NCBI GenBank assembly: GCA_000442125.1
Contig: KE546965.1
Coordinates: 1,240,001-1,304,000, forward strand
Length of the DNA: 64,000 nucleotides
Origin: Opeltia flavorubescens
Lineage: Eukaryota > Ascomycota > Lecanoromycetes > Teloschistales > Teloschistaceae
Reading direction: 5' to 3'
Below the pieces are notes generated by a model. That model ran no database searches, had not been told where the DNA came from, and worked only from the letters and a program-made list of their open reading frames with translations. The position numbers were made by a program, and so were the translations under genes. Of this stretch, positions 1 to 64,000 are shown in pieces (within the stretch, counting starts at the first letter, position 1; every line of letters starts with the position of its first letter).

Positions 1-322
1 TCGCGAAGACATCCGTCCAGGAACCCTCCACAGGCAACGCTCCCGCCAAAAGGTCCACTACAACTTCGCAGTCGCCCTCGATCGAGGAGCGTGGCAGTCG
101 GAAATCGTTGTCCGGAGCGTAGTAGTGGAATTCGCCGGGTGCCAGGGGGTCGTTGCTGCTGGTGGGGAGGAAGCTGGATGCGAGGGCTTTGGCACAGTTC
201 TGAGTGCTGCCGGTGGTGCGGGAGGAGAAGCGGGATACGGAGGGAGCGCATTGGAGTTGCGCGGTCGTGAGAGTGAGGAAGGGGAGTAGGAGGAGAAAAG
301 CTGGTAAGGAAGAGGATTTCAT
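1..322 (-). CDS. Small secreted protein, N-terminal part (cut by left edge)
   Basis: An open frame starts at the ATG at 322 on the minus strand and runs off the left edge, giving 107 codons. The first about 21 residues form a clear signal peptide: MKSSS, then a Leu/Phe-rich core, ending at TTA before QLQCAPS. The mature part has spaced cysteines (QLQCAPS, TQNCAK, EGDCEVVVDLL) and the stretch EFHYYAPDNDFRLPRSS. This layout resembles a common class of ascomycete secreted proteins of unknown function that have a short Cys-containing domain ending in a Trp-Thr-Asp-Val-Phe-like motif, which is present here near base 5. No catalytic motif is visible. The pyrimidine-rich plus-strand stretch at about 330-460 lies upstream of the start. 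The secretion call is firm; the function is unknown. Confidence 0.6.
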   Translation of the reverse strand, partial: MKSSSLPAFLLLLPFLTLTTAQLQCAPSVSRFSSRTTGSTQNCAKALASSFLPTSSNDPLAPGEFHYYAPDNDFRLPRSSIEGDCEVVVDLLAGALPVEGSWTDVFA

Positions 323-2061
323 ATTCTTTTTCTCACGTTTAGCTGAGTGATTCAACCTCGCTGTTTCGCCGTTTCCCTACCTTTTCCTATTTTTATTCTC
401 CTTCCCTAATGATTTCTACTTTTTCTCTTCTTCCTCCAATATCTTTCTCGCTCTTGCAACCTTGATTCGTCCCATTCACCCTTGAGATGCAACGTAAAAG
501 GACGTCTAGTATCCTATATCACGAACTTATAGGATTCCTTTACGAGTGTGCGCCAATCGCTTTTATCTTCGTCTTCGGGTGCACCACGCGTGTTTCTGAC
601 CCGCCCATGCGGTGCATGCGCCATTCGCTTACAACATTTCTCATTCCTCATCCACGGATGTCATCTCAATAGCCTAGAGCCGGGTCAGAGAAATTGTTAT
701 TTAGCGGGGGTTTCTTTGAAAAGCCCAAAGCATGGGTTCCTTGTCAGAAGGTTTGACATTCTCGTGATCCTCTCTCTGCTAGAGTTTTACGGTTGCTCGC
801 GGCGAGGGAAACCAAGGACCGGCTATTCAAATAATTGCTTCTGGCGTTGGTGAAAGAATGTGAAGTTGGAGCATAGGGGAGGAACTTACCCTTAAGGTGG
901 TCACAGCTGATGAGGAAAGAACTGGTTGCAAGCGTCCGGGCGTGATATTGCGTGCTGCTGGTACAGCAGGCAAGGGCTAGTCTGATCATTCACTGACATG
1001 CTTTTTCCTTTCCAACAGATCAGTACCATCTCCGTGAATGAACCAGCGGGACAAGATACAGATAGAGAAGGATCCTGCAAACGCTCAGAAGAAAGGGCAA
1101 ACGAGAAAAGACCGGTGTCTGTAACAACAAAATCTTGCGAGGAAATAATTAGATACGGCTGTCTTTTCGATGTACAAGTCCCATCTTTCTGTCTGGAGTT
1201 CTTGATCTGTGAAGCTATGAAAAGGGTTCGGGCTCAAGATGAGCAACATTAAGATGCGGCATTAAGGAAGAAACCAGCCATCATAACGTGCTTCTACTCA
1301 ATGCGGATAATTCAAAACTTTGTCGCGAGTACAAAATAACACCACGATATATGCTGGCGATTCGCATCAACTTAATGCAAATTGCGGTGCAAGGAGGCAG
1401 ATAAAAAATCTACTCGAAAGATAGGAACAGTCGTCACTGGACATCATAGAACATGAATCCGAGCTCACAAGCTCCACAAATGCAATTTTCATTTCATAGT
1501 ACCATTAATGCCTCCCCCTTTTAGTAAACCGCATGCCAGCCATCCTCCTTATCGCAGCAACGAAAAGATCCCCACATACCGTACCGTAATTATGCAAAGG
1601 AGGCCTTATCCCCATCGCAATCGAGGGAAAAAGCCGGAAATCGCTCAAACGCATTGGACTGGCACCGAATTTGCAAACACTGACAAGTAAAGAAATGCCG
1701 CAAAAAGACCAATGCTGAATAAATATTTATCCCTTCCTAGCACGTGGCTTTTAACAGCATCTTTCCGAAGAGAAGAGGTTGGATGATGAGAAGGCGTTCG
1801 TAAGTTGGGCGATTCAAAGCTGTCGCCACACGAAAGCCAGAGCAGGCCATATAATCATCAAAAGGCCGTTTATTAGATGTGTATCCGTGCCACGGGCGAG
1901 CCAGGAGCTGGATCTGCTGAAAATGGCGGTGAATTTGAGACACTACGATCGTGAAGCCCAAACGCAAGGACGTGTACCGAGGTGCTCGGCGTGTGATACC
2001 TATCAGGAATATATTGTGCCAAGCATAGCAGGTTTACTGACAATAGTGGCAGGCAACGAGT
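323..2061. other. Intergenic stretch, no supportable gene
   Basis: It holds the upstream region of the left-edge secreted gene and the downstream region of BNI4. Only short open frames without signal peptide, motif or splice continuity were seen (longest about 100 codons). Confidence 0.5.
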
Positions 2062-4793
2062 CTAGAAATAGTGTGTATGTTTCTCGGACTCCTTGTGGAT
2101 CTCCATTTCCTATCCGCTGATCAGCAAACTACTTTCTTGTCGAGTATTCTGCTATTCTACATACCATTTTGAATGTGTTCAGTTCTTCTTTGATTTGTTG
2201 GGCGAGCATTGGCGTGAGTCGGTTGCAGGTAGCGATTTCTCCTCGGCGGTCGTATTCCCCACTTGTCCATGTTTCACAGAATTGCAGATGAGGGCTAAAG
2301 CTGATATTGCGATTAATCATGCTTCGTGGAGTGCCAGGAACGATGTTGTCCTCGCCGCTAGCATACTTAGCAAGCGACATGAAGTAATCTTCGCCTTCAA
2401 TAGCAATTGAATCCGTCTTTCGATGACCGGCTCCTCGATGATCATCTATGGGTGTACTCGGTGCACTGGACGCTGGGGAATCGTTGAAGCGGGGTAATTG
2501 AGGTGTGTTGTCAATTCTGGTATCCGCGGGTCTCACAACTGGCGAAGAGTTCCCAGAACTGGTGCCATTCCCTATCTCAAGTCAGGAGAGCCGGAATCGT
2601 TAAGACAGATCCAAGCTTACTCTTCAATATCCCTTTCTTTACCGCAGCCAATACCACAGCTCGCTCCATCTCGCCACCTACAATGCTACGTCTGGGCCGT
2701 GCTCCATCCATACTTCGCTCGCGTGCAGGTGTGGCTTGGTCAAAGCCAGTCCTCGCAGCATCCACGGAATTTCTCTCCAACTTTGGGAATCCTGTGCCTC
2801 CACCAGCCTGGTCGTGAGGATCAGCATTGACATTCACCTTCTCTCTTTCGGCTTCAACGGTGACCATCGAAACCTGAGCAGCGCTCGCTTCAGGAACCGC
2901 AGAATCTGCGGCAGGGACTCCAACGACCGACTTTGGTCGGAAAAGTCCTACAAGGGAGCGGGATCCCTTCTTCACCCCTTTACCCATCTTTCTGATCATG
3001 ACTGAAGCCGAAGAAGCCGTCGATGATATTGAGAGATTATCCGTCGATCCGGTAAAGAAGTGGCCTTGGCCAGAGTAAATCCCGGCACCAATGCCACCGG
3101 CTTCTTGCTTCTGAGCAATCGCAGCTTGTTCGGCTTCGCCCTCATCTTGGTATCGGTCCTTCCTCAGCTTTGCTCGTTCAGTTGTCATACTGTTCTCTGC
3201 CGATGCTTTGCGTAATTCGGCAGCGCTTCCGAATGAGAAAGCTCGCCGTAACCGAGACGACTTCCCTTCTTTTTTACCCTCTTTCTTGTTCAAAGCGGCC
3301 AGCTGCTGAGCGGCAGGACTGTCAGGCGTGGACGGACGCGGCGTAAGACTTGGGGTAAGGGGAGATGGAGGTTTCTGTTGTATGGCGGCGGCAAAGGCAT
3401 TCTTGGTGGAAGGACTTTCTGGACTCATGGTCATTGGTTTGGACAACGGAGAAGGATTGGTAAGGCGTTTGCTGGCGTCGGAAGACCCTCGAGGCGGAAT
3501 GTTAATTAATTGAGGTTCATGTTTGATAGCGGAAGTCGCTTGTAAAGCCCCAGTGTTGGGAAGCCCATTATGGTTAGCCGCTTCACGTTTTGCCTACGCA
3601 TGATACATCAGCATATTGTTCCAACATCCGACGGACAATATAACGTCTGAACGACTCCCTATTGACCACACTACAGTATGAGGTAATGAGTCCGCAGATC
3701 AACTTACAGATGATGGTCTAGAGCTGGATCGACCAGAGGTCGAGCTTTCCGCACTGCCATTACGGCCATGGGATGATACCGGGTGTTGCGTAGGTGTAAT
3801 GGGTTGGGCTTGCCTATTTTCGTTCGGAGCTTGAGGTGCTGGACTGGCTAGCATGGCGGCATATGTCTTTGGCTGGGTCGTTGGGGGCGTAGATTGGTTG
3901 GAGTTGAAATGCTGATATTCTTTGGCGTCGAGACTGCTTATACTCCGTCTTCGATACCGCTTAGCTTGCTCTGATGATCCTGGTCGGGATACTACACTAT
4001 CATCGACGCTGACCATTTTTGGTTGATTAGAGGTAGCGATCTCGTTGGCTTGCCGTGACGGAGAAGGAGATCCTCTGTATGACGGATAGCTGGTCAGGGT
4101 CGGGGTGCTGCTGGTATGGTAGCCACCATTGTACAAATGACCAATAGTTGCCATTCCTGAACCAGAAGGGAGAGCTGAGCCACCCTGGGGTTGACTTGTG
4201 CCGGTTGGCAGGCCTGCGGTTTCGGCTCGTCGATGGTTTCTCTTATACCGGTCTGGCGCCGGTTTACTAGCATTGGAAGACGGTGAGGGATTCAGATCAA
4301 TGGCAGACAATGGACGTGGACTGGCGAGGTGGTTTACGGCAGATATAGATGAATCGTCTTTCGAGCTGTTCTGTTGTTGTGTGAAGGTATTCGAAAGACT
4401 CAGAGCAGACACAGACGACAATCGATTTTGAGCTGTCGTTGAGGGATTGGGGGATGAAAGAGGATTCGTAAATGGCGTGACTGGGGCAGAAGCTGTCCGG
4501 GTATCAAAACGTGGCATTGTGGGGTGTTGTCGTAAAGGATTGGCTGCATTGGGCGTTATGGATGGTGAATTAAAAGCGTACGAGGCCGAAGGAGAGAGTG
4601 AAGGATGACCACGATAGCTGCCAGCTGCCATCGTCCCCACTGGACCATTGTATACATTCCTTGGCATCTGAGGCCCTCTTTGATGTTGCTGACCCTGGGG
4701 TCCATTCTGAAACGCGTCGGAACTTGGAGACCGCGACTGCAACATCGTAATTGTTGAGCCCGTCGAAGGAAAAGACTGAACCATAGCAGCCAT
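2062..4793 (-). CDS. BNI4: Bni4-like protein phosphatase 1 bud-neck/septation adaptor
   Basis: Four exons by splice sites and frame: 4793-3708, 3593-2621, 2571-2165 and 2109-2062, giving 837 aa. Introns are 114, 49 and 55 bp, all GT-AG. The start at 4793 (MAAMVQSF) is the first ATG of the frame. Most of the protein is low-complexity Ser/Pro/Gln sequence. The recognisable part is the C-terminus: RNISFSPHLQF, which fits an RVxF-type PP1 docking site, then EYDRRGEIATCNRLTPMLAQ, IKEELNTFKM and, across the last intron, EMEIHKESEKHTHYF. This block is the hallmark of fungal Bni4, which targets the PP1 catalytic subunit Glc7 and chitin synthase to the bud neck in yeast and acts in septation or wall growth in filamentous fungi. 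A purine-rich plus-strand tract (about 5430-5520) marks a CT-rich 5' leader. Identity rests on the C-terminal signature only. Confidence 0.85.
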
Positions 4794-7700
4794 CGTACAG
4801 CTTTTGTGCACTGATCTGTCCTGATATCGCTGGCCGTTTCCTAGAGCGTCGACGCAGGTAAAGAAGGGCGGATTTATTGTCTAGGAAGAGGATGGATTCT
4901 ATTGAGTAGCGGAGAGCCGTCAGCAAGAGTCAGCCAAATGGTGTATATATTTAATTTCGAAAGATCGAGCTCAAGAGACATTGGGTTATGAAGTTCTCTG
5001 AAGCTTCAGGTGCAGTAGTGAGGATGGACATACGGCATTAGTGGGGAAGGATTTGGGAATGGAGAATGGGATTTGAACGAATGTGTAACCAAGGCAATAC
5101 TAGATAGAAGACAGCGAAGATTGCTGAGATCTATCGAGCTCGTCCTGATGGATTGGAAGTGACTGACTGTGCTGTGTCTTCCAGTCATCAACAAAGGCAA
5201 GAACGAAGCGATTGAAGGCACCAGGCAGATGAGCAATGACTCCTCTGCTGTGCAATATTACAAGTGAATGCTAGTAGTGAAGTGAGGCTCCTAAGGAGGA
5301 GCTTGAAGAATCGGTGAAAAGTTGATGGTGGACGAAGGGATTTCAGGACAATCCCCTGGATTGTACAGATTAGTCCTGGCGTCTGGGCGAAGCGAAGGTA
5401 ATTCCGAAACACGGCAAAAGAATGCGAGGTAGGATTGGAATGGAAGACACACGAGCACTGGGCACAACAAGAAGAGAGAGGAAGATGGGGATGCAGAGGG
5501 GGAGGAGTGATGGCGGAACACAGATGAATGTGTGTATGGGAGATTCGGTGGAGAGTAGCAGGAGTTGAAAGAGTTTGACAGGGCCCCCTAAATCGCTGAT
5601 GCTACACCAAACCCGCTGGGCGACGAACCAATGGGAGAGACCGCGGGCCGACAGGGATTTGGATTGTGACCCTCACTTGAGGAGTAAGGCTGTTAATTAA
5701 GACTTTTGTTGCGATCATTCGTGCCAAACTATGCTCTAACAACACTCTAGTCGGAACGCGTACCATCATCATCACCATCACCACCCGACCTCGAAATTAT
5801 CAATTCATCATCGCTTCAGGCCTTGGCAATCATCAACACCTGGTGTCCACTCAGCACTAGCAATGAGGACCAACATCGCCACCGCCCTCGACCGACCTGG
5901 CCTTTGCTGCTCGAGGATGGGCCTTTTTATGCTGAGCCGCACAGACCGAACCCGCTGCTGATTCGATGCGGCCAACTGCTCCATGCACCTAACCCCCACC
6001 TTCCAATACGAAACAAGATCATCTCAACAATTGCAAGCCAACCAACGCTTACACGTCCAGCTTGCGAAGAGCTAAGCGACTAATGTCGACATCCGAACTA
6101 CTCCTTCCTTTGATCTAGTCTCTACAATTACTCCTCCACTTTCAACCAGCGGAGATATCCCCGCCTACTCCGTTCTCTACAAGAAACACTCGTTGTGCCT
6201 TCGAGGTTCCTTTGCTGATGGTGGAAAGGTTCATCATGAGACCGATTCAATGGTCACGTCATGTAGGATGCCGCCAGTCCTCTCTGAACCGCCGGGACGC
6301 AATTCATTGGTGAGGCTGAAGGTTTGAACCACGGTATCCCCGCCGTTGGTTTCCAGACCACGATCCTCGCATGCGATGCTTGCAGTGAACCGGCATTGCC
6401 AAGCATGACTATGCTTTTGTTTCTCGGTTTTGTGCATGACTATGAGCGATTGTGGAACTGATAAGACTGCATTGAGACGCACGCCCGTTGCAACACTCAA
6501 GATATTTTGCATTCATGGTCTTCGGATTCATGGGCTCTCGGCGGCCAATGGTTTGACAGTGCCTGCCACAGTCCTCAGCCAACAGGCTCAGTGATTTTCG
6601 TAGACTTCCGAAGACGTCGAGCCATTGAACTAAATGCAGCTTCCCACATCGAAGCAGCATTGCGGGGCCATACGTGTCCTGACATCTCGATGTAGCGACA
6701 TACAGGCTGTGTGTATCTCTAGGATCGCCCATTCCTTTACCCCTTTCCTTTCGCTTATCTGTGCGCTAATCCGTCGCCAGATCTATCTCTTCACTCTACT
6801 TTATGAGCCCGCCACCTCCACAAATGCCAATCATTAGATTCGTCCCAATTTTCCTTAGCTTGATCCCTCATTTCCTTATGAAACATGTCAATATGTTAAT
6901 CTGGCTTTCGATGCAGCCTTCTAAATAGGCTCTGTCCCTACAAAGTAATTTTACTATTACTTGTATGAGCTTAGCAACGCTCTGATCTTAACCTGATATG
7001 CAATCATCCAGACTTACCCTAGAATGAATGCCTGCTCTGGTCCTTACGCTCCCCATCCGCCTGATTATCTCTGGATTGACCCTTTTATCAAGAAGCAATG
7101 TCCGTCTCACTCCACCATTCGCTATTCTTATCATTATCGTCGCCTGTGGGAATCATGTCCTCGAGTCATTAGGAATTGATTTGCAAATCCAGGGCGCCTA
7201 GATCTATCTAGCCATAGCCGACGGTTCGCATCAGATCACCATAATCTCCGCAGAAGTTACAGTGCGTTGTAGGAGACTTCCATGCCGTTTTATTGTGTGC
7301 TTGCAAAGGAGATTTTCCTTAAGTTACAAAACGCATGATCTCGTAGTTTTCTAGTCTCCGATTAAAAGGAGGCATTCGGAAAGAAATAAGTTATATAACT
7401 TTAATCAGCTCAACTTGCCAACAAATGCCTTCAAAACCCTCATCACCCTTGCATCATGTACGTTAGTAGAAGGTTATCATACTTCCTGAAGTCACGAGCA
7501 GTAGCTTCTGAACTAGAAATGGTTGGTATGATCTTGAGATCCGCTTCCATGCATTGCCAAAAAACGCGCGAGCACAAATACCAGACTCAGAAGGAAGTGT
7601 AAGGACTTTTGAAAACACCCACAACTATTCCCTACTAGTGAAACGACCAAATGGATATCGTCCTATAAATTGTGAGTCCGTGATATTCACGCAGGGGAGA

Positions 7701-8040
7701 TTAGGAAAGTTTCGATCAATAATGAAAGAATCGGAGATCGATACATCAATAACGATCCACACCTACTTGCAATCATGTTCGCACTACTTAAACGCATAAC
7801 ATCTCGTTCTGCTTCCAAGAGCGACTGTTGACCCATTCAGAAACTCTCCTGCAATTTCCCGCGCATACTCCTCAGGCTTAAAAAAGCGGAGACCGGCCGG
7901 AAAGTCTTGGCATCTTGGCGGGGCCTCGGAACGTAGCCTCAATAGCTTGAGAAGGATGACATCTCCAGCGATTGTTTCGATGATCAATATGCTACGACTT
8001 TGTTACGATCTTCTTCTCCCTTTTCACCTTCACTTAAGTC
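4794..8040. other. 3.2-kb intergenic stretch, promoter side of BNI4 and ARL3
   Basis: The left part (to about 5600) is probably the promoter and leader of BNI4 on the minus strand. The short CAT/CAC-rich run at 5763-5787 is a simple repeat. The remainder, partly AT-rich around 6890-7400, contains only short unrelated frames. No gene, tRNA or transposon could be supported. Confidence 0.45.
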
Positions 8041-8823
8041 ATGTATCACTTAGCGAAATCTTTGTACCTTTACGCAACTAGTAAAGAAGGTATTTGGTCA
8101 CAAGAAAGAGTATCCGTCATACAGAACTCCGCTGAATGTACCTCATGACCAGAATACTCTCTACTCCTACTAGGCTTGGACAACGCTGGGAAGACGACGC
8201 TCCTATCCGCGATCAAATCAATCTACAACTCCTCCGCTCCCTCTGCTATTGCTCAAAAAACCGTCCCAACAGTCGGACAGAATGTCGCTACCATTGAGCT
8301 CCCCGATATGTATTTGAAGATATGGGATATTGGTGGGCAACTGAGTTTGCGGAATCTTTGGAAAAGCTATTATGCTAGCGCACATGCGGTCATCTTCGTG
8401 GTCGACTCTACAGACTTAGGTGATGGGTCGGACTGGGAGGACCTCGGATCAAATGGTAGGGCCATAAGATCCAACATGAGTAGAGATGCAGACAGCACCC
8501 CCCAAGCTGTAAACTTGTCCGACTTAGGAAGGCTTGACGAGTGCCGCTTCGTCTTAGAGTCGGTGATATCCGAGCAGGATATGGCCGGAGTTCCAATTCT
8601 GGTACTTGCGAACAAGCAGGACCGAGAAGATTGCGTTGAAACGGTTCAGATCAAGGAGGGTCTAGTTAGGAAGGTCTTCGAAGGAGAAAAAGGAGGCGCA
8701 ATAAGAGATTCAAGGGTTTTGCCCGTCAGTGCTTTACGAGGTGAAGGTGTGCGGGAGGCAGTTGAATGGGTGCGGACAAGAGTCAAATGGAATCAGGAGG
8801 GCAGACCGCCAGTCATGCGGTGA
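8041..8823 (+). CDS. ARL3: ARF-like small GTPase, ARL3/ARFRP1 type
   Basis: Two exons, 8041-8089 and 8153-8823, with a 63-bp GT-AG intron; 239 aa. The spliced N-terminus reads MYHLAKSLYLYATSKEEYS followed by LLLLGLDNAGKTT. That is the ARL3/ARFRP1 form, which starts with Met plus an aromatic residue instead of a myristoylated Gly. In yeast this end is acetylated by NatC and recruits the GTPase to the Golgi through Sys1. All G boxes are visible: GLDNAGKTT (P-loop), TVPTVGQN (switch I), WDIGGQ (switch II), NKQD (G4) and SAL (G5). The family role is recruitment of Arl1 and golgins to the trans-Golgi. A charged insertion of about 30 residues (GDGSDWEDLGSNGR to TPQAVNL) separates the switch II strand from the helix before G4, so the protein is longer than the roughly 200 aa of yeast and human homologues. 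Confidence 0.9.
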
Positions 8824-10466
8824 CCTTGTACAACACTGAAGAGAAGATCAGATCATACATGCTCTGGCTGCACTTTTGACTGGGCAACAGAAGCATGTCA
8901 ACTCCCTGGTCCCTACCCTCAGATATCTGTGATGTGCGATTGCAAAGTATGGCGGCCTTGATCACAGATCGGGAACCTAAATTCTGTATGAAGCGAATTG
9001 TGGATGGAGCCTCTACATCTTCGCACACGTATTACCAGCATGGCAGCTTGCCTGGGCTCGGCGATAATCATCTCACGACAATATTTACCCAATACTAGGA
9101 GTAAATGCTTCGGAAGGTTGTACCAAGAAGCTCTACGACAGCCGACAGCTGGGCGTGACTTTCCCGGAGATACTCCTTTTCGCCTCTAAGCTTCGTTACT
9201 GGATCCGGATGTCAAACATGGACATGTGGAAGGTTGGGTAGCGTAGACTCGTTCACCCTACACCCATGGGACCTGGCACAATCGCCTGATATCCGTAAAA
9301 TGTGTTGATACGCAATCCAACAGTATCTTCGCTAGGCGTGACCCTTCAATATCGCCTCTAGGATATGGTAATTTCAATGCTCCGCCTTGCAAGCACCGGT
9401 AGGAAAATGTGGAGCTCTTATCACTGACCTCACCATAGAATTGTTAATGGATTCCGTCACGATCGCCTCATCAAGCATGGCATTGTTGAAATGCGCATGT
9501 GAAATACATAGAAGCGCTTTAAGCGCACAAAACTTTATGCTACCAATTGCTATTTCTGGTGACACTATCCCCGGGAAGCACAGTAACCCGTCGATCCAAA
9601 ACGTTCTTCTGTCTGCTGCAGGTACCCGTCGGTCGATGTGGACCTATGTTACGCTTATGAGGTACGCAAATTGACTGCCGGTGAGTTGATCGGGCAGTGT
9701 CAGTGCACTTGCCTACACGAACCGAAACCACGATCTCTTGAGCTCCGATGCCTTTCTCCTACAGTTGACACGGCTGCTCTCAAGCCTCGTTGTGAGTTCA
9801 GATTAGGATCTTCTCTGCTATGTCTGCATTCAACCCCGTTCACGGCCATATTGCAACAAATGGCTTAGCTCTCCCACGGTGAAATCCAACATTACCGGCG
9901 GAAGGAGACTTTACCCCACAATCCGGTCGTAGATGTCTCACCAAACCTAGAGAAGACCATAAACACGGGATAACGAGAAAGAATATCCCGGTGGATGGTC
10001 TGAACTCCCCGCCAACGTGGTTCTCATGAAAGTAGTAAGCGCTGAATAGCCGACAAGCAAACCTTTGTTCAAAACGGAGAAAGATAGCATTGTCAATCGG
10101 AGCTATAACAACTGGCCATGCCGAAAAGAGTCGGTGAGAAACGCTCGTCTTGACCGATTGAAGTTTGCTCAGCACCAATTGCTAGCGACCCGTCTTGTAC
10201 TTCGACCTTTTCGATGGCCGGTAACAACAATTTTACGAAATGCACGCCGAGGACTGGAAATCAACGTCATCATCTTCAGAACGACTACGCGACGATGCCG
10301 TTCATTCGAAGGCAGAGGGACAACGTAGTTCTCGTTGGAAGTGATAATTTTCAAGTATAAAGAGAGCTCTCTTCCTCCGAACGATTCTCCATTCACCATC
10401 CTCAGCATCTTCATTTATCTGTCTTCAACTCCTCAAGAAATTAAGTCATTCATCGCCATCATTATC
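8824..10466. other. 1.6-kb intergenic stretch
   Basis: No frame here has a recognisable domain or convincing splice structure. The last 110 bases form the promoter of the secreted gene at 10467, with a TATA box. Confidence 0.45.
10356..10361 (+). promoter_or_regulatory. TATA box of the secreted-protein gene
   Basis: TATAAA lies 106 bases before the ATG at 10467. It overlaps by one base the 12-base perfect palindrome AGAGAGCTCTCT (10361-10372). The CT-rich leader that follows is typical of strongly transcribed ascomycete genes. Confidence 0.55.
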
Positions 10467-11344
10467 ATGCATTTCTCACACGAACTCGTTGCCTTGGCCG
10501 CTATTACCTTTTTCTCTTCCTCCATTGCCTCTCCTGTAGCGCCCGCCCCCCAGCCTTCCAATCGAGTCAACTGCGATAATCCTAAGACAGGCGTTGCTGC
10601 ATCTTGTTGGAAGTCATTAAAAGTTGCCGATTACCTCACGAGCTGGGAGAAGAAAAACTTCGGTAACTGCGAGGAAGGACAAGCATGGTCAACATGTTTC
10701 AACATAGTAGCTGCAACCCTCCCTGGCCACGATTGCTTGGAGATCAACTCTGCAAAGTGCGTGGAGTTCGATCCCAAACTGCATTACCTTTCGCCACAGT
10801 GGTATTACGGCTCTTACAACACCTGGTGTAAGCATGGCTCTCTTCCTCTGCAAACGTGTCTGTGGCAAACCTCGCTGACAAAGAGATTCTAGCAATCAAC
10901 CAATTCTTCTCCGCCTGGTCTAACGCCATCAAAGCTATCGGTGGAGGGGATCCTTCCATCATCAACACCGCGGCTGTTCCGCAAGACATTGATGAATTCA
11001 GCGCCGCCAAGAGCGGAAACGTGGTATCGATTGACGTCGCCCTGCACAACCTGATCATCCAGGCGCCCAAAAGTGTGCAGAACGACGCCCTGGCCGCCGC
11101 ACTCAAGACCTTCAAGACTTTCGTCACCTATGATACAAGCAAAGTTGAATCGGCGAACCCGCCCATTGCAACATTATTAGACATCCGGCTCCAGCAGCTA
11201 TTGAGGCATGTGGAGAAAGATCTCCCGAGTTTTCTGGCAATGGCTTCGAACGGTACATTTTCGACCGAGCATATCATTACAAGGCAGGATCTGTTGAAAA
11301 CCTTGTGGCCGGGTAGCGATGTCATGGTTAGCATAGATGGATGA
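10467..11344 (+). CDS. Secreted Cys-containing protein of unknown function
   Basis: Two exons, 10467-10827 and 10893-11344, with a 65-bp intron that has a GTAAGC donor, a GCTGAC branch site and a TTCTAG acceptor; 270 aa. The N-terminus MHFSHELVALAAITFF followed by SSSIASPVAPAP is a signal peptide. The mature N-terminal half carries six cysteines in the order NCDNP, SCWKSL, GNCEE, STCFN, HDCLE and AKCVEF, consistent with disulphides. Segments such as CWKSLKVADYLTSW and AWSTCFN recall, from memory, a widespread family of ascomycete secreted proteins without assigned function; this was not tested. After the intron, NTWSINQFFSAWSNAIKAIG and the rest are Cys-free and helical. A TATA box and CT-rich leader suggest strong or regulated expression. 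No enzymatic motif is seen. Confidence 0.72.
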
Positions 11345-12510
11345 GTGTTCTTCGGATATCTTAGATCGCACAAAGGAGGATGTATATTATATAATTTTCA
11401 TCACAGTCGTTACCGAATTCCTAATTAGGATTGTCGAATCGCTTCAATAGCCTTGCAGTATATTCTATTCTTCCTTTGCATCTGGATTATGTCAGTCCTC
11501 AAAGCTATACTGACCGCCGCATGCATAGGATAGGTAAAAATCTTTAGCGTCTGGACAGGTCTTTGAGCGTGGCACGGTGGCACGGTGTAGAGGAACCAAA
11601 TGTATAGCAACGCGGATTGAGTCATTACCTCAGCACCGTTATCGAAAACCTCAATAGATTACTCTTGATTTTTCAGAAAGGTTTCCGCGAGTCTAGCACC
11701 GTGTTCTACTGGTTCCGATTGTGCTTTGCAAGTGCGTGTGAGTTAGTGGTGCTCTTAATGCCGCTATTGCCTTAGGGCAGGGGGGATAAAACCTGAAACG
11801 CTGCAGAGCAGAGTTCCTCTTTTGTCCAGAAAACCTCCCATAATACTCCTTCTTTTCTACTTCTACATACCAGAAATGGGGACGTCTCGCTCGCTGAGGG
11901 CACCACTGCACTGGAAGTAGTCTATCCGCCAATGCTCTTCGGCGAAATTTCTCCACAACCTCGGCCGCATTGGAGGCCCTGACGTGGCGCAGCAGCTCAA
12001 CGCTACCAACGGCTACTCCTACTTCTAAGAGAAAAAGCAGGCCCAAGCGCCTACATGACACCAATGCATCATGATGGTGCATGTGCTACTCTTGGAACGT
12101 AGTAATAACCTTATTGTGTCGAATTGCCCGCGCTGACACGGCTAGGGCTACATCTGTGGCTCACCAGCGACACTCAATCATGGTTTTCTAACCGACGCAC
12201 CGTATGGCTGGTTAGTCGTAGTGCCCGTACCAAACCGAATGTGTTGCAAGTCGCTCCGTTCGTTGGAATAATTGAGTACGGGCAATAAAGCATTTGACAG
12301 CATTAAAGAGGAGTACAGGTCATGCGTACAAAATACATATCGTCGATGCTCTAGCAGAAGACTAATTTACAGTTTCAACGCTCAATTTTACAATATGCCC
12401 ACAAGTCTAACCAGAAGTCCAAACAAAGATGCCTCTAGCTTTCGTCTCTCATTCCAAAAATGCTTTTCAGTGGAGGATAATCGATCCGAGAATGGCGGTG
12501 AAGTCCTGCT
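11345..12510. other. Intergenic stretch
   Basis: It lies between the convergent 3' ends of the secreted gene and the transcription-factor-like gene. A frame of about 130 codons on the minus strand (12082-11693) has no ATG context or motif that supports it. Nothing else was seen. Confidence 0.45.
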
Positions 12511-13558
12511 TCACGATTCTGCCAGAAAATGTCCAGGATTCGGCTCTGGGACGGTATGCCCCGGAAGAGCGTTGGTGTGAGGGAAATACAGCTTCGTCTT
12601 GAGCAGAAACGCCGCGTTCAGGTCGATGAAAAGCAGCATACGAGCCAGCAGCCCATCCAGCCCGAGCGATTCCAGTCCCCCCCGAAGCTCCACCATCTTG
12701 GTAAGACCCTTCATGTGTATGTGGTATTGCTCTTCATCGCCTGCGAAACCGGCTTCATATGCTGCCATTTTGGCCACTGCTCCGATGACTTGATCACTGA
12801 GGGCGAGATTAGGGTCCCTCAAGGCCCGGTTGATTGCAGCGATTGCATCTTCTTTGAGCTGGTACAGGACTTCTGGTTTACAGCGTGTCTGCCGAACAGA
12901 AAGATAGTGAGAGGTCGCAAACAGTATGGTAATATTGAGGGTCGCTTGCGCGGTAATTACCATTGGAAACCAAACCGATCGCAGTGAGCCCTGGGCCCCT
13001 GGATGATCCAGCTCAGGAATGTCAACAGCTACTTCAGAGACATCTGCTCAAGGGGAGTGACGCTTAGCGAAAGGTTCTACCAATGAAATACCTTTTGGAA
13101 TGCCGGTATGTGCCGGTACAAGGATCGAGACTTGACTTACAGTGGGATAACATAGCAGGCGCAATCTTATTCTCCGGATAAGGAACGAATGGGAACGTCC
13201 AGCCAGCACCTGGCATGGTATTAAGTCCCAACTTCGTCAAAGCCCCCTCAACGGACTCGGGATCGTTACCGTATGAAGGAGGTTCGGTTTTGTCGAGAGC
13301 TGAAGGCACCTCTGGAGCTGTTGCGCTCGATTCGGCCATGGGTGGAGAATCACTCCCGGCCGAAGTGTCAGACCCGTACAAGTCGAGATCAATTGCGACG
13401 GACAGCAGTTTCCGATGTCTTCTTCGACCAGATCCTTCAGGTTTGCTGCTTGACGATGAATGGTCCTTTGCGGCTTGCGATCGAACGGCTTTCCGCTTCG
13501 CAGCGGACTTTGAATCATCTGGCCCGCTGGTATTGATGAAGACGAAATCCGAAGACAT
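12511..13558 (-). CDS. Fungal-specific transcription-factor-domain-like protein, no zinc cluster
   Basis: Two exons, 13558-13141 and 13043-12511, with a 97-bp intron (GTAAGT donor, GAGCAG acceptor); 316 aa. The start MSSDFVFINTSGPDDSKS opens a type of fungal protein that begins with an FVFxN..GPD segment and a basic Ser-rich stretch (AKRKAVRSQAAKDH, GSGRRRHRKLL). It then has a helical region like the fungal-specific transcription factor domain: AMLSHY across the splice, VDIPELDHP, LRSVWFPMVITAQATL, ILFATSHYLSVRQT, and later HMKGLTKMVELRGGL. That last motif (GL..MV..RGGL) is typical of this domain. There is no Zn2Cys6 cluster, so it may be a regulator partner or a remnant. At 316 aa it is shorter than most relatives I recall (about 450-600 aa); the end at LAES may reflect a missed last intron or truncation. 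Confidence 0.6.
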
Positions 13559-15841
13559 GGTTCTTGGGGCTAAGCAGGCAGGCAAGAGACATTCCAACAC
13601 TGAAATAACCGTCGAGAGTCTGAGATGGCCTCGAGACAATGGCGACGCTCTCCTCTTTTATCCTGCCAGCTTAGCGTCGAGGGAGCACAGGAGTAGAGGT
13701 ATGAACCTCTCTCCAACCATCTACAGCCTGTCATTGTTTAGTTCTGTAGTCTACCCAGCTTACATGGGACCTGCGTGATCGGACATTGCCTAGCCTAGGG
13801 CGGCACCGATCACCGTATGACAGGTGCTATGGTTCCAGAGAGTGTCGGACAAGCTCGCTAAGCGGTTCGACCGAAGTCAATCTCATCATAGAGAGGTGCA
13901 TCATCAGTTTGGGGGTTCGTCCGACTGCTCGGATACATCCGATATGCGCGACCCTATCATTCAGGGCGGGCGGCGTCGAAGCCATTGAAGGGCTTCGCTT
14001 AGTCTGAAGCCAATCGTTTGAGTGTTCGAGGGTGCACTGTTTGGGCGTCGACTGATTCAGCTGCCGTCATGTCTTGATACAGACTCACCTGGCCCATTTT
14101 GGAAACAGTGGCCAATGTTGCCCAAAAGCAGCAAATGCGTCATTACTGCTCGACGGAGTAAAAGACACGTCAAAACTACATGTGGCTGTGCAGCCTTGTG
14201 GCTCCTAATGATGCAAGATCTGACGCTACTGAAGCACAATATGTCCGTATCGTTCAGCCTCGGTCTTCTCGGTCTTTTTTGTATACTATAATGAGTGTCC
14301 TGATTACTGTTCGAGGTGATGAGATCGCAGACGACTACTGAAGACTACTGAAGGCTATTGCCACATTGCTTCGCGACGAGGTCTCGTTGAGCTGCAAGAT
14401 GAACGAGCTGAAGTCCGGGAGTGCCGTGGAATCTCAACAATCTCCTTGACGAGTCCTTGTCTATGGCCAATCATCTGGCGTTCTTTCTCTGCATATGGCT
14501 ATTTGAACATGAGACTTGGCGCCAATTGTGGGCACCAGGGCAAGTTGAATGCCATAATGCACTCTCCCCAGTTGAGCAAGGCACTACGCAGTCCGACTTG
14601 CTCCAATGAGGAAGTCACCGCCAGCATATGCAAGACAGAGTTCTTGAGCAGAGTCATTGGCGAAACCCGAAGGTCTGGATCAGCTTAAGCCCTTTGCTCA
14701 GGATTTCCCCGAGCGCCCAGCGGCAAGCCACTACTTCCTCAGTTTCGACCCTGCATGTCAGAAGAATAGGTCCATCTCTCTTATTGGCTTTCTTTTTTTC
14801 AAAATCTCCTTTTGCCTGACTAACAAATCAAGCAAGATGGCTCGTCCGATTGGAAAATGCTTGGATAGAATGACAGAGTTGCGGGAACGGGTTGGGGCGA
14901 GTACCGAGACCATATCATGGCGTGTACTCTAATGCAAGACTCTAAGCTACGCTGGCTTACGGAGCTTTACTCCAACGCCAATGGTTGGTCAGATCCAGGG
15001 GCTTCGTTACCGATCCCCAGCGACTATGAGGGCATTAGTCCAAGCTCTCTTGTCTGCATATAGTATTGACACTTTTAATCTGTAAGTCATTGAGGACCTA
15101 TCAGCTAGATATTTGCAGCAATCGTTGAAATTGGTGTCCACCCATCAGGATACGAAGCGAGGATGGCTACCTGGCAACTTCTGCTACCTACCTGTTTAGC
15201 CATCACGGTGGCGTCCTGTCATCAAGGAGTCCCTGTTCAAGGCATCGATTCACAAGTGACCCATGACCATGATAGGGATCTGGCATTTTGAGGACGTTCA
15301 TGCATCAATGTGCTAATTCGGGTCGATTCCAGCCTCCGGGCACTCCCGGTTCATTCGCTCCCTTCCGTGTGGATGACCCTCTTTTTGCCGTATTCCACTT
15401 AACTTGTATGGTTACGACATCACAATGAGTTTCCCTGACCCTGAGGCCGCTGCAGTGGGAATACCCAACTTATTTGATTATCAAGAAACTCAATTTGCAT
15501 TCGTGCATCTCGCCTAGCCAGATATCAGGCCCAACGAAACTTTTGAACGTCTTGGAAGCCTCAAAATAATCTGCTATGGACGAGAGAACCAAGCGGAAAC
15601 CTCTTTTGTTCCTTCCTTCAATAGCAATATTATGGGTTGGTCAAGTGTATTGGATACACAAAGCCTTACTGTTGTAGTCATTCTTCATCTTCTACCCCTA
15701 TCTCTACTCTCACGTTTGCAGCACACATGCTATGCATTGATCATACAATATTGAGGTCATTGCTAATTTATTGCTCAAGGACTAGAATAACCTATATACC
15801 TCTTATCATCTCCGAATCAACAAGCCCACTGCACGTTCCAT
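13559..15841. other. 2.3-kb stretch without a supportable gene
   Basis: It contains the promoter side of the transcription-factor-like gene and many short frames up to 121 codons. The plus-strand piece near 14421-14609 looks protein-like over about 45 codons, but no neighbouring exon in frame could be found. It could hold a very decayed gene; none is called. Confidence 0.4.
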
Positions 15842-16666
15842 TCAGCAAAGTCTTCGACCTGAACCCAATCTCAGCTCATCCTTCGAATCCTCTGGACCAG
15901 TCCCATTTTGCCCTGCAATCCGCTCAGCAAGATACAACGTGTTTGAGGTCAGCCGAGTTGCCATATCCCGATGCTTCTCGTGCGCGAAATCATGGGAGCT
16001 AGTAGTCGATCGGAGCGTGGCAGCCGGTTTCGCAGCTATGGCCAAAGGGCTTTCACCATATCCTGACAGATTCTCTTCTTGACTGGCAATCGAAAAATTT
16101 TCAAGCTCGGCTTTGAGGTTGGCTTGCTTGGCTTGCTGTGTAGGAGTCTGGGATGCTTGAGCTCTCAACCACCTTGTATAGGCAGGCGTCTCGGCCGATT
16201 TCGCTTCTGGCTTGTCGACTGGAGCAGCCGCAGCCAATGCCTGCTGATTGTCAAGACTGTCATCCGGAGAAGGACCAGATTTTAAGACCGGCGGTTTCGA
16301 CCTCGAAACAGGTATACAGACAGTCAGTTCAGGTCTTCCAACCCTGGCTTTTGCTTGGCTCACGGGCGTTGACGCATGGTGCTGCTTGAACGCCTTCACC
16401 TCGGACGTTGGCTCAGGCTTTTGAGCAATAAATATTCCCTGTTGAGGATACCTGACAATGACATTAGCGCTCCCCACTTTTGGCGTAAGCGGCTTGTTTG
16501 GATACTGCATCGATCCTGCGGTCACTGGTTGGTATGGAGTGACATTCATTCTGTGAGATTCCTCGACTGCACCTGCCGCGGACAAATCTGTCGTTACGCT
16601 TTGGATGCCCTCCGCAGAACCCCCAATGGCAAGACATGGAAAAGCCCAATAGAGAAGTCCCGCCAT
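15842..16666 (-). CDS. Hypothetical protein, possibly secreted
   Basis: A single 274-codon frame begins at the ATG at 16666, which has an A at -3 and G at +4. The N-terminus MAGLLYWAFPCLAIGGSAEG could be a short signal peptide. The body is rich in Ala, Pro, Lys and Gln, with no predicted membrane segment, and is almost Cys-free after the leader. The local composition (PVSQAKARVGRPELTV, SKPPVLKSGPSPDD) looks like disordered sequence. I do not recognise a family. A frame of this length without stops in about 48% GC DNA supports a gene, but no splice sites or homology confirm it. Overlapping plus-strand frames at 16079-16702 are shorter and lack coherent composition. Confidence 0.4.
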   Translation of the reverse strand: MAGLLYWAFPCLAIGGSAEGIQSVTTDLSAAGAVEESHRMNVTPYQPVTAGSMQYPNKPLTPKVGSANVIVRYPQQGIFIAQKPEPTSEVKAFKQHHASTPVSQAKARVGRPELTVCIPVSRSKPPVLKSGPSPDDSLDNQQALAAAAPVDKPEAKSAETPAYTRWLRAQASQTPTQQAKQANLKAELENFSIASQEENLSGYGESPLAIAAKPAATLRSTTSSHDFAHEKHRDMATRLTSNTLYLAERIAGQNGTGPEDSKDELRLGSGRRLC

Positions 16667-17062
16667 TCTCTTGCTGCGAAAGGTCTTAGCGACAAAGGCT
16701 AACAATTCGATATATCTATGATGGGTATCTCAATGCTGGACGGCGGTTTGTGACGAGTAAGGAGATCTGGGGCAACGCGCAGGAAAGGTTGGAGGTCGAG
16801 CATAGGCTACTAGAAGCTTCATAAGTAAGTCATCCTTTGTCTTTGCTGCCATCAAGAAGAATGTTGTTCCTTTCTTTCATCTTTGTTCTGAAAGTTCTTT
16901 ATAGGATTTCACCAATCAACACAATGCATTGTGTGTTGAACAAGGACCATGGACCTTACGATCACCACTCAAAATCACCGCGAATTTTTGATTCGTACAC
17001 CACTCCCGGCTATACTCTTATAATCCACCTACAAGTCTTGCGCAAAGGCTCTACTATCAGCA
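16667..17062. other. Divergent promoter region
   Basis: This 396-base stretch lies between the hypothetical gene (minus) and the RING-like gene (plus). It should contain the promoters of both; no specific element was identified. Confidence 0.4.
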
Positions 17063-19036
17063 ATGGACGAGAACCCGTGGCACTTTCCCTCTGAGCTCAG
17101 CCTGGGCTATGCGGGCATTCACCGGACTGTATTCGCAGCGCTGCATTACCTTACTCATCTTCAGCCTGCAGATATGAGCGAGGTAGCCGAGGAAAATAAA
17201 GTGTGTGTCATTTGCAATGACCCGCATTCCGATGAAAAAGGGCACGACTTGGTCCAACTCGATTGCGGCCATTTCTTTGGCAGGTCATGCTTACTCCTCT
17301 GGTTGACTCCCGTGGAAAACAAAGGTGACCGTGTTATGGTTGCCTTAAGCGATGGCCGCGTGAGGTCTCGCCTTGAGTATGACCGCGTGGAAGAAGAGGA
17401 GGACGAGGAAGAAGAAGACATGGCAGAGGAAGCCGAGCATGAGGAAGATGAGGATGAAGAGGATGTGGAAGGGGAAAACGAAGGATCGGAAGATACAACC
17501 TCGAGGGCTGGGCAGCCCACCGCCGAATCACCCGACGTAGGCTCTCGATCGACGTCACCGTCGACGCCCGTGAACCGCAGTCCTCATTTTATTCGTCCTA
17601 GCTCGCTAGTAGACGGTCAAGATGTGGTCAATCAGGTCATCGAAGCTCTCTATGAATCTCCTGAGGTTCCTCCGCCTCGTAGAGTTGGCATCCGCGATCC
17701 CGAATACCGGCCTCCAAGGTATGACCCGGAGGAGCAGCCTGACATTACTCAGCCTGACAACTCTCCTTTCGACCCGATGAGATCTCCTACAAGCCCGGTG
17801 CCGCTAACCCATGACATGGCGTTACAGGAAATCCCCAACCTCGAACATATCGTAGGTGTTGCTGTCCGCCGCCTTGTTCCGGGCAACAACACATGCCCGC
17901 TCTGCAGAGCCATTCTTTTTCCCAAGCCAGCCCACGGCGAGAGCTTGCGGCGCATTCGCCTTTGCGTTCGTGTCTGGGACCTCGCATACAAATATGCATG
18001 TATCCAACGTAATCAGCTGGAGGACGATTACCGCTTCGCAGTTCTCGCCTATGGCCATATGTGGGACTCCACACGCGCAACGGCAGATGAGTATGAGGAG
18101 ATCGGGCTAGAACTAGAACAGCGACACGTCTTCCAATTTGCCGCTGGAACACTGATCGGCGTCAATGAGCAACGCGAAGTATTCTTTGGCAGGCAGTGGA
18201 CTGATGAGCAGAGACAATCGCTGGAGACCTTTGGTCGATACATGAAATTCAGGGAGGCCGATATACCGGTTTGGTTTCCTAAATGCGAGACTCTAGAGGA
18301 CGTTCGTATGATACATGTTTGGTTCGGCCCCGATAGAACGCAAAGGCTTGCAAGGCGTTCGAGCAGTGCTTGGATTCAGGTCCGAATTAAAGACCATCCG
18401 CATGATTTCCGGCTTGGTTCGGACGATGAAGACGTTGAGTCGTCGGACGGGGAGGATGATGATGATGCGATCGAAGAGGCAATGGGGGTCGAAGAGGACG
18501 AGAATGAAGACGAAGCTGGTGTTGGTCATGAGCGCAGAGAGAATGAAGTCGATATGTCGGAGGAAGGTGGTAATGACTTGATGGCTGAAGATTCCTCAGA
18601 CCATCATTCTTCGCTTGCTTCGAGAGAGTATGACAATCTCGAACAACCGGATCAAGGCGATAAACATGTTATGGCTGATCGTTCCTCGGATGATGTCACT
18701 TTGACTGCTGGGGAGGAATCAAAAGGCCTAGGGCAATCGGAAGGCGGATCCTCACAGAACCCAACATTGGTTACTTTGCTAGGGATGGAGAGGTCGGAAG
18801 CTTTGGACGATAGTTCCTCGGATGATCTTTCGTTGATGGATCCAAAGGAGTTTGAAGAGCTGGAGCAATTATATGGTAAGTGCTCAGATCTTTCGTCGAT
18901 GGCCCCGGATGAACTGGGAGAGCTGGGGCGTAGCTTCTCTAACACTGACGAGGCACTGAATAATGCTGCTGAGGAAAGTGAATTGGAGAGTCCTGAAGAA
19001 GAGGATGACGCTATGGATGTTGATTATGAGCCTTAG
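17063..19036 (+). CDS. RING-like zinc-finger protein with acidic insertion
   Basis: A single exon of 657 codons from the ATG at 17063; a second in-frame ATG (MSEVAEENK, residue 38) is the other possible start. The first RING half is at residues 48-80: CVIC (C48, C51), then DCGHFFGRSCLLLW (C68, H70, C76). The closing pair CPLC (C278, C281) lies about 200 residues later. Between them are an acidic run (residues 109-143) and a Ser/Pro region. At position 73, where RING fingers have Cys or His, there is Gly. The motif CGHxFGxxC recurs, as I recall, in fungal RING-like proteins. Residues 296-430 look folded (RRIRLCVRVWDLAYKY, HMWDSTRA), and a second acidic, Ser-rich tail follows (about 450-657). 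Likely role: E3-ligase-like or protein-binding factor, probably nuclear from its acidic tails; this is inference. Confidence 0.7.
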   Translation: MDENPWHFPSELSLGYAGIHRTVFAALHYLTHLQPADMSEVAEENKVCVICNDPHSDEKGHDLVQLDCGHFFGRSCLLLWLTPVENKGDRVMVALSDGRVRSRLEYDRVEEEEDEEEEDMAEEAEHEEDEDEEDVEGENEGSEDTTSRAGQPTAESPDVGSRSTSPSTPVNRSPHFIRPSSLVDGQDVVNQVIEALYESPEVPPPRRVGIRDPEYRPPRYDPEEQPDITQPDNSPFDPMRSPTSPVPLTHDMALQEIPNLEHIVGVAVRRLVPGNNTCPLCRAILFPKPAHGESLRRIRLCVRVWDLAYKYACIQRNQLEDDYRFAVLAYGHMWDSTRATADEYEEIGLELEQRHVFQFAAGTLIGVNEQREVFFGRQWTDEQRQSLETFGRYMKFREADIPVWFPKCETLEDVRMIHVWFGPDRTQRLARRSSSAWIQVRIKDHPHDFRLGSDDEDVESSDGEDDDDAIEEAMGVEEDENEDEAGVGHERRENEVDMSEEGGNDLMAEDSSDHHSSLASREYDNLEQPDQGDKHVMADRSSDDVTLTAGEESKGLGQSEGGSSQNPTLVTLLGMERSEALDDSSSDDLSLMDPKEFEELEQLYGKCSDLSSMAPDELGELGRSFSNTDEALNNAAEESELESPEEEDDAMDVDYEP

Positions 19037-19903
19037 GTAGGAGGTCCGATGGAAGGTCTTCCCTGATATGCTGGATTCGCAGCTGGAAGGTTCTCTCTTA
19101 ATTGAGCAAGGAATGAAATACAGCCAGTACTGATATGCATAATTCAATTCACACTTGACCCATTTCCGCGAAACGAATTAAAGTGAAATGACTCCTGAAC
19201 ACGAGTGCTGTAGGGCGAATGTAGATGGTTTGGCCTTGTTTACATTTTTTGATGATACTGCTCTCATGTTTTCAGCCATTACTAGTCAGTTTGTCCATGC
19301 AATTGGCTCAATCATACTCGCCATGGGATGAAGTTACTAATAATTCTATTGCTCTATAGACTTCCTACTCTAGGCATAATTATTTGCTACATCTTATTGG
19401 ATGTACAGAGCAAATGGCTACTCTAAGCTTCTTTTACCGCGCACGAGCCAATCCAAATAAACAAGTGGAAAATGATTCTGGAGGGCATAATTATTTCGCA
19501 ATAGATACTGCTGTGATTTCTGACTAGCATGCGCAAGAGCTCGGCCGATTCGACAGCAGCCACGCTGTCAGCAGTAGCTTCACGCACTATTTCGCTTGAG
19601 GTTCCGACTAAGATGGTGCGGAGGATGCGCTACATCTTCCACCTACGTAAGGCTTCATCATCCTACATGCTGTGCAGGTAAGGTGGGTATGCAGTCAAGA
19701 GTAATTCGTTCCTCAAGTAAACTCTAAGAAGGTGCATTAGCCATTGTAGACGGTAAGCATTTTTGGCTAGCTGGTCTCCATTTCTATATCTGCATAGACA
19801 TGTAAGATATATATCCTTTTATTTTGTCCTCTGGAATCTTCTAGTCGTCCATTCGGTTTCTCTGTTGCATTTGGGCCTTAACGTGCGCCTAAGGACCGAC
19901 GGA
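19037..19903. other. Intergenic stretch upstream of GMC oxidoreductase
   Basis: AT-rich in places (about 19320-19500). It should hold the 3' end of the RING-like gene and the promoter of the oxidoreductase. No gene is seen. Confidence 0.4.
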
Positions 19904-22107
19904 ATGTATTTTACTGTGCTCCCTTTTGCCTCGCTGCTCTTGTTACTGTCAACAGCAGTCGCTGAGCTGAATCTTCTCACCTTCGCTGACGGAGGGTTGG
20001 GCCAGGTCTTAGGAAGCGCATTTGGTCTTCCCGGTACAAATGCGACTTTTGACTACGTCGTCGTAGGGGGCGGCACTGCCGGTCTTGCCGTTGCAACGAG
20101 ACTGGCTTCTGACCCTGGCATAAGTGTTGCTGTAATTGAAGCTGGAGGATTCTACGAGATTGACAATGGCAATCGGAGTGTTGTTCCAGGTTACTCCAGC
20201 TTCTACACTGGGGCTGATCCGCAAAACTATCACCCGCTCATCGATTGGGGGTTCGTGACCGAGCCACAAGAGGTATCCTGCATTACTTAACGTATTTTTT
20301 GTTCTCTAAGTCTGATTAGGGACATAGGGTGCTGCTCAAAGGAGGATTCATTATGCGCGAGGAAAGACTTTAGGAGGAAGTTCGGCAAGGAATTACATGG
20401 TTATCCATCGGTAGGTCTCACATTCATAATATACAATGATCTGACCCATAATCAACAACCAGGCCAACCAAAGGATCCTTGCAAAAATGGGCTGACGAAG
20501 TCGGTGACGAGACTTATCGGTGGGATAATTTCTTTCAATACTACAAAAGATCGTGTAACTACACCACATTCAACAAAACCCTCTATAACGCCACCATCGG
20601 CCAGGATCCCAGTGCTTTCGATCCTCAGGGGGNCCCATTGCAGGTCTCATTCAGCAACTATGCAGATCCGTTCGGGTCCTGGGCTCAAAAGGGTTTTACC
20701 GGAGTCGGTATGAATCTGCAGGATGGATTGAACAGCGGGATCCTCAATGGATCTTCCTTTGGAACATTGTCAATCGATCCACGCAACGGATATCGCTCAT
20801 CGTCGGAATCCAGTTTCTTACAAGCAGCTTTGCAGCTTGGGACCGCGCCAGTGATTTACAAGAATTCGCTTTCTACTCGCATCCTTTTCGACGAGAATAA
20901 CACAGCGACCGGCGTATCGGTCATTACGGCTGGCCCGTATGGCATTCCTCAACTAAACTACACTCTGAGCGCCCGCAAGGAAGTCATAGTCTCAGCCGGA
21001 ACTTTCCAATCCCCTCAACTCCTCATGGTCTCTGGAATCGGGCCTCGGGATCAGCTGGAGAAGAATAACATCCCAGTCAAGAAAGACCTCCCAGGCGTCG
21101 GCCAAAATATGTGGGATCACGTCCTTTTCGGGGTCAGCAACCGTGTGAACGTCCTGACGGCTTCTGCCAGCCTAAACAGTCCAGCAGTGGCAGCCCGATT
21201 AGCAGAACAATTCCGAACTAATGGCTCCGGCCCTCTCGCGGCCTTCGGTGCCGGCTACTATGGATGGGAAAAACTCCCCCAGCCATACAGAAACGCTATA
21301 TCAGACCGATCCCTCCAAGACCTCGCGACCTTTCCGGCAGACTGGCCAGAGCTAGAATGGCTCCCTGTTTCCTCGTTCCTGGGGTACCAACGCAATCGTC
21401 AGACCGAGGATCCACGCGATGGATACAATTACGCCACCATAAATCCAGGTCTCGTGGCTCCGTTGAGCAGAGGTAACATCAGCATCAAGTCAAGTGAAAT
21501 GACGGACCCACCTATCATCAACCCGAATTTCCTATCCCACCCCACGGACCAGGAACTCGCCGTCCAGGGCTTCAAGCGTGCGCGTCAGATCTGGAGTATC
21601 TTGTCCGACGCCAGTTTGACCATCGGCAACGATGAATATTTCCCCGGCTCGAACGTCACTTCAGACGCAGATATTCTAGACTTCATACAACGCTCCCTCA
21701 TGACAAGTTACCACGCGTCTAGTACTTGTAAGATGGGGAAATCAGAGGATAGGATGGCTGTGGTAGATAGTAAGGCGAGGGTATTTGGTACGCAGGGCTT
21801 GAGGGTTGTGGATGCGAGTGCATTTCCGTTCCTGCCGCCGGGGCATCCACAGAGTACGATTTATGCGCTTGCGGAGAAGATTGCGGAGGATATTCTTTTG
21901 GGAGTTGGGGGAGTAACGAGGGAGGGGTATATGCTGGAGGAGGAGGAGTTGGTGAGGAAAGGTGGTAAGGGAGTGAAGGGAAAGAATTCGAGCGAGACGC
22001 AGGATTCTGGTGTAGGGAGGGTGGACATTGGGTCATGGGGTTGGAAGGGTACGATCATAACTTGGATTGGAACTGTAGTGGGGTTGATCATATTGGGAAT
22101 ACTGTAA
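19904..22107 (+). CDS. GMC oxidoreductase, secreted and membrane-anchored
   Basis: Three exons, 19904-20272, 20328-20410 and 20463-22107, with introns of 55 and 52 bp; 698 aa. The start MYFTVLPFASLLLLLSTAVA is a signal peptide. FAD binding is shown by YVVVGGGTAGLAVATRLA and VIEAGG, then ARGKTLGGSSARNYM across intron 1. GMC signature 2 is present as GTFQSPQLLMVSGIGP. Catalytic-site histidines lie in TSYHASSTCKMG and PFLPPGHPQSTIYALAEKIA. The family oxidises alcohols, sugars or aryl alcohols while reducing O2 or quinones; the substrate cannot be read here. There are many N-glycosylation sequons. After the domain comes a charged linker (EEEELVRKGGKGVKGK) and a hydrophobic C-terminus (IITWIGTVVGLIILGIL) that fits a GPI signal or a single membrane span. 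Base 20633 is N, so one residue is unknown. Confidence 0.9.
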
Positions 22108-22673
22108 AACAATAAATGCGAATTTGTCAATACTATTGGGACTGGTATCTAAAAGCATTATATGAGACAGCTTACTATCGTAATTCTCATTAATCATCAA
22201 ATGCCCCTGCCCTTTGTTATTCAATTCCAAAACCCAGCGTCTCTTGGCTGATTCATTTGCATTCCCATGCACAGCACTTGAGTTGAGGGTAAATCGAGGT
22301 GTCGATATGCCAAACCCCTGAAGTAGATGTTATGCGTAACACTGGAATAGATCACTACTGTTTCCTACTGGAACCTTTCCAGGCCATCTCTCCATGTTCT
22401 AAAACATTCGCTCTCGTCGCATATCTCATAACTTCATTATTAGCTGCGCCAGGAGATGGATTTCGATACCCAAAGCCTCGCCATATCTTGCAGCGGCCCC
22501 TCACCTGGGTATTGGCCGTTCCACATCGGCTCCTACGCGTGAAAAGATCAATTGGTCCTCCTTTTTTCAGCGAGTTTTGTTCGAAAAGATAAGACAAAAG
22601 GAAGGAGCATCCAGCGATATTACCTGTTCTCCCCTCTCGTTACCCCTGAGCATTACCTTATTCAAGTCGTCGT
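22108..22673. other. Convergent 3' region
   Basis: It lies between the ends of the oxidoreductase and the Cys-repeat gene. AATAAA occurs at 22111-22116, just after the oxidoreductase stop. No gene is seen. Confidence 0.45.
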
Positions 22674-23555
22674 CTACTTGGAATTACCTGGCCTCATTGG
22701 AGGCTTCGTCTCCGTCAAAGTCAACTCGTCTGTCGACTTCATTTTCAGCTTCCTTCTCTGCATCGAATCCTTGGTCCACTCCGAGTACTCTGTCGTCTCC
22801 GCCGAAACCATCGTCTCCCTCGATTCCCTCATATCCGTCGACTTCCTCTCCCTCGGTGACTCCCTCACTCCCTTTGATGCCCCACTCCCGTCACAATTCC
22901 TGGCTCCTTTCAATCCCCTACCCCCCTTGACATTCCTACAATCCACGCAGTTGACACAATCCGTACAATTCGTACAATCGATGCAATCGACGCAATCTGT
23001 GCAGTTTCGGCATCCGTCACAGTTTGAACAGTTGACAGAATTTCGGCAATCGTGGCATTCGGCGCAGTCGACACAGTTCCGACAATCGTGGCAGTTGGTG
23101 CAGTTACTGCAATTGCGGTTGTTTCCGCCGCCGCGGCGGCCAGTAGTGGTGGCCTTGGTACAGTAACGGTATCTGCTTCCTTGTTTCTTGTTACGGGTGC
23201 AGGTGCTGGGGCAACGGTCGAAGAAGGAAGGGAAATATAGACAGCATGTGAATAGGCTGAAGGGATGGGACCTGGGTTTGGGAGTCTGGGGACGGGAGCG
23301 TGGGGAGGATGATAGAGATGAGGAATGAGATGGAGATATGGAGTAGGGGGGCGGTGGGTCGAAGTTGGAATTGGACTGAGCGAGACGGGCAGAATTTGTG
23401 GACATGGAGCGCTTGAGGTGGATGAAAGGAGAGTGAAGAGGTTTGAATAGCCCCGTGCGTGATGGCACGGGTGGGGTGAAGAATGGATGTGGAAGGCATT
23501 GCGAGCAGCTGATGTTCACTAGACGGGCGGGATGGATTTTGAGAAGAGATGACAT
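22674..23555 (-). CDS. Protein with strict period-3 cysteine repeat
   Basis: A single exon of 293 codons from the ATG at 23555. A second ATG at 23405 (MSTNSARLAQ, 243 aa) is equally possible and places the motif DPPPPYSISPS near the N-terminus. Parts in order: Ser/Pro-rich N-terminus; a Cys/aromatic patch LFTCCLYFPSFFDRC (residues 101-115) that could be palmitoylated or membrane-associated; a basic linker (TTTGRRGGGNNRN); then a Cys-x-x array at residues 149-208; then a charged Glu/Arg/Ser-rich tail. The array has 20 triplets in perfect register, 19 with Cys and one with Ser (residue 173), and the x positions are mostly Asn, Asp, Thr and Val. Such spacing could bind metals or build a regular Cys-lined structure. 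No function is known to me. The opposite strand is also open here but encodes only a Gln/Ser mirror of the repeat. Confidence 0.6.
   Translation of the reverse strand: MSSLLKIHPARLVNISCSQCLPHPFFTPPVPSRTGLFKPLHSPFIHLKRSMSTNSARLAQSNSNFDPPPPYSISPSHSSSLSSSPRSRPQTPKPRSHPFSLFTCCLYFPSFFDRCPSTCTRNKKQGSRYRYCTKATTTGRRGGGNNRNCSNCTNCHDCRNCVDCAECHDCRNSVNCSNCDGCRNCTDCVDCIDCTNCTDCVNCVDCRNVKGGRGLKGARNCDGSGASKGVRESPRERKSTDMRESRETMVSAETTEYSEWTKDSMQRRKLKMKSTDELTLTETKPPMRPGNSK
22938..23111 (-). repeat. Nine-base tandem repeat encoding (Cys-x-x)20
   Basis: On the plus strand the units read like CAATCN3 variants: each nine bases carry the complement of one Cys codon pair and its spacers. Register is unbroken for 58 residues (C149 to C206), although codons have diverged by many substitutions. 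Confidence 0.85.
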
Positions 23556-23869
23556 TTGATCTTTCTTCAGCCGTTGACGATGCTTTTGTGCTCAAGTAAT
23601 TTAGCCAGCAAGTGGGGGCGCCACATCTAGGAATATGACGATGCGGGAGCTAGATTTATGTGGCTAATGCACACATGTCGAAGACGACTTCGTCGGCTTT
23701 TAGATTCACCAAATCGACAGCTTCTAACAGGAATGGACTTCGGCTTTCTTGGTGTAAGAACACAGATGTCAGGAATTCGAGTTCCCAATACGTAAAAGTC
23801 TCCACAATTCCACTACCGGACGACTTCCGGTCTTCCAACCCACAATCAAATACCATCTCCTAAACCAAA
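23556..23869. promoter_or_regulatory. Shared divergent promoter, Cys-repeat gene and SEC65
   Basis: These 314 bases separate the two start codons on opposite strands. No TATA box or named element was recognised. Confidence 0.4.
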
Positions 23870-24760
23870 ATGTCCAATCCCCGCGTCGAAGAAGTATCCG
23901 ACTCGGATTCAGACCCATCAATCGATGATCCCACCTCCTACGCGCTCTCCCTCATCCACCCATCCCAGATCCCTCCTCCAACATCGTCCCGGCAACCCAA
24001 CAACAACCACGAATATCTCCAACCCCAATACAACACCACCAAAGACCCCGAAGCACACAAACACTATCAATGCATCTATCCGCTCTACTTCGATGCCTCC
24101 CGTACTCGCGCCCAAGGCCGGCGCGTGGGAACAGAATTAGCGGTGGAAAACCCACTAGCTAGAACGATTGTGGACGCCGTTGCGGAGTTGGGACTGCAAA
24201 CGGTGTTTGAACCGGGGAAGGTGCATCCGAAGGATTGGGGGAACCCGGGGAGGGTGAGGGTGTTGCTCAAGGATGAGGAGGGGAGGAGCCAGAGCAGACG
24301 GGTGAAGAATAGTACGGTCCTATTCTTTCAATTTATTGTCAAATGTTGCTTTTGAATACTACATGTGTGCTGATGAGGATGAGTAGAACACCATCTCTAC
24401 ATCCTCATCTCCAAATACCTCCTCTCCCACCCCACTACACCTGATTCCCCGTTACGGCTTCGTGTTCACGGCATGCCTATGCCCAATGAGAAGGAAGCTC
24501 CGCCGCCGCCGGCCGTACCAAGGGGGTGGAAGTTGAATGGTATTTTGCCAATGCATAGTCCAGCGTTGAGTGGAGGTGGGGTGAGCGAGAATATACTGAA
24601 GGATATGATGGCAGGGATGCAGGGTGGGGGTATACCAGGAATGCCTCCAGGGATGGCAGGGATGCTTGATGGGATGGATGGCGGCGGTGGAGGAGGAGGA
24701 GGAGGTGGTGGTGGTGGTGGGAAGAAGAAGGAGAAGGGAAAGGGTGGAAGGAAGGGATGA
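23870..24760 (+). CDS. SEC65: Signal recognition particle subunit SRP19 (Sec65)
   Basis: Two exons, 23870-24311 and 24387-24760, with a 75-bp intron (GTACGG donor, GAGTAG acceptor); 271 aa. The SRP19 fold starts near residue 65: HYQCIYPLYFDASRTRAQGR, RVGTELAVENPLARTIVDAV, HPKDWGNPGRVRVLLKDE, then VKNKHHLYILISKYLLSHP across the splice. SRP19 binds the tip of SRP RNA helices 6 and 8 and enables SRP54 loading, so secretory proteins can be targeted to the ER. The C-terminal part is Gly/Pro/Met-rich (GMQGGGIPGMPPGMAGML) and ends in 14 consecutive Gly and a Lys-rich tail (KKKEKGKGGRKG) that should contact RNA. The N-terminus is acidic and Ser-rich (VEEVSDSDSD), usual in fungal homologues. It is convergent with TAF4. 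Confidence 0.95.
24680..24721 (+). repeat. Poly-glycine codon tract in SEC65
   Basis: Fourteen successive GGN codons (GGC, GGT, GGA and GGG mixed) encode an uninterrupted Gly run before the Lys-rich tail. Codon mixing argues against simple recent slippage of one codon. Confidence 0.8.
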
Positions 24761-25270
24761 TGTACGTGCGGCAGAGAATTATGGAAGGGACGAGCCATCA
24801 TATGGATTGCATAGCGTTGGCGCCAACAAGGTGATATGGAAATTTCTGAGATACTCTTGACAATTAGTGAAGACTCCGTTACTGAAAAAGGAATAAAACC
24901 GATATATTCAATCAGTACCTTACGTATCAGACAAGTACACTTGCACCCACGTACAATCCTCAAGGACTCAAACATCCACACTGCTCGAACATAATATTCG
25001 AAAAGAGTAATTGATACTCATTTCATTCTTTCTCAAAACCCAAATAACGCATGCTGATCCGTCCTTTCCTCAATCTAATAAATCATTTCGCTCCCCCTTC
25101 CCCTCCCTCTCACACGAACAATCCGAAAACACCCCGACACCACGCTAAAATGCCATCCATTTTCCTGTTCGCCAGTCCGTTTTCCGGTAGAAATCCGCCG
25201 AGTTCACCAGCATGCATCCCCTTCGAAATTTCCGTTTCCAACGCCTCGATATAAGAAACATGTGTCAAAA
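24761..25270. other. Convergent 3' region of SEC65 and TAF4
   Basis: No gene is seen. The stretch should carry the 3' untranslated ends of both genes; their transcripts may approach each other. Confidence 0.45.
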
Positions 25271-27060
25271 TTAGCCATCCTTCAATTTTAAAAAGGCTTT
25301 CGCCAAAGCTTTTCTCTCCTTCCTATCCCCATCCAATACAAACAATAAATCCCTCAATTGAATACCAACCCCCTTGGGCCCATCCTCTCGGAAATCAAAT
25401 TGTCTGGCCCGCGGTAATCCGTTGGCCAGAGTATCTCTACCACCACCCACAGCCTTCGACTGGGAAGACGCACCAGCATTGGTATTGACCTTTGGTAGCA
25501 TCGGATTCGTCGGTTTGGTAGCCGTCATCCAGGATGGTACCTTTCCGCCCAGTGCCATGGTCAGAGATTCACTAATATCTTGAGCCTGTCTGTCCGCCGA
25601 ACGGCTTTCAGCCGCCTTTTTCAGTCCTTTCTTCCCGGGCGCCTTCTTGAAATCAATTTCAGGTGGTTGAAAACCTAATGTGCCTGGTGTGGCGGCGCCA
25701 GATGCTCCAGCGGACGATGCAGCACTTTCTGCATTGTTTGCTGCTTCTTTGCGTCGGCGCTTGGCCAGGCGCTCTTCTTCTACTTTGCGGTCGGCGATGA
25801 AGGAGTCGCGAAGACCGACTACTAACGGGTTGGGAGGGGGATCGGGTGGCTTCGATGATGTATGGTTGCCATTGGTGACTGGTGCAGGGGATTGGTTCGC
25901 ATCGGAATATGAGCCTGTACCGTGTGAGCAAAAAGATATAGAAGGCGTGATGCTGCAAGCATACGCTTCAAAGGGTTGGCTTTTGGTGAGACTGCGCTGT
26001 TTCCCGGCGTCGGTAATCCAGTCGCAGCCTCGACCGCCCCATTGACCGCAGCAACATCCAAAAACTCCGCAGGCACAACACCACTGAATCCTCTCCTTCG
26101 CTCAACCGCCAACGCTCCTGCGTCTTCGATAAGTGAATGTAGTCTCTCCTCGGTGGCAAGGGAGATTAAGGTTAGAATGTCAACCAATGGCGCATCATGG
26201 TTCAATAGATCCTGGCCTTTGAGCGCAACCAACCTCTCATGCTTATCCGGGCCCATGACAATCTGCTGCACTTCCTGCTGGCCTTGGGCATGGTACAGAC
26301 CGCCGTGTGGAATCTGCACCCGCTCATTTCGAGCCTTTACAGTCATCCTCTGCCGTAACTTTCCTGTGAAAAGGAAAGGATTATTGAGATGATACTGCTC
26401 CGTCTCGGCTTTCCGCCGGACACCACGCTTCTTCTCAGCTTCAATCATTGCTTCTGCAGATTGATATTGAGTCGCGGGCTGATTGAAAGTGCCTGCGCCG
26501 TAAAAGGAGTCTCTGCCACCGGGTACGTTCTGCGAATAGACGTTGAGATTACTATGCGCGGGATTGCTCGATGGGCCTGACTGAGTATGACCGAATGAGT
26601 TTCCTGCATTGGATGTATCTTGGCTATATCGAAACAGCGCAGCCTCCTCTTCCTTCAGATCGACTCCGGAACCCATCAACACATCACTCAGCTCATTCAT
26701 ATCCGTGGGCCGATTACTATCCACCGGCTTGGACGGAGGGCCCATATTACCCGCTTGCTGTGGCTGTTGAGCCTGTAGCGGCGGCTGGCTTTGTTGAGGA
26801 AGAGGCTGGGGATTGAATGTGTTGTAGGTGGGATGAGATGGCTGTCCGTAAGGCCGGGGTCCAGTATATGGACCGCTGAAGACCTGGTTTGGAAGGGCAA
26901 TGTTCGCCATGCTGGGAGAATGGTATGGTGGTTGTGGGTTTGGCGACAGCCGTTGCCGTTTGTTCGGTGGGGGTTGTCCATAGGGGCCATTATGTGGTGA
27001 TGGCGAAGACTGAAGCGGCGAGAAAGTCCGTGGAGGATACTGCTGCTGAGGCTGTGACAT
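25271..27060 (-). CDS. TAF4: Transcription initiation factor TFIID subunit 4 (TAF4)
   Basis: Two exons, 27060-25965 and 25914-25271, with a 50-bp intron (GTATGC donor, GTACAG acceptor); 579 aa. The N-terminal 150 residues are Pro/Gln-rich and disordered, with a short basic patch (PNKRQRLSP). The conserved C-terminal TAF4 region begins near DMNELSDVLMGSGVDLKEEE and includes NNPFLFTGKLRQRMTVKA, LVDILTLISLATEERLHSLI, LVVGLRDSFIADRKVEEERL and the final RDLLFVLDGDRKERKALAKA. The histone-fold-like part pairs with TAF12 and nucleates TFIID assembly on promoters. The start at 27060 (MSQPQQQYPPRTFSP) is an ATG with an in-frame Pro/Gln tail as in other ascomycetes. It diverges from YSH1 across 593 bases. 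Confidence 0.9.
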
Positions 27061-27653
27061 CTCGCTGATACAATCAGGTGGCGCTCACTCGCCGTCGGTC
27101 CTCTCGACTGGCACAAGAAGGTAGCAGGTCCTAGAGGCGCGAAGCCTGCGCTACCTTCCCACGCTCCTCTGTGGCTCTGATCGCATCCAGTACTGATCTT
27201 TGCTGCTCTCCCAATTATTCCGTGTAGTATGAGATCCAAATCCTAGAAGTTGTGATTCGTTTTGGTGGGTCTTCTGTGCCTGTGATGTAAGGTAGTGTTT
27301 GAATGGGAGCGAGATTTTGGGAAACTAAAGATCACGTGACGGCGTTAATTTGCGCGTCTCCGCTCGACGATAATATCACCTTTCAACAATATCAGGGCTA
27401 GCGAGCAGCGCTTTTATTGAGTCACCTGACTTTTCAATAGATGTCTCTGTGATGCCTTGAGCTCCATGAATTTGCGCTCAGTCGGCCTTTCGCATCACAT
27501 TGCTTGATTGAAAAGTCTGAGCGCAGGACAACCTGACCGCACCATCCTAATATCTCTAACCATCAACTAATACAGGTACACAAAATATACGTGGAGATTA
27601 CTACTTCGGGAGCTTGCTCCTCTTGACCGACATTTGATTTCACCGAGACTACA
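27061..27653. promoter_or_regulatory. Shared divergent promoter region, TAF4 and YSH1
   Basis: The 593 bases between the two ATGs contain no other gene. A CACGTGAC-like site occurs as ATCACGTGAC near 27332, an E-box-type palindrome (CACGTG) that basic-helix-loop-helix or Cbf1-like factors bind. Confidence 0.45.
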
Positions 27654-30600
27654 ATGGCGGCCAAAAGGAAGTTATCGATGTTGGCAGCAGAGGCAGAGGA
27701 GCCTGTTGATCCTTCAGACGAACTTATGTTTCTCAACCTTGGCGGTGGTAACGAGGTTGGAAGATCATGTCACATATTACAATACAAGGGTAAGACAGTC
27801 ATGGTAGGTGTTTGACGTTCTTGTCTCCCTTTCATGTCGCTTTGCTAACGATTCCATTGTAGCTAGACGCTGGGATGCATCCGGCCTATGACGGTCTCGG
27901 AGCATTACCATACTTCGACGAGTTCGATTTAAGTACGGTCGATGTCCTTCTTATCAGCCAGTGAGTGTATATTTTTCTTCTTTTCGGTACCCGAAATACC
28001 CTGGTTCAGCTTTGGAAGGGATGCTAGGCGCTATCGTGTAACTTTGGATGGACCAACCCAAAATGGTTGAACAGGAGTATTCGTGCGGGTACAGTGGAGG
28101 GTCGAGCTCGAAACTTGGCTCCTCGTCAGTCTATTAGGCGGGAATGTAAAGCAGAACAATGGAAATCTATCTTTATGCCCTACAATGTTTCACTGTGCTG
28201 TGCGTACAGTGACTTTCATGTGGCACTTGCGCTATCATTATCGTACCTTCTACTACGTTATGCCCATAGATCTCTCACCTTTGACGAGCTAGCCTGAAGA
28301 TTCTGACACTGAGCATAGTTTTCACGTCGATCATGCAGCTTCCCTCCCATATGTCCTTGCAAAGACGAACTTCAGAGGCCGAGTCTTTATGACCCATCCC
28401 ACAAAGGCTATCTACAAATGGTTAATCCAGGACAATGTCCGAGTTCAGTGAGTATCTTGCAGTCTTATGTATGCATGGACACTTACAAATCGACATTCAG
28501 GAATACACATTCATCATCAGACGCCAGAACCCAACTTTATACCGAAGCCGACCATCTCTCCACCTTTCCGCAGATCGAAGCAATAGACTACCATACTACT
28601 CACACCATATCATCTATCCGAATCACGCCCTATCCGGCAGGTCATGTGCTAGGGGCTGCTATGTTCCTAATAGAGATCGCAGGCCTTAAGATACTGTTCA
28701 CAGGAGATTACTCGCGAGAAGATGATCGCCATCTCATTTCTGCCGAAGTACCCAAAGGCATCAAAATCGACGTGCTCATCACAGAGAGCACATACGGCAT
28801 TGCGTCACACATACCACGTCCAGAAAGAGAGACTGCCCTAATGAAGAGCATTACTGGGATCCTGAACAGAGGCGGTAGAGTTCTGATGCCAGTCTTTGCT
28901 CTTGGGAGAGCGCAGGAAATTCTGCTTATCCTAGACGAATACTGGTCGCGGCATCCCGAGTACCAAAGAATCCCGATCTATTACGCCTCGAACCTCGCAC
29001 GAAAGTGCATGGTCGTCTACCAGACCTATGTTGGCGCCATGAACGACAATATCAAGAGTGTCTTCCGACAACGGATGGCAGAGGCCGAACAAGCCGGTGA
29101 CGTTGGAAAAGCCGGACCGTGGGATTTTCGTTTTGTTCGAAGTCTAAAGAACCTGGAGAGGTTTGATGATGTTGGGGAGTGTATCATGCTTGCTAGTCCA
29201 GGTATGTTCCAGAACGGTGTCAGTAGGGAATTACTGGAGCGATGGGCGCCCAGTGAAAAGAATGGAGTGGTGATCACTGGGTACAGCGTTGAAGGTACTA
29301 TGGCGAAAGCCCTCATGAATGAGCCGGACAGCATACCGGCTATCATGAGCAACAGAAGTGGTCCTATGATGGGAAGAAGGTCTGGGCCTAACGGGGAGCC
29401 TGAAAGAACTATGCTACCTCGGAGGTGCAGTGTCGAGGAGTTCAGCTTTGCAGCACACGTGGATGGTGTAGAAAACCGAGAATTCATCGAGGAAATCGCG
29501 GCTCCCGTCGTGGTATGTTTCCCTGCAAAGAAATGAGCGTTTTGAAGATCTGACGCTTGTCTAGATTCTGGTCCACGGAGAAAAGCATAATATGCTCCGC
29601 TTGAAGTCCAAACTTCTTTCGCTCAATGCAGACAAAGCAGTCAAGACTAAGGTCTTCAGCCCGATGAATGCGGAAGAACTCCGGATCCCATTCAAAGTCG
29701 ACAAAACTGCTCGAGTGGTCGGCAAATTGGCGCAGATCGCTCCACCGCAGACCCTCGATCCTGATGACACGCAGCTCATATCAGGCGTTCTAGTACAAAA
29801 CGACTTCAAGATGTCGTTGATGGCTACGGAGGACTTGCGCGAATATGCAGGTTTGAACACAACATCAATCATGTGCAAACAAAGACTCACACTTTCTGCT
29901 GCTGGCATCGACCTCATCCGATGGGCCTTGGAAGGAACTTTTGGTGCTGTGGAGGAAATTGGTGCTAGGAAAAAGAAGATGATGAACGGAGATGCCGAAG
30001 CAAACGGAAACGGGATCTCACATCACGGTGAACATGTGGACGGAGAAATCATTCACTCACCTCCTCCAGTTGCTTACCTGGTCATGGGATGCGTCATCGT
30101 TCGCTATCAGAACAGCGGGGAGGTAGAAGTAGAATGGGAAGGCAACATGCTCAACGATGGGATTGCAGATGCCGTGCTGGCTGTATTGTTTACGGTCGAG
30201 AGTAGCCCAGCAGCAGTCAGGCGTAAGTCTTGAGACAGATTTGGCCGCTGTGAGGGCAACGCTAACTTGTTACTAGAATCATCGCAGAGCCATCAGCATG
30301 GCCACACTCATAGCAAACGCAATCCTCACGCAAACACCTCCCCTGAAGAGCGCTTCTCGCGCCTCTGCATGTTTCTTGAAGCACAATTCGGCACCGACAT
30401 CAGACCGATCACCAGACCCAAGATAATGCCTAAGCCACCAATGCCCGGTCTTGATGCAGACGGCATCAAAGCAGAGCCGGAAGAAGAGGAATTGGAGATG
30501 GAGGACCTAGAGGCAGAGGAGATGGAGAGACTTCATGGCGTAGGAATCCCGGTTCCTGGTGTTGAAGTCACGGTGGAGAAGCATGTTGCCAAGATCTGGC

Positions 30601-30722
30601 TGGAGACTCTGGAAGTTGAATGTGATTTCAAGCCGTTGAGGGAACGCGTCAAGGCTGTAACAGAAAGGGCCGTGGAGACTGTGGCACCCTTATGGGGAGA
30701 AAGAGGTAGCGTCACCGCTTGA
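27654..30722 (+). CDS. YSH1: Pre-mRNA 3'-end cleavage endonuclease Ysh1 (CPSF73)
   Basis: Six exons: 27654-27803, 27863-27960, 28319-28447, 28501-29512, 29565-30222 and 30277-30722; 830 aa. Introns are 59, 358, 53, 52 and 54 bp; the second is unusually long. Metallo-beta-lactamase motifs: LDAGMHP, HFHVDH (residues 83-88, spanning intron 2), [10 protein letters not shown] and FTGDYSRED. Beta-CASP motifs: [15 protein letters not shown] and FSFAAHVDG. These residues bind two zinc ions and cut pre-mRNA at the poly(A) site within the cleavage and polyadenylation factor. The C-terminal part (after about residue 480) has the Ysh1 C-terminal domain, with [16 protein letters not shown] and [20 protein letters not shown]. 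An acidic insertion ([20 protein letters not shown]) lies in it. The start [17 protein letters not shown] is the first in-frame ATG that gives the full N-terminal strand. Confidence 0.95.
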
Positions 30723-31161
30723 AGAAACGAATATCTTCAACGGTTGCCGTTCGCTCAACGGCGCGATGGCAGTGTACTCTAGATGTACCGTAGTCTGTTC
30801 AGAGCGCCATTACGATGAGCATTGTAGGTCTACATGGGTCTCGGATGCTTTTAACGTTCTTGAGAAATGACCAGGCATGGACGATATACAGTTTAAAGCA
30901 CACATATCCTACGCCTGGTACCTGCATATCATGTGCTGCAATGCAAGTAAGCAAGGCAACATTCCGTACACTCTACAATCCTCTCGTTTAGCGTGTATAG
31001 TTGCCTCTGGTGCATCATTTAGAATTCATATAGATTCCGTAATATGTAGTCGGATTACCAAGAGATACAGAATCCAGTAATACAGCTGCGAGGAAGGCTG
31101 AGTAAGGTAATTGGACTATTTGACACTAGGCGGCCGCAGATACAATGTTCCTACTTCTAGG
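30723..31161. other. Downstream region of YSH1
   Basis: AT-rich 3' flank. Nothing recognisable beyond short chance frames. Confidence 0.4.
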
Positions 31162-31557
31162 TCAGCGGGTCAGAATACTGACATTGATTGTCAAGCTCAA
31201 TAGGCAGAGAATTGAAGACAATGCGGCCTGTTCTGAGGACATAAAGAGGAAAGTGATGGATGAGGAAGGAAGTTGGGAAAGCGTCATATTCAGCAGGACA
31301 TTTCGGCATAACGGCTAACTGCTTAGCGGTTAGCGGACGGGATACTAGAGTAAAGCGAAGTGTAACTCACTAAAATCACTGGGGGCTTGCAGCGACGACA
31401 ATTGATCAACCTCCCACGCCTCCTCACCTTCCCGTGGCCTCATTATCATGGCCTCGAACATCACCTGCAGCTCTGCAGTGAGCGAGACGACTGCACTATG
31501 TGCATAGTCCATCAAGGGGCCATCCCCATGTCTATCGTCTGAGATCATTGAAAACAT
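31162..31557 (-). CDS. Candidate small two-exon gene, unknown
   Basis: A short frame (ATG options at 31557, 31548 and 31512) runs to a GTGAGT donor after base 31371. A TCAG acceptor at 31233 would restore an open frame to a stop at 31162, giving 70-85 aa. The protein would have a soluble part (AHSAVVSLTAELQVMFEAM, REGEEAWEVDQLSSL) and a C-terminal hydrophobic stretch (AALSSILCLLSLTINVSIL) like a tail anchor or membrane span. I do not recognise it. It would diverge from the LAMMER kinase gene across 264 bases. The support is only splice sites in frame and the amphipathic composition, so this is a weak call. Confidence 0.28.
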
Positions 31558-31821
31558 TAGCAAATTCCATCACCAGCCGGTTCCACCTCCGCTTGACGCG
31601 CGACCGAACACCGCATCAATTCTACAGCCAAGTGACTCGAATTCAGATTTGCTTTTCGACAGATCAAGCTTCTCACACATCCTCCAATCAATAAGGAGCC
31701 GGCAGTGGCCCATATTTAACAGCCCCAAGCAGGTCCGAGTGTCACAGGGCTTGGCCGAGCAGACTCAAACGCCAGCAATTCACCATCCGTCACATTCCGC
31801 TAGACTCTTCACCTCCAGAAC

Positions 31822-34087
31822 ATGTCAATCCCCTCTATAGCAACGGCTTCTCTGCCATCTATCCATAATTCACATTACGACTATCCAACCAACCGTCGTG
31901 CTCATTATCAAACCGGTCCCGGCACTTACGACACTATCCGGAATCCTTCCACAAGACTAGCTCAACCCTACCCACCAGGTCCTCCAAACCAGCATTTACC
32001 ATCGAATCCTCGAGCCACCACGTCCTCGTCTTCGAGACAAGCCCAGCCTACTACAGCCATGCCTCCCCAGCTCAAATCAGAATCACGCCGACCGCCCAAA
32101 GATGACCGTCGACCGAATTGGGAGGAATTCTACAAGAATGGCATACCTGAACAGGTCATTTACATCGACGTCACGCCAGAGCCACCCAAAGCCGAGCCCC
32201 GCCGGGTAAATCATACAACCAGAACCGTGGTGCGAGCGGCAGGCACTCCAGAGCACGCGGCGAAGAAGCGAAGGACCGGGCAGGCGAGAAACTATGATAC
32301 ACGGAATTTTTCATATTCCAACGGTCGTCCGACACAAATTGACGACAGTGGCTCTGGTACCATTTCTACTGATCGAACCACCTCATTACATACCACTGCT
32401 CCGACCTCACTTGGTTCACATGGTAGCCATGGCAGCGCAAGCAACTATGTTGATGATCAGCCAATAGGACAGAAGAGGAAACGGGTGACACGACAGCAGG
32501 TTGCAGCGGATGCCAAGCGGAAGAAAGAGATCGAGGAGGTCAACGACGCCTACAGCTGCTACGTCCCTCCACCCAAACCTCCGATCAAAGCCAAAGACGT
32601 CCACGTGCCGCCTGTGAGAGACGTAAGTTCTCGCTTCAACTCTGACGTACTCTGACTAATGCCCTACAGATAATGACCCAGCATGAGAGAGTTGACGACG
32701 AAGATGGTCATTATATCGTTATTCCAGAGACATATCTTGGCGAAAGATGTGAGTTGCCAGTCGTTGAGAGTCTTGGCAAAGTCTGACAAATACTAGATCA
32801 AGTCTGCCGTCTGCTCGGTCAAGGAACTTTCGGCAAAGTCGTTGAGGCAATTGACAAGCGCACCAGAACCCGATGCGCCATCAAGATCATTCGCTCGGTA
32901 CAGAAATATCGTGACGCATCACGCATTGAGTTGCGTGTTCTGTCGACTCTGAACCACAACGACAGAGAGAATCGGAACAAATGCATCCATCTGCGCGATT
33001 GCTTCGACTTTCGAAACCATATTTGCATTGTCACTGATCTACTCGGGCAGAGCGTCTTCGACTTTCTCAAAGGCAACGCCTTTGTACCTTTTCCCAGCAG
33101 TCAAATACAGAGTTTCGCCCGCCAATTGTTCACTAGTGTTGCTTGTGAGTAGCGCTCTGACAGGAATATTTGGCTCAACTAACGGTTCAATACAGTTTTG
33201 CACGACCTTAATCTGATTCATACGGATTTGAAGCCCGAAAACATCCTCCTTGCATCTAATCACTATCAGACGTTCACCTACAATCGCCATATCCCCTCCT
33301 CCTCAAACGCGACATCACGAGTTGCTCGTCAACGTCGGGTTCTACTGGACACCGACATTCGCCTCATTGACTTTGGCTCTGCAACTTTCAACGACGAATA
33401 CCACTCTTCCGTCGTATCGACGAGGCATTACCGGGCCCCTGAGATTATTCTCAACCTTGGATGGACCTACCCCTGCGACATATGGAGTATCGGTTGTATC
33501 TTAGTGGAGTTTTTCACCGGAGATGCTCTTTTCCAAACCCACGATAATTTAGAGCATCTCGCCATGATGGAGGCGGTCTGTAATGGTAAGCTCGAAGCCA
33601 AACTTGTAAGGCAGGTCCAGAATGGAGGCCGGGGAAGTAATGGAAATCAAGCTGCGAAGTACGATCACCCCTAATCTCTAAAAGATAATATTCTAACCGG
33701 CCATCAGATATTTCAACCGTGGTAAACTTGACTATCCTAATCATGACACATCGAAAGCATCTAAGAAATACGTCAAAGCAATGAAACCCCTTTCCGTAAG
33801 TCTCGAATTACCCAAGACTTTCTACTTACCTGTTTACCTCATCGTTCATCTCTTGCCTTACTCATCGCTTGTAGGATATCATACCCTCTACCAATGTCTT
33901 CAACAAACAGTTTCTGGATCTTCTCAAGAAGATTTTCGTCTATGATCCCAACAAACGAATCACAGCCAAACAAGCGCTGAGGCATCCATGGTTTAAGGAA
34001 AGCTTGATTGATGATGGGACCGAGGCGGCGAGGATCAAAAGAAGTAGGGTTGAAGGAAGGCCGGATGGCGGACCGGGGTATAATTAA
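31822..34087 (+). CDS. LKH1: LAMMER (CLK-type) dual-specificity protein kinase
   Basis: Six exons: 31822-32622, 32670-32748, 32797-33144, 33196-33658, 33708-33795 and 33875-34087; 663 aa. Introns are 47, 48, 51, 49 and 79 bp. The N-terminal 270 residues are Ser/Pro/Arg-rich, with a nuclear-type basic stretch ([17 protein letters not shown]). The kinase domain (about 293-645) shows [15 protein letters not shown], the [11 protein letters not shown] loop (Thr in place of Arg is normal for the LAMMER group), DFGSATF and [12 protein letters not shown]. The name-giving motif reads EHLAMMEAV where the consensus is EHLAMMERI. The family (Kns1 in budding yeast, Lkh1 in fission yeast, CLKs in animals) phosphorylates SR proteins and controls growth and stress responses. 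The catalytic residues are complete, so it should be active. Confidence 0.93.
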
Positions 34088-35132
34088 CTCAGGAATATGG
34101 ATGGTACATGGCGAAAGCACATGAGCGATGATACGTGACTTCAATACCCAATGCTTTGTTTCATACGATGATGGACGGATGAGGCCAGTGACGGATAGAA
34201 GGATATGATGACTCGAAGTTTTGGTACAGGCATGGCAACCTTGCATGAGTTGGCGTTTTTTTTTACCACATTTCCCAACCTACTGGAATGGGGGATTTTT
34301 CCTTCTCTCCTTTGTCAGATAACCTCTCCTTTGCAAAGGGAAAAAACGGAAAAACGTGAGGAATTAGCTATTCAGCTTGGCAAGTTTGGTACTGGATTAA
34401 TGCCAGTCTGATACGATGTAGATGCGTCAGCAAAGATGAATTCCAATTAATTTGTTCAGTCCGCCGTTTTCCCCCCGTATGTTATACATTCTTCGCTTGT
34501 AATGTGCAATCTACACATGATTCACCGACTCTCTTTGCTATGATTTATGCTCCTCCTACCAGGACAGAGACAGCAAACTGTCTCTCGGAACAGCGAAGCG
34601 CGATCAAGGGAAGACCTATCAAAGAAAAGCACTACCTAGTTTCTTTTAAGTTAATATGCCCCGAAACGCGCTCACGGCAACGACGGTTTTGAAACCTATC
34701 AATCACTTCAGGCGACTATGCGCACCTCTACCGGATCCTACTTTCGGCGACGTCATTTCCCCAAACAGCCAGAGCATGGTGGAACAGCAGCTACTGGTTG
34801 ATCAGCGCAGTGCATAAGCGCGTCCGTCGGACAAAATGCGTGGTGGAAGCTTCCTCGCATTTGTATCAGGGAGATGAGGGAGCTTGCTTCATGGATCATC
34901 CTGCTTTCAGGATGCGATGATCTCGATTCTTGTTTCATTGGTCTTGGTATTGGGGTATAAGAGGATTCGGTTTGTTCGTCCTGTCTCTCATTCAGTTTAC
35001 CTCCCGTTGCATCGTTCCTGAACGCAAGTTTTCAGGGGTAAATCCAGTCCATCTTCTTGCCAATCGATTTCAAATCATCCTTCAAGAGCGTCAGCTACAG
35101 AAGGATTTTTAAGGTTACTTTTCTATCCCAGC
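34088..35132. other. Intergenic stretch
   Basis: It follows the kinase and precedes the secreted repeat gene. Poly-T and short AT-rich runs occur near 34255 and 34470. No gene is seen. Confidence 0.45.
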
Positions 35133-35609
35133 ATGCATCTCGGAACCACCACTCTTTTACAACTTCTACTCGTCTGCACGGCGAGCTCTGCACCCATCGA
35201 AGGGAACCCTGGCGCCCATAAACTAGATCCTGCGCCTGTCTGGCCTGCTAAATCTGGCTCTGGGTCGGGATCTTTAGAGTCGACACCTGGTCCTTATAAG
35301 TTCAAGCCTGCACCGGTTTGGCCTCGAGGGGAGCCTTTGTCTTCCCGTGGCGGGCCGCTAGAAAGCACGCCCGGTCCTTATAAGTTTGAGCCTGCACCTG
35401 TCTGGCCTTCAAGCAAAGGTCGTCAGCGTCGGGGTAATAAGCCGTCTGATGGATCTTTGGAGAGCACGCCTGGTCCTTACAAGTTTGAGCCTGCACCGGT
35501 TTGGCCTCGAGAAGAACCATCGTCCTCGCCTGGTGGGCCTCTAGAAAGTACGCCAGGTCCTTACAAGTTCGAGCCCGCGCCGGTTTGGCCTCGCAGTGCG
35601 ACACAATAG
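35133..35609 (+). CDS. Small secreted tandem-repeat protein
   Basis: A single exon, 158 aa. MHLGTTTLLQLLLVCTASSA is a clear signal peptide. The rest is five copies of a 17-residue unit, LESTPGPYKFEPAPVWP in its cleanest form: residues 22-38 (diverged), 48-64, 76-92, 109-125 and 137-153. Spacers of 9-16 residues are Gly/Ser/Pro-rich with basic residues, and one of them contains RQRR (97-100). There is no Cys and no membrane segment. Units 2-5 are nearly identical in protein but differ at many synonymous sites, including TCG versus AGC/AGT for Ser, which points to selection on the peptide. The form suggests a secreted wall or host-interaction protein, or a precursor cut into peptides by a kexin-like protease. 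Only one dibasic site is present, so the precursor idea is weak. No family is recognised. Confidence 0.7.
   Translation: MHLGTTTLLQLLLVCTASSAPIEGNPGAHKLDPAPVWPAKSGSGSGSLESTPGPYKFKPAPVWPRGEPLSSRGGPLESTPGPYKFEPAPVWPSSKGRQRRGNKPSDGSLESTPGPYKFEPAPVWPREEPSSSPGGPLESTPGPYKFEPAPVWPRSATQ
35196..35591 (+). repeat. Five-unit coding repeat (17-residue unit)
   Basis: Units of 51 bases encode the x-PGPYKFEPAPVWP module, spaced irregularly by 27, 33, 48 and 33 bases. Third-position differences are common while the encoded unit is conserved. Confidence 0.85.
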
Positions 35610-36352
35610 AGGGAGTTTCGAGAGCTTGAGAGGACGGTATAAGGAGAACGGTATACCAGCAAGCACTATGAATGGTCTACGAAACTAAGTTCTCGCCCTA
35701 TGGCGCGATGAAGTACGCAATGCAACCGACAGAACGATATTCTTGACGAGACGGAAAGTCTCACCTCGTGAGATTACCAAAGAGAAAGATTTCCAAGCAC
35801 CTTGTATTATAAAGCATTGTATTTTGTACAGATTCTGTAAAACACTTCAACGATATGACCTGCTCGATCTTATTTTTCTCTATAGTAGTAAAGACTTAAT
35901 AACTACGCTGCGTAAATTTTGAGCATGTAAAGGTAGAAAGAGGAGAGATTATGAAAGAGCCACCTGTTAGTTGGGTTATGATGACGGAAGTGCTCACTAC
36001 ATAGTCTAGGTAGTCAGTAAATGACCTGGGTTTCATGACACCACCAGTAGAAGACACAATGACATTGAAACCTCAATTTACTTCTCAAAAGCGAAGTCCT
36101 CGTTCCGTGTTGAAAGAATAATTGATATTATGCTAAATAAACAATTGGTGATGGATAAAAATCAAGGAAAAAGCCTTGAGGAGTAAGGTGCTCTTCAGGG
36201 GTATCGGCGCCGCAATTACTTCGCCACCCGAACCCCGAGGCTCAGCTCTTCAGCAGCCGCTTACATAATTTAATAACTTCTTCAGCTCCCGTTATTATTC
36301 CTCCGGCTCCACCGCGCAAAAACATTCTTTCACATCTTCACCACGTATCAGT
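35610..36352. other. Intergenic stretch upstream of SCS7
   Basis: The left part is AT-rich. The 150 bases before SCS7 are its likely promoter and leader. No gene is seen. Confidence 0.45.
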
Positions 36353-37640
36353 ATGCCTTCGAGGACGCTTCCTAACTTGACGTCGAAGGAGGTTGCTTCG
36401 AACAATTCGTCGAAATCTTGCTGGGTAACCATCGGCTCGAAAGTCTACAATGTCACCGAGTTCCTCGATGCGCATCCAGGGGGCGGAGAATTAATACTGG
36501 AGTATGGTGGCAAAGACGTTGGACAGATCATGCGAGATGACATTTCCCACGCCCACAGTGAAGCAGCTTACGACGTCCTCGACGAGAATCTCATTGGATT
36601 CGTCGCCGCCGAACCCATTCTCAAGGCAGTTGTCGAAACCGACCGTCCACAGGATATTCTTCCTCTTCCACCCAATGAGGCTGGCGCCGAAGAATTAAGG
36701 GCTAATGGTGCTGCCGATTTCATCCCTACTCACACAGCGATTGAAGCCACAAACATGAGAGATGCGGAAGACCTCCACCGGGATACTGACGCCAATGAGG
36801 ATGCCCGCAAGCCCAGATTCCTGGATCTTGACAAACCATTATTGATGCAAGTGTGGAATGGCAACTTCAGTAAAGATTTTTACCTCCAAGAAGTCCATCG
36901 TGGTCAGTCCTACAAAGGTGGCGAATCCGCCCCGCTGTTCGGAAACTTTCTTGAACCATTGAGCAAGACCGCGTGGTGGGTCATACCGCTTGTTTGGTGG
37001 CCTCAAGTAGCATGGGTATCTTGGGTAGCATATCAAGGGATACCATCCGGGTTCCAATTTACATCATATTGGTTGACTGGTCTATTTCTCTGGAGTTTGG
37101 TCGAATATGTGATGCATAGGGGTTTGTTCCATGTCGACAAGTCAGTACAATGCCCTTTCTGGTCTGAATACCGCTCACAATTGACCTCCAGATACTTGCC
37201 TGACAATCGTGTCGGCATCACAGCACACTTTCTTCTCCACGGCATCCATCATTACCTACCAATGGATCGTTATCGACTTGTGATGCCTCCAACACTCTTC
37301 GTTGTTCTTGCCGTTCCATTCTACAAGCTCGCACACACTGTATTTTACTGGGACTGGTATGTGGCGACAGCAGTTTTCTGCGGCGGCATCTTCGGTTACA
37401 CGTTATACGATTGCACGCATTACTTCATACATCACAAAAAGTATGCATCCACATTATTCTTGTTACAGGCCTTGACTTATCTCTTTCAGAATCCCTCTCG
37501 ACTACTTCCGCCAGCTCCGATCGTATCACATTGCTCATCACTGGACAGACCACGAAAATGGGTTTGGTGTTACCAGCAGGTTTTGGGATCGTATATTTGG
37601 CACCGAACTTGCCATGCCGAAGGCAGTCAAGACCTCTTAA
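36353..37640 (+). CDS. SCS7: Sphingolipid fatty acid 2-hydroxylase (Scs7/FA2H)
   Basis: Three exons, 36353-37140, 37192-37440 and 37490-37640, with introns of 51 and 49 bp; 395 aa. The N-terminal cytochrome b5 domain shows the haem motif HPGG (residues 41-44) and the second haem ligand in SHAHSEAA (66-68). The desaturase/hydroxylase domain has membrane stretches (WWVIPLVWWPQVAWVSWVAY, TLFVVLAVPFYKLAHTVFYW) and the di-iron His clusters HRGLFH (255-260), HGIHHYLPMD, HYFIHH and HIAHH. The enzyme adds the alpha-hydroxyl to very long chain fatty acids of ceramide in the ER, using electrons passed through its b5 domain. Only the spliced last exon gives the conserved RSYHIAHHWTDHENGFGVTS; reading through intron 2 would lose it. 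The start at 36353 precedes the b5 domain by the usual short leader. Confidence 0.95.
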
Positions 37641-38185
37641 TTTCGTCCCTTTTTTATGCCTCTAGATTTGGTAGGCGCACTGGGGTGATATCGACGGAGT
37701 TCTGGTAGGCCATTATATTGTTCTTTCCCCTTGTATGTCTTGCCTTAACCTCGACGGTCTGTAAACTATCATTATACCTATCCTATCCTAGAAATCTAAT
37801 TCCAACGATGTGCGAATATCTTTGATACCTGCTCGATCTTAGAGTGACCGGAATTTAGAATAAGTGACTCGCGGGTGGACCGACAAGTGCAAGGTGCACG
37901 TGATATCCCGAAATAGTAAGGCGCCCACAGCGTCTGCTCAAGGTTATCAAGCTGTCACAAAGTTCACTTTTCTCACTCATCTTACCAAAACAGTTCACCA
38001 TAGAAGACACAAAGCCGTGATTACTTCAAGGGACAAGCAACTGCACTTGTCACAACACTTCGTATAAAGGGTTTGCTCACTCAGGTACATTGAGCGTGAC
38101 CTTTCTAATAGGCCCCAAGTGAAGAACTTTCCATTGCTCCCACCCATCAAAAAGCCTGACAAGATCGGTCTTCCAAACTTCAAAT
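37641..38185. other. Intergenic stretch between SCS7 and the RNA-binding gene
   Basis: The two genes are tandem on the plus strand. No gene or recognisable signal is seen. Confidence 0.45.
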
Positions 38186-40143
38186 ATGTCAGGTCTTGAC
38201 GTCGAGGCTCTTCTAGATTCTACTGCGAACGTTGCACCCCCTAAGTCCAGTGAATCTCTGTCCAAGGACCGCGAGAGCCGGCACAAGAATGACCGTCATG
38301 ACCGTCGTGATCGTGACAGAGATCGCGATCGCTATCGAGATGATAGCCGTGACCGTGAACGTAGGAGACGAGATAGGAGCAGAGACCGAGGTGGAAAGAG
38401 CAAAGATTTGGATGGCGACGTACCCATGAAGAGCCCCAGCAGCGCCCGAAGCGGCGGACATGAACGTCATCGAAGCAGACGAAGGAGCCGTAGCCGTGAT
38501 GAAGAGAAGCACCGCTCACGCCGTCATAGGGACTCTGCCGATGACGAAGCTTACCGAGCTTCTGGAGGGGATTACTACCGCGGTGGGGGCCGCCCTCGCA
38601 CACGCTCCCGATCACCGCCTCTCGATGACAGATATTACCGCCCAGGTGGTCGCTCCCGACATGGTGATGAAGACAGAACTAGGGACCGAAGCCCTCGCCG
38701 TGACCGTAACAGTGGTCGAAAGCGAACCCCAAGTCCTCCGAAGAAATCGCCAACTCCGCAACCAACAGAGGACGAACGTGACCGTCGCACGGTGTTTGTG
38801 CAGCAGCTTGCTGCTAGGCTTAGAACTAAAGAGCTGATCGGTTTCTTTGAGAAGGTCGGTCCGGTCAAAGAGGCACAAATCGTCAAAGATCGAGTCAGTG
38901 GAAGATCGAAAGGGTACGTTATTATAGTTTCTTCGTCCTGATTTCCCATCGACTGACATGCAACAGTGTTGGCTACGTCGAATTCAAGCGAGAAGAGTCT
39001 GTTGCACAGGCGATCCAGCTTACGGGACAGAAGCTTCTAGGAATTCCCATCATTGCCCAGCTCACCGAAGCCGAAAAGAATCGCCAAGCTCGAAATCCAG
39101 AGGCTACCAACAGCAATCCAAATCAGATACCATTTCATAGGCTCTATGTAGGCAACATCCATTTCAGTATCACTGAGAGTGACCTGCAGAATGTCTTCGA
39201 ACCTTTTGGCGAATTAGAGTTTGTGCAATTGCANAAGGAAGAACAAGGGCGTAGTCGTGGATATGGCTTTGTCCAGTAAGTACCTTATTGTGTTTCTACC
39301 TGTTCTTCCCGGCTGACATTGTCAGGTTTCGAGATCCCAACCAAGCCAGAGAAGCTCTTGAGAAAATGAATGGCTTTGATCTTGCTGGGCGTCCTATTCG
39401 AGTCGGCCTCGGTAACGATAAGTTCACCCCCGAATCCACTGCGAATTTGCTGCAGCGGTTCCAAGGGCAAGAACACCAACGCAACTATCAGGGATCTGCT
39501 TTCTCGGGCCACGGAGGCCGTGGCGCCCAGGCTGGAGGCTCTGGTGGCGCCTTCGATCGTGCTGGTGGACGTGACAATGAAAAGGGTGGAGGCGGTGCAA
39601 GTGCTCTTGACGACACCGATGTCGCAGGTGTCAACTTTAATAACTACAGCAGAGATGCGCTTATGCGGAAACTTGCTAGGACCGATGAACCTGCTACAGA
39701 GACGAATGGTGCTGACGATAAACGCAAGGTTGCTAAGCCGAAGACAGAAAACAAGCCACTGCCAGTCAGCGTGAATCAGGCAAGTCGCTGCGTGCTTTTG
39801 AGGAATATGTTCAATCCCGCAGAGTAAGCATTCTAAGCCCGTTGCCTATCGTGCCTGTTTACAATTTTTACTGACTTTCAACAGGGAGGAAGGCGAAGTC
39901 TGGATCAAAGAGCTTGAGGACGATGTCCGCGCCGAATGCACGGAGAAATACGGCAAGGTTGTCCATATTGCCCTGGATCCAAATACTCAAGGTGACATCT
40001 ACCTCAAATTTGACAAGGTCCAGGGAGGCGAAAACGCTATCAAGGGACTCAACGGTAGATTCTTCGGTGGAAGGCAGATCAGCGCGCAGCCGGTTGTTGA
40101 TGCCGTTTACAGCTCGTTATTCTCACGTACTTCGGCTTTGTAG
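38186..40143 (+). CDS. rsd1: RS-domain splicing factor, RBM39/Rsd1 type
   Basis: Four exons, 38186-38913, 38967-39275, 39326-39823 and 39885-40143, with introns of 53, 50 and 61 bp; 597 aa. The first 200 residues are an RS/RD-repeat domain ([38 protein letters not shown]). RRM1 begins at [20 protein letters not shown] and RRM2 at [20 protein letters not shown]; a Gly-rich stretch follows, then a C-terminal UHM-type RRM ([20 protein letters not shown] to [12 protein letters not shown]) whose GRFF fits the RxF motif that binds Trp-containing ligand peptides of splicing factors. Family role: bridging U2AF/SF3B and transcription; fission yeast Rsd1 is the fungal model. Base 39234 is N inside RRM2, leaving one residue unknown. 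Confidence 0.92.
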
Positions 40144-42989
40144 AGCTGACTGGCATAGTAGAGATTCCTCGATAGGTAGTTTTGCTTACAGCTTTAGTGT
40201 GGCCGGTGATGATTCAAGCTAATGTCGAGCTCCGGGTGTCGAACGGAGGAAGTTTTCCTGTTTCCGTGAGATAACTCAACTGCTCCTAGGACCTTCGTGG
40301 TAAACTGTAGAAAGAGAATGCCTTTGTCGTAGGTCAAGCGTTTCTATTCGTGGTAAGGTCTCTTCAAGTCTTTGCGCAACCAATTCGTCATACTCGTTGT
40401 AAATCATATAAACCATGCCTTGAGACAGAACGTTCCCAACGTCAACACGCTGGCAAATATTTCTCCCTTCATGCCGCTGCAGTCTTTCGTAATATGTCTG
40501 CCATCTTGAGGTATTGTGAGTGGTATCAGCCCCAGCCTGCCTCTCTACTCTCATTAGCCATGCCGGTTGCCTTGCATGTACTTTGATGTTCTTCAATATA
40601 GTAAGCAATCGATGTAATGACTTCCATTTGGCCTTGTTCTTTGACTCCTTCACGATGGTCAGATCAAAATCGCCGATGCACGAGCCTCCAAGTGGTCGTT
40701 TTCCGATTTAGTGTGGAAGATGTGGCAAGCCAGGTGCGTTCGTGTCCACCGCTAGCTTGCAAGACTCTAGTTGGAGTGTCCTGGGGTGTTGGAAGGGAGG
40801 AGGAAGGCTTTGAGAGGCCGTGGAGGTTGTGGGTAAGTGTTGGGTTTCTCTGGAAGGGTCGTTTGGCGCTTTGGTTTCCTACGTACTGCTCTGGCATTGT
40901 ATCGCTCTAAAAAATCGCAGATGGCTATCAACATAAATTGGCTAGCTAATTTGCTATTCTCTGGATTTTCAGGTTGCCGTTTCGACGTATATCAGAACAT
41001 CCAGGGGTAAAAAAAATTCCTGAAGACCAACGATTGGCCTCTCAGAGCTGGCGACAGTCCTCATATGATACTTTTTTCTTGTATGAGCATACTCCGGAAG
41101 ATCGAGATTGGTTCGATGTTTGCTTACACAGTTGCTGACTCGGCATCCTTGCCAAACGGTTGGCGATGGTGAACAGCCTTCCCTCTCAACAGAAGCAAGC
41201 GGCTTTCCTGATTGCATTGCACGATCATAGAACAGGCCTGTCAGGAAGAGTGTCTGTACCATCTCCTTCCTTGGTCTTTCTCCATGATGTTGTGGAGCTG
41301 GCCCATTCCATCCCTATTCACCACGCAAAACTACCTTCCCCCTTTCCTCTTCCGTCTTGGGTTCCCTTAGGTTCCTCTTCAGTCTTAGGTAGCNGCCTAT
41401 GTAATCATACCTATATAATCAGGTTAGCGCTCTGAAATTAAGGTTTTCAAGAGTTCAAGATCACCCACTTCCTTTCCTTTCTTACTTCCTCATCATCCTC
41501 GGCCATCCTCATCAATGACCAACACAACAGTCATCTTTCATCATTAAATACAGTTGACCATACTTCCTTGAAGCCATGAGCATCTCTGGCAAATGGTTTT
41601 AACATCATGATGATGGTTTCGCGTCGCTGAAGTCTGCTCACCCTGATGCACTCGGGGTTTCAACATGGATCTACATTTTCTCCATCTCAACACCATCACG
41701 CACCTGTAGGATGAGAACAACACTCTATCGCAATGTCTTTCGGTCTTGAGTATGACACGTCAGGTTGACGATGACGTAAGTCTCATCTTTGACAGAAGCT
41801 CAGCATGGTCCCATGGGTAGGCTGACAACGGCAATAGATCTTATGGATGCCTTCAAAGTCTGGCAAGGTCAGCGACGTTCGATTTTACTGTCCGGTCACG
41901 CTGAGAAGAAGTGCATGACGAGTCTTCCTCGTTGTTGTTCGCGTCTTGAGCTGCAGTGTCACCGTTCCATAGTAAGTTGACTGATGCAAGCAAGTCAACG
42001 ACCACAACATGCTGACTGTCGCTGTCGTAGCACAAGCAAGTCATGACATTGCATGCCCACTGTCGCAGTCATGGGAATCGACGTAGCGCTTGCTGGTCGC
42101 CCTCGAAAAAGCTATGAATCACTGTTATCCATGCTCATCTTCTTAGGAAGGAATTGACCAATGCATACAATCCAATAACACTACACGATGGCTGCTACCG
42201 AAATTGCAATCGATTTGTCGCTTCCACGTAGCAGGAAAAAAGAGAAAAAGACCGGTAATACTGACGTATCTCATTCCACAGCATGGTCTGATCAACACAA
42301 GCAAATTCGGCGCAGGCCAGGCGCTTTGAGAGCCGTCGACACGTCGTTGCCTGCTGCACTGGCAGTGCCACCCGACAGACCATGTTATATATACTTTTTT
42401 CTCCATTTTCTGCCCTCTTTTTCCTTTCTCTTTTTTTTCTCTTCTTTTTTCAGGCACAAAATTTCATCGTATAACAAGGGGTAAGTCTTGGACTATTATT
42501 GAATCTTTCTAATACTGTGAACAAGGATCAATGACTAACATAGAGTAGTAAACTCCTTCAATGAATGATGACCAAGAATGCGAAGTACCGATGCATAAGA
42601 CGGTGTAGTCATTCATCTAGGTACGTTCCAATTTGGACTAAGCCTCGTAAGTGAAGAGTCTTCGTCATCCCTTCCTATCTTTGGGTATAGATTTCGTCTC
42701 GTTGCTTCCTGCTCCACTCATCCTACAACTCCCTACAGTAATCTTTTTCCGAGGATAGCCTCTGTGACTGACACTCTACTTCAACATACAGCAGATCTAC
42801 CTCTCAATCAACCTCTCCTGCTGTGGACCCGTCAAATCCCAGCATTATCTTCAACAATGTCTCACTTTTCCGGTGACCGTAAAACCGTAAGTCATCAGCC
42901 TTTCCTCACCCTATGTTGTTTCATACACCATATCTCAGCACTCCTCAATAGATCGATATCAGTGACTGTGCACGCTGTGAGGCTGTTCA
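40144..42989. other. 2.8-kb stretch without a supportable gene
   Basis: One of the widest gene-free intervals. It has a strong plus-strand pyrimidine tract at about 42390-42457, usual in fungal promoters, and one ambiguous base at 41394. A minus-strand frame at 40653-40276 (125 codons, GTG start) has protein-like composition but no partner exon. The right end should be the promoter and leader of the coiled-coil gene; a short ATG frame at 42857 (MSHFSGDRK) in it could be an upstream frame. Confidence 0.4.
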
Positions 42990-44591
42990 ATGACTGATTG
43001 GAATTTCCCTAGTCCTCCTCCCGGCGGGTACCAGCCAGCCAAAATTCAACTCCGACAAGCCAGCGCGGGGAAGGTCATCTTCAAGCAAGTCACTCCATTG
43101 ACCATATCCGAAACCCATTTTAGGCTATTGCTAATCTTATGAATTGTAGTCACCCAATGACTTGACCCGCCAGGCACTCACTCGGGAGATGAGACCTACT
43201 CCCTCTCCAGAGGTACGTACAATAATATTCCAAGATTTTCAAGTCAGCAGATTGAGCTGACATCATGGCAGCTGGGTCGTCAAATGACCCCGAGTGAGTG
43301 TTCCGTGGAGTTGAATCGGCTACGGCAGAGCTACCAGAACTTGAGGGCACAATACGCGGTCGTTGAGACGGAGAGGAATCGCTCTCGCCACGAGTGTAAT
43401 CAGCAAAGGCTGGAGCTCGAGCGCCTGCAGAGTGATCTGCAGGTGGCCAAGCGGCGGGAGCGTGAACTCGAAGTCGAGTTGAAGGGAAGCCAAGAGGCGG
43501 TAAGGAAAGCCCAAGCGACAATCTCGGAGCAATCACGAACTATCTCGGGTCGGGACGTCGCGACTCGTCCAGCAAGTCATCATGATTCGCTCCAGTCGTC
43601 GCAGGCTGTGAGTCGTTTCGTGGAAGACTACGGCTTTGGGCCGCGACCAATATCAATCACACGTCCTGACCCTCGTGATTCCCTATACGCTCCTCCACAG
43701 CTTGAGGCGACTCCTTACCGGCTTGACAACCAATCTTCCCTGAGCTTATACTCCAACGACGCGCGACAAGATGCCTCCCGGCAATGCCAAGTTGTAGCTC
43801 GGTCGAGTGATGCAGAATGGGACGTGCAATGGCCCACTGAGTTCTCTTCCTTGTTTGCCAGAGTCGAGCGGTTCTGCTCCGACTACTTCAACATCCCAGA
43901 CAAGGAAGCAGACAGGCAGTGGCCATTCCTACTAGCAGACAACATTGTCCGTGAATCGAATCAAGATCACGTGTCCGGTCTAGCTAGTGACAATCGCACT
44001 AGACACCTTCTCATCGCTCGCATCATCCTTTCCTGGCTGGAAGCCCATTGCTTCCACGTCAGACTCATCAAGGGATTCTCCGACCATACCGACAAGGTGG
44101 TGTACAACTTACGCCGCCAAGTCAAGCAGGGGAATTCCATCGACGTCCGTCGAGGCCTAGCTCAAGCTCAAGCCGACACCGTTGTCGAGCTGACAAGAAA
44201 CCCAAGCTTCGAGACCTGGAAGACGGACCGGATCAAAGATGAGGTCAACAGGATGATGACCCGCCTAATCAGTGCCCTAATCCCCGGCACCAACCTCGCC
44301 CAAGTGGGCAATACTTTCAAATCCATCCTCGCCGACGCATGGCGAATAGGGTTGATGATGGCAACCCGAACATTGGTCTTTCAGATGTGGTTCCCCCCCT
44401 GTGCTACCCCCTTCGATCCTCGCTCAATGATCAACGGTAACCCCTACGAACTGCAGGGGACACCAGATGAGCTTGTGCAAAGAGGGGCGCGAGTCAGCCT
44501 GGGGGTGACTCCACAGATAACAATCAAAGACCTGATGGAGGAGGAGGGACCAAAGACGGTTCACCTAGCGAACGTGGTGTTGCGGCGGTGA
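42990..44591 (+). CDS. Coiled-coil protein of unknown function
   Basis: Three exons: 42990-43073, 43150-43212 and 43272-44591; 488 aa. The first donor could instead follow 43088, giving 493 aa; both keep the frame. The start MTDWNFPSPPPGGYQPAKIQ is inferred from frame continuity through the two small exons (SPNDLTRQALTREMRPTPSP). Residues 60-140 are a strongly charged helix with heptad character (ELNRLRQSYQNLRAQYAVVE, RLELERLQSDLQVAKRRERE), so a coiled coil is likely. A linker and a folded-looking half follow: FSSLFARVERFCSDYFNIPD, LLIARIILSWLEAHCFHVRL, GNTFKSILADAWRIGLMMAT. That second half resembles conserved fungal orphans I cannot name. It sits alone between wide intergenic regions, convergent with the BTB gene. 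Confidence 0.7.
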
Positions 44592-46531
44592 TCACGGATG
44601 TGTGACCAGAGGCTACCGGAGAGCGATAGTACTGCTGAAAGATCTCGGTATAAGGACGGGGATTCTCGCACGACGTTTCTTCCGCAATCAACAGACAAAA
44701 TCTCACTGTCAATTCTCAATCATTCTCACTCTCACACCTTATTCTCCGATCGATTCAGCACCCATCACTAAATTTCTATATGCAACTCGTAGACTTGCAC
44801 ATCACATCAGCCGTCAAGAAACTTTCGCTGTTTTCAACAATGTCACAAACATGATATTCAAACCCCATTGGAGAGCGCGAATGCCACATGACAACTATAC
44901 AGGGCTTCATCGGCACTACAAGCGCAACGCCATAAGATTAATCACACAAGGAGCATCAAGTGCGAGCGTCGTAATGGCCTTCGGACCTAATGTTGACACC
45001 GCATCGATACCGTATCACGATACCATCGGAGTCACGCAGATTGTAGACAAGATAACCACTCAGACGCCAATGACGCGATACTACAGGCACACTAGATTAG
45101 CCCAGATTCTTGGGATCAAATTGTGGCTGGCAGCCAGCAAAGCAGCTTCCAGTCGACCATACTCAACTTTCTCAGCAAATTCATCCACCTTGCAAGCAAA
45201 AACACCATCGTCCAAGCTTCGATATGAACTTACAGCTATGAGGAAATGACGAAACCTTTGCCCAAACCACATTTCTTCAACAAAATATTAAAAGAGCTGT
45301 TCAGAGCACTGATGTGAGGACTTCAAAGGGATTTATCCAAGTCGTCGACGCGACAACCGGATCGGCAATGCTCAAATCACTTCACATAGGGCTTCTGCAA
45401 ATTTGCATGATACCGACAATCCAATCCACCGCTCAAAGACATCGAGACAAAGGCATAAACACAACGACAACACGCACTTTTCCTTCCAAAGACATGAATA
45501 TGGCAGTGCATTTTGTGTGTCTGTCTTCTTTGATTAAATGTGTTCAGCTAAGCCATCAACATGGCAATCAAATCGACGAGACAAAAGTCAGACAGTCGGC
45601 AACTATAGCTAATTCACGAAAAGTACGAGCACCGTGGTCGATTGAGAGCAGGGGTACGACTCCATCCTAATAAGAGAGCCAGTACCAAGTCTTACAAGGC
45701 AAAGACACGGACGCGGCATTCAAAACATACACTCATATCATGTCCGCATCGCGGGAATCATGGATGAAGCTGGAAATGCAAATGATACAAAGGAAGGACG
45801 AATTTCGAGGTTGAAACAATGGAAATGGCGAGCATTGGAGGATGTCTCTTTGGTCACAAACCATTAACATTAATATAGTAAGTTCGCTTCTGATATCTGG
45901 ATTGATGATTGACATCTCATATCAGGCTATAAATGAAGTCATCGACGCAGGCAGTCGAGACCGCGAGTCACGAGCAACAAAATGACATGACGAGATGCGC
46001 GAAGATACGCGGTATCTACGACCAAGGCATTGGTTTATCCTGTTCATTGGAATGGCGATAACAACAACAATTCAAACGGCATCGACATTATAACACACGA
46101 GTAATGAAGTCGAGATAACGATGATAACGGGAAAGAAGTATATGGGGATGACCGTCGTATTGAAGGTGTTTGATTGATAGGATGAGGCTTGTCTGTGTTT
46201 ACGAATAGGAGGCTGCGTTTCTCCTTGTTCATGTCATACTTCTACATCTTGGCGGCAACAACCATCAACGCGGCAAACCAAAAACCATCAAAAGCATCGC
46301 TCAACATTAGAAAAACAATAAAAGCTCCGTTTTTCACCAATGTATCAATCAATGACTCACATTTGTACAAACTACAGATTCAATTGAACTCATTCCCATA
46401 TGTCGCTTTGATATAGACACTATGATACCGAACCCAGATTGCCGGCTTATGTATACAAACATACACGTATCCTCCGCTATTCAAACTCCAATGGTAACCC
46501 TATACTATCAATCACCGCTTATGAACAACCC
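44592..46531. other. 1.9-kb convergent stretch
   Basis: It lies between the 3' ends of the coiled-coil and BTB genes. A long plus-strand frame (44602-45249) begins at GTG and has no coherent composition; it is treated as chance or 3' untranslated sequence. Confidence 0.45.
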
Positions 46532-49164
46532 TCATTCCAACCACCCCCTCTGCCTATTCCTCGCTTTCTCCCCACTCGTCGCCTCCAATTTCACCGCCAC
46601 CATCACGATCTCCAAATCCTTCCCTCCATCATCATCGCCTTCATCCCGGGCTCTATCCGTAGAACCTGATCGAGGCTGCACACGAAGCCGCCATTGACCT
46701 CGATGAACGCTCCATATATTGCCAGATTCAGTAGAAGTGGCATGGTCATGAACATGATCGTGCTTGGCCCTTTTCGTAATAGGTGGGTTGAGTGCAGCGG
46801 ATGATGGTGAAGGAGGACGTTTGGTGTTAGTGTGCATGCTGGTGGTGGATTGTTGAGTGGGAAAGTAATCATTTTGCCACAAATCCAGCGATGGTGATTG
46901 GACGAGATCTTCTACGCCCGCTTCTTCTTCCGCTTCGATTTCCGCTTCTGGTTGTGGAACCACTTCTCTCTCGACATTAGCGTCTCCTACTGCCGAGTTG
47001 ATGACCCCTGCATCCCAGTCCCACTCCCTCCCATCAAGCAAAACATGCGTCGTCTCATCCACAACCACCTTCACGGCATTCTCACTCAGGGGCGTACTAC
47101 CAGGACTCGTCATCCCCTTCGCCGCGCCGCCATTTTCTTTTTCCATCATCCTTAGCCCAAGCGGGATGGTGGTAGGGAGATTGAGTTTGTTGGCTACAGT
47201 TTGGAAAAGGCTGGTGATGCGCGATTTAGTAGTGCCGAAGAATGTGGCGCGCATGGTTTTGATGTTGAGGGATATGGGATCATTGCTTTCTGTGGACGAG
47301 AGAGACAAGGAGGAGGTTTCGAGGATGAGGTGGTAGGGTATTTCGTCGATGTAGGGGCGAGCGTAAGTGATGTATCTTGGTGAGAAAGGAGAAGGAGTAT
47401 CGTTGTTATTGCTGTTTTTGTTTTGGTGTTCAGGAGCTATTTGGGAGGGTCTGATATCCTGAAGGCGGATTACGATCTCGGAGACTTGGCGGGACAGATT
47501 ATGGCTTATGGCGTGGGGGATGAGTCTCTGTTCTAGGCCTCTGAGATTGTAATACCGGGCGTCCTTCAAGAGTTGTTGTCTGTGATCGCTGTTGCGAATT
47601 GTGAGATTGTAGCCGCGGAGCATGTGGAGGAGATCGGCAAAGATTTGTGGGGAGCGGTTGGGAATACGAGGGGGGTGGATGGCTGGAGGGCGGAGGAGGC
47701 CTCGGGGATTGAGGCCGGGAAAGACGTCGCCGGGGGAGGTGAAGAAGAGGGTAAAGCCGAGGGTGAAGTAATTAGGGGTGTCGCCTGGGGAGGAGAAGAT
47801 GTCTCGTGGGATACGGAAGTGCTCATTACCGACTTCGACGAAGATTTCGGACTCGAAAAGCTGGGACTGGAGTCGAGGAACTGGGATCGTAAGTAGAGAG
47901 TCTTATAGAGGATGTCAAATTCTTACGGCGGTAAAACTGGGCATCGGCGAACAGCTTCACGAAGTGGCTACCGTCTACAGGGCTGATGAGGTAGCCTATT
48001 CGACCATCAGTGGATTGTGCCTTATAGGGATACGAGATATAGTTCACCTTGCAGATGTCGTGCGATCTCTCGGAAGGTTTCTGGATCCCTATCTATGAAC
48101 AGTGTCCTCACACCTCCTGTGCGAGCATCATTTTGTTCAAGTTGATCGATGAAGAAAGCAGAGAAGTACGAGGGTGCTCTAAGACTCTCAGTCTACATTC
48201 TATCACGTACGCTATCAAACCTACCATCGGACATGATTGATGCGCCTGAAAGCTTGAACAACTCTGAACCAATCTGGATTGAGAAGCCTTTCTCATCTGG
48301 TAGACTGCGCTGACTATGCAAACTTGAACTCCTCTGGCCTAGCCGCAAGATGCCTGGAGGAACGATTGATTCACCTGAGCGATCTACCTTGCTAAAATCG
48401 TAGGAGATGTGAGACTGATTAGACTGAGTACTCGATAGTGATCCATCATGCTTGTGCGTAAGCGGTGTCGCTTTCCGACCATTATCTCCTCGCTCCGAAG
48501 AACCTGAAGGTGTCATCGCACGTACTCCGACAGCCTTCTTTTGCTTCTTCCGGACGTCACTACCCTCCTTGGGGCTTGGCGACGGTTTCTCGTTCAACCC
48601 ACGACTTGGAGCAGTCGCTTTGGTCTTCTTGATCGAGTTCGCCTTAGAAACTGTCACAGCCTTTTCCTTAGGAGTACTGAGNGTTCGAGGTGTCAGACTG
48701 GACGCAATTGCGAGCGTAGTCGCCGATTCCAGAGGACTGTGGTTGAACGATGCTCCCAGTCCATCTCGGAGTGCTGGTTGGTTGAAAGGATTAGAAGGTG
48801 ATGGAATTGGAAGAATTGGAATGGAGTACGGCAGATCGGGCCACTCCCTGCTAAGGTAAGACTGTTCTATCGTCGCAGGTCTGAAGTCCAATTGACCTTG
48901 ATTGGCGTCACGGACAGACGTGTCGTTGACATGGCTAGCGACGGAAGGCGCCAGACTTCGGACCGAGCGATTAGCGCCAGCCGGATCGACATTTCTTGAC
49001 CAGCTGGTGATAGTGTCGAGATTATTGATCGGTTTCGAGGCATGATCAAATGCAAAGTCACGAGCAATGGTTGAGGGCCTCCAAACGTTTGATGTCAATG
49101 TTGAGGGTGTGTAATCGATGTCCGGAGGGTGTCCGGCAATACCGAGATATAACCTTGGGGGCAT
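46532..49164 (-). CDS. BTB/POZ (T1-type) domain protein of filamentous fungi
   Basis: Four exons: 49164-48225, 48176-48048, 47995-47927 and 47880-46532; 828 aa, with introns of 48, 52 and 46 bp. The N-terminal 290 residues are Ser/Pro-rich. Then comes the conserved core: GFSIQIGSELFKLSGASIMS, APSYFSAFFIDQLEQND, VRTLFIDRDPETFREIARHL, DGSHFVKLFADAQFYR, LQSQLFESEIFVEVGNEHFR, IPRDIFSSPGDTPNYFTLGF, DVFPGLNPRGLLRPP and the tail RSPQIFADLLHMLRGYNLTI. The first part fits the tetramerisation-type BTB fold; the block is widely conserved in ascomycetes, from memory. Proteins of this kind are thought to be adaptors, but the function is not established. A long disordered C-terminal part with an acidic and a His-rich segment (HDHVHDHATS) follows. 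The N-terminal start is uncertain; 49164 is the first ATG of the frame. Base 48682 is N. Confidence 0.82.
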
Positions 49165-50034
49165 CAGCCCGACCGCCTTTAGTAATCGAGAATTGCCAGG
49201 CACACAGAGAGCTGGATCCAATGAGCTCCCTGCAGTCAATCATCCGCTGACTGAGCCTCAACTAACCTAGTGCTGACAAGCAACCTGCAGACTGCGTTTT
49301 GGTCTAGGTCCCTCGAAGAATGCCCTACTCGACCTCAGACCAGATTGTCACCCTCTTGAGGCATGCAGAGACGTTACCGGATCTCTGTAAGACGAATCAT
49401 ACACCTTTGACACGATGGGAGATAACACTCAAGATCCGATGCAGATGGCAAACATCTTGGGACGTGGCTGCTGCAGGCCGCTCAAAAGTTTCCCACTCTT
49501 GATGGCAAGCTCCTCGTATATGTACTGTCAATCTTCATGATTACAGTACTCAGAGCGGAATGAGGTGAACATAATCTACTTTGCCTCTTCTCAAAGAGGC
49601 ACATTATATCCGAAGCTTACGCCATTTCTGATCATGCTAATGATGCAAATCCTTGGGGCTGGCATCGCTTCACTCATACGAAGCATGGATAGGTCCAACA
49701 CGAACACCAGATCTCCTTTGTCACAAGTATATTCATAGCTCATTATCGCCATGCAAGCTGTTATTAGACTAATAAACGCGCCGGCTGTGGCACTGGGACG
49801 CTATCTGGCCGTCCCCGTAACACCATATCCCATGATTTGCTGACAGTAGGCAATCAACTGACCCCTTGTGCTCGTCATGCTTGTCAGCGCTATCTTCGGC
49901 CTTCGGGGTACCAGTTCAACTCAAAATTTCAGAATACGTTTGCGTTCGGCATGGCCAACACGCAAAGAGCTCAAAGAATTAACTAGATACCACAACAAGG
50001 GTGGTATCTCCAACAGCCTAATCGCGCCCCTTCA
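49165..50034. other. Intergenic stretch between BTB gene and GST
   Basis: It holds the promoter of the BTB gene and the 3' flank of the GST gene. No gene is seen. Confidence 0.45.
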
Positions 50035-51059
50035 TTAAGAATACGGTTCGTACGACCCTTCTACCTCAATGACCTTCTGGACAGACTTCTTATATCCATC
50101 CGTGCCCTCCAAGCGATCGACGTAAGCCCACAGCCTCGGATATTTATCTTTCAAAAATCCGGATCGGCCTTTGGCTGCACTGAGTGGAAAGCTCATCAGG
50201 ATATCAGCTCCTGTCAGCTTAGATCCACATAAGAATCCGCCCCCGTTTGGTGCCGACTTGATTTGGTTCTCCAAAAATTCAAAGTTATTCTTGAGGTTCG
50301 GATTGAGGTACATCGATTCAATGTTACCAGCGATGGCGTTTGCGAACGGTTTGATGAAGAAGGGGGATTTAGCCCTTATGACTGCACGAAATCATCTTTC
50401 CTGAGTACCGTTCTCTGAATTTTGAACAGAAGTGAGTTTCGCATGGAAGGGGCTGGACTTACTTTGCAGCAACAAGGCGGTGACTAAATATGGCATAAAG
50501 GTGCCTTCGGTATAATGCATGAAATAACGGTACCGTAGCCACTCCTCCGTCTCGCCCTGGATCTGGTTTTCCTTACCTTCCTGCCATCGCTTCGGAGCGA
50601 GCGAAGGACCGAAATGGTCAATCAAGTACTCGGCGATAGGTCCGGACTCAGCAAGTACGATTGGTTCTGAAGCCCCTTCAGCTTGTATTGTGAGAAGAGG
50701 TGCTTTGCCCAGCGGGTGAATCTTTTTGAATTCTGCTGGTGCCAGCATGTTCTCCCTTTTGTACGTCTTCAATTCATATTCGACCTTGAGCTCCTCCAGC
50801 AGCCACAAGATACGCTGAGCCCGCGATTTTTCGAGCCTTTACCATGGTCAGTACGACATAGCTGATCAGAGCAGTTTCGCAAAGGAAAGAACGTATAGAG
50901 AAATATTGTAGCAGATGCGGTTAAAGATGAAGATATACAGGAATAAATTATAAAGATATTATTCTCACACCAAGTTCTGCTAGATGCTATGACCTACCAA
51001 TAGAGAGTAACCTTGGCTTTGCCGCTAGCCGGTATCCCATTTTGCTCATTCGAAGCCAT
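50035..51059 (-). CDS. Glutathione S-transferase
   Basis: Three exons, 51059-50998, 50836-50463 and 50381-50035, with introns of 161 and 81 bp; 260 aa. The spliced N-terminus KVTLYWLEKSRAQRILWLLE is the first strand and helix of the thioredoxin-like domain, with the Ser/Arg active-site region. KAPLLTIQAEG and VLAESGPIAEYLIDHFGP form the glutathione-binding part (ESxxI motif). The helical C-terminal domain includes YFMHYTEGTFMPYLVTALLL, IIRAKSPFFIKPFANAIAGN, NGGGFLCGSKLTGADILMSF (with the conserved TxAD motif) and LWAYVDRLEGTDGYKKSVQK. It conjugates glutathione to electrophiles or reduces peroxides in the cytosol. The relatives I recall are yeast Gtt1-type GSTs. It diverges from the complex I subunit gene across 317 bases. 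Confidence 0.93.
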
Positions 51060-51376
51060 TCTGGCTGCTATCAAATCTTCCCAGAAACTTTGAATTCTCG
51101 GAATCGGATTTCAAGAAAGCAAGAGAATCATTACGTGGGCTCTCTTTATGTTCCTCTCTCCCACCTTGAGACACACTCGGTGAGACACTCACGTCAGACT
51201 GTATCTTACATTGACCCGAACCTCGGCTCCTAAGAAACCCAATCACCAAGCTTCGTACTTCTTACATAAGCCAACTTTCACCGTCACTACAAACTGAACC
51301 ACCAGCAGGGTATTGCAATCATTGCGATCTCGTCCTATCATCCGATCTCTCTATAATTGAACATATACCTGCAGCC
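51060..51376. promoter_or_regulatory. Shared divergent promoter, GST and complex I subunit
   Basis: The two start codons lie on opposite strands 317 bases apart, so both promoters share this interval. No specific element was identified. Confidence 0.45.
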
Positions 51377-51901
51377 ATGGCTCTTCACAACAACTGTACT
51401 CCTCCCTTCGGTGACGTTCTCCTAATTTTGCAATCGCTAACATCATCTCAGCCCTCGCAATGGACCCGGCCTACACCAAATATAACAGTAAGATATCCCA
51501 AGGTCCAATGCTTTTCACGCTGCCCCCAATAACCAGTTGGGGATCCTACATCTCCATCCTTGGCCAGCCAGATTCGTGTCAAGGACCAGGCTTTAAACGC
51601 ATCATCAGCTGACTCAATGCGACAGACATGGTCGTTAACCGGCATAAATATTTTCGCTGGACGGCAAGGACGGGTTGGCTGACTATCGCATACGTGGTGG
51701 CGTTTCCGGCGTTCATTGGGTATCTGGGCATGGCTACGGATGTAAGGATTCTCTCCCTTATGGGCAGCGGAAGGGTGCCGAAAGAGAAGAAAGACGTACG
51801 AAGGAGGAGCGTGTGAGAAATTTGCTAATGGTTGTGTGATCTTGTAGGGAAAGTGGGATATGCGAGGGAAGCGGAGGGGTGATCTGATGAGTGAGTTCTA
51901 G
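51377..51901 (+). CDS. Mitochondrial complex I small subunit (6.6-kDa / NDUFB4 type)
   Basis: Four tiny exons, 51377-51395, 51452-51487, 51626-51741 and 51848-51901, with introns of 56, 138 and 106 bp; 74 aa. No exon is long enough to stand out as an open frame. The spliced protein reads MALHNNSLAMDPAYTKYN, NMVVNRHKYFRWTARTGWLT, a single membrane span (IAYVVAFPAFIGYLGMA) and TDGKWDMRGKRRGDLMSEF. The motifs LAMDPA, VNRxKYFRWT and TDGxWDxRxKRRGD match the short fungal NADH:ubiquinone oxidoreductase 6.6-kDa subunit of the NDUFB4 family, an accessory subunit of the inner-membrane arm. Length and the one-span topology agree with that. The gene is convergent with SAP18, with 223 bases between their stops. 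Confidence 0.85.
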
Positions 51902-52124
51902 GTGTGAGAAATCAGAGGTAGAGGAAGGAAAATGCACGGCGTTGGCGCTGGAGCGGATGATGGGACCCCATTATCGAATGGATATTCGATACTTGCAGAG
52001 CTCTTTAGTGAAAAAGCCAATGGTGGTTTTACGCTTTTCATCTGGTATTCTTTCGACATGGGTGAAGCTTTCATTTAACATCCAATATCCTACATCTCTT
52101 GCTCCCCGGAGTCTGACATTTTCC

Positions 52125-52987
52125 TCAATNCCCCCTGCCTCTTCCCCTTCCATACCCACCATACCCTCTATCCGGCAAACTCTCACCTCTCCTCCACTCA
52201 CCACTAGGTACACCCTCCCCACCTAATCTCCCAGGTCCTGGACCACCACCACCTCCTCCTCTGTACCCTCCCATTCCGCCTCCACCTCTACCCCTCCCAC
52301 TATAACCCCCACCACCACCTCCATACCCATTCTCCCTAACCCCGCCATACCCCCCTCCTCTCGGCTCTCCTCCTCCTCCTCCTCCTACATCCACGCCCCT
52401 CCTTAACGGCGCCGCAACCCTTCCTCCCTCGCCTGGCACCAGGATCGCACAATCCACAAAATCCCCAATCACAAACCTCGCCTCCTGCAACGTCTTCTCC
52501 GGCTCCCCGCTCAGCTCCGCTGCCATCACACCCCCCTTTACAACCTCCTCCTCCTCCTCCGTCGGCAATTGTACACTACCTGCTCCATCGCCGCCAACGA
52601 CCACGCTGCCGATATCTTTTGCGAGGTACCGAGGTGGAGAAGGGCGCGTGTCGGGGTATATGAGACGGTAGGAGAGGCGGGTGCCGATTTGCGGGGTAGG
52701 AAGCAGGGAAGGGAGGGCGGAGGTTAGGAGGTGGGAGAGCTCGCGTAAAGTGCAGGTTGGCCAGGTGTAGATTTGGAGGTGAGGAGGGAGGGGGGATGTC
52801 GTTGGATGGGGGGCTAGGGGGAAATCATCGAGTCTGCTGAGCAGGGTTTTTTGCTTAGTTTGTAGGATTGATGGAGAAGGGGGCGAATGTACCTGTGGAA
52901 GCCGCCGATGCGGTAGAAGAGTTTAAGGTGGAAGGGACAGGTGGTTTGGCGGTCGATCTTGCCGTTGGGGCTGGTTTGCATTGCCAT
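52125..52987 (-). CDS. SAP18: Sin3-associated polypeptide p18 (SAP18) with RGG-like tail
   Basis: Two exons, 52987-52893 and 52833-52125, with a 59-bp intron (GTACAT donor, CAGCAG acceptor); 267 aa. The ubiquitin-like SAP18 domain runs CPFHLKLFYRIGGFHRLDDF, LQIYTWPTCTLRELSHLLTS, IGTRLSYRLIYPDTR, PPRYLAKDIGSVV and ARFVIGDFVDCAILVPGE. In animals it sits in Sin3-HDAC repression complexes and in the ASAP/PSAP complex at exon junctions. An insertion rich in Glu lies before the last strand. The last about 100 residues are Gly/Arg-rich (GGGYSGRGRGGGGMGGYRGG), resembling an RGG RNA-binding tail; the metazoan protein (about 150 aa) lacks it. The last codon before the stop contains an ambiguous base (52130). 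An alternative start is the second ATG six bases downstream. Confidence 0.87.
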
Positions 52988-53632
52988 TGCTTATTGAGAA
53001 AATGGTGATGGAGCGTTATATTACATAAAACTCGTAGATTAACATTCAGGAGCTCCAGGATGACAGTGGTATGGCGTGAACATTCATATTGTTTGGTCAC
53101 AGTAAAATGCCCATGCTAATCAATCCTGCCCAGTCTTTGATGATACAGCACATAAAATTCGAAAGGCGTTGGCCGACGGCTGAAATTCGGCTAGAATCAT
53201 CCTAGTGCTAACGCTTTGAGGGATTTCTGAACGCAAATGTCTGAAAAATATCACATTCCTGAGGACTGTTTCTTCAGCAAGGGGTGACTTCTGGCACCCA
53301 TTTAATCTTACTAAAGTGTGCTTCCACGCCACCACAGCCTTACCCCTTCTCAGAGTAGAGATCTTTCGCAATAAATAATGGAATTTAATCCCTATCTTAG
53401 CTAGAATAAGTTTCTCTCAATTAGCACCAAGCAGAAAGAGGGTTTACTCAAATTCACGATGGCATGATAGGAGAGAATGCGCGGATCATGAAGAGATGAT
53501 AGAACATCTTTAAGGATTGGGTTTAGTATTCCTTGCTTAGTTGATATTTCTGCATCTCTATGTTGTCCATCACAACCGTTCCTCGTTGTCGTTCACTTGG
53601 TGGACCAAGACACGGATCAATCATTATCATTT
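52988..53632. other. Intergenic stretch, SAP18 promoter side
   Basis: It lies between DBP6 and SAP18, both on the minus strand. No gene is seen. Confidence 0.45.
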
Positions 53633-56128
53633 TTACCCTGCTCGAGTCTCTTCCCCAAGCCGCTTCAAAGACTCAGCATATTGCTCGAGTTCTTCAGCAT
53701 CCCAGCCAGTTTCTCTCAGGGTCTGACGAGTGATCTTCTTATCTCCCCTTTGAATCCCTTGACCCCTGCCAATCTCATTCCAGAACCACCGTCCTTCTTT
53801 CCATCCGACCAAGGTGATGGCTTTGCCTGCTTTGCCAGCTCTCGCGGTCCGTCCAACGCGATGAATGTAGCTATTGGCGCTAGGCGGCATGTCGTAATTG
53901 ATGACATGCGCAAGGCCTGGGATGTCGAGTCCACGCGATGCACGATCGGTAGATATGATCGTGTTGAGCTTGCCACTTCCAAACTGTGACAGTATTCTTT
54001 TGGATAGCTTCGCAGAAGACTTTGTCAATGTCGCGGTTGCAGCGGCCTGCTTGGGAGCTAGAAACGATAGCAATCGAGAAAGGCGATGTGCGGACGTAGT
54101 AGAATGAGTAAAAATAAGCGATCCACGCACTCTTGCTGTAGCACGACTACGTTGGACCTCCGGCTCAGATGTATCAAAATCAGAGTCGGACTTGGATCTG
54201 GACGGTGATGGTGACGTCGTCAACGATGGGCTGACAGAAGATGATGAGATCGATTCCGGAGACGAAGAATCATCATCACTTGTGTTGTCACCTCTGTTAC
54301 CATTGGCTGCGATGGGAGTATACTTATTCGAGTTTCGTGAGTTGGTGACATTAAGCTGCTTGAGAAGCTCGATTAGATACAAGGGCTTATTCTCCTCGTC
54401 TTTGATCTGGATAGAGATCTCCTCCAGCGTCATAGGTAATTGAATTTGCATGCTTTGTTCTGGCTTGGGTGATTGTTCGTCAATTCCTTCATCCATCTGT
54501 TTCGGGAGATGCTCGCTCTGTAGGACCACTAATTTTGGGCGTCTCAGCTTCAGCTCGTTCAGTTTACTGATATCTCTGCTGATGGTAGCGCTCAGAATGA
54601 TTTTCCGTACTCCCCTCTCGCGCAATATGTGATATTTTCGCATCATTTGACTTTCTAATGAGCTCGGCAAATTCTGACGTTCTAAAGCGGGTACGACATT
54701 ATCAACCCACTGTTGAAAGCTTTCGTCTAGTAGGCGATCAGCTTCGTCAATTACGAGCCATTGGATATGGTCGAGTACGAATCCGCGCGTATGCTGAAGA
54801 TGCTCAATCAGGCGACCGGGAGTGCAGATAAGTATATCAACTTTGGAGGAGTAATCATCCACATAGCCTACCAGGCGTTCTGCTGGATCTTGCCCCTCGT
54901 CGGAGTCGATGTCCCAATTCATGACTTCCTCGTCCTCATCAATCTCTTTGCTCCGTTCCTGCTGATAAGCATCAGGGTCGTATCTCTGCTGCCGTATGAT
55001 TAGGGCGGCTTGCTCTTCGCGTAAGTTCTTGCTGCCGCAAGCAGTCCCAATTTTGAGCCTGCTTTCAGCACAATTCAACTCGAGAACCTCGCGTGCTTGG
55101 CCAACAAGTTCTCTCGTTGGAACAATGATTAGACCTCGAAGCCGTACTACGGGCTTTTCCCGCAAAGCTTGGACCATGGGTAAAGTGTACGCGAGTGTTT
55201 TGCCTGAGCCAGTGGAAGCAGATATACAGAGGTCACCATCATGCTGCCGTTCACCTGGTAACAACAATGGTAAAACGGCCGCCTGGATCTTGAAAGCTTG
55301 AGTGAATCCTTGGGTTTTCAGTGAGCTTTGAATCGATGGGTGCAATGGTAGACCATCGAACGGTACGGGCTCTACCCCTGAGGCCACGACTGGTTTTTGC
55401 AGCCACCCTGGAAGTGCGACAAAGCTTGATATTGGCGCAGCGTCGGGTATTTGAGGCGGTTGCGGTATTGGAGTCAGGCCATGGGTCTCTGGTGGTGTGG
55501 CAACGATACCATGTACATCTTCCTTGCCAGAGTCATTCTTCACAGATTTCGCTGCTACATTGACCGATTTTTGATACTTAGAAAAAATATTGAGGTGCTT
55601 TGTCCCTTCATCGGGTTGCACGTTGGTTTCTCTATTCAGATTACTCCCGATCTCAACGTCTTCCCGCTTTTTTTTCTTTTTCTTTTCCCTCAATTGAACC
55701 ACGTCAGCCGATGATTGCACTTGATCAAATTTCGAATCCCGGTCAGGTCCCAGACTTTCCCTCTCTCGATCAGTACGAAAAGGTTTCGTGTCTCGTTGTG
55801 GGATGAATTTCTCGACTTCAGTCTTCTCGTCTGATGTGTAAGCAACGACTCTTCGATTTTTGTCAGAATTTCTAATGCCATTTGCTAACTGCTGAGAAGA
55901 TTTTAGAGACTTTGCACCGTCATTGAACACAGAATCCGATTTCTTCTTATCAGAAGCCAGACTCCGATTTGACTTGATTGGTTTTAGACCATCAAGATCT
56001 TTAATGCCATGATCATCTTTCCTTCTACGCTTTCTTGCTGGACGAGCATGTTCGATATCGTCTATATCCTTGACTTCGATATTCGCACTTGCACTTGGTA
56101 CGTAGCGGGCATAGAATTGCGATGTCAT
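53633..56128 (-). CDS. DBP6: DEAD-box RNA helicase Dbp6 (ribosome biogenesis)
   Basis: A single exon, 831 aa, with the start ATG at 56128. The N-terminal 230 residues are charged, Lys/Asp-rich and disordered. Helicase motifs in order: Q-motif region (GFTQAFKIQ), motif I ASTGSGKT (304-311), Ia PTREL (337-341), Ib TPGR (436-439), II DEAD (461-464), III SAT (513-515), V STDRASRGLD (726-735) and VI HRVGRTAR (756-763). Two features point to Dbp6 and not another DEAD protein: the acidic insertion between Ia and Ib (KEIDEDEEVMNWDIDSDEGQ) and the Ser-rich insertion between the two RecA lobes (about 595-660). Dbp6 works in the nucleolus in early 60S subunit assembly. It diverges from FSF1, with only 202 bases between their ATGs. 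Confidence 0.9.
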   Translation of the reverse strand: MTSQFYARYVPSASANIEVKDIDDIEHARPARKRRRKDDHGIKDLDGLKPIKSNRSLASDKKKSDSVFNDGAKSLKSSQQLANGIRNSDKNRRVVAYTSDEKTEVEKFIPQRDTKPFRTDRERESLGPDRDSKFDQVQSSADVVQLREKKKKKKREDVEIGSNLNRETNVQPDEGTKHLNIFSKYQKSVNVAAKSVKNDSGKEDVHGIVATPPETHGLTPIPQPPQIPDAAPISSFVALPGWLQKPVVASGVEPVPFDGLPLHPSIQSSLKTQGFTQAFKIQAAVLPLLLPGERQHDGDLCISASTGSGKTLAYTLPMVQALREKPVVRLRGLIIVPTRELVGQAREVLELNCAESRLKIGTACGSKNLREEQAALIIRQQRYDPDAYQQERSKEIDEDEEVMNWDIDSDEGQDPAERLVGYVDDYSSKVDILICTPGRLIEHLQHTRGFVLDHIQWLVIDEADRLLDESFQQWVDNVVPALERQNLPSSLESQMMRKYHILRERGVRKIILSATISRDISKLNELKLRRPKLVVLQSEHLPKQMDEGIDEQSPKPEQSMQIQLPMTLEEISIQIKDEENKPLYLIELLKQLNVTNSRNSNKYTPIAANGNRGDNTSDDDSSSPESISSSSVSPSLTTSPSPSRSKSDSDFDTSEPEVQRSRATARVRGSLIFTHSTTSAHRLSRLLSFLAPKQAAATATLTKSSAKLSKRILSQFGSGKLNTIISTDRASRGLDIPGLAHVINYDMPPSANSYIHRVGRTARAGKAGKAITLVGWKEGRWFWNEIGRGQGIQRGDKKITRQTLRETGWDAEELEQYAESLKRLGEETRAG

Positions 56129-56330
56129 TGAGAAATTGTGATAGGATTATGCCACTTTTTCCGTGATCTACGAATGCAGATCAATCATTTTATGTCGAGA
56201 TGTATGTTCAACGTCTAAAATGCAGTAGGGCAATCTTAGCCGAAAGCCGTAGGGCTGCTAGCTTCATGAGTATCTTAACGTCTTTCTATCAATTCATTGA
56301 AGTCGAATTCCACTTCCTAACATTAAGAAC

Positions 56331-57567
56331 ATGACTGCCTCACTACCTGGGAGGCGTGATTTGCCGGCTTCTCAATACAATCTTGATACATATTGGGGTC
56401 GCGTGCGCCAGTCAGCAGAGATCGCAGATCCGAGGTGAGGATTTCGAATTGCTTCGTTGTGGATAGCTGCGGTAGGTACACCGCAATTGCTGCATTGAAC
56501 ATCCTTCTAACAGCGTTAAGAAGCTTACTTTTACGTGTTTCAGAACCCTTTTCGTGTCCGATATAGGTCTTGAGAATGCAAAAACACTTGTTTCCTCGTT
56601 CAAGCAGGGACATGTACAGTCCATGACACCAGAACTATGGAAGGCGAAAAAGATTGTGGATTCAACACTGCATCCAGGTAATTGATCTTCTTGTTACCTA
56701 GTTCGGGATGTGCTGATATCAAAGACACCGGCCAACCTGTTTTCCTCCCCTTCCGTATGTCTTGCTTCGTCATCTCCAACCTGGTCGTTACCGCCGGCAT
56801 GCTCACACCAGGCCTTAAGGTTAGCCTTACAAGATTCCATCATCACAACTGATGAGCAAGCTAATTTGGACGTTGTAACATCTTAGACAACCGGAACTCT
56901 CCTTTGGCAGATCACCAACCAATCTCTCAATGTTGCAATTAACACAGCCAATGCCAATAAATCCACCCCCTTATCCACGTCCACTCTCGTCCAATCCTAT
57001 CTTCTGGCCGTCTCTGCCTCCTGTTCAGTTGCTCTTGGCTTGAATGCTATTGTGCCACGCCTCAGGCGTCTTTCGCCAGGTGCAAAGACCATCCTCGGTC
57101 GTCTCGTTCCTTTTGCAGCGGTTGCCTCTGCAGGTGCGCTGAATGTCTTTCTTATGCGTGGTGAAGAGATAAGACGGGGTATCGATGTTTTTCCTTCCCT
57201 CTCTTCATCTCAAAAAGCCGACCTAGCGAAGGAGGGTAAGGATGTCGAAAGCTTGGGCAAGAGTAAGAAAGCAGCTACAATAGCGGTTGCTGAAACGGCG
57301 CTAAGTAGAGTCTTGAATGCTACGCCAATCATGGTTCTGCCTCCATTGATCCTGATCAGATTGCAGAGGACGGAATGGTTAAAGAGAAGACCAAGGTTGG
57401 TGCTACCTGTGAACCTAGGATTAATTTTGACCACATCGCTATTTGCATTGCCATTGGCACTGGGTGCCTTCCCACAAAGACAAGCGATTCAGGCGACTCA
57501 ACTCGAGAAAGAAATTGTAGAGAAGGTGGGCGGCGAGGGCATGGTGGAATTTAATAGAGGAATATGA
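56331..57567 (+). CDS. FSF1: Sideroflexin (Fsf1), mitochondrial carrier
   Basis: Four exons, 56331-56434, 56544-56677, 56725-56819 and 56887-57567, with introns of 109, 47 and 67 bp; 337 aa. The start MTASLPGRRDLPASQYNLDT continues with YWGRVRQSAEIADPR, then TLFVSDIGLENAKTLVSSFK, MTPELWKAKKIVDSTLHPDT, GQPVFLPFRMSCFVISNLVV, TPGLKTTGTLLWQITNQSLN and VAINTANANKSTPLS. These are the family signatures; HPDTG with an FRMS segment is diagnostic. About five membrane spans follow. Sideroflexins sit in the mitochondrial inner membrane; SFXN1 in animals transports serine for one-carbon metabolism. Yeast Fsf1 is the fungal member. All splice joints restore the conserved sequence. Confidence 0.93.
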
Positions 57568-59604
57568 TAGACAAGCAATGCAGTGAAAGATGCAATCACT
57601 CTAATATGTCCAAACCTCCTTTTCTCTTGTATTTCCGTCTGGTTTGTCCTCGTGGCTACAGGGTAGGATACGAGATCTTTCGCAAGCCAGTGCCACTTGG
57701 AGAATTAAAAAGCAGCAAACAGTTCATTCGAAAATTCTGGTCCTTCAAGTTAAACGTACGGCTTGTGTCTCACAAGTCGTCTGTATTAACCATCTGTCAT
57801 CAGTTATTCTACAATACAAGCCTGCTAAGACTTGGACAATCTGTCTCATCAAGTAGGTACAGTCTGATAGACCTTGATCATAGAAGTGCAGAGGACAAAA
57901 AAGTCGCTTTACAACAGGGGCGATCGGCCAAGTCGGCCTCGTAAGGCTTGGCAAACTTAATAAATAACACCGTAAATACTTGTTGTGTACACTACGATAG
58001 TGGTAAATACATCACTCGTTACTTACCTCCAAAATGCCATCTATTAGCCACAAACTCTGATGCCCTTTGATATCCTTTCTTTCTTAGTCTGGTATCAAGA
58101 TGGAATATTCGCAAAGCGACGCTTTGTTCCTGTCCATTTCTCTGGCATCATTCAATTGTAGAGTTCGGCCGTCGACTCTGTTGTGACTTCGCTAACATAT
58201 CAACTTGCCAAAACGCAATAATTACTCACGATGTTTATCTTAAGCTTTCCAAATGGAGAGCAAGTTGTTGCAATCGTGAAGGCTTCCTGTCTCAACCGCC
58301 TAGACAGGGCTGGCCTACATCATGCTTTAAGATGAGGACGGAAGCGTTCACTATCCAACCTGGGTGCTTTCTCATTGTTAGAACTTTCTGTTCCTAACTT
58401 CTAGGGAGGAGATCCCGCCTCGCCATCGGCTGGCGGCGATGGCAATGCCTGTCAAAACGAATAGTATAAGGTCACGGGGAGGCAAATGTGGTCTCTTTTT
58501 TTTGGCTAGGTTCTTGACTGCTCAGTCTGAAAAAGCAGAGGACCGTCCCTTTTTAGATGAGCGATGATCAAGCCGAAGATACTAATTCGCTGACTGTACA
58601 CTATTTTACGATATCGAATGTCTGGTCAGAAGAACGGTTCAGGACCCGTAAGGATCGCTGGCCTGATCACAGAGCTGTACGAAAGCAGTATATCGGCAGC
58701 TCATAGTTTCCTTCCTTTTCTATACATTTCTCATCGAGATTTTGGGGAAAAAACGACTTGTCCTAGCGCAAGGAATTGATGGCAAGCGTCGTTGTGACAA
58801 TGAAGTTGAAAAGTGGATATGCACGGAATTGAAGTGGCTTATGAATTAATCAATACTGCTCATTTGTTGCTACAATATCTCTTTCTGTCCTGTACCTTCA
58901 TCTTCTTCTCTTACTCTTTGGATTTTCGGCTGGTCTTTGTACTCATGAGTTCCAGGAGATATAGATCGGTCCCACACGATGCATTTCAATCCTACAAAAG
59001 CGGCTACCGCGGTGATGGCTTTGACATCCTCATGGGATGGCTATTGCAAATCATGTCTTCTAGGGGACAGAAGATAGCCCACTGATACGTTAATACAATC
59101 CGTGAGGTGTATCGCTCTTTCAGATTGTCTCCACATGATACGCCAGCTCGAGAGCACTAATCCGAAGTTACTAAATCTTGAGAAGCTAATTGATAATGGT
59201 AGCAGATGAGCTGCAAGCACCAACTCTTGAACCGAGAGCCAACGTTAGCAACTGTGTTGAATTACGTATCTATCGACTCGGTGATTAAATCACTGATGGA
59301 TATAGATCGTCCGATAATAATGGATATCGATTGTCTCTCCAGCGAGAACTGCAGGTAGCAAAGTTTCTCTTGTTGGGTCGAAGTTCTCAGGAACTATGGA
59401 CGATAATGTATGTTAATCATTACATGCAAGCTCTTTTACAAATCCTACCCTCTGTCCGTCGACTTTTGGTACTGACTCCAAGAACCTTAGTGGAACGAGG
59501 GCTGGAACAGCTTCACTGTATGCTCGGATATATCTTATTACAAACAATCCTACAACATGCTTAATACAGCTTTCATAGATCGATCAAATGACTGTTAAGG
59601 TTAA
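57568..59604. other. 2-kb stretch upstream of the subtilase pseudogene
   Basis: Several short frames, the longest 126 codons, without motif or splice continuity. Its 3' part may contain eroded first exons of the subtilase gene, but none could be identified. Confidence 0.4.
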
Positions 59605-60701
59605 AGACTCCTAGCACTAACGGTGCGCACGAAGAGTATATTGCCTCAGACTTCGATGGATCAGACGCCGACTTGGAGGTGCCTGACCATCACGATGATG
59701 GCGGTCGTGCCACTCATGTCGCAGCTCAGGTCATTGGTGTCATGCAGGGTGTGGTAAAGGAAGTTACACTTGTGAGCGTTGTGGTCACTCGAGGCTTCGA
59801 ATCTGGCGACGTCACTCCACGAGTCTACGCTGAAGCATTCAATTGGGCCATCAACGACGTCAAGACTAAGCATCGGTAAGGCAAGGCAGTCTTCCTAACA
59901 GCCATCTGTAAGTGTCCCTTTTCTTCTGTCAATCTCTTTCAGACGGGGCCAAATATCTACAGCTTACAGTGATGTCTTAGCTTTCGATCATACCGAAGAT
60001 ACATTACAGGCACCTTTCGTAGACCCTCGCCATGCACATTGGGGCTTCCGAGTTCCTCTTCATTGTGACTTCTTCCTACCACTACTTGGTGAGACATTTG
60101 ACGCCGATAAATTCCTTTTGTGACTGCAGATCCGAAACTCTCGGCATGCTCATTCCTATGCGTCATGGCAAGCCTACAAATCCTCTCATCACTGTGGGTA
60201 GCATGCAAGCGGATGGAACAATCTGGGTCGATCCCAACATGACGTCTGGTCTAGGATCTGGAGACACCACCCGAAGGACCAGATCCCCGTAGCTCAAGAG
60301 ACCGAGATTTGACAGGCTCCCGAGATGTCTTCGCGCTGGGCGAAGTCTACGTGCCCGACATCAATAATGCTGCTAATCTTAAGAATCTTGTTGGCGCTTC
60401 CCTTGCAGCACCCCAGGGTGCAGGTCTCATCGCATACTGGATGGGTCTACCGGAACCATATACCTTGAAGCCATCAGTTGGCAACATGGCGAGGGAATCC
60501 AAGAGTAGAGTTGTCGATCTCAAGAGGATTGCTGCCGTTGGCTCGCGGGACGCAATAGGTGCTGCGTATAGCGACCTCTATTCACTCCTCACGTGTATTC
60601 AACGAGAAGAAGAATCTCCGCCGCCGAAGATGAAGCGATCGAATCAGACATATTTCAATGAGGATTTGGCCGAATTTCCGGTGGCAGGTTACTATACATG
60701 A
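59605..60701 (+). pseudogene. Decayed subtilisin-like (S8) serine peptidase gene
   Basis: Fragments of one S8-like protein lie in order but in different frames. Fragment one (about 59615-59875): AHEEYIASDFDGSDADLEV, then GGRATHVAAQVIG with the catalytic-type His, and KEVTLVSVVVTRGF. A plausible 67-bp intron (59876-59942) leads to RGQISTAYSDVLAFDHTEDT, which meets a stop at 60121. Fragment two (to about 60260): HGKPTNPLITVGSMQADGT, in another frame. Fragment three (about 60300-60701): GASLAAPQGAGLIAYWMGLP, holding the Ser motif. Moving between fragments needs at least one frame change not explained by splicing, and the oxyanion region is not recognisable. No signal peptide or catalytic Asp was found. 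A missed complex splicing pattern is the alternative. The sequence is described only; no repaired version is proposed. Confidence 0.6.
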
Positions 60702-61302
60702 GAACCTTTCTGTCGATGACGACATNGTAATGAATTGGAAAGAATAAAATTTTAAGATTTTGGAGGGGTCTGAACATAGATTTTTCGGCAACAATGATGT
60801 GGTAATAAGATAACAGTCGATCAGATTCAAGGATGACAATGTATCACTCCGTGAATTTGAGATAAAGTCATGGTTATTTCCAGATCCTCCGAGACACCAT
60901 GCCAATCGTACAACCAAACCTACCAGAATATTCGCCAAATCCTCTCCAAATCCTAATACAGATAAATCCACTTCTCGAACCAGCTCGACAAGTCCTTCTA
61001 GAACACCACCCATGACCTTTGTTTTCCATTATAATCATCGACCCGTAATTTATCATGCAATTCTAATGCCTAAAAACATTTGTGAACGGATTCCCTGCAT
61101 CCCAAGCCAAAATTAGGTAGCACCCAGGTCCCGAAGTCGGCTTATACTAGATCTAAAGGCCTCTACATTTTACTGGAGTAGATCCGTAGTGTCGATCTGC
61201 GTTCCCTCGAGCTGACGTCTTTGAGAGTGGGTTCAGACGAGGGCCAGTGCCATATTTATTATTTCAATCCAATTCAATGGCTTCAAGTATGGTACCCTCG
61301 AT
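60702..61302. other. Convergent 3' region
   Basis: It lies between the pseudogene and the F-box-like gene and has one ambiguous base at 60726. No gene is seen. Confidence 0.45.
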
Positions 61303-62505
61303 TCATCTGGCAGCGACCATCCTCAATTCAGCCTGGATGGCCCCCTCGTTCGGCAAATATACCGCCGCTGCCCTCACTAGATTCCTGTACTCCTTCTGGA
61401 AACCCAACTCCTTGGACGCCACTGCTGTCCTGTAGAAAATCTTCCCCATCTGCGCCGTAGCCGGGAAGCCCATATTGGCCGACTCCTGGACCCATTTCCA
61501 TTTCTCCTCATTCGCTAGGTCGTCGTCGTCGTCGCTGGTCAAACTCGCACGGAACAAGACGATGCTTCTTTTACCCCAGAAGCGGGCTTCTTCCCAGTCG
61601 GACATTTTGAGGTAGGTTTGGATGACGTTGGCGACGAGTTGGACGCGGAGGATGAGACGCACGTAATCGCCGCGTTGGCCTTTGTAGCGGCCTGAGGTGA
61701 CTTCGCGGACGTAGTAGCCATCCGCGTGGACGTAGCGCTTGCGGCCGGAGATGGTGATATGGACGGCTTCGAAAGCGTCTGTGTACTGCTGTAGGGCTAA
61801 CGCGTAGTCACCGGCTTGTAATGAGGCATTCCCGATTTCTTTGAGGGCAAACGCGCGTTCTAGACATTCTTCTGCCGAGGGGTTGGGCGTAGCTTGTTCT
61901 TTCCTAAGAGCTTCTTCCACGGACGGGAGCACCTTTGCTCCGCGAATCGAGAAGTCATCAAGGTCTTTCACCAGACCGAAGGGTCGGAGAAGGAGGGTTT
62001 GGAGGGGTTTGGAGATTTTGCGGTCGGGGAGATGGGGATTCTGGAGGGTGAGTTTGAGTCGGAGATGTTTGTTGAGGCCTTGGTGGCTTAGGTTGGAGAA
62101 ATGCCACATGCGGGTGAAGAGAGGGAGGTCTTCGAGGCAGATCAGCATGCTGGTCGATGAACCGCGAAAGGGAGCGCTGGTGGCATCGATCCATATCCAG
62201 AGGTGGAAGGACATGAATTCCTCTGCTTTTTGGCCGGTGGTGATGATGGGGACTCTGCCTTCGGAGCTGATGTGATCAATGGATTCTTCCCATGGTGTGG
62301 TAATCTTGACGAAGACATTGTCTTGAAAGGCCTTTTTGGCTTCGTGGTATATCTTTTTGTTTGCGAGGAGGATGGCTAGGTCGTATTTGTAGGATGCGGG
62401 GAGGTCGTCGCTTGGTGGCGGAAGTTTGGCGTTGTCGGATGAGAGGAGTTCATGGTAGATCTGATCTCGTATTTCAGGTGGAAGGTCTAGGAAACGGAAG
62501 GGCAT
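61303..62505 (-). CDS. F-box-like protein with TPR-like C-terminal half
   Basis: A single exon, 400 aa, from the ATG at 62505. The N-terminus MPFRFLDLPPEIRDQIYHEL matches the start of the F-box-like motif common in ascomycetes (FxxLPxEIRxxIY), which would bind Skp1 or act as a protein-interaction module; LLANKKIYHEAKKAF is the usual second part. A middle region (LRLKLTLQNPHLPDRK) carries no motif. Residues about 225-270 (LERAFALKEIGNASLQAGDY, ALALQQYTDAFEAV) look like a tetratricopeptide repeat, and further helices follow (VANVIQTYLKMSDWEEARFW). The combination suggests an adaptor, perhaps an E3 substrate receptor; the target is unknown. It diverges from YVC1. Confidence 0.72.
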   Translation of the reverse strand: MPFRFLDLPPEIRDQIYHELLSSDNAKLPPPSDDLPASYKYDLAILLANKKIYHEAKKAFQDNVFVKITTPWEESIDHISSEGRVPIITTGQKAEEFMSFHLWIWIDATSAPFRGSSTSMLICLEDLPLFTRMWHFSNLSHQGLNKHLRLKLTLQNPHLPDRKISKPLQTLLLRPFGLVKDLDDFSIRGAKVLPSVEEALRKEQATPNPSAEECLERAFALKEIGNASLQAGDYALALQQYTDAFEAVHITISGRKRYVHADGYYVREVTSGRYKGQRGDYVRLILRVQLVANVIQTYLKMSDWEEARFWGKRSIVLFRASLTSDDDDDLANEEKWKWVQESANMGFPATAQMGKIFYRTAVASKELGFQKEYRNLVRAAAVYLPNEGAIQAELRMVAAR

Positions 62506-62834
62506 GTTTGTTCAACTTTGATGCTGCTATAGTTTTGGTTGAAGGTTGTTATATGTGAACTTAGAGGGCCGAGGAACATCGAATGAGGGGTCGAATGGGC
62601 CCTGTCATCTCTGCTTTTCTACCAGTGAGACACGCCGAGCACGCCTGGCCCGGCCCGTAGCTCCGCCCGCAATGACGATGGCATTCTGCTACCACTGGGG
62701 ATGGGAAATCTTAGATCCTCCCCTCCGCCAAAAGAACTCCGCCCTTTCATCATGGGAGACTCATATATACGAGAAAGGATGCCCATTTGATGGATCGAAC
62801 TCACCCAGTGCGCATCACCCGTCACTGATGCACA
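62506..62834. promoter_or_regulatory. Shared divergent promoter, F-box-like gene and YVC1
   Basis: These 329 bases lie between the two opposite ATGs. No specific site was recognised. Confidence 0.4.
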
Positions 62835-64000
62835 ATGACCACGCGACCTGGACCCAGTCGACAGCAGAGTTACGATGAATACACCGAGTATGAAGAGTAT
62901 GATCCTCTGCTCAATGGAACCGATGTATTCTCGCATGTTGTGAACGACGAGCCTTGTCGGCCAGACCCTCATGGATCCTTACCTGTGTATACCACCATAC
63001 ACATGGTGCGTCGGGAGATTATCGACCACATCGATGATCCATACAGTCTCGAGCAGCTTCGAGCACCGCGTCTTAACACCCTGGTCATACGTCCACTCGT
63101 CGAGCGCTTCTACGATCTGAAAGATATCTCCGTCGTGTATTGTATCCTCATCAACCGAGTACAATTCCTGCGAGAACAGACCTACCATGCCCATCATCAG
63201 ACTGTCAACATTACCCGTGCTACCCTTTGCGAGATCCTAGCCAGCAGGCTTCTCCGCAAGTATGACGAAGATAACCCTGGTCATGCTGGACTTTTGTTGT
63301 TGGCCAACATCTTAGTAGCTGGCTTCGAGCCCTTCCAGAATGCTCCCGACGAGATCATTCATGAGGAGCACCTTACTCCAACCTGGGCGCCCCCAAAGAA
63401 AGGTGGCTACGAGCGGAAGTCGAATGCATTGGAACTAGCCATCATCTCCGAGAGCAAACACCTTCTCAGCTCTTCCGCTTGTCAAAAACTCGTTGAAGCT
63501 GTCTATGATGGTCGTGTCGTCTACACCCCCGTCTCTTTCATCGACATCTTACCGGACAAATATAAACACCGACATATCTCGCTCTATCATCCGAGCAAGG
63601 CTCCCTTGTTGAACCAATACCGTTTGATTGTCCCTCGGATTCGGAATTTCCTTGACATTTGCCAGTTTATTATCCTCCTGATCCTATATCTTCTTGTCAT
63701 GAAGCACCACCAACATCCTCATTTGACCGTGACAGAAGTTGCATTTTGCATATATGCATGTGGCTGGGTCCTGGATGAATTTGCCTCGATGCTTGAGCAT
63801 GGGTGGCAGGTCTACACACAGAATCTTTGGTCTTTCCTTGACTTCATGTTCGCACTGATATTTCTCCTCTATCTTGCGCTGCGTATCCACGACCTTGCGT
63901 TAGGCATCACAGACACACAGCATCGAGCACTGGACATCTTGGCCACCGGCGCGCCGGTTTTGATACCTCGACTGGCATTCAATCTGATGTCAGAAAACAT
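62835..64000 (+). CDS. YVC1: Vacuolar TRP-type cation channel Yvc1, N-terminal part
   Basis: An intron-free frame from the ATG at 62835 runs through the right edge, giving 388 codons so far. The cytosolic N-terminus begins MTTRPGPSRQQSYDEYTEYE with acidic DPLLNGTD. Conserved segments follow: LNTLVIRPLVERFYDLKDIS, VVYCILINRVQFLREQ, ANILVAGFEPFQNAPDEI and ALELAIISESKHLLSS. Three hydrophobic spans are visible: FLDICQFIILLILYLLVM, VAFCIYACGWVLDEF and LWSFLDFMFALIFLLYLALR. The edge falls in the block LDILATGAPVLIPRLAFNLM, just before the next spans and the pore. Yvc1 is the fungal vacuolar TRPY channel that releases calcium on osmotic shock. Pore and C-terminal parts lie outside the window. Confidence 0.92.
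   Translation, partial: MTTRPGPSRQQSYDEYTEYEEYDPLLNGTDVFSHVVNDEPCRPDPHGSLPVYTTIHMVRREIIDHIDDPYSLEQLRAPRLNTLVIRPLVERFYDLKDISVVYCILINRVQFLREQTYHAHHQTVNITRATLCEILASRLLRKYDEDNPGHAGLLLLANILVAGFEPFQNAPDEIIHEEHLTPTWAPPKKGGYERKSNALELAIISESKHLLSSSACQKLVEAVYDGRVVYTPVSFIDILPDKYKHRHISLYHPSKAPLLNQYRLIVPRIRNFLDICQFIILLILYLLVMKHHQHPHLTVTEVAFCIYACGWVLDEFASMLEHGWQVYTQNLWSFLDFMFALIFLLYLALRIHDLALGITDTQHRALDILATGAPVLIPRLAFNLMSEN

Follow-up and report, generated by a model that had tools for sequence, protein, structure and literature searches.

A cysteine array with a 12-residue period in a fungal open reading frame, its likely beta-solenoid fold and similar arrays in viral, bacterial and archaeal contigs

Described systems with regularly spaced cysteines

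The nearest described architecture to the array reported here is that of the Tenebrio molitor antifreeze protein (TmAFP; 1EZG/1L1I; repeat TCTxSxNCxxAx; Pfam PF02420). In the portion of its published account that was available, TmAFP is built of 12-residue coils in which every third residue points inward, with C2-C8 disulfides crossing the core (PMC8038014). Fungal ice nucleators are presented, in the accessible part of a recent report, as homologues of the bacterial solenoids, with a repeat domain that is built of 16-residue units and has its cysteines close to the ends (PMC13288671). Cysteine at mostly every third residue also occurs in heterocycloanthracin-type precursors, which are short, Gly-rich and accompanied by maturation enzymes; the excerpted account of the Bacillus heterocyclic bacteriocin gives thirteen cysteines, mostly two residues apart, in an 88-residue precursor (PMC2674419). 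The Cys-rich repeats of Rusticalin were considered as a further relative and rejected, as their cysteine spacing is different in the available portions of the two sources (PMC7379824, PMC6339383).

Here, we analyzed 64,000 nucleotides of the Opeltia flavorubescens genome (contig KE546965.1, positions 1,240,001 to 1,304,000; hereafter the window), in which an initial annotation had reported an unbroken run of cysteine triplets in a predicted protein. This array resembles TmAFP in its predicted 12-residue coils, in which every third residue would point inward, in the cysteine and small residues that would make up the core and in the asparagine that precedes inward cysteines, and 1EZG is the best-scoring solved structure for the array profiles. 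It differs in having cysteine at four putative inward corners rather than two, in carrying neither a TCT within the array nor a PF02420 match, and in belonging to a protein of other context with no obvious signal peptide. The 12-position PF02420 profile gave no match in the fungus's own genome; among 14 control genomes, it rang below cut-off in one, that of Methanosarcina acetivorans. Ranks of TCT are absent from residues 147-230, the single TCT of the protein lying at 118-120, outside the array. Because there is no profile match and there are no TCT ranks in the array, the window protein fails the tests for the antifreeze family. The predicted architecture is of a known kind, the 12-residue solenoid, yet stands outside the antifreeze family by the profile and TCT tests. 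Searches of the window protein against Pfam and against NCBIfam each returned no family at E ≤ 10; in particular, no metallothionein family profile (Pfam, NCBIfam) and no heterocycloanthracin-type leader or family profile (NCBIfam) matched.

A cysteine register and its 12-residue period

The array lies in a single-exon ORF on the minus strand (22674..23555) that encodes 293 amino acids counted from the first ATG; a second methionine at residue 51 (codon 23403-23405, minus strand) is a possible alternative start. From stop to stop, the minus frame is open for 305 codons, a length that was not reached when the intergenic stretch was shuffled 1000 times with dinucleotides preserved (largest 246). 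A 204-amino-acid ORF overlaps it on the plus strand. A GMC oxidoreductase ORF on the plus strand ends at 22107, and an SRP19 ORF on the same strand starts at 23870, with a minus-strand TAF4 ORF beyond; placed between the first two, the minus-strand ORF has room to be a separate gene. Two features of these neighbors were seen in passing: an ambiguous base at window positions 20632-20634 gives an X in the translation of the GMC oxidoreductase ORF, and a short plus-strand ORF just past the SRP19 match (24473-24760) contains a poly-Gly run, poly-Pro in antisense, and is perhaps the last exon of the SRP19 gene. In the assembly (34.4 Mb, 23 contigs), both the DNA and the array have a single match. 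Searched as a 243-amino-acid protein, the sequence weakly matched two extra places in its own genome (E 0.17 and 0.36), of which one (L003) has a stop inside and the other (L004), falling inside a reductase ORF that appeared unrelated by eye, was taken as chance. On inspection, neither methionine is followed by an obvious signal peptide.

Residues 147-206 comprise 20 triplets, with register positions spaced three residues apart at residues 149-206 (23111-22938, minus strand). The translation bears out the initial description of a perfect register of 20 triplets, with cysteine at 19 of the 20 positions and serine at one (residue 173). The unit is x-[Asn/Asp]-Cys: position 1 is variable, and position 2 is N in 10 triplets, D in 8, E in 1 and G in 1 (N/D in 18/20). 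Proline is absent from the 60-residue array and glycine occurs once. A pattern of nine in-register cysteines has three overlapping matches in the window, all within the array, and found no match in 100 dinucleotide shuffles.

The DNA beneath this pattern has drifted, as the annotation had also proposed: all 20 nine-base units differ from one another, mostly in the x codon and in third bases. Every one of the 20 codons at the cysteine position (19 Cys, 1 Ser) ends in T or C, whereas 12 of 20 x codons do (Fisher P = 0.003). Read in the antisense frame, 15 of these third-base sites at the cysteine position are four-fold free, and the plus strand carries a purine at each of them (15/15). This pattern favors selection on the minus frame, with transition bias as an alternative cause. 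Codon usage gives the minus strand no support, with scores of −0.054 for the whole minus ORF, −0.50 for the array and +0.19 for the tail, whereas the overlapping plus-strand ORF of 204 amino acids scores +0.106 and 15 other long ORFs in the window range from +0.07 to +0.23; a low codon score would be expected of any Cys-rich repeat.

Grouped in fours, the triplets form five putative 12-residue coils, all on the minus strand: RNCSNCTNCHDC (23082..23117, residues 147-158), RNCVDCAECHDC (23046..23081, residues 159-170), RNSVNCSNCDGC (23010..23045, residues 171-182, containing the sole Cys-to-Ser change), RNCTDCVDCIDC (22974..23009, residues 183-194) and TNCTDCVNCVDC (22938..22973, residues 195-206). 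Two degenerate coils follow, RNVKGGRGLKGA and RNCDGSGASKGV (22866..22937, minus strand), which retain the register and the leading Arg-Asn and have V, G, L, A, C, S, S and V at their inward positions. Beyond them are two more Arg-led twelves, RESPRERKSTDM and RESRETMVSAET (22794..22865, minus strand), in which the x-N/D-C pattern is lost, and then a charged C-terminal tail that runs to the stop (22674..22793, minus strand).

The grouping by four is visible in the variable residues. At a lag of four triplets, the x residue is identical in 7 of 16 comparisons (0.438, against 0.128 in shuffled sequences; z 4.1), the top result of 32 lag tests. Arginine comes first in eight of nine successive twelves, including those beyond the cysteine array, in a stretch of 108 residues that holds 12 arginines. 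Of 20000 shuffles by residue none matched this count, and of 20000 by triplet four did; the pattern had been noticed before the statistical test. Asparagine occupies coil position 2 in all of the first seven twelves (7/7). At the level of DNA, TRF reports a 36-bp tandem repeat of 2.1 copies (23029-23104), and identity within the array peaks at 36, 72 and 108 bases (0.618, 0.602 and 0.625). Taken alone, the 36-bp DNA period is weak, being equaled in 144 of 20000 shuffles, or in 322 of 4000 with six periods allowed.

Two motifs precede the array. A PPxY motif at residues 68-71 (23343..23354, minus strand), within FDPPPPYS, is one that we take to be a possible WW-domain ligand. A hydrophobic, Cys-containing patch, FSLFTCCLYFPSFFDRCPSTC, spans residues 99-119 (23199..23261, minus strand) and includes the stretch CCLYFPSFFDRC (residues 104-115) to which the initial annotation had attributed a possible membrane anchor. 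The stretch exists, and anchoring by it is plausible in that the highest 19-residue hydropathy of the whole protein sits in this patch; the value itself, a KD of 0.71, is low for a transmembrane helix, and S-acylation would fit. The presence of both a PPxY motif and a hydrophobic cysteine patch ahead of the putative rod suggests a peripheral membrane adaptor.

Similar arrays in viral, bacterial and archaeal contigs

Viral contigs were scanned in two ways, by cysteine register and by the N/D-Cys rule. Filtering the matches on register, N/D content and diversity left at least 72 segments, each 20 triplets long, many of which are parts of longer ORFs. In a bacterial and archaeal collection, at least 53 ORFs passed a looser filter and 31 more failed it. 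Many of the pattern matches in the bacterial and archaeal listing are low-complexity noise; by eye, eight of the 53 ORFs listed are natural arrays (L248, L270, L287, L289, L297, L314, L322 and L336). Diverse x-[N/D]-C arrays were seen in the genome contigs L270 and L297 (Helicobacter) and L287 (Nanohalarchaeota).

These ORFs follow the same triplet rule as the window array and are mostly in register. Amongst 85 array ORFs from the matches listed, 2473 Cys-Cys spacings measure 12 residues or fewer, 2305 of them exactly three, and 18 of 20 interruptions preserve the register. Cysteine was replaced in register in 21 cases, by S (10), L (4), F (3), R (2), G (1) and Y (1); H, D and E do not occur among the replacements. 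The viral-contig ORFs listed carry up to 57 register cysteines (L142, 57; L188, 56; L128, 54), and array length runs from 21 to 59 triplets in 46 listed viral and bacterial arrays. An SLxNC-like N-cap precedes 41 of the 85 listed arrays. Fifteen viral and bacterial members (L231:1702-2286, L136, L142, L147, L164, L167, L184, L203, L221, L224, L229, L232, L289, L314 and L322) form a family in which an N-cap leads into the first NC, the cysteine array varies in length and the C-terminal domain (NPxR...GSR...CGCFxG; cut short in L314) is conserved.

The viral and bacterial ORFs, such as L231, L128 and L270, differ from the window protein in their N-caps and C-terminal domains and, as a group, in having no common four-triplet period. 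An early hint of a shared period (43 listed arrays; z 2.7 at one position and 0.3 at the other) was not upheld with 58 arrays from the matches listed, in which the period is absent from the group (z 0.1 and 0.3). Four is the commonest best lag at the DNA level, in 8 of 46 listed arrays, yet this is not decisive. Given that the four-triplet period is not group-wide, the 12-residue grouping is shown for the window array and not for the viral and bacterial ones.

A catalogued phage family also matches the array. The PHROGs profile phrog_15341, labeled as of unknown function, matches the window array (E = 1.2 × 10−8, 35.7 bits), L231 (E = 4.1 × 10−31) and L128 (E = 8.7 × 10−28). Its match to the window protein spans profile positions 37-98 of 276, that is, the array only; the N- and C-terminal parts of the fungal protein are unmatched, and the similarity falls short of full-length coverage. 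By tblastn, 21 of 50,697 phage records match the window protein, all at less than 60% identity, and these are phages of Campylobacter (17), Vibrio (3) and Flavobacterium (1). All 15 of the phage matches listed (of 21) overlap the array. Three Campylobacter phage records (H6, H14 and H15) contain seven to eight matching places in one record, hinting at a multi-copy family within one phage. Two plasmid records match as well. With L231 as the query, no phage record matched, and when the 243-amino-acid protein was searched against viral contigs, three loci were confirmed of 17 candidates, each with its match over the array.

Some of these phage genes already bear labels. The Vibrio phage records name the array gene ‘insect antifreeze protein’, and one Campylobacter phage record has PF02420 notes; ORFs so annotated include L360:2354-2728 and L361:2363-2788. 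Such labels may have arisen because a 12-residue profile rings on the cysteine spacing; with Pfam, no family rose above cut-off for the array ORFs L168, L128, L231, L360 and L361. In view of the viral-contig arrays, the phrog_15341 match and the antifreeze and PF02420 labels in phages, the initial statement that no family with this form had been described needs amending. Among the literature matches listed, examined mainly through titles and the openings of abstracts, we found no description of x-[N/D]-C arrays; the nearest printed case, from the portion of that paper available, is the Cys-Xaa-Xaa bacteriocin (PMC2674419), a different kind of gene.

Predicted fold, alternative explanations and implications

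We compared the arrays with solved structures using sequence profiles. A profile built from the window array and 28 of the at least 72 viral-contig arrays (A1) found 1EZG, the Tenebrio antifreeze protein, as its best match (E = 4.1 × 10−6; next match 0.48), with a large HMMER bias term of 31 bits. A profile of the 15-member family without the window row (A3) also placed 1EZG first (9.1 × 10−6; next match 0.032). Because such profiles are biased by composition, the TmAFP stretch, in which every third residue reads C, S, C, A, was shuffled with the HMMER bias correction turned off: none of 2000 shuffles attained the real score, and the same was true without the window row. Used alone, the window array matched 1EZG without a passing stretch (E = 0.034), a score that does not improve on that of the CpG-binding protein 3QMB (0.027). 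A match of the array to PDB chain 9e5c_0q, a long repetitive chain of ETV/EAT type, had E = 6.4 × 10−12 with no passing stretch and was set aside as composition; with the full protein, phmmer gave one weak low-complexity match, again to 9e5c (E 0.19).

An AlphaFold model was computed from the window stretch together with 23 of the at least 72 arrays (input A2). It reached a pLDDT of 70-78 at residues 147-186, the first three coils, with a beta bridge at every third residue in coils 1-2; overall, the mean was 58 and the pTM 0.40, and the second half was weak, which may be due to a three-column alignment gap at RNS. Foldseek found no significant match to this model (best E 2.3). Two TmAFP entries stood at ranks 3 and 10 of its weak list (TMt 0.30 and 0.24), and most of the 15 weak matches are, going by name, what we take to be beta-solenoids (pentapeptide proteins, TBCC, RP2). 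Pentapeptide-repeat proteins (MfpA, QnrB1, AlbG) are beta-solenoids with five residues per side and a Leu/Phe core. They are among the non-significant Foldseek matches and differ from the window array, which would have three residues per side: its periods are 3 and 12 residues, not five.

A 12-residue coil with small residues or cysteine at the inward positions is thus seen at the sequence level, with moderate support from AlphaFold and none of significance from Foldseek. The fold is likely, on profile and model evidence, to be a tight beta-solenoid with an inward cysteine core, and the array lacks the ice-binding TCT. The initial annotation had proposed a helix with three residues per turn, either polyproline II or a beta-solenoid corner, that would align all thiols on one face. 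The beta-solenoid form gains support from the profiles, from the 12-residue period and from the available part of the TmAFP account (PMC8038014). Its thiols, however, would point inward at four corners per coil and not lie along an outer face, and the polyproline II version finds no support in an array with no proline and one glycine among 60 residues.

Several other explanations must be weighed. As a soft-metal store, the 19 cysteines would bind Cu(I), Zn or Cd in a metallothionein-like cluster or a thiolate-lined channel; 19 cysteines in one register within 60 residues speak for this, as does a reducing compartment, which is plausible because no signal peptide is obvious by eye at either methionine. 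A metal sponge has no need of a 12-residue outer pattern, however, and the searches of Pfam and NCBIfam at E ≤ 10 gave no match, and the replacements in the listed arrays (21 cases) bring in S, L, F, R, G or Y and never H, D or E. We regard storage of metal as rather unlikely. The same cysteines might instead be oxidized, forming a disulfide-bonded solenoid or redox ladder with a cross-core S-S bond in each coil, as the C2-C8 disulfides of TmAFP do with the same geometry in the portion of its account consulted (PMC8038014). Such a domain appears unlikely given that a signal peptide is not obvious by eye, that viral-contig ORFs among the matches listed have up to 57 register cysteines, and that L and F are found among the cysteine replacements in viral and bacterial arrays.

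Two further explanations were considered. The array could be a chance minisatellite, with a repeat of nine or 36 bases lying in antisense or non-coding DNA whose frame is open by accident, and the overlapping 204-amino-acid plus-strand ORF, the codon scores that prefer it (+0.106 against −0.054 for the minus ORF) and the 36-bp repeat called by TRF are all in keeping with that. It is nonetheless improbable that chance alone accounts for the array, since its 20 units all differ, mostly in third bases and the x codon, with a pyrimidine at every third base of the cysteine position (20/20 against 12/20 at the x codon; P = 0.003), since no shuffle in 1000 yielded so long a frame as 305 codons, and since the same amino-acid pattern recurs in viral-contig ORFs. 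A precursor of a modified peptide, like the Bacillus Cys-Xaa-Xaa heterocyclic bacteriocins, would share the Cys-x-x period; here the spacers are N/D-rich rather than Gly-rich, NCBIfam gave no match, the window protein has 243-293 amino acids against 88 residues in the precursor as described in the part of the report available (PMC2674419), and the three neighbors tested are GMC oxidoreductase, SRP19 and TAF4. We give this last possibility very little credence.

On balance, we lean toward reading the array as a translated and selected domain: a beta-solenoid of five full and two degenerate coils with a cysteine core, serving as an adaptor or spacer. Each coil would have 12 residues in four sides of three. 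Every third residue would point inward and be cysteine, so that thiols would make up the small core of the rod. The Asn or Asp before each cysteine and the first residue of each triplet would face outward and form ladders, with Arg-Asn at positions 1-2 of nearly all coils and Asp or Gly at position 11. The architecture would be the Tenebrio-type antifreeze fold with cysteine at four inward corners rather than two and without the TCT ice-binding face. In the cytosol, the thiols would be mostly reduced and act as core packing, and oxidation could cross-link every coil. Core packing is favored because of the strict register, because cysteine changes to S, L or F and never to H, D or E (21 cases), and because of the residues at the inward positions of coils 6-7; judged from these sequences, the in-register replacements appear to suit core packing better than metal ligation. 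The protein would most likely work as an adaptor or spacer at the membrane periphery, perhaps S-acylated, with a partner bound by the patterned ladders on the outside of the rod.

More broadly, and more tentatively, x-[N/D]-C arrays may be a beta-solenoid class in its own right, widespread, with sides of three residues and an all-Cys core that works reduced in cells. Such a class would have arisen or spread in at least one fungus as well as in phages, bacteria and archaea, and its members would be mislabeled or unlabeled in databases. The fungal member would then be a eukaryotic, apparently non-secreted version, a rigid, chemically striped rod on an adaptor protein.

If the favored reading of the fungal array is right, the compact 12-residue solenoid, known from the secreted, disulfide-bonded antifreeze proteins of beetles, extends to a fungal protein, in a version without an obvious secretion signal and with cysteine at nearly all inward corners. 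It raises the questions of whether a core of about 20 thiols can fold and remain reduced in cells and of what the outer ladders bind. It would also tie the fungal array to a set of unexplained phage proteins, and those phage records in which a gene is labeled ‘insect antifreeze protein’ would merit re-examination.
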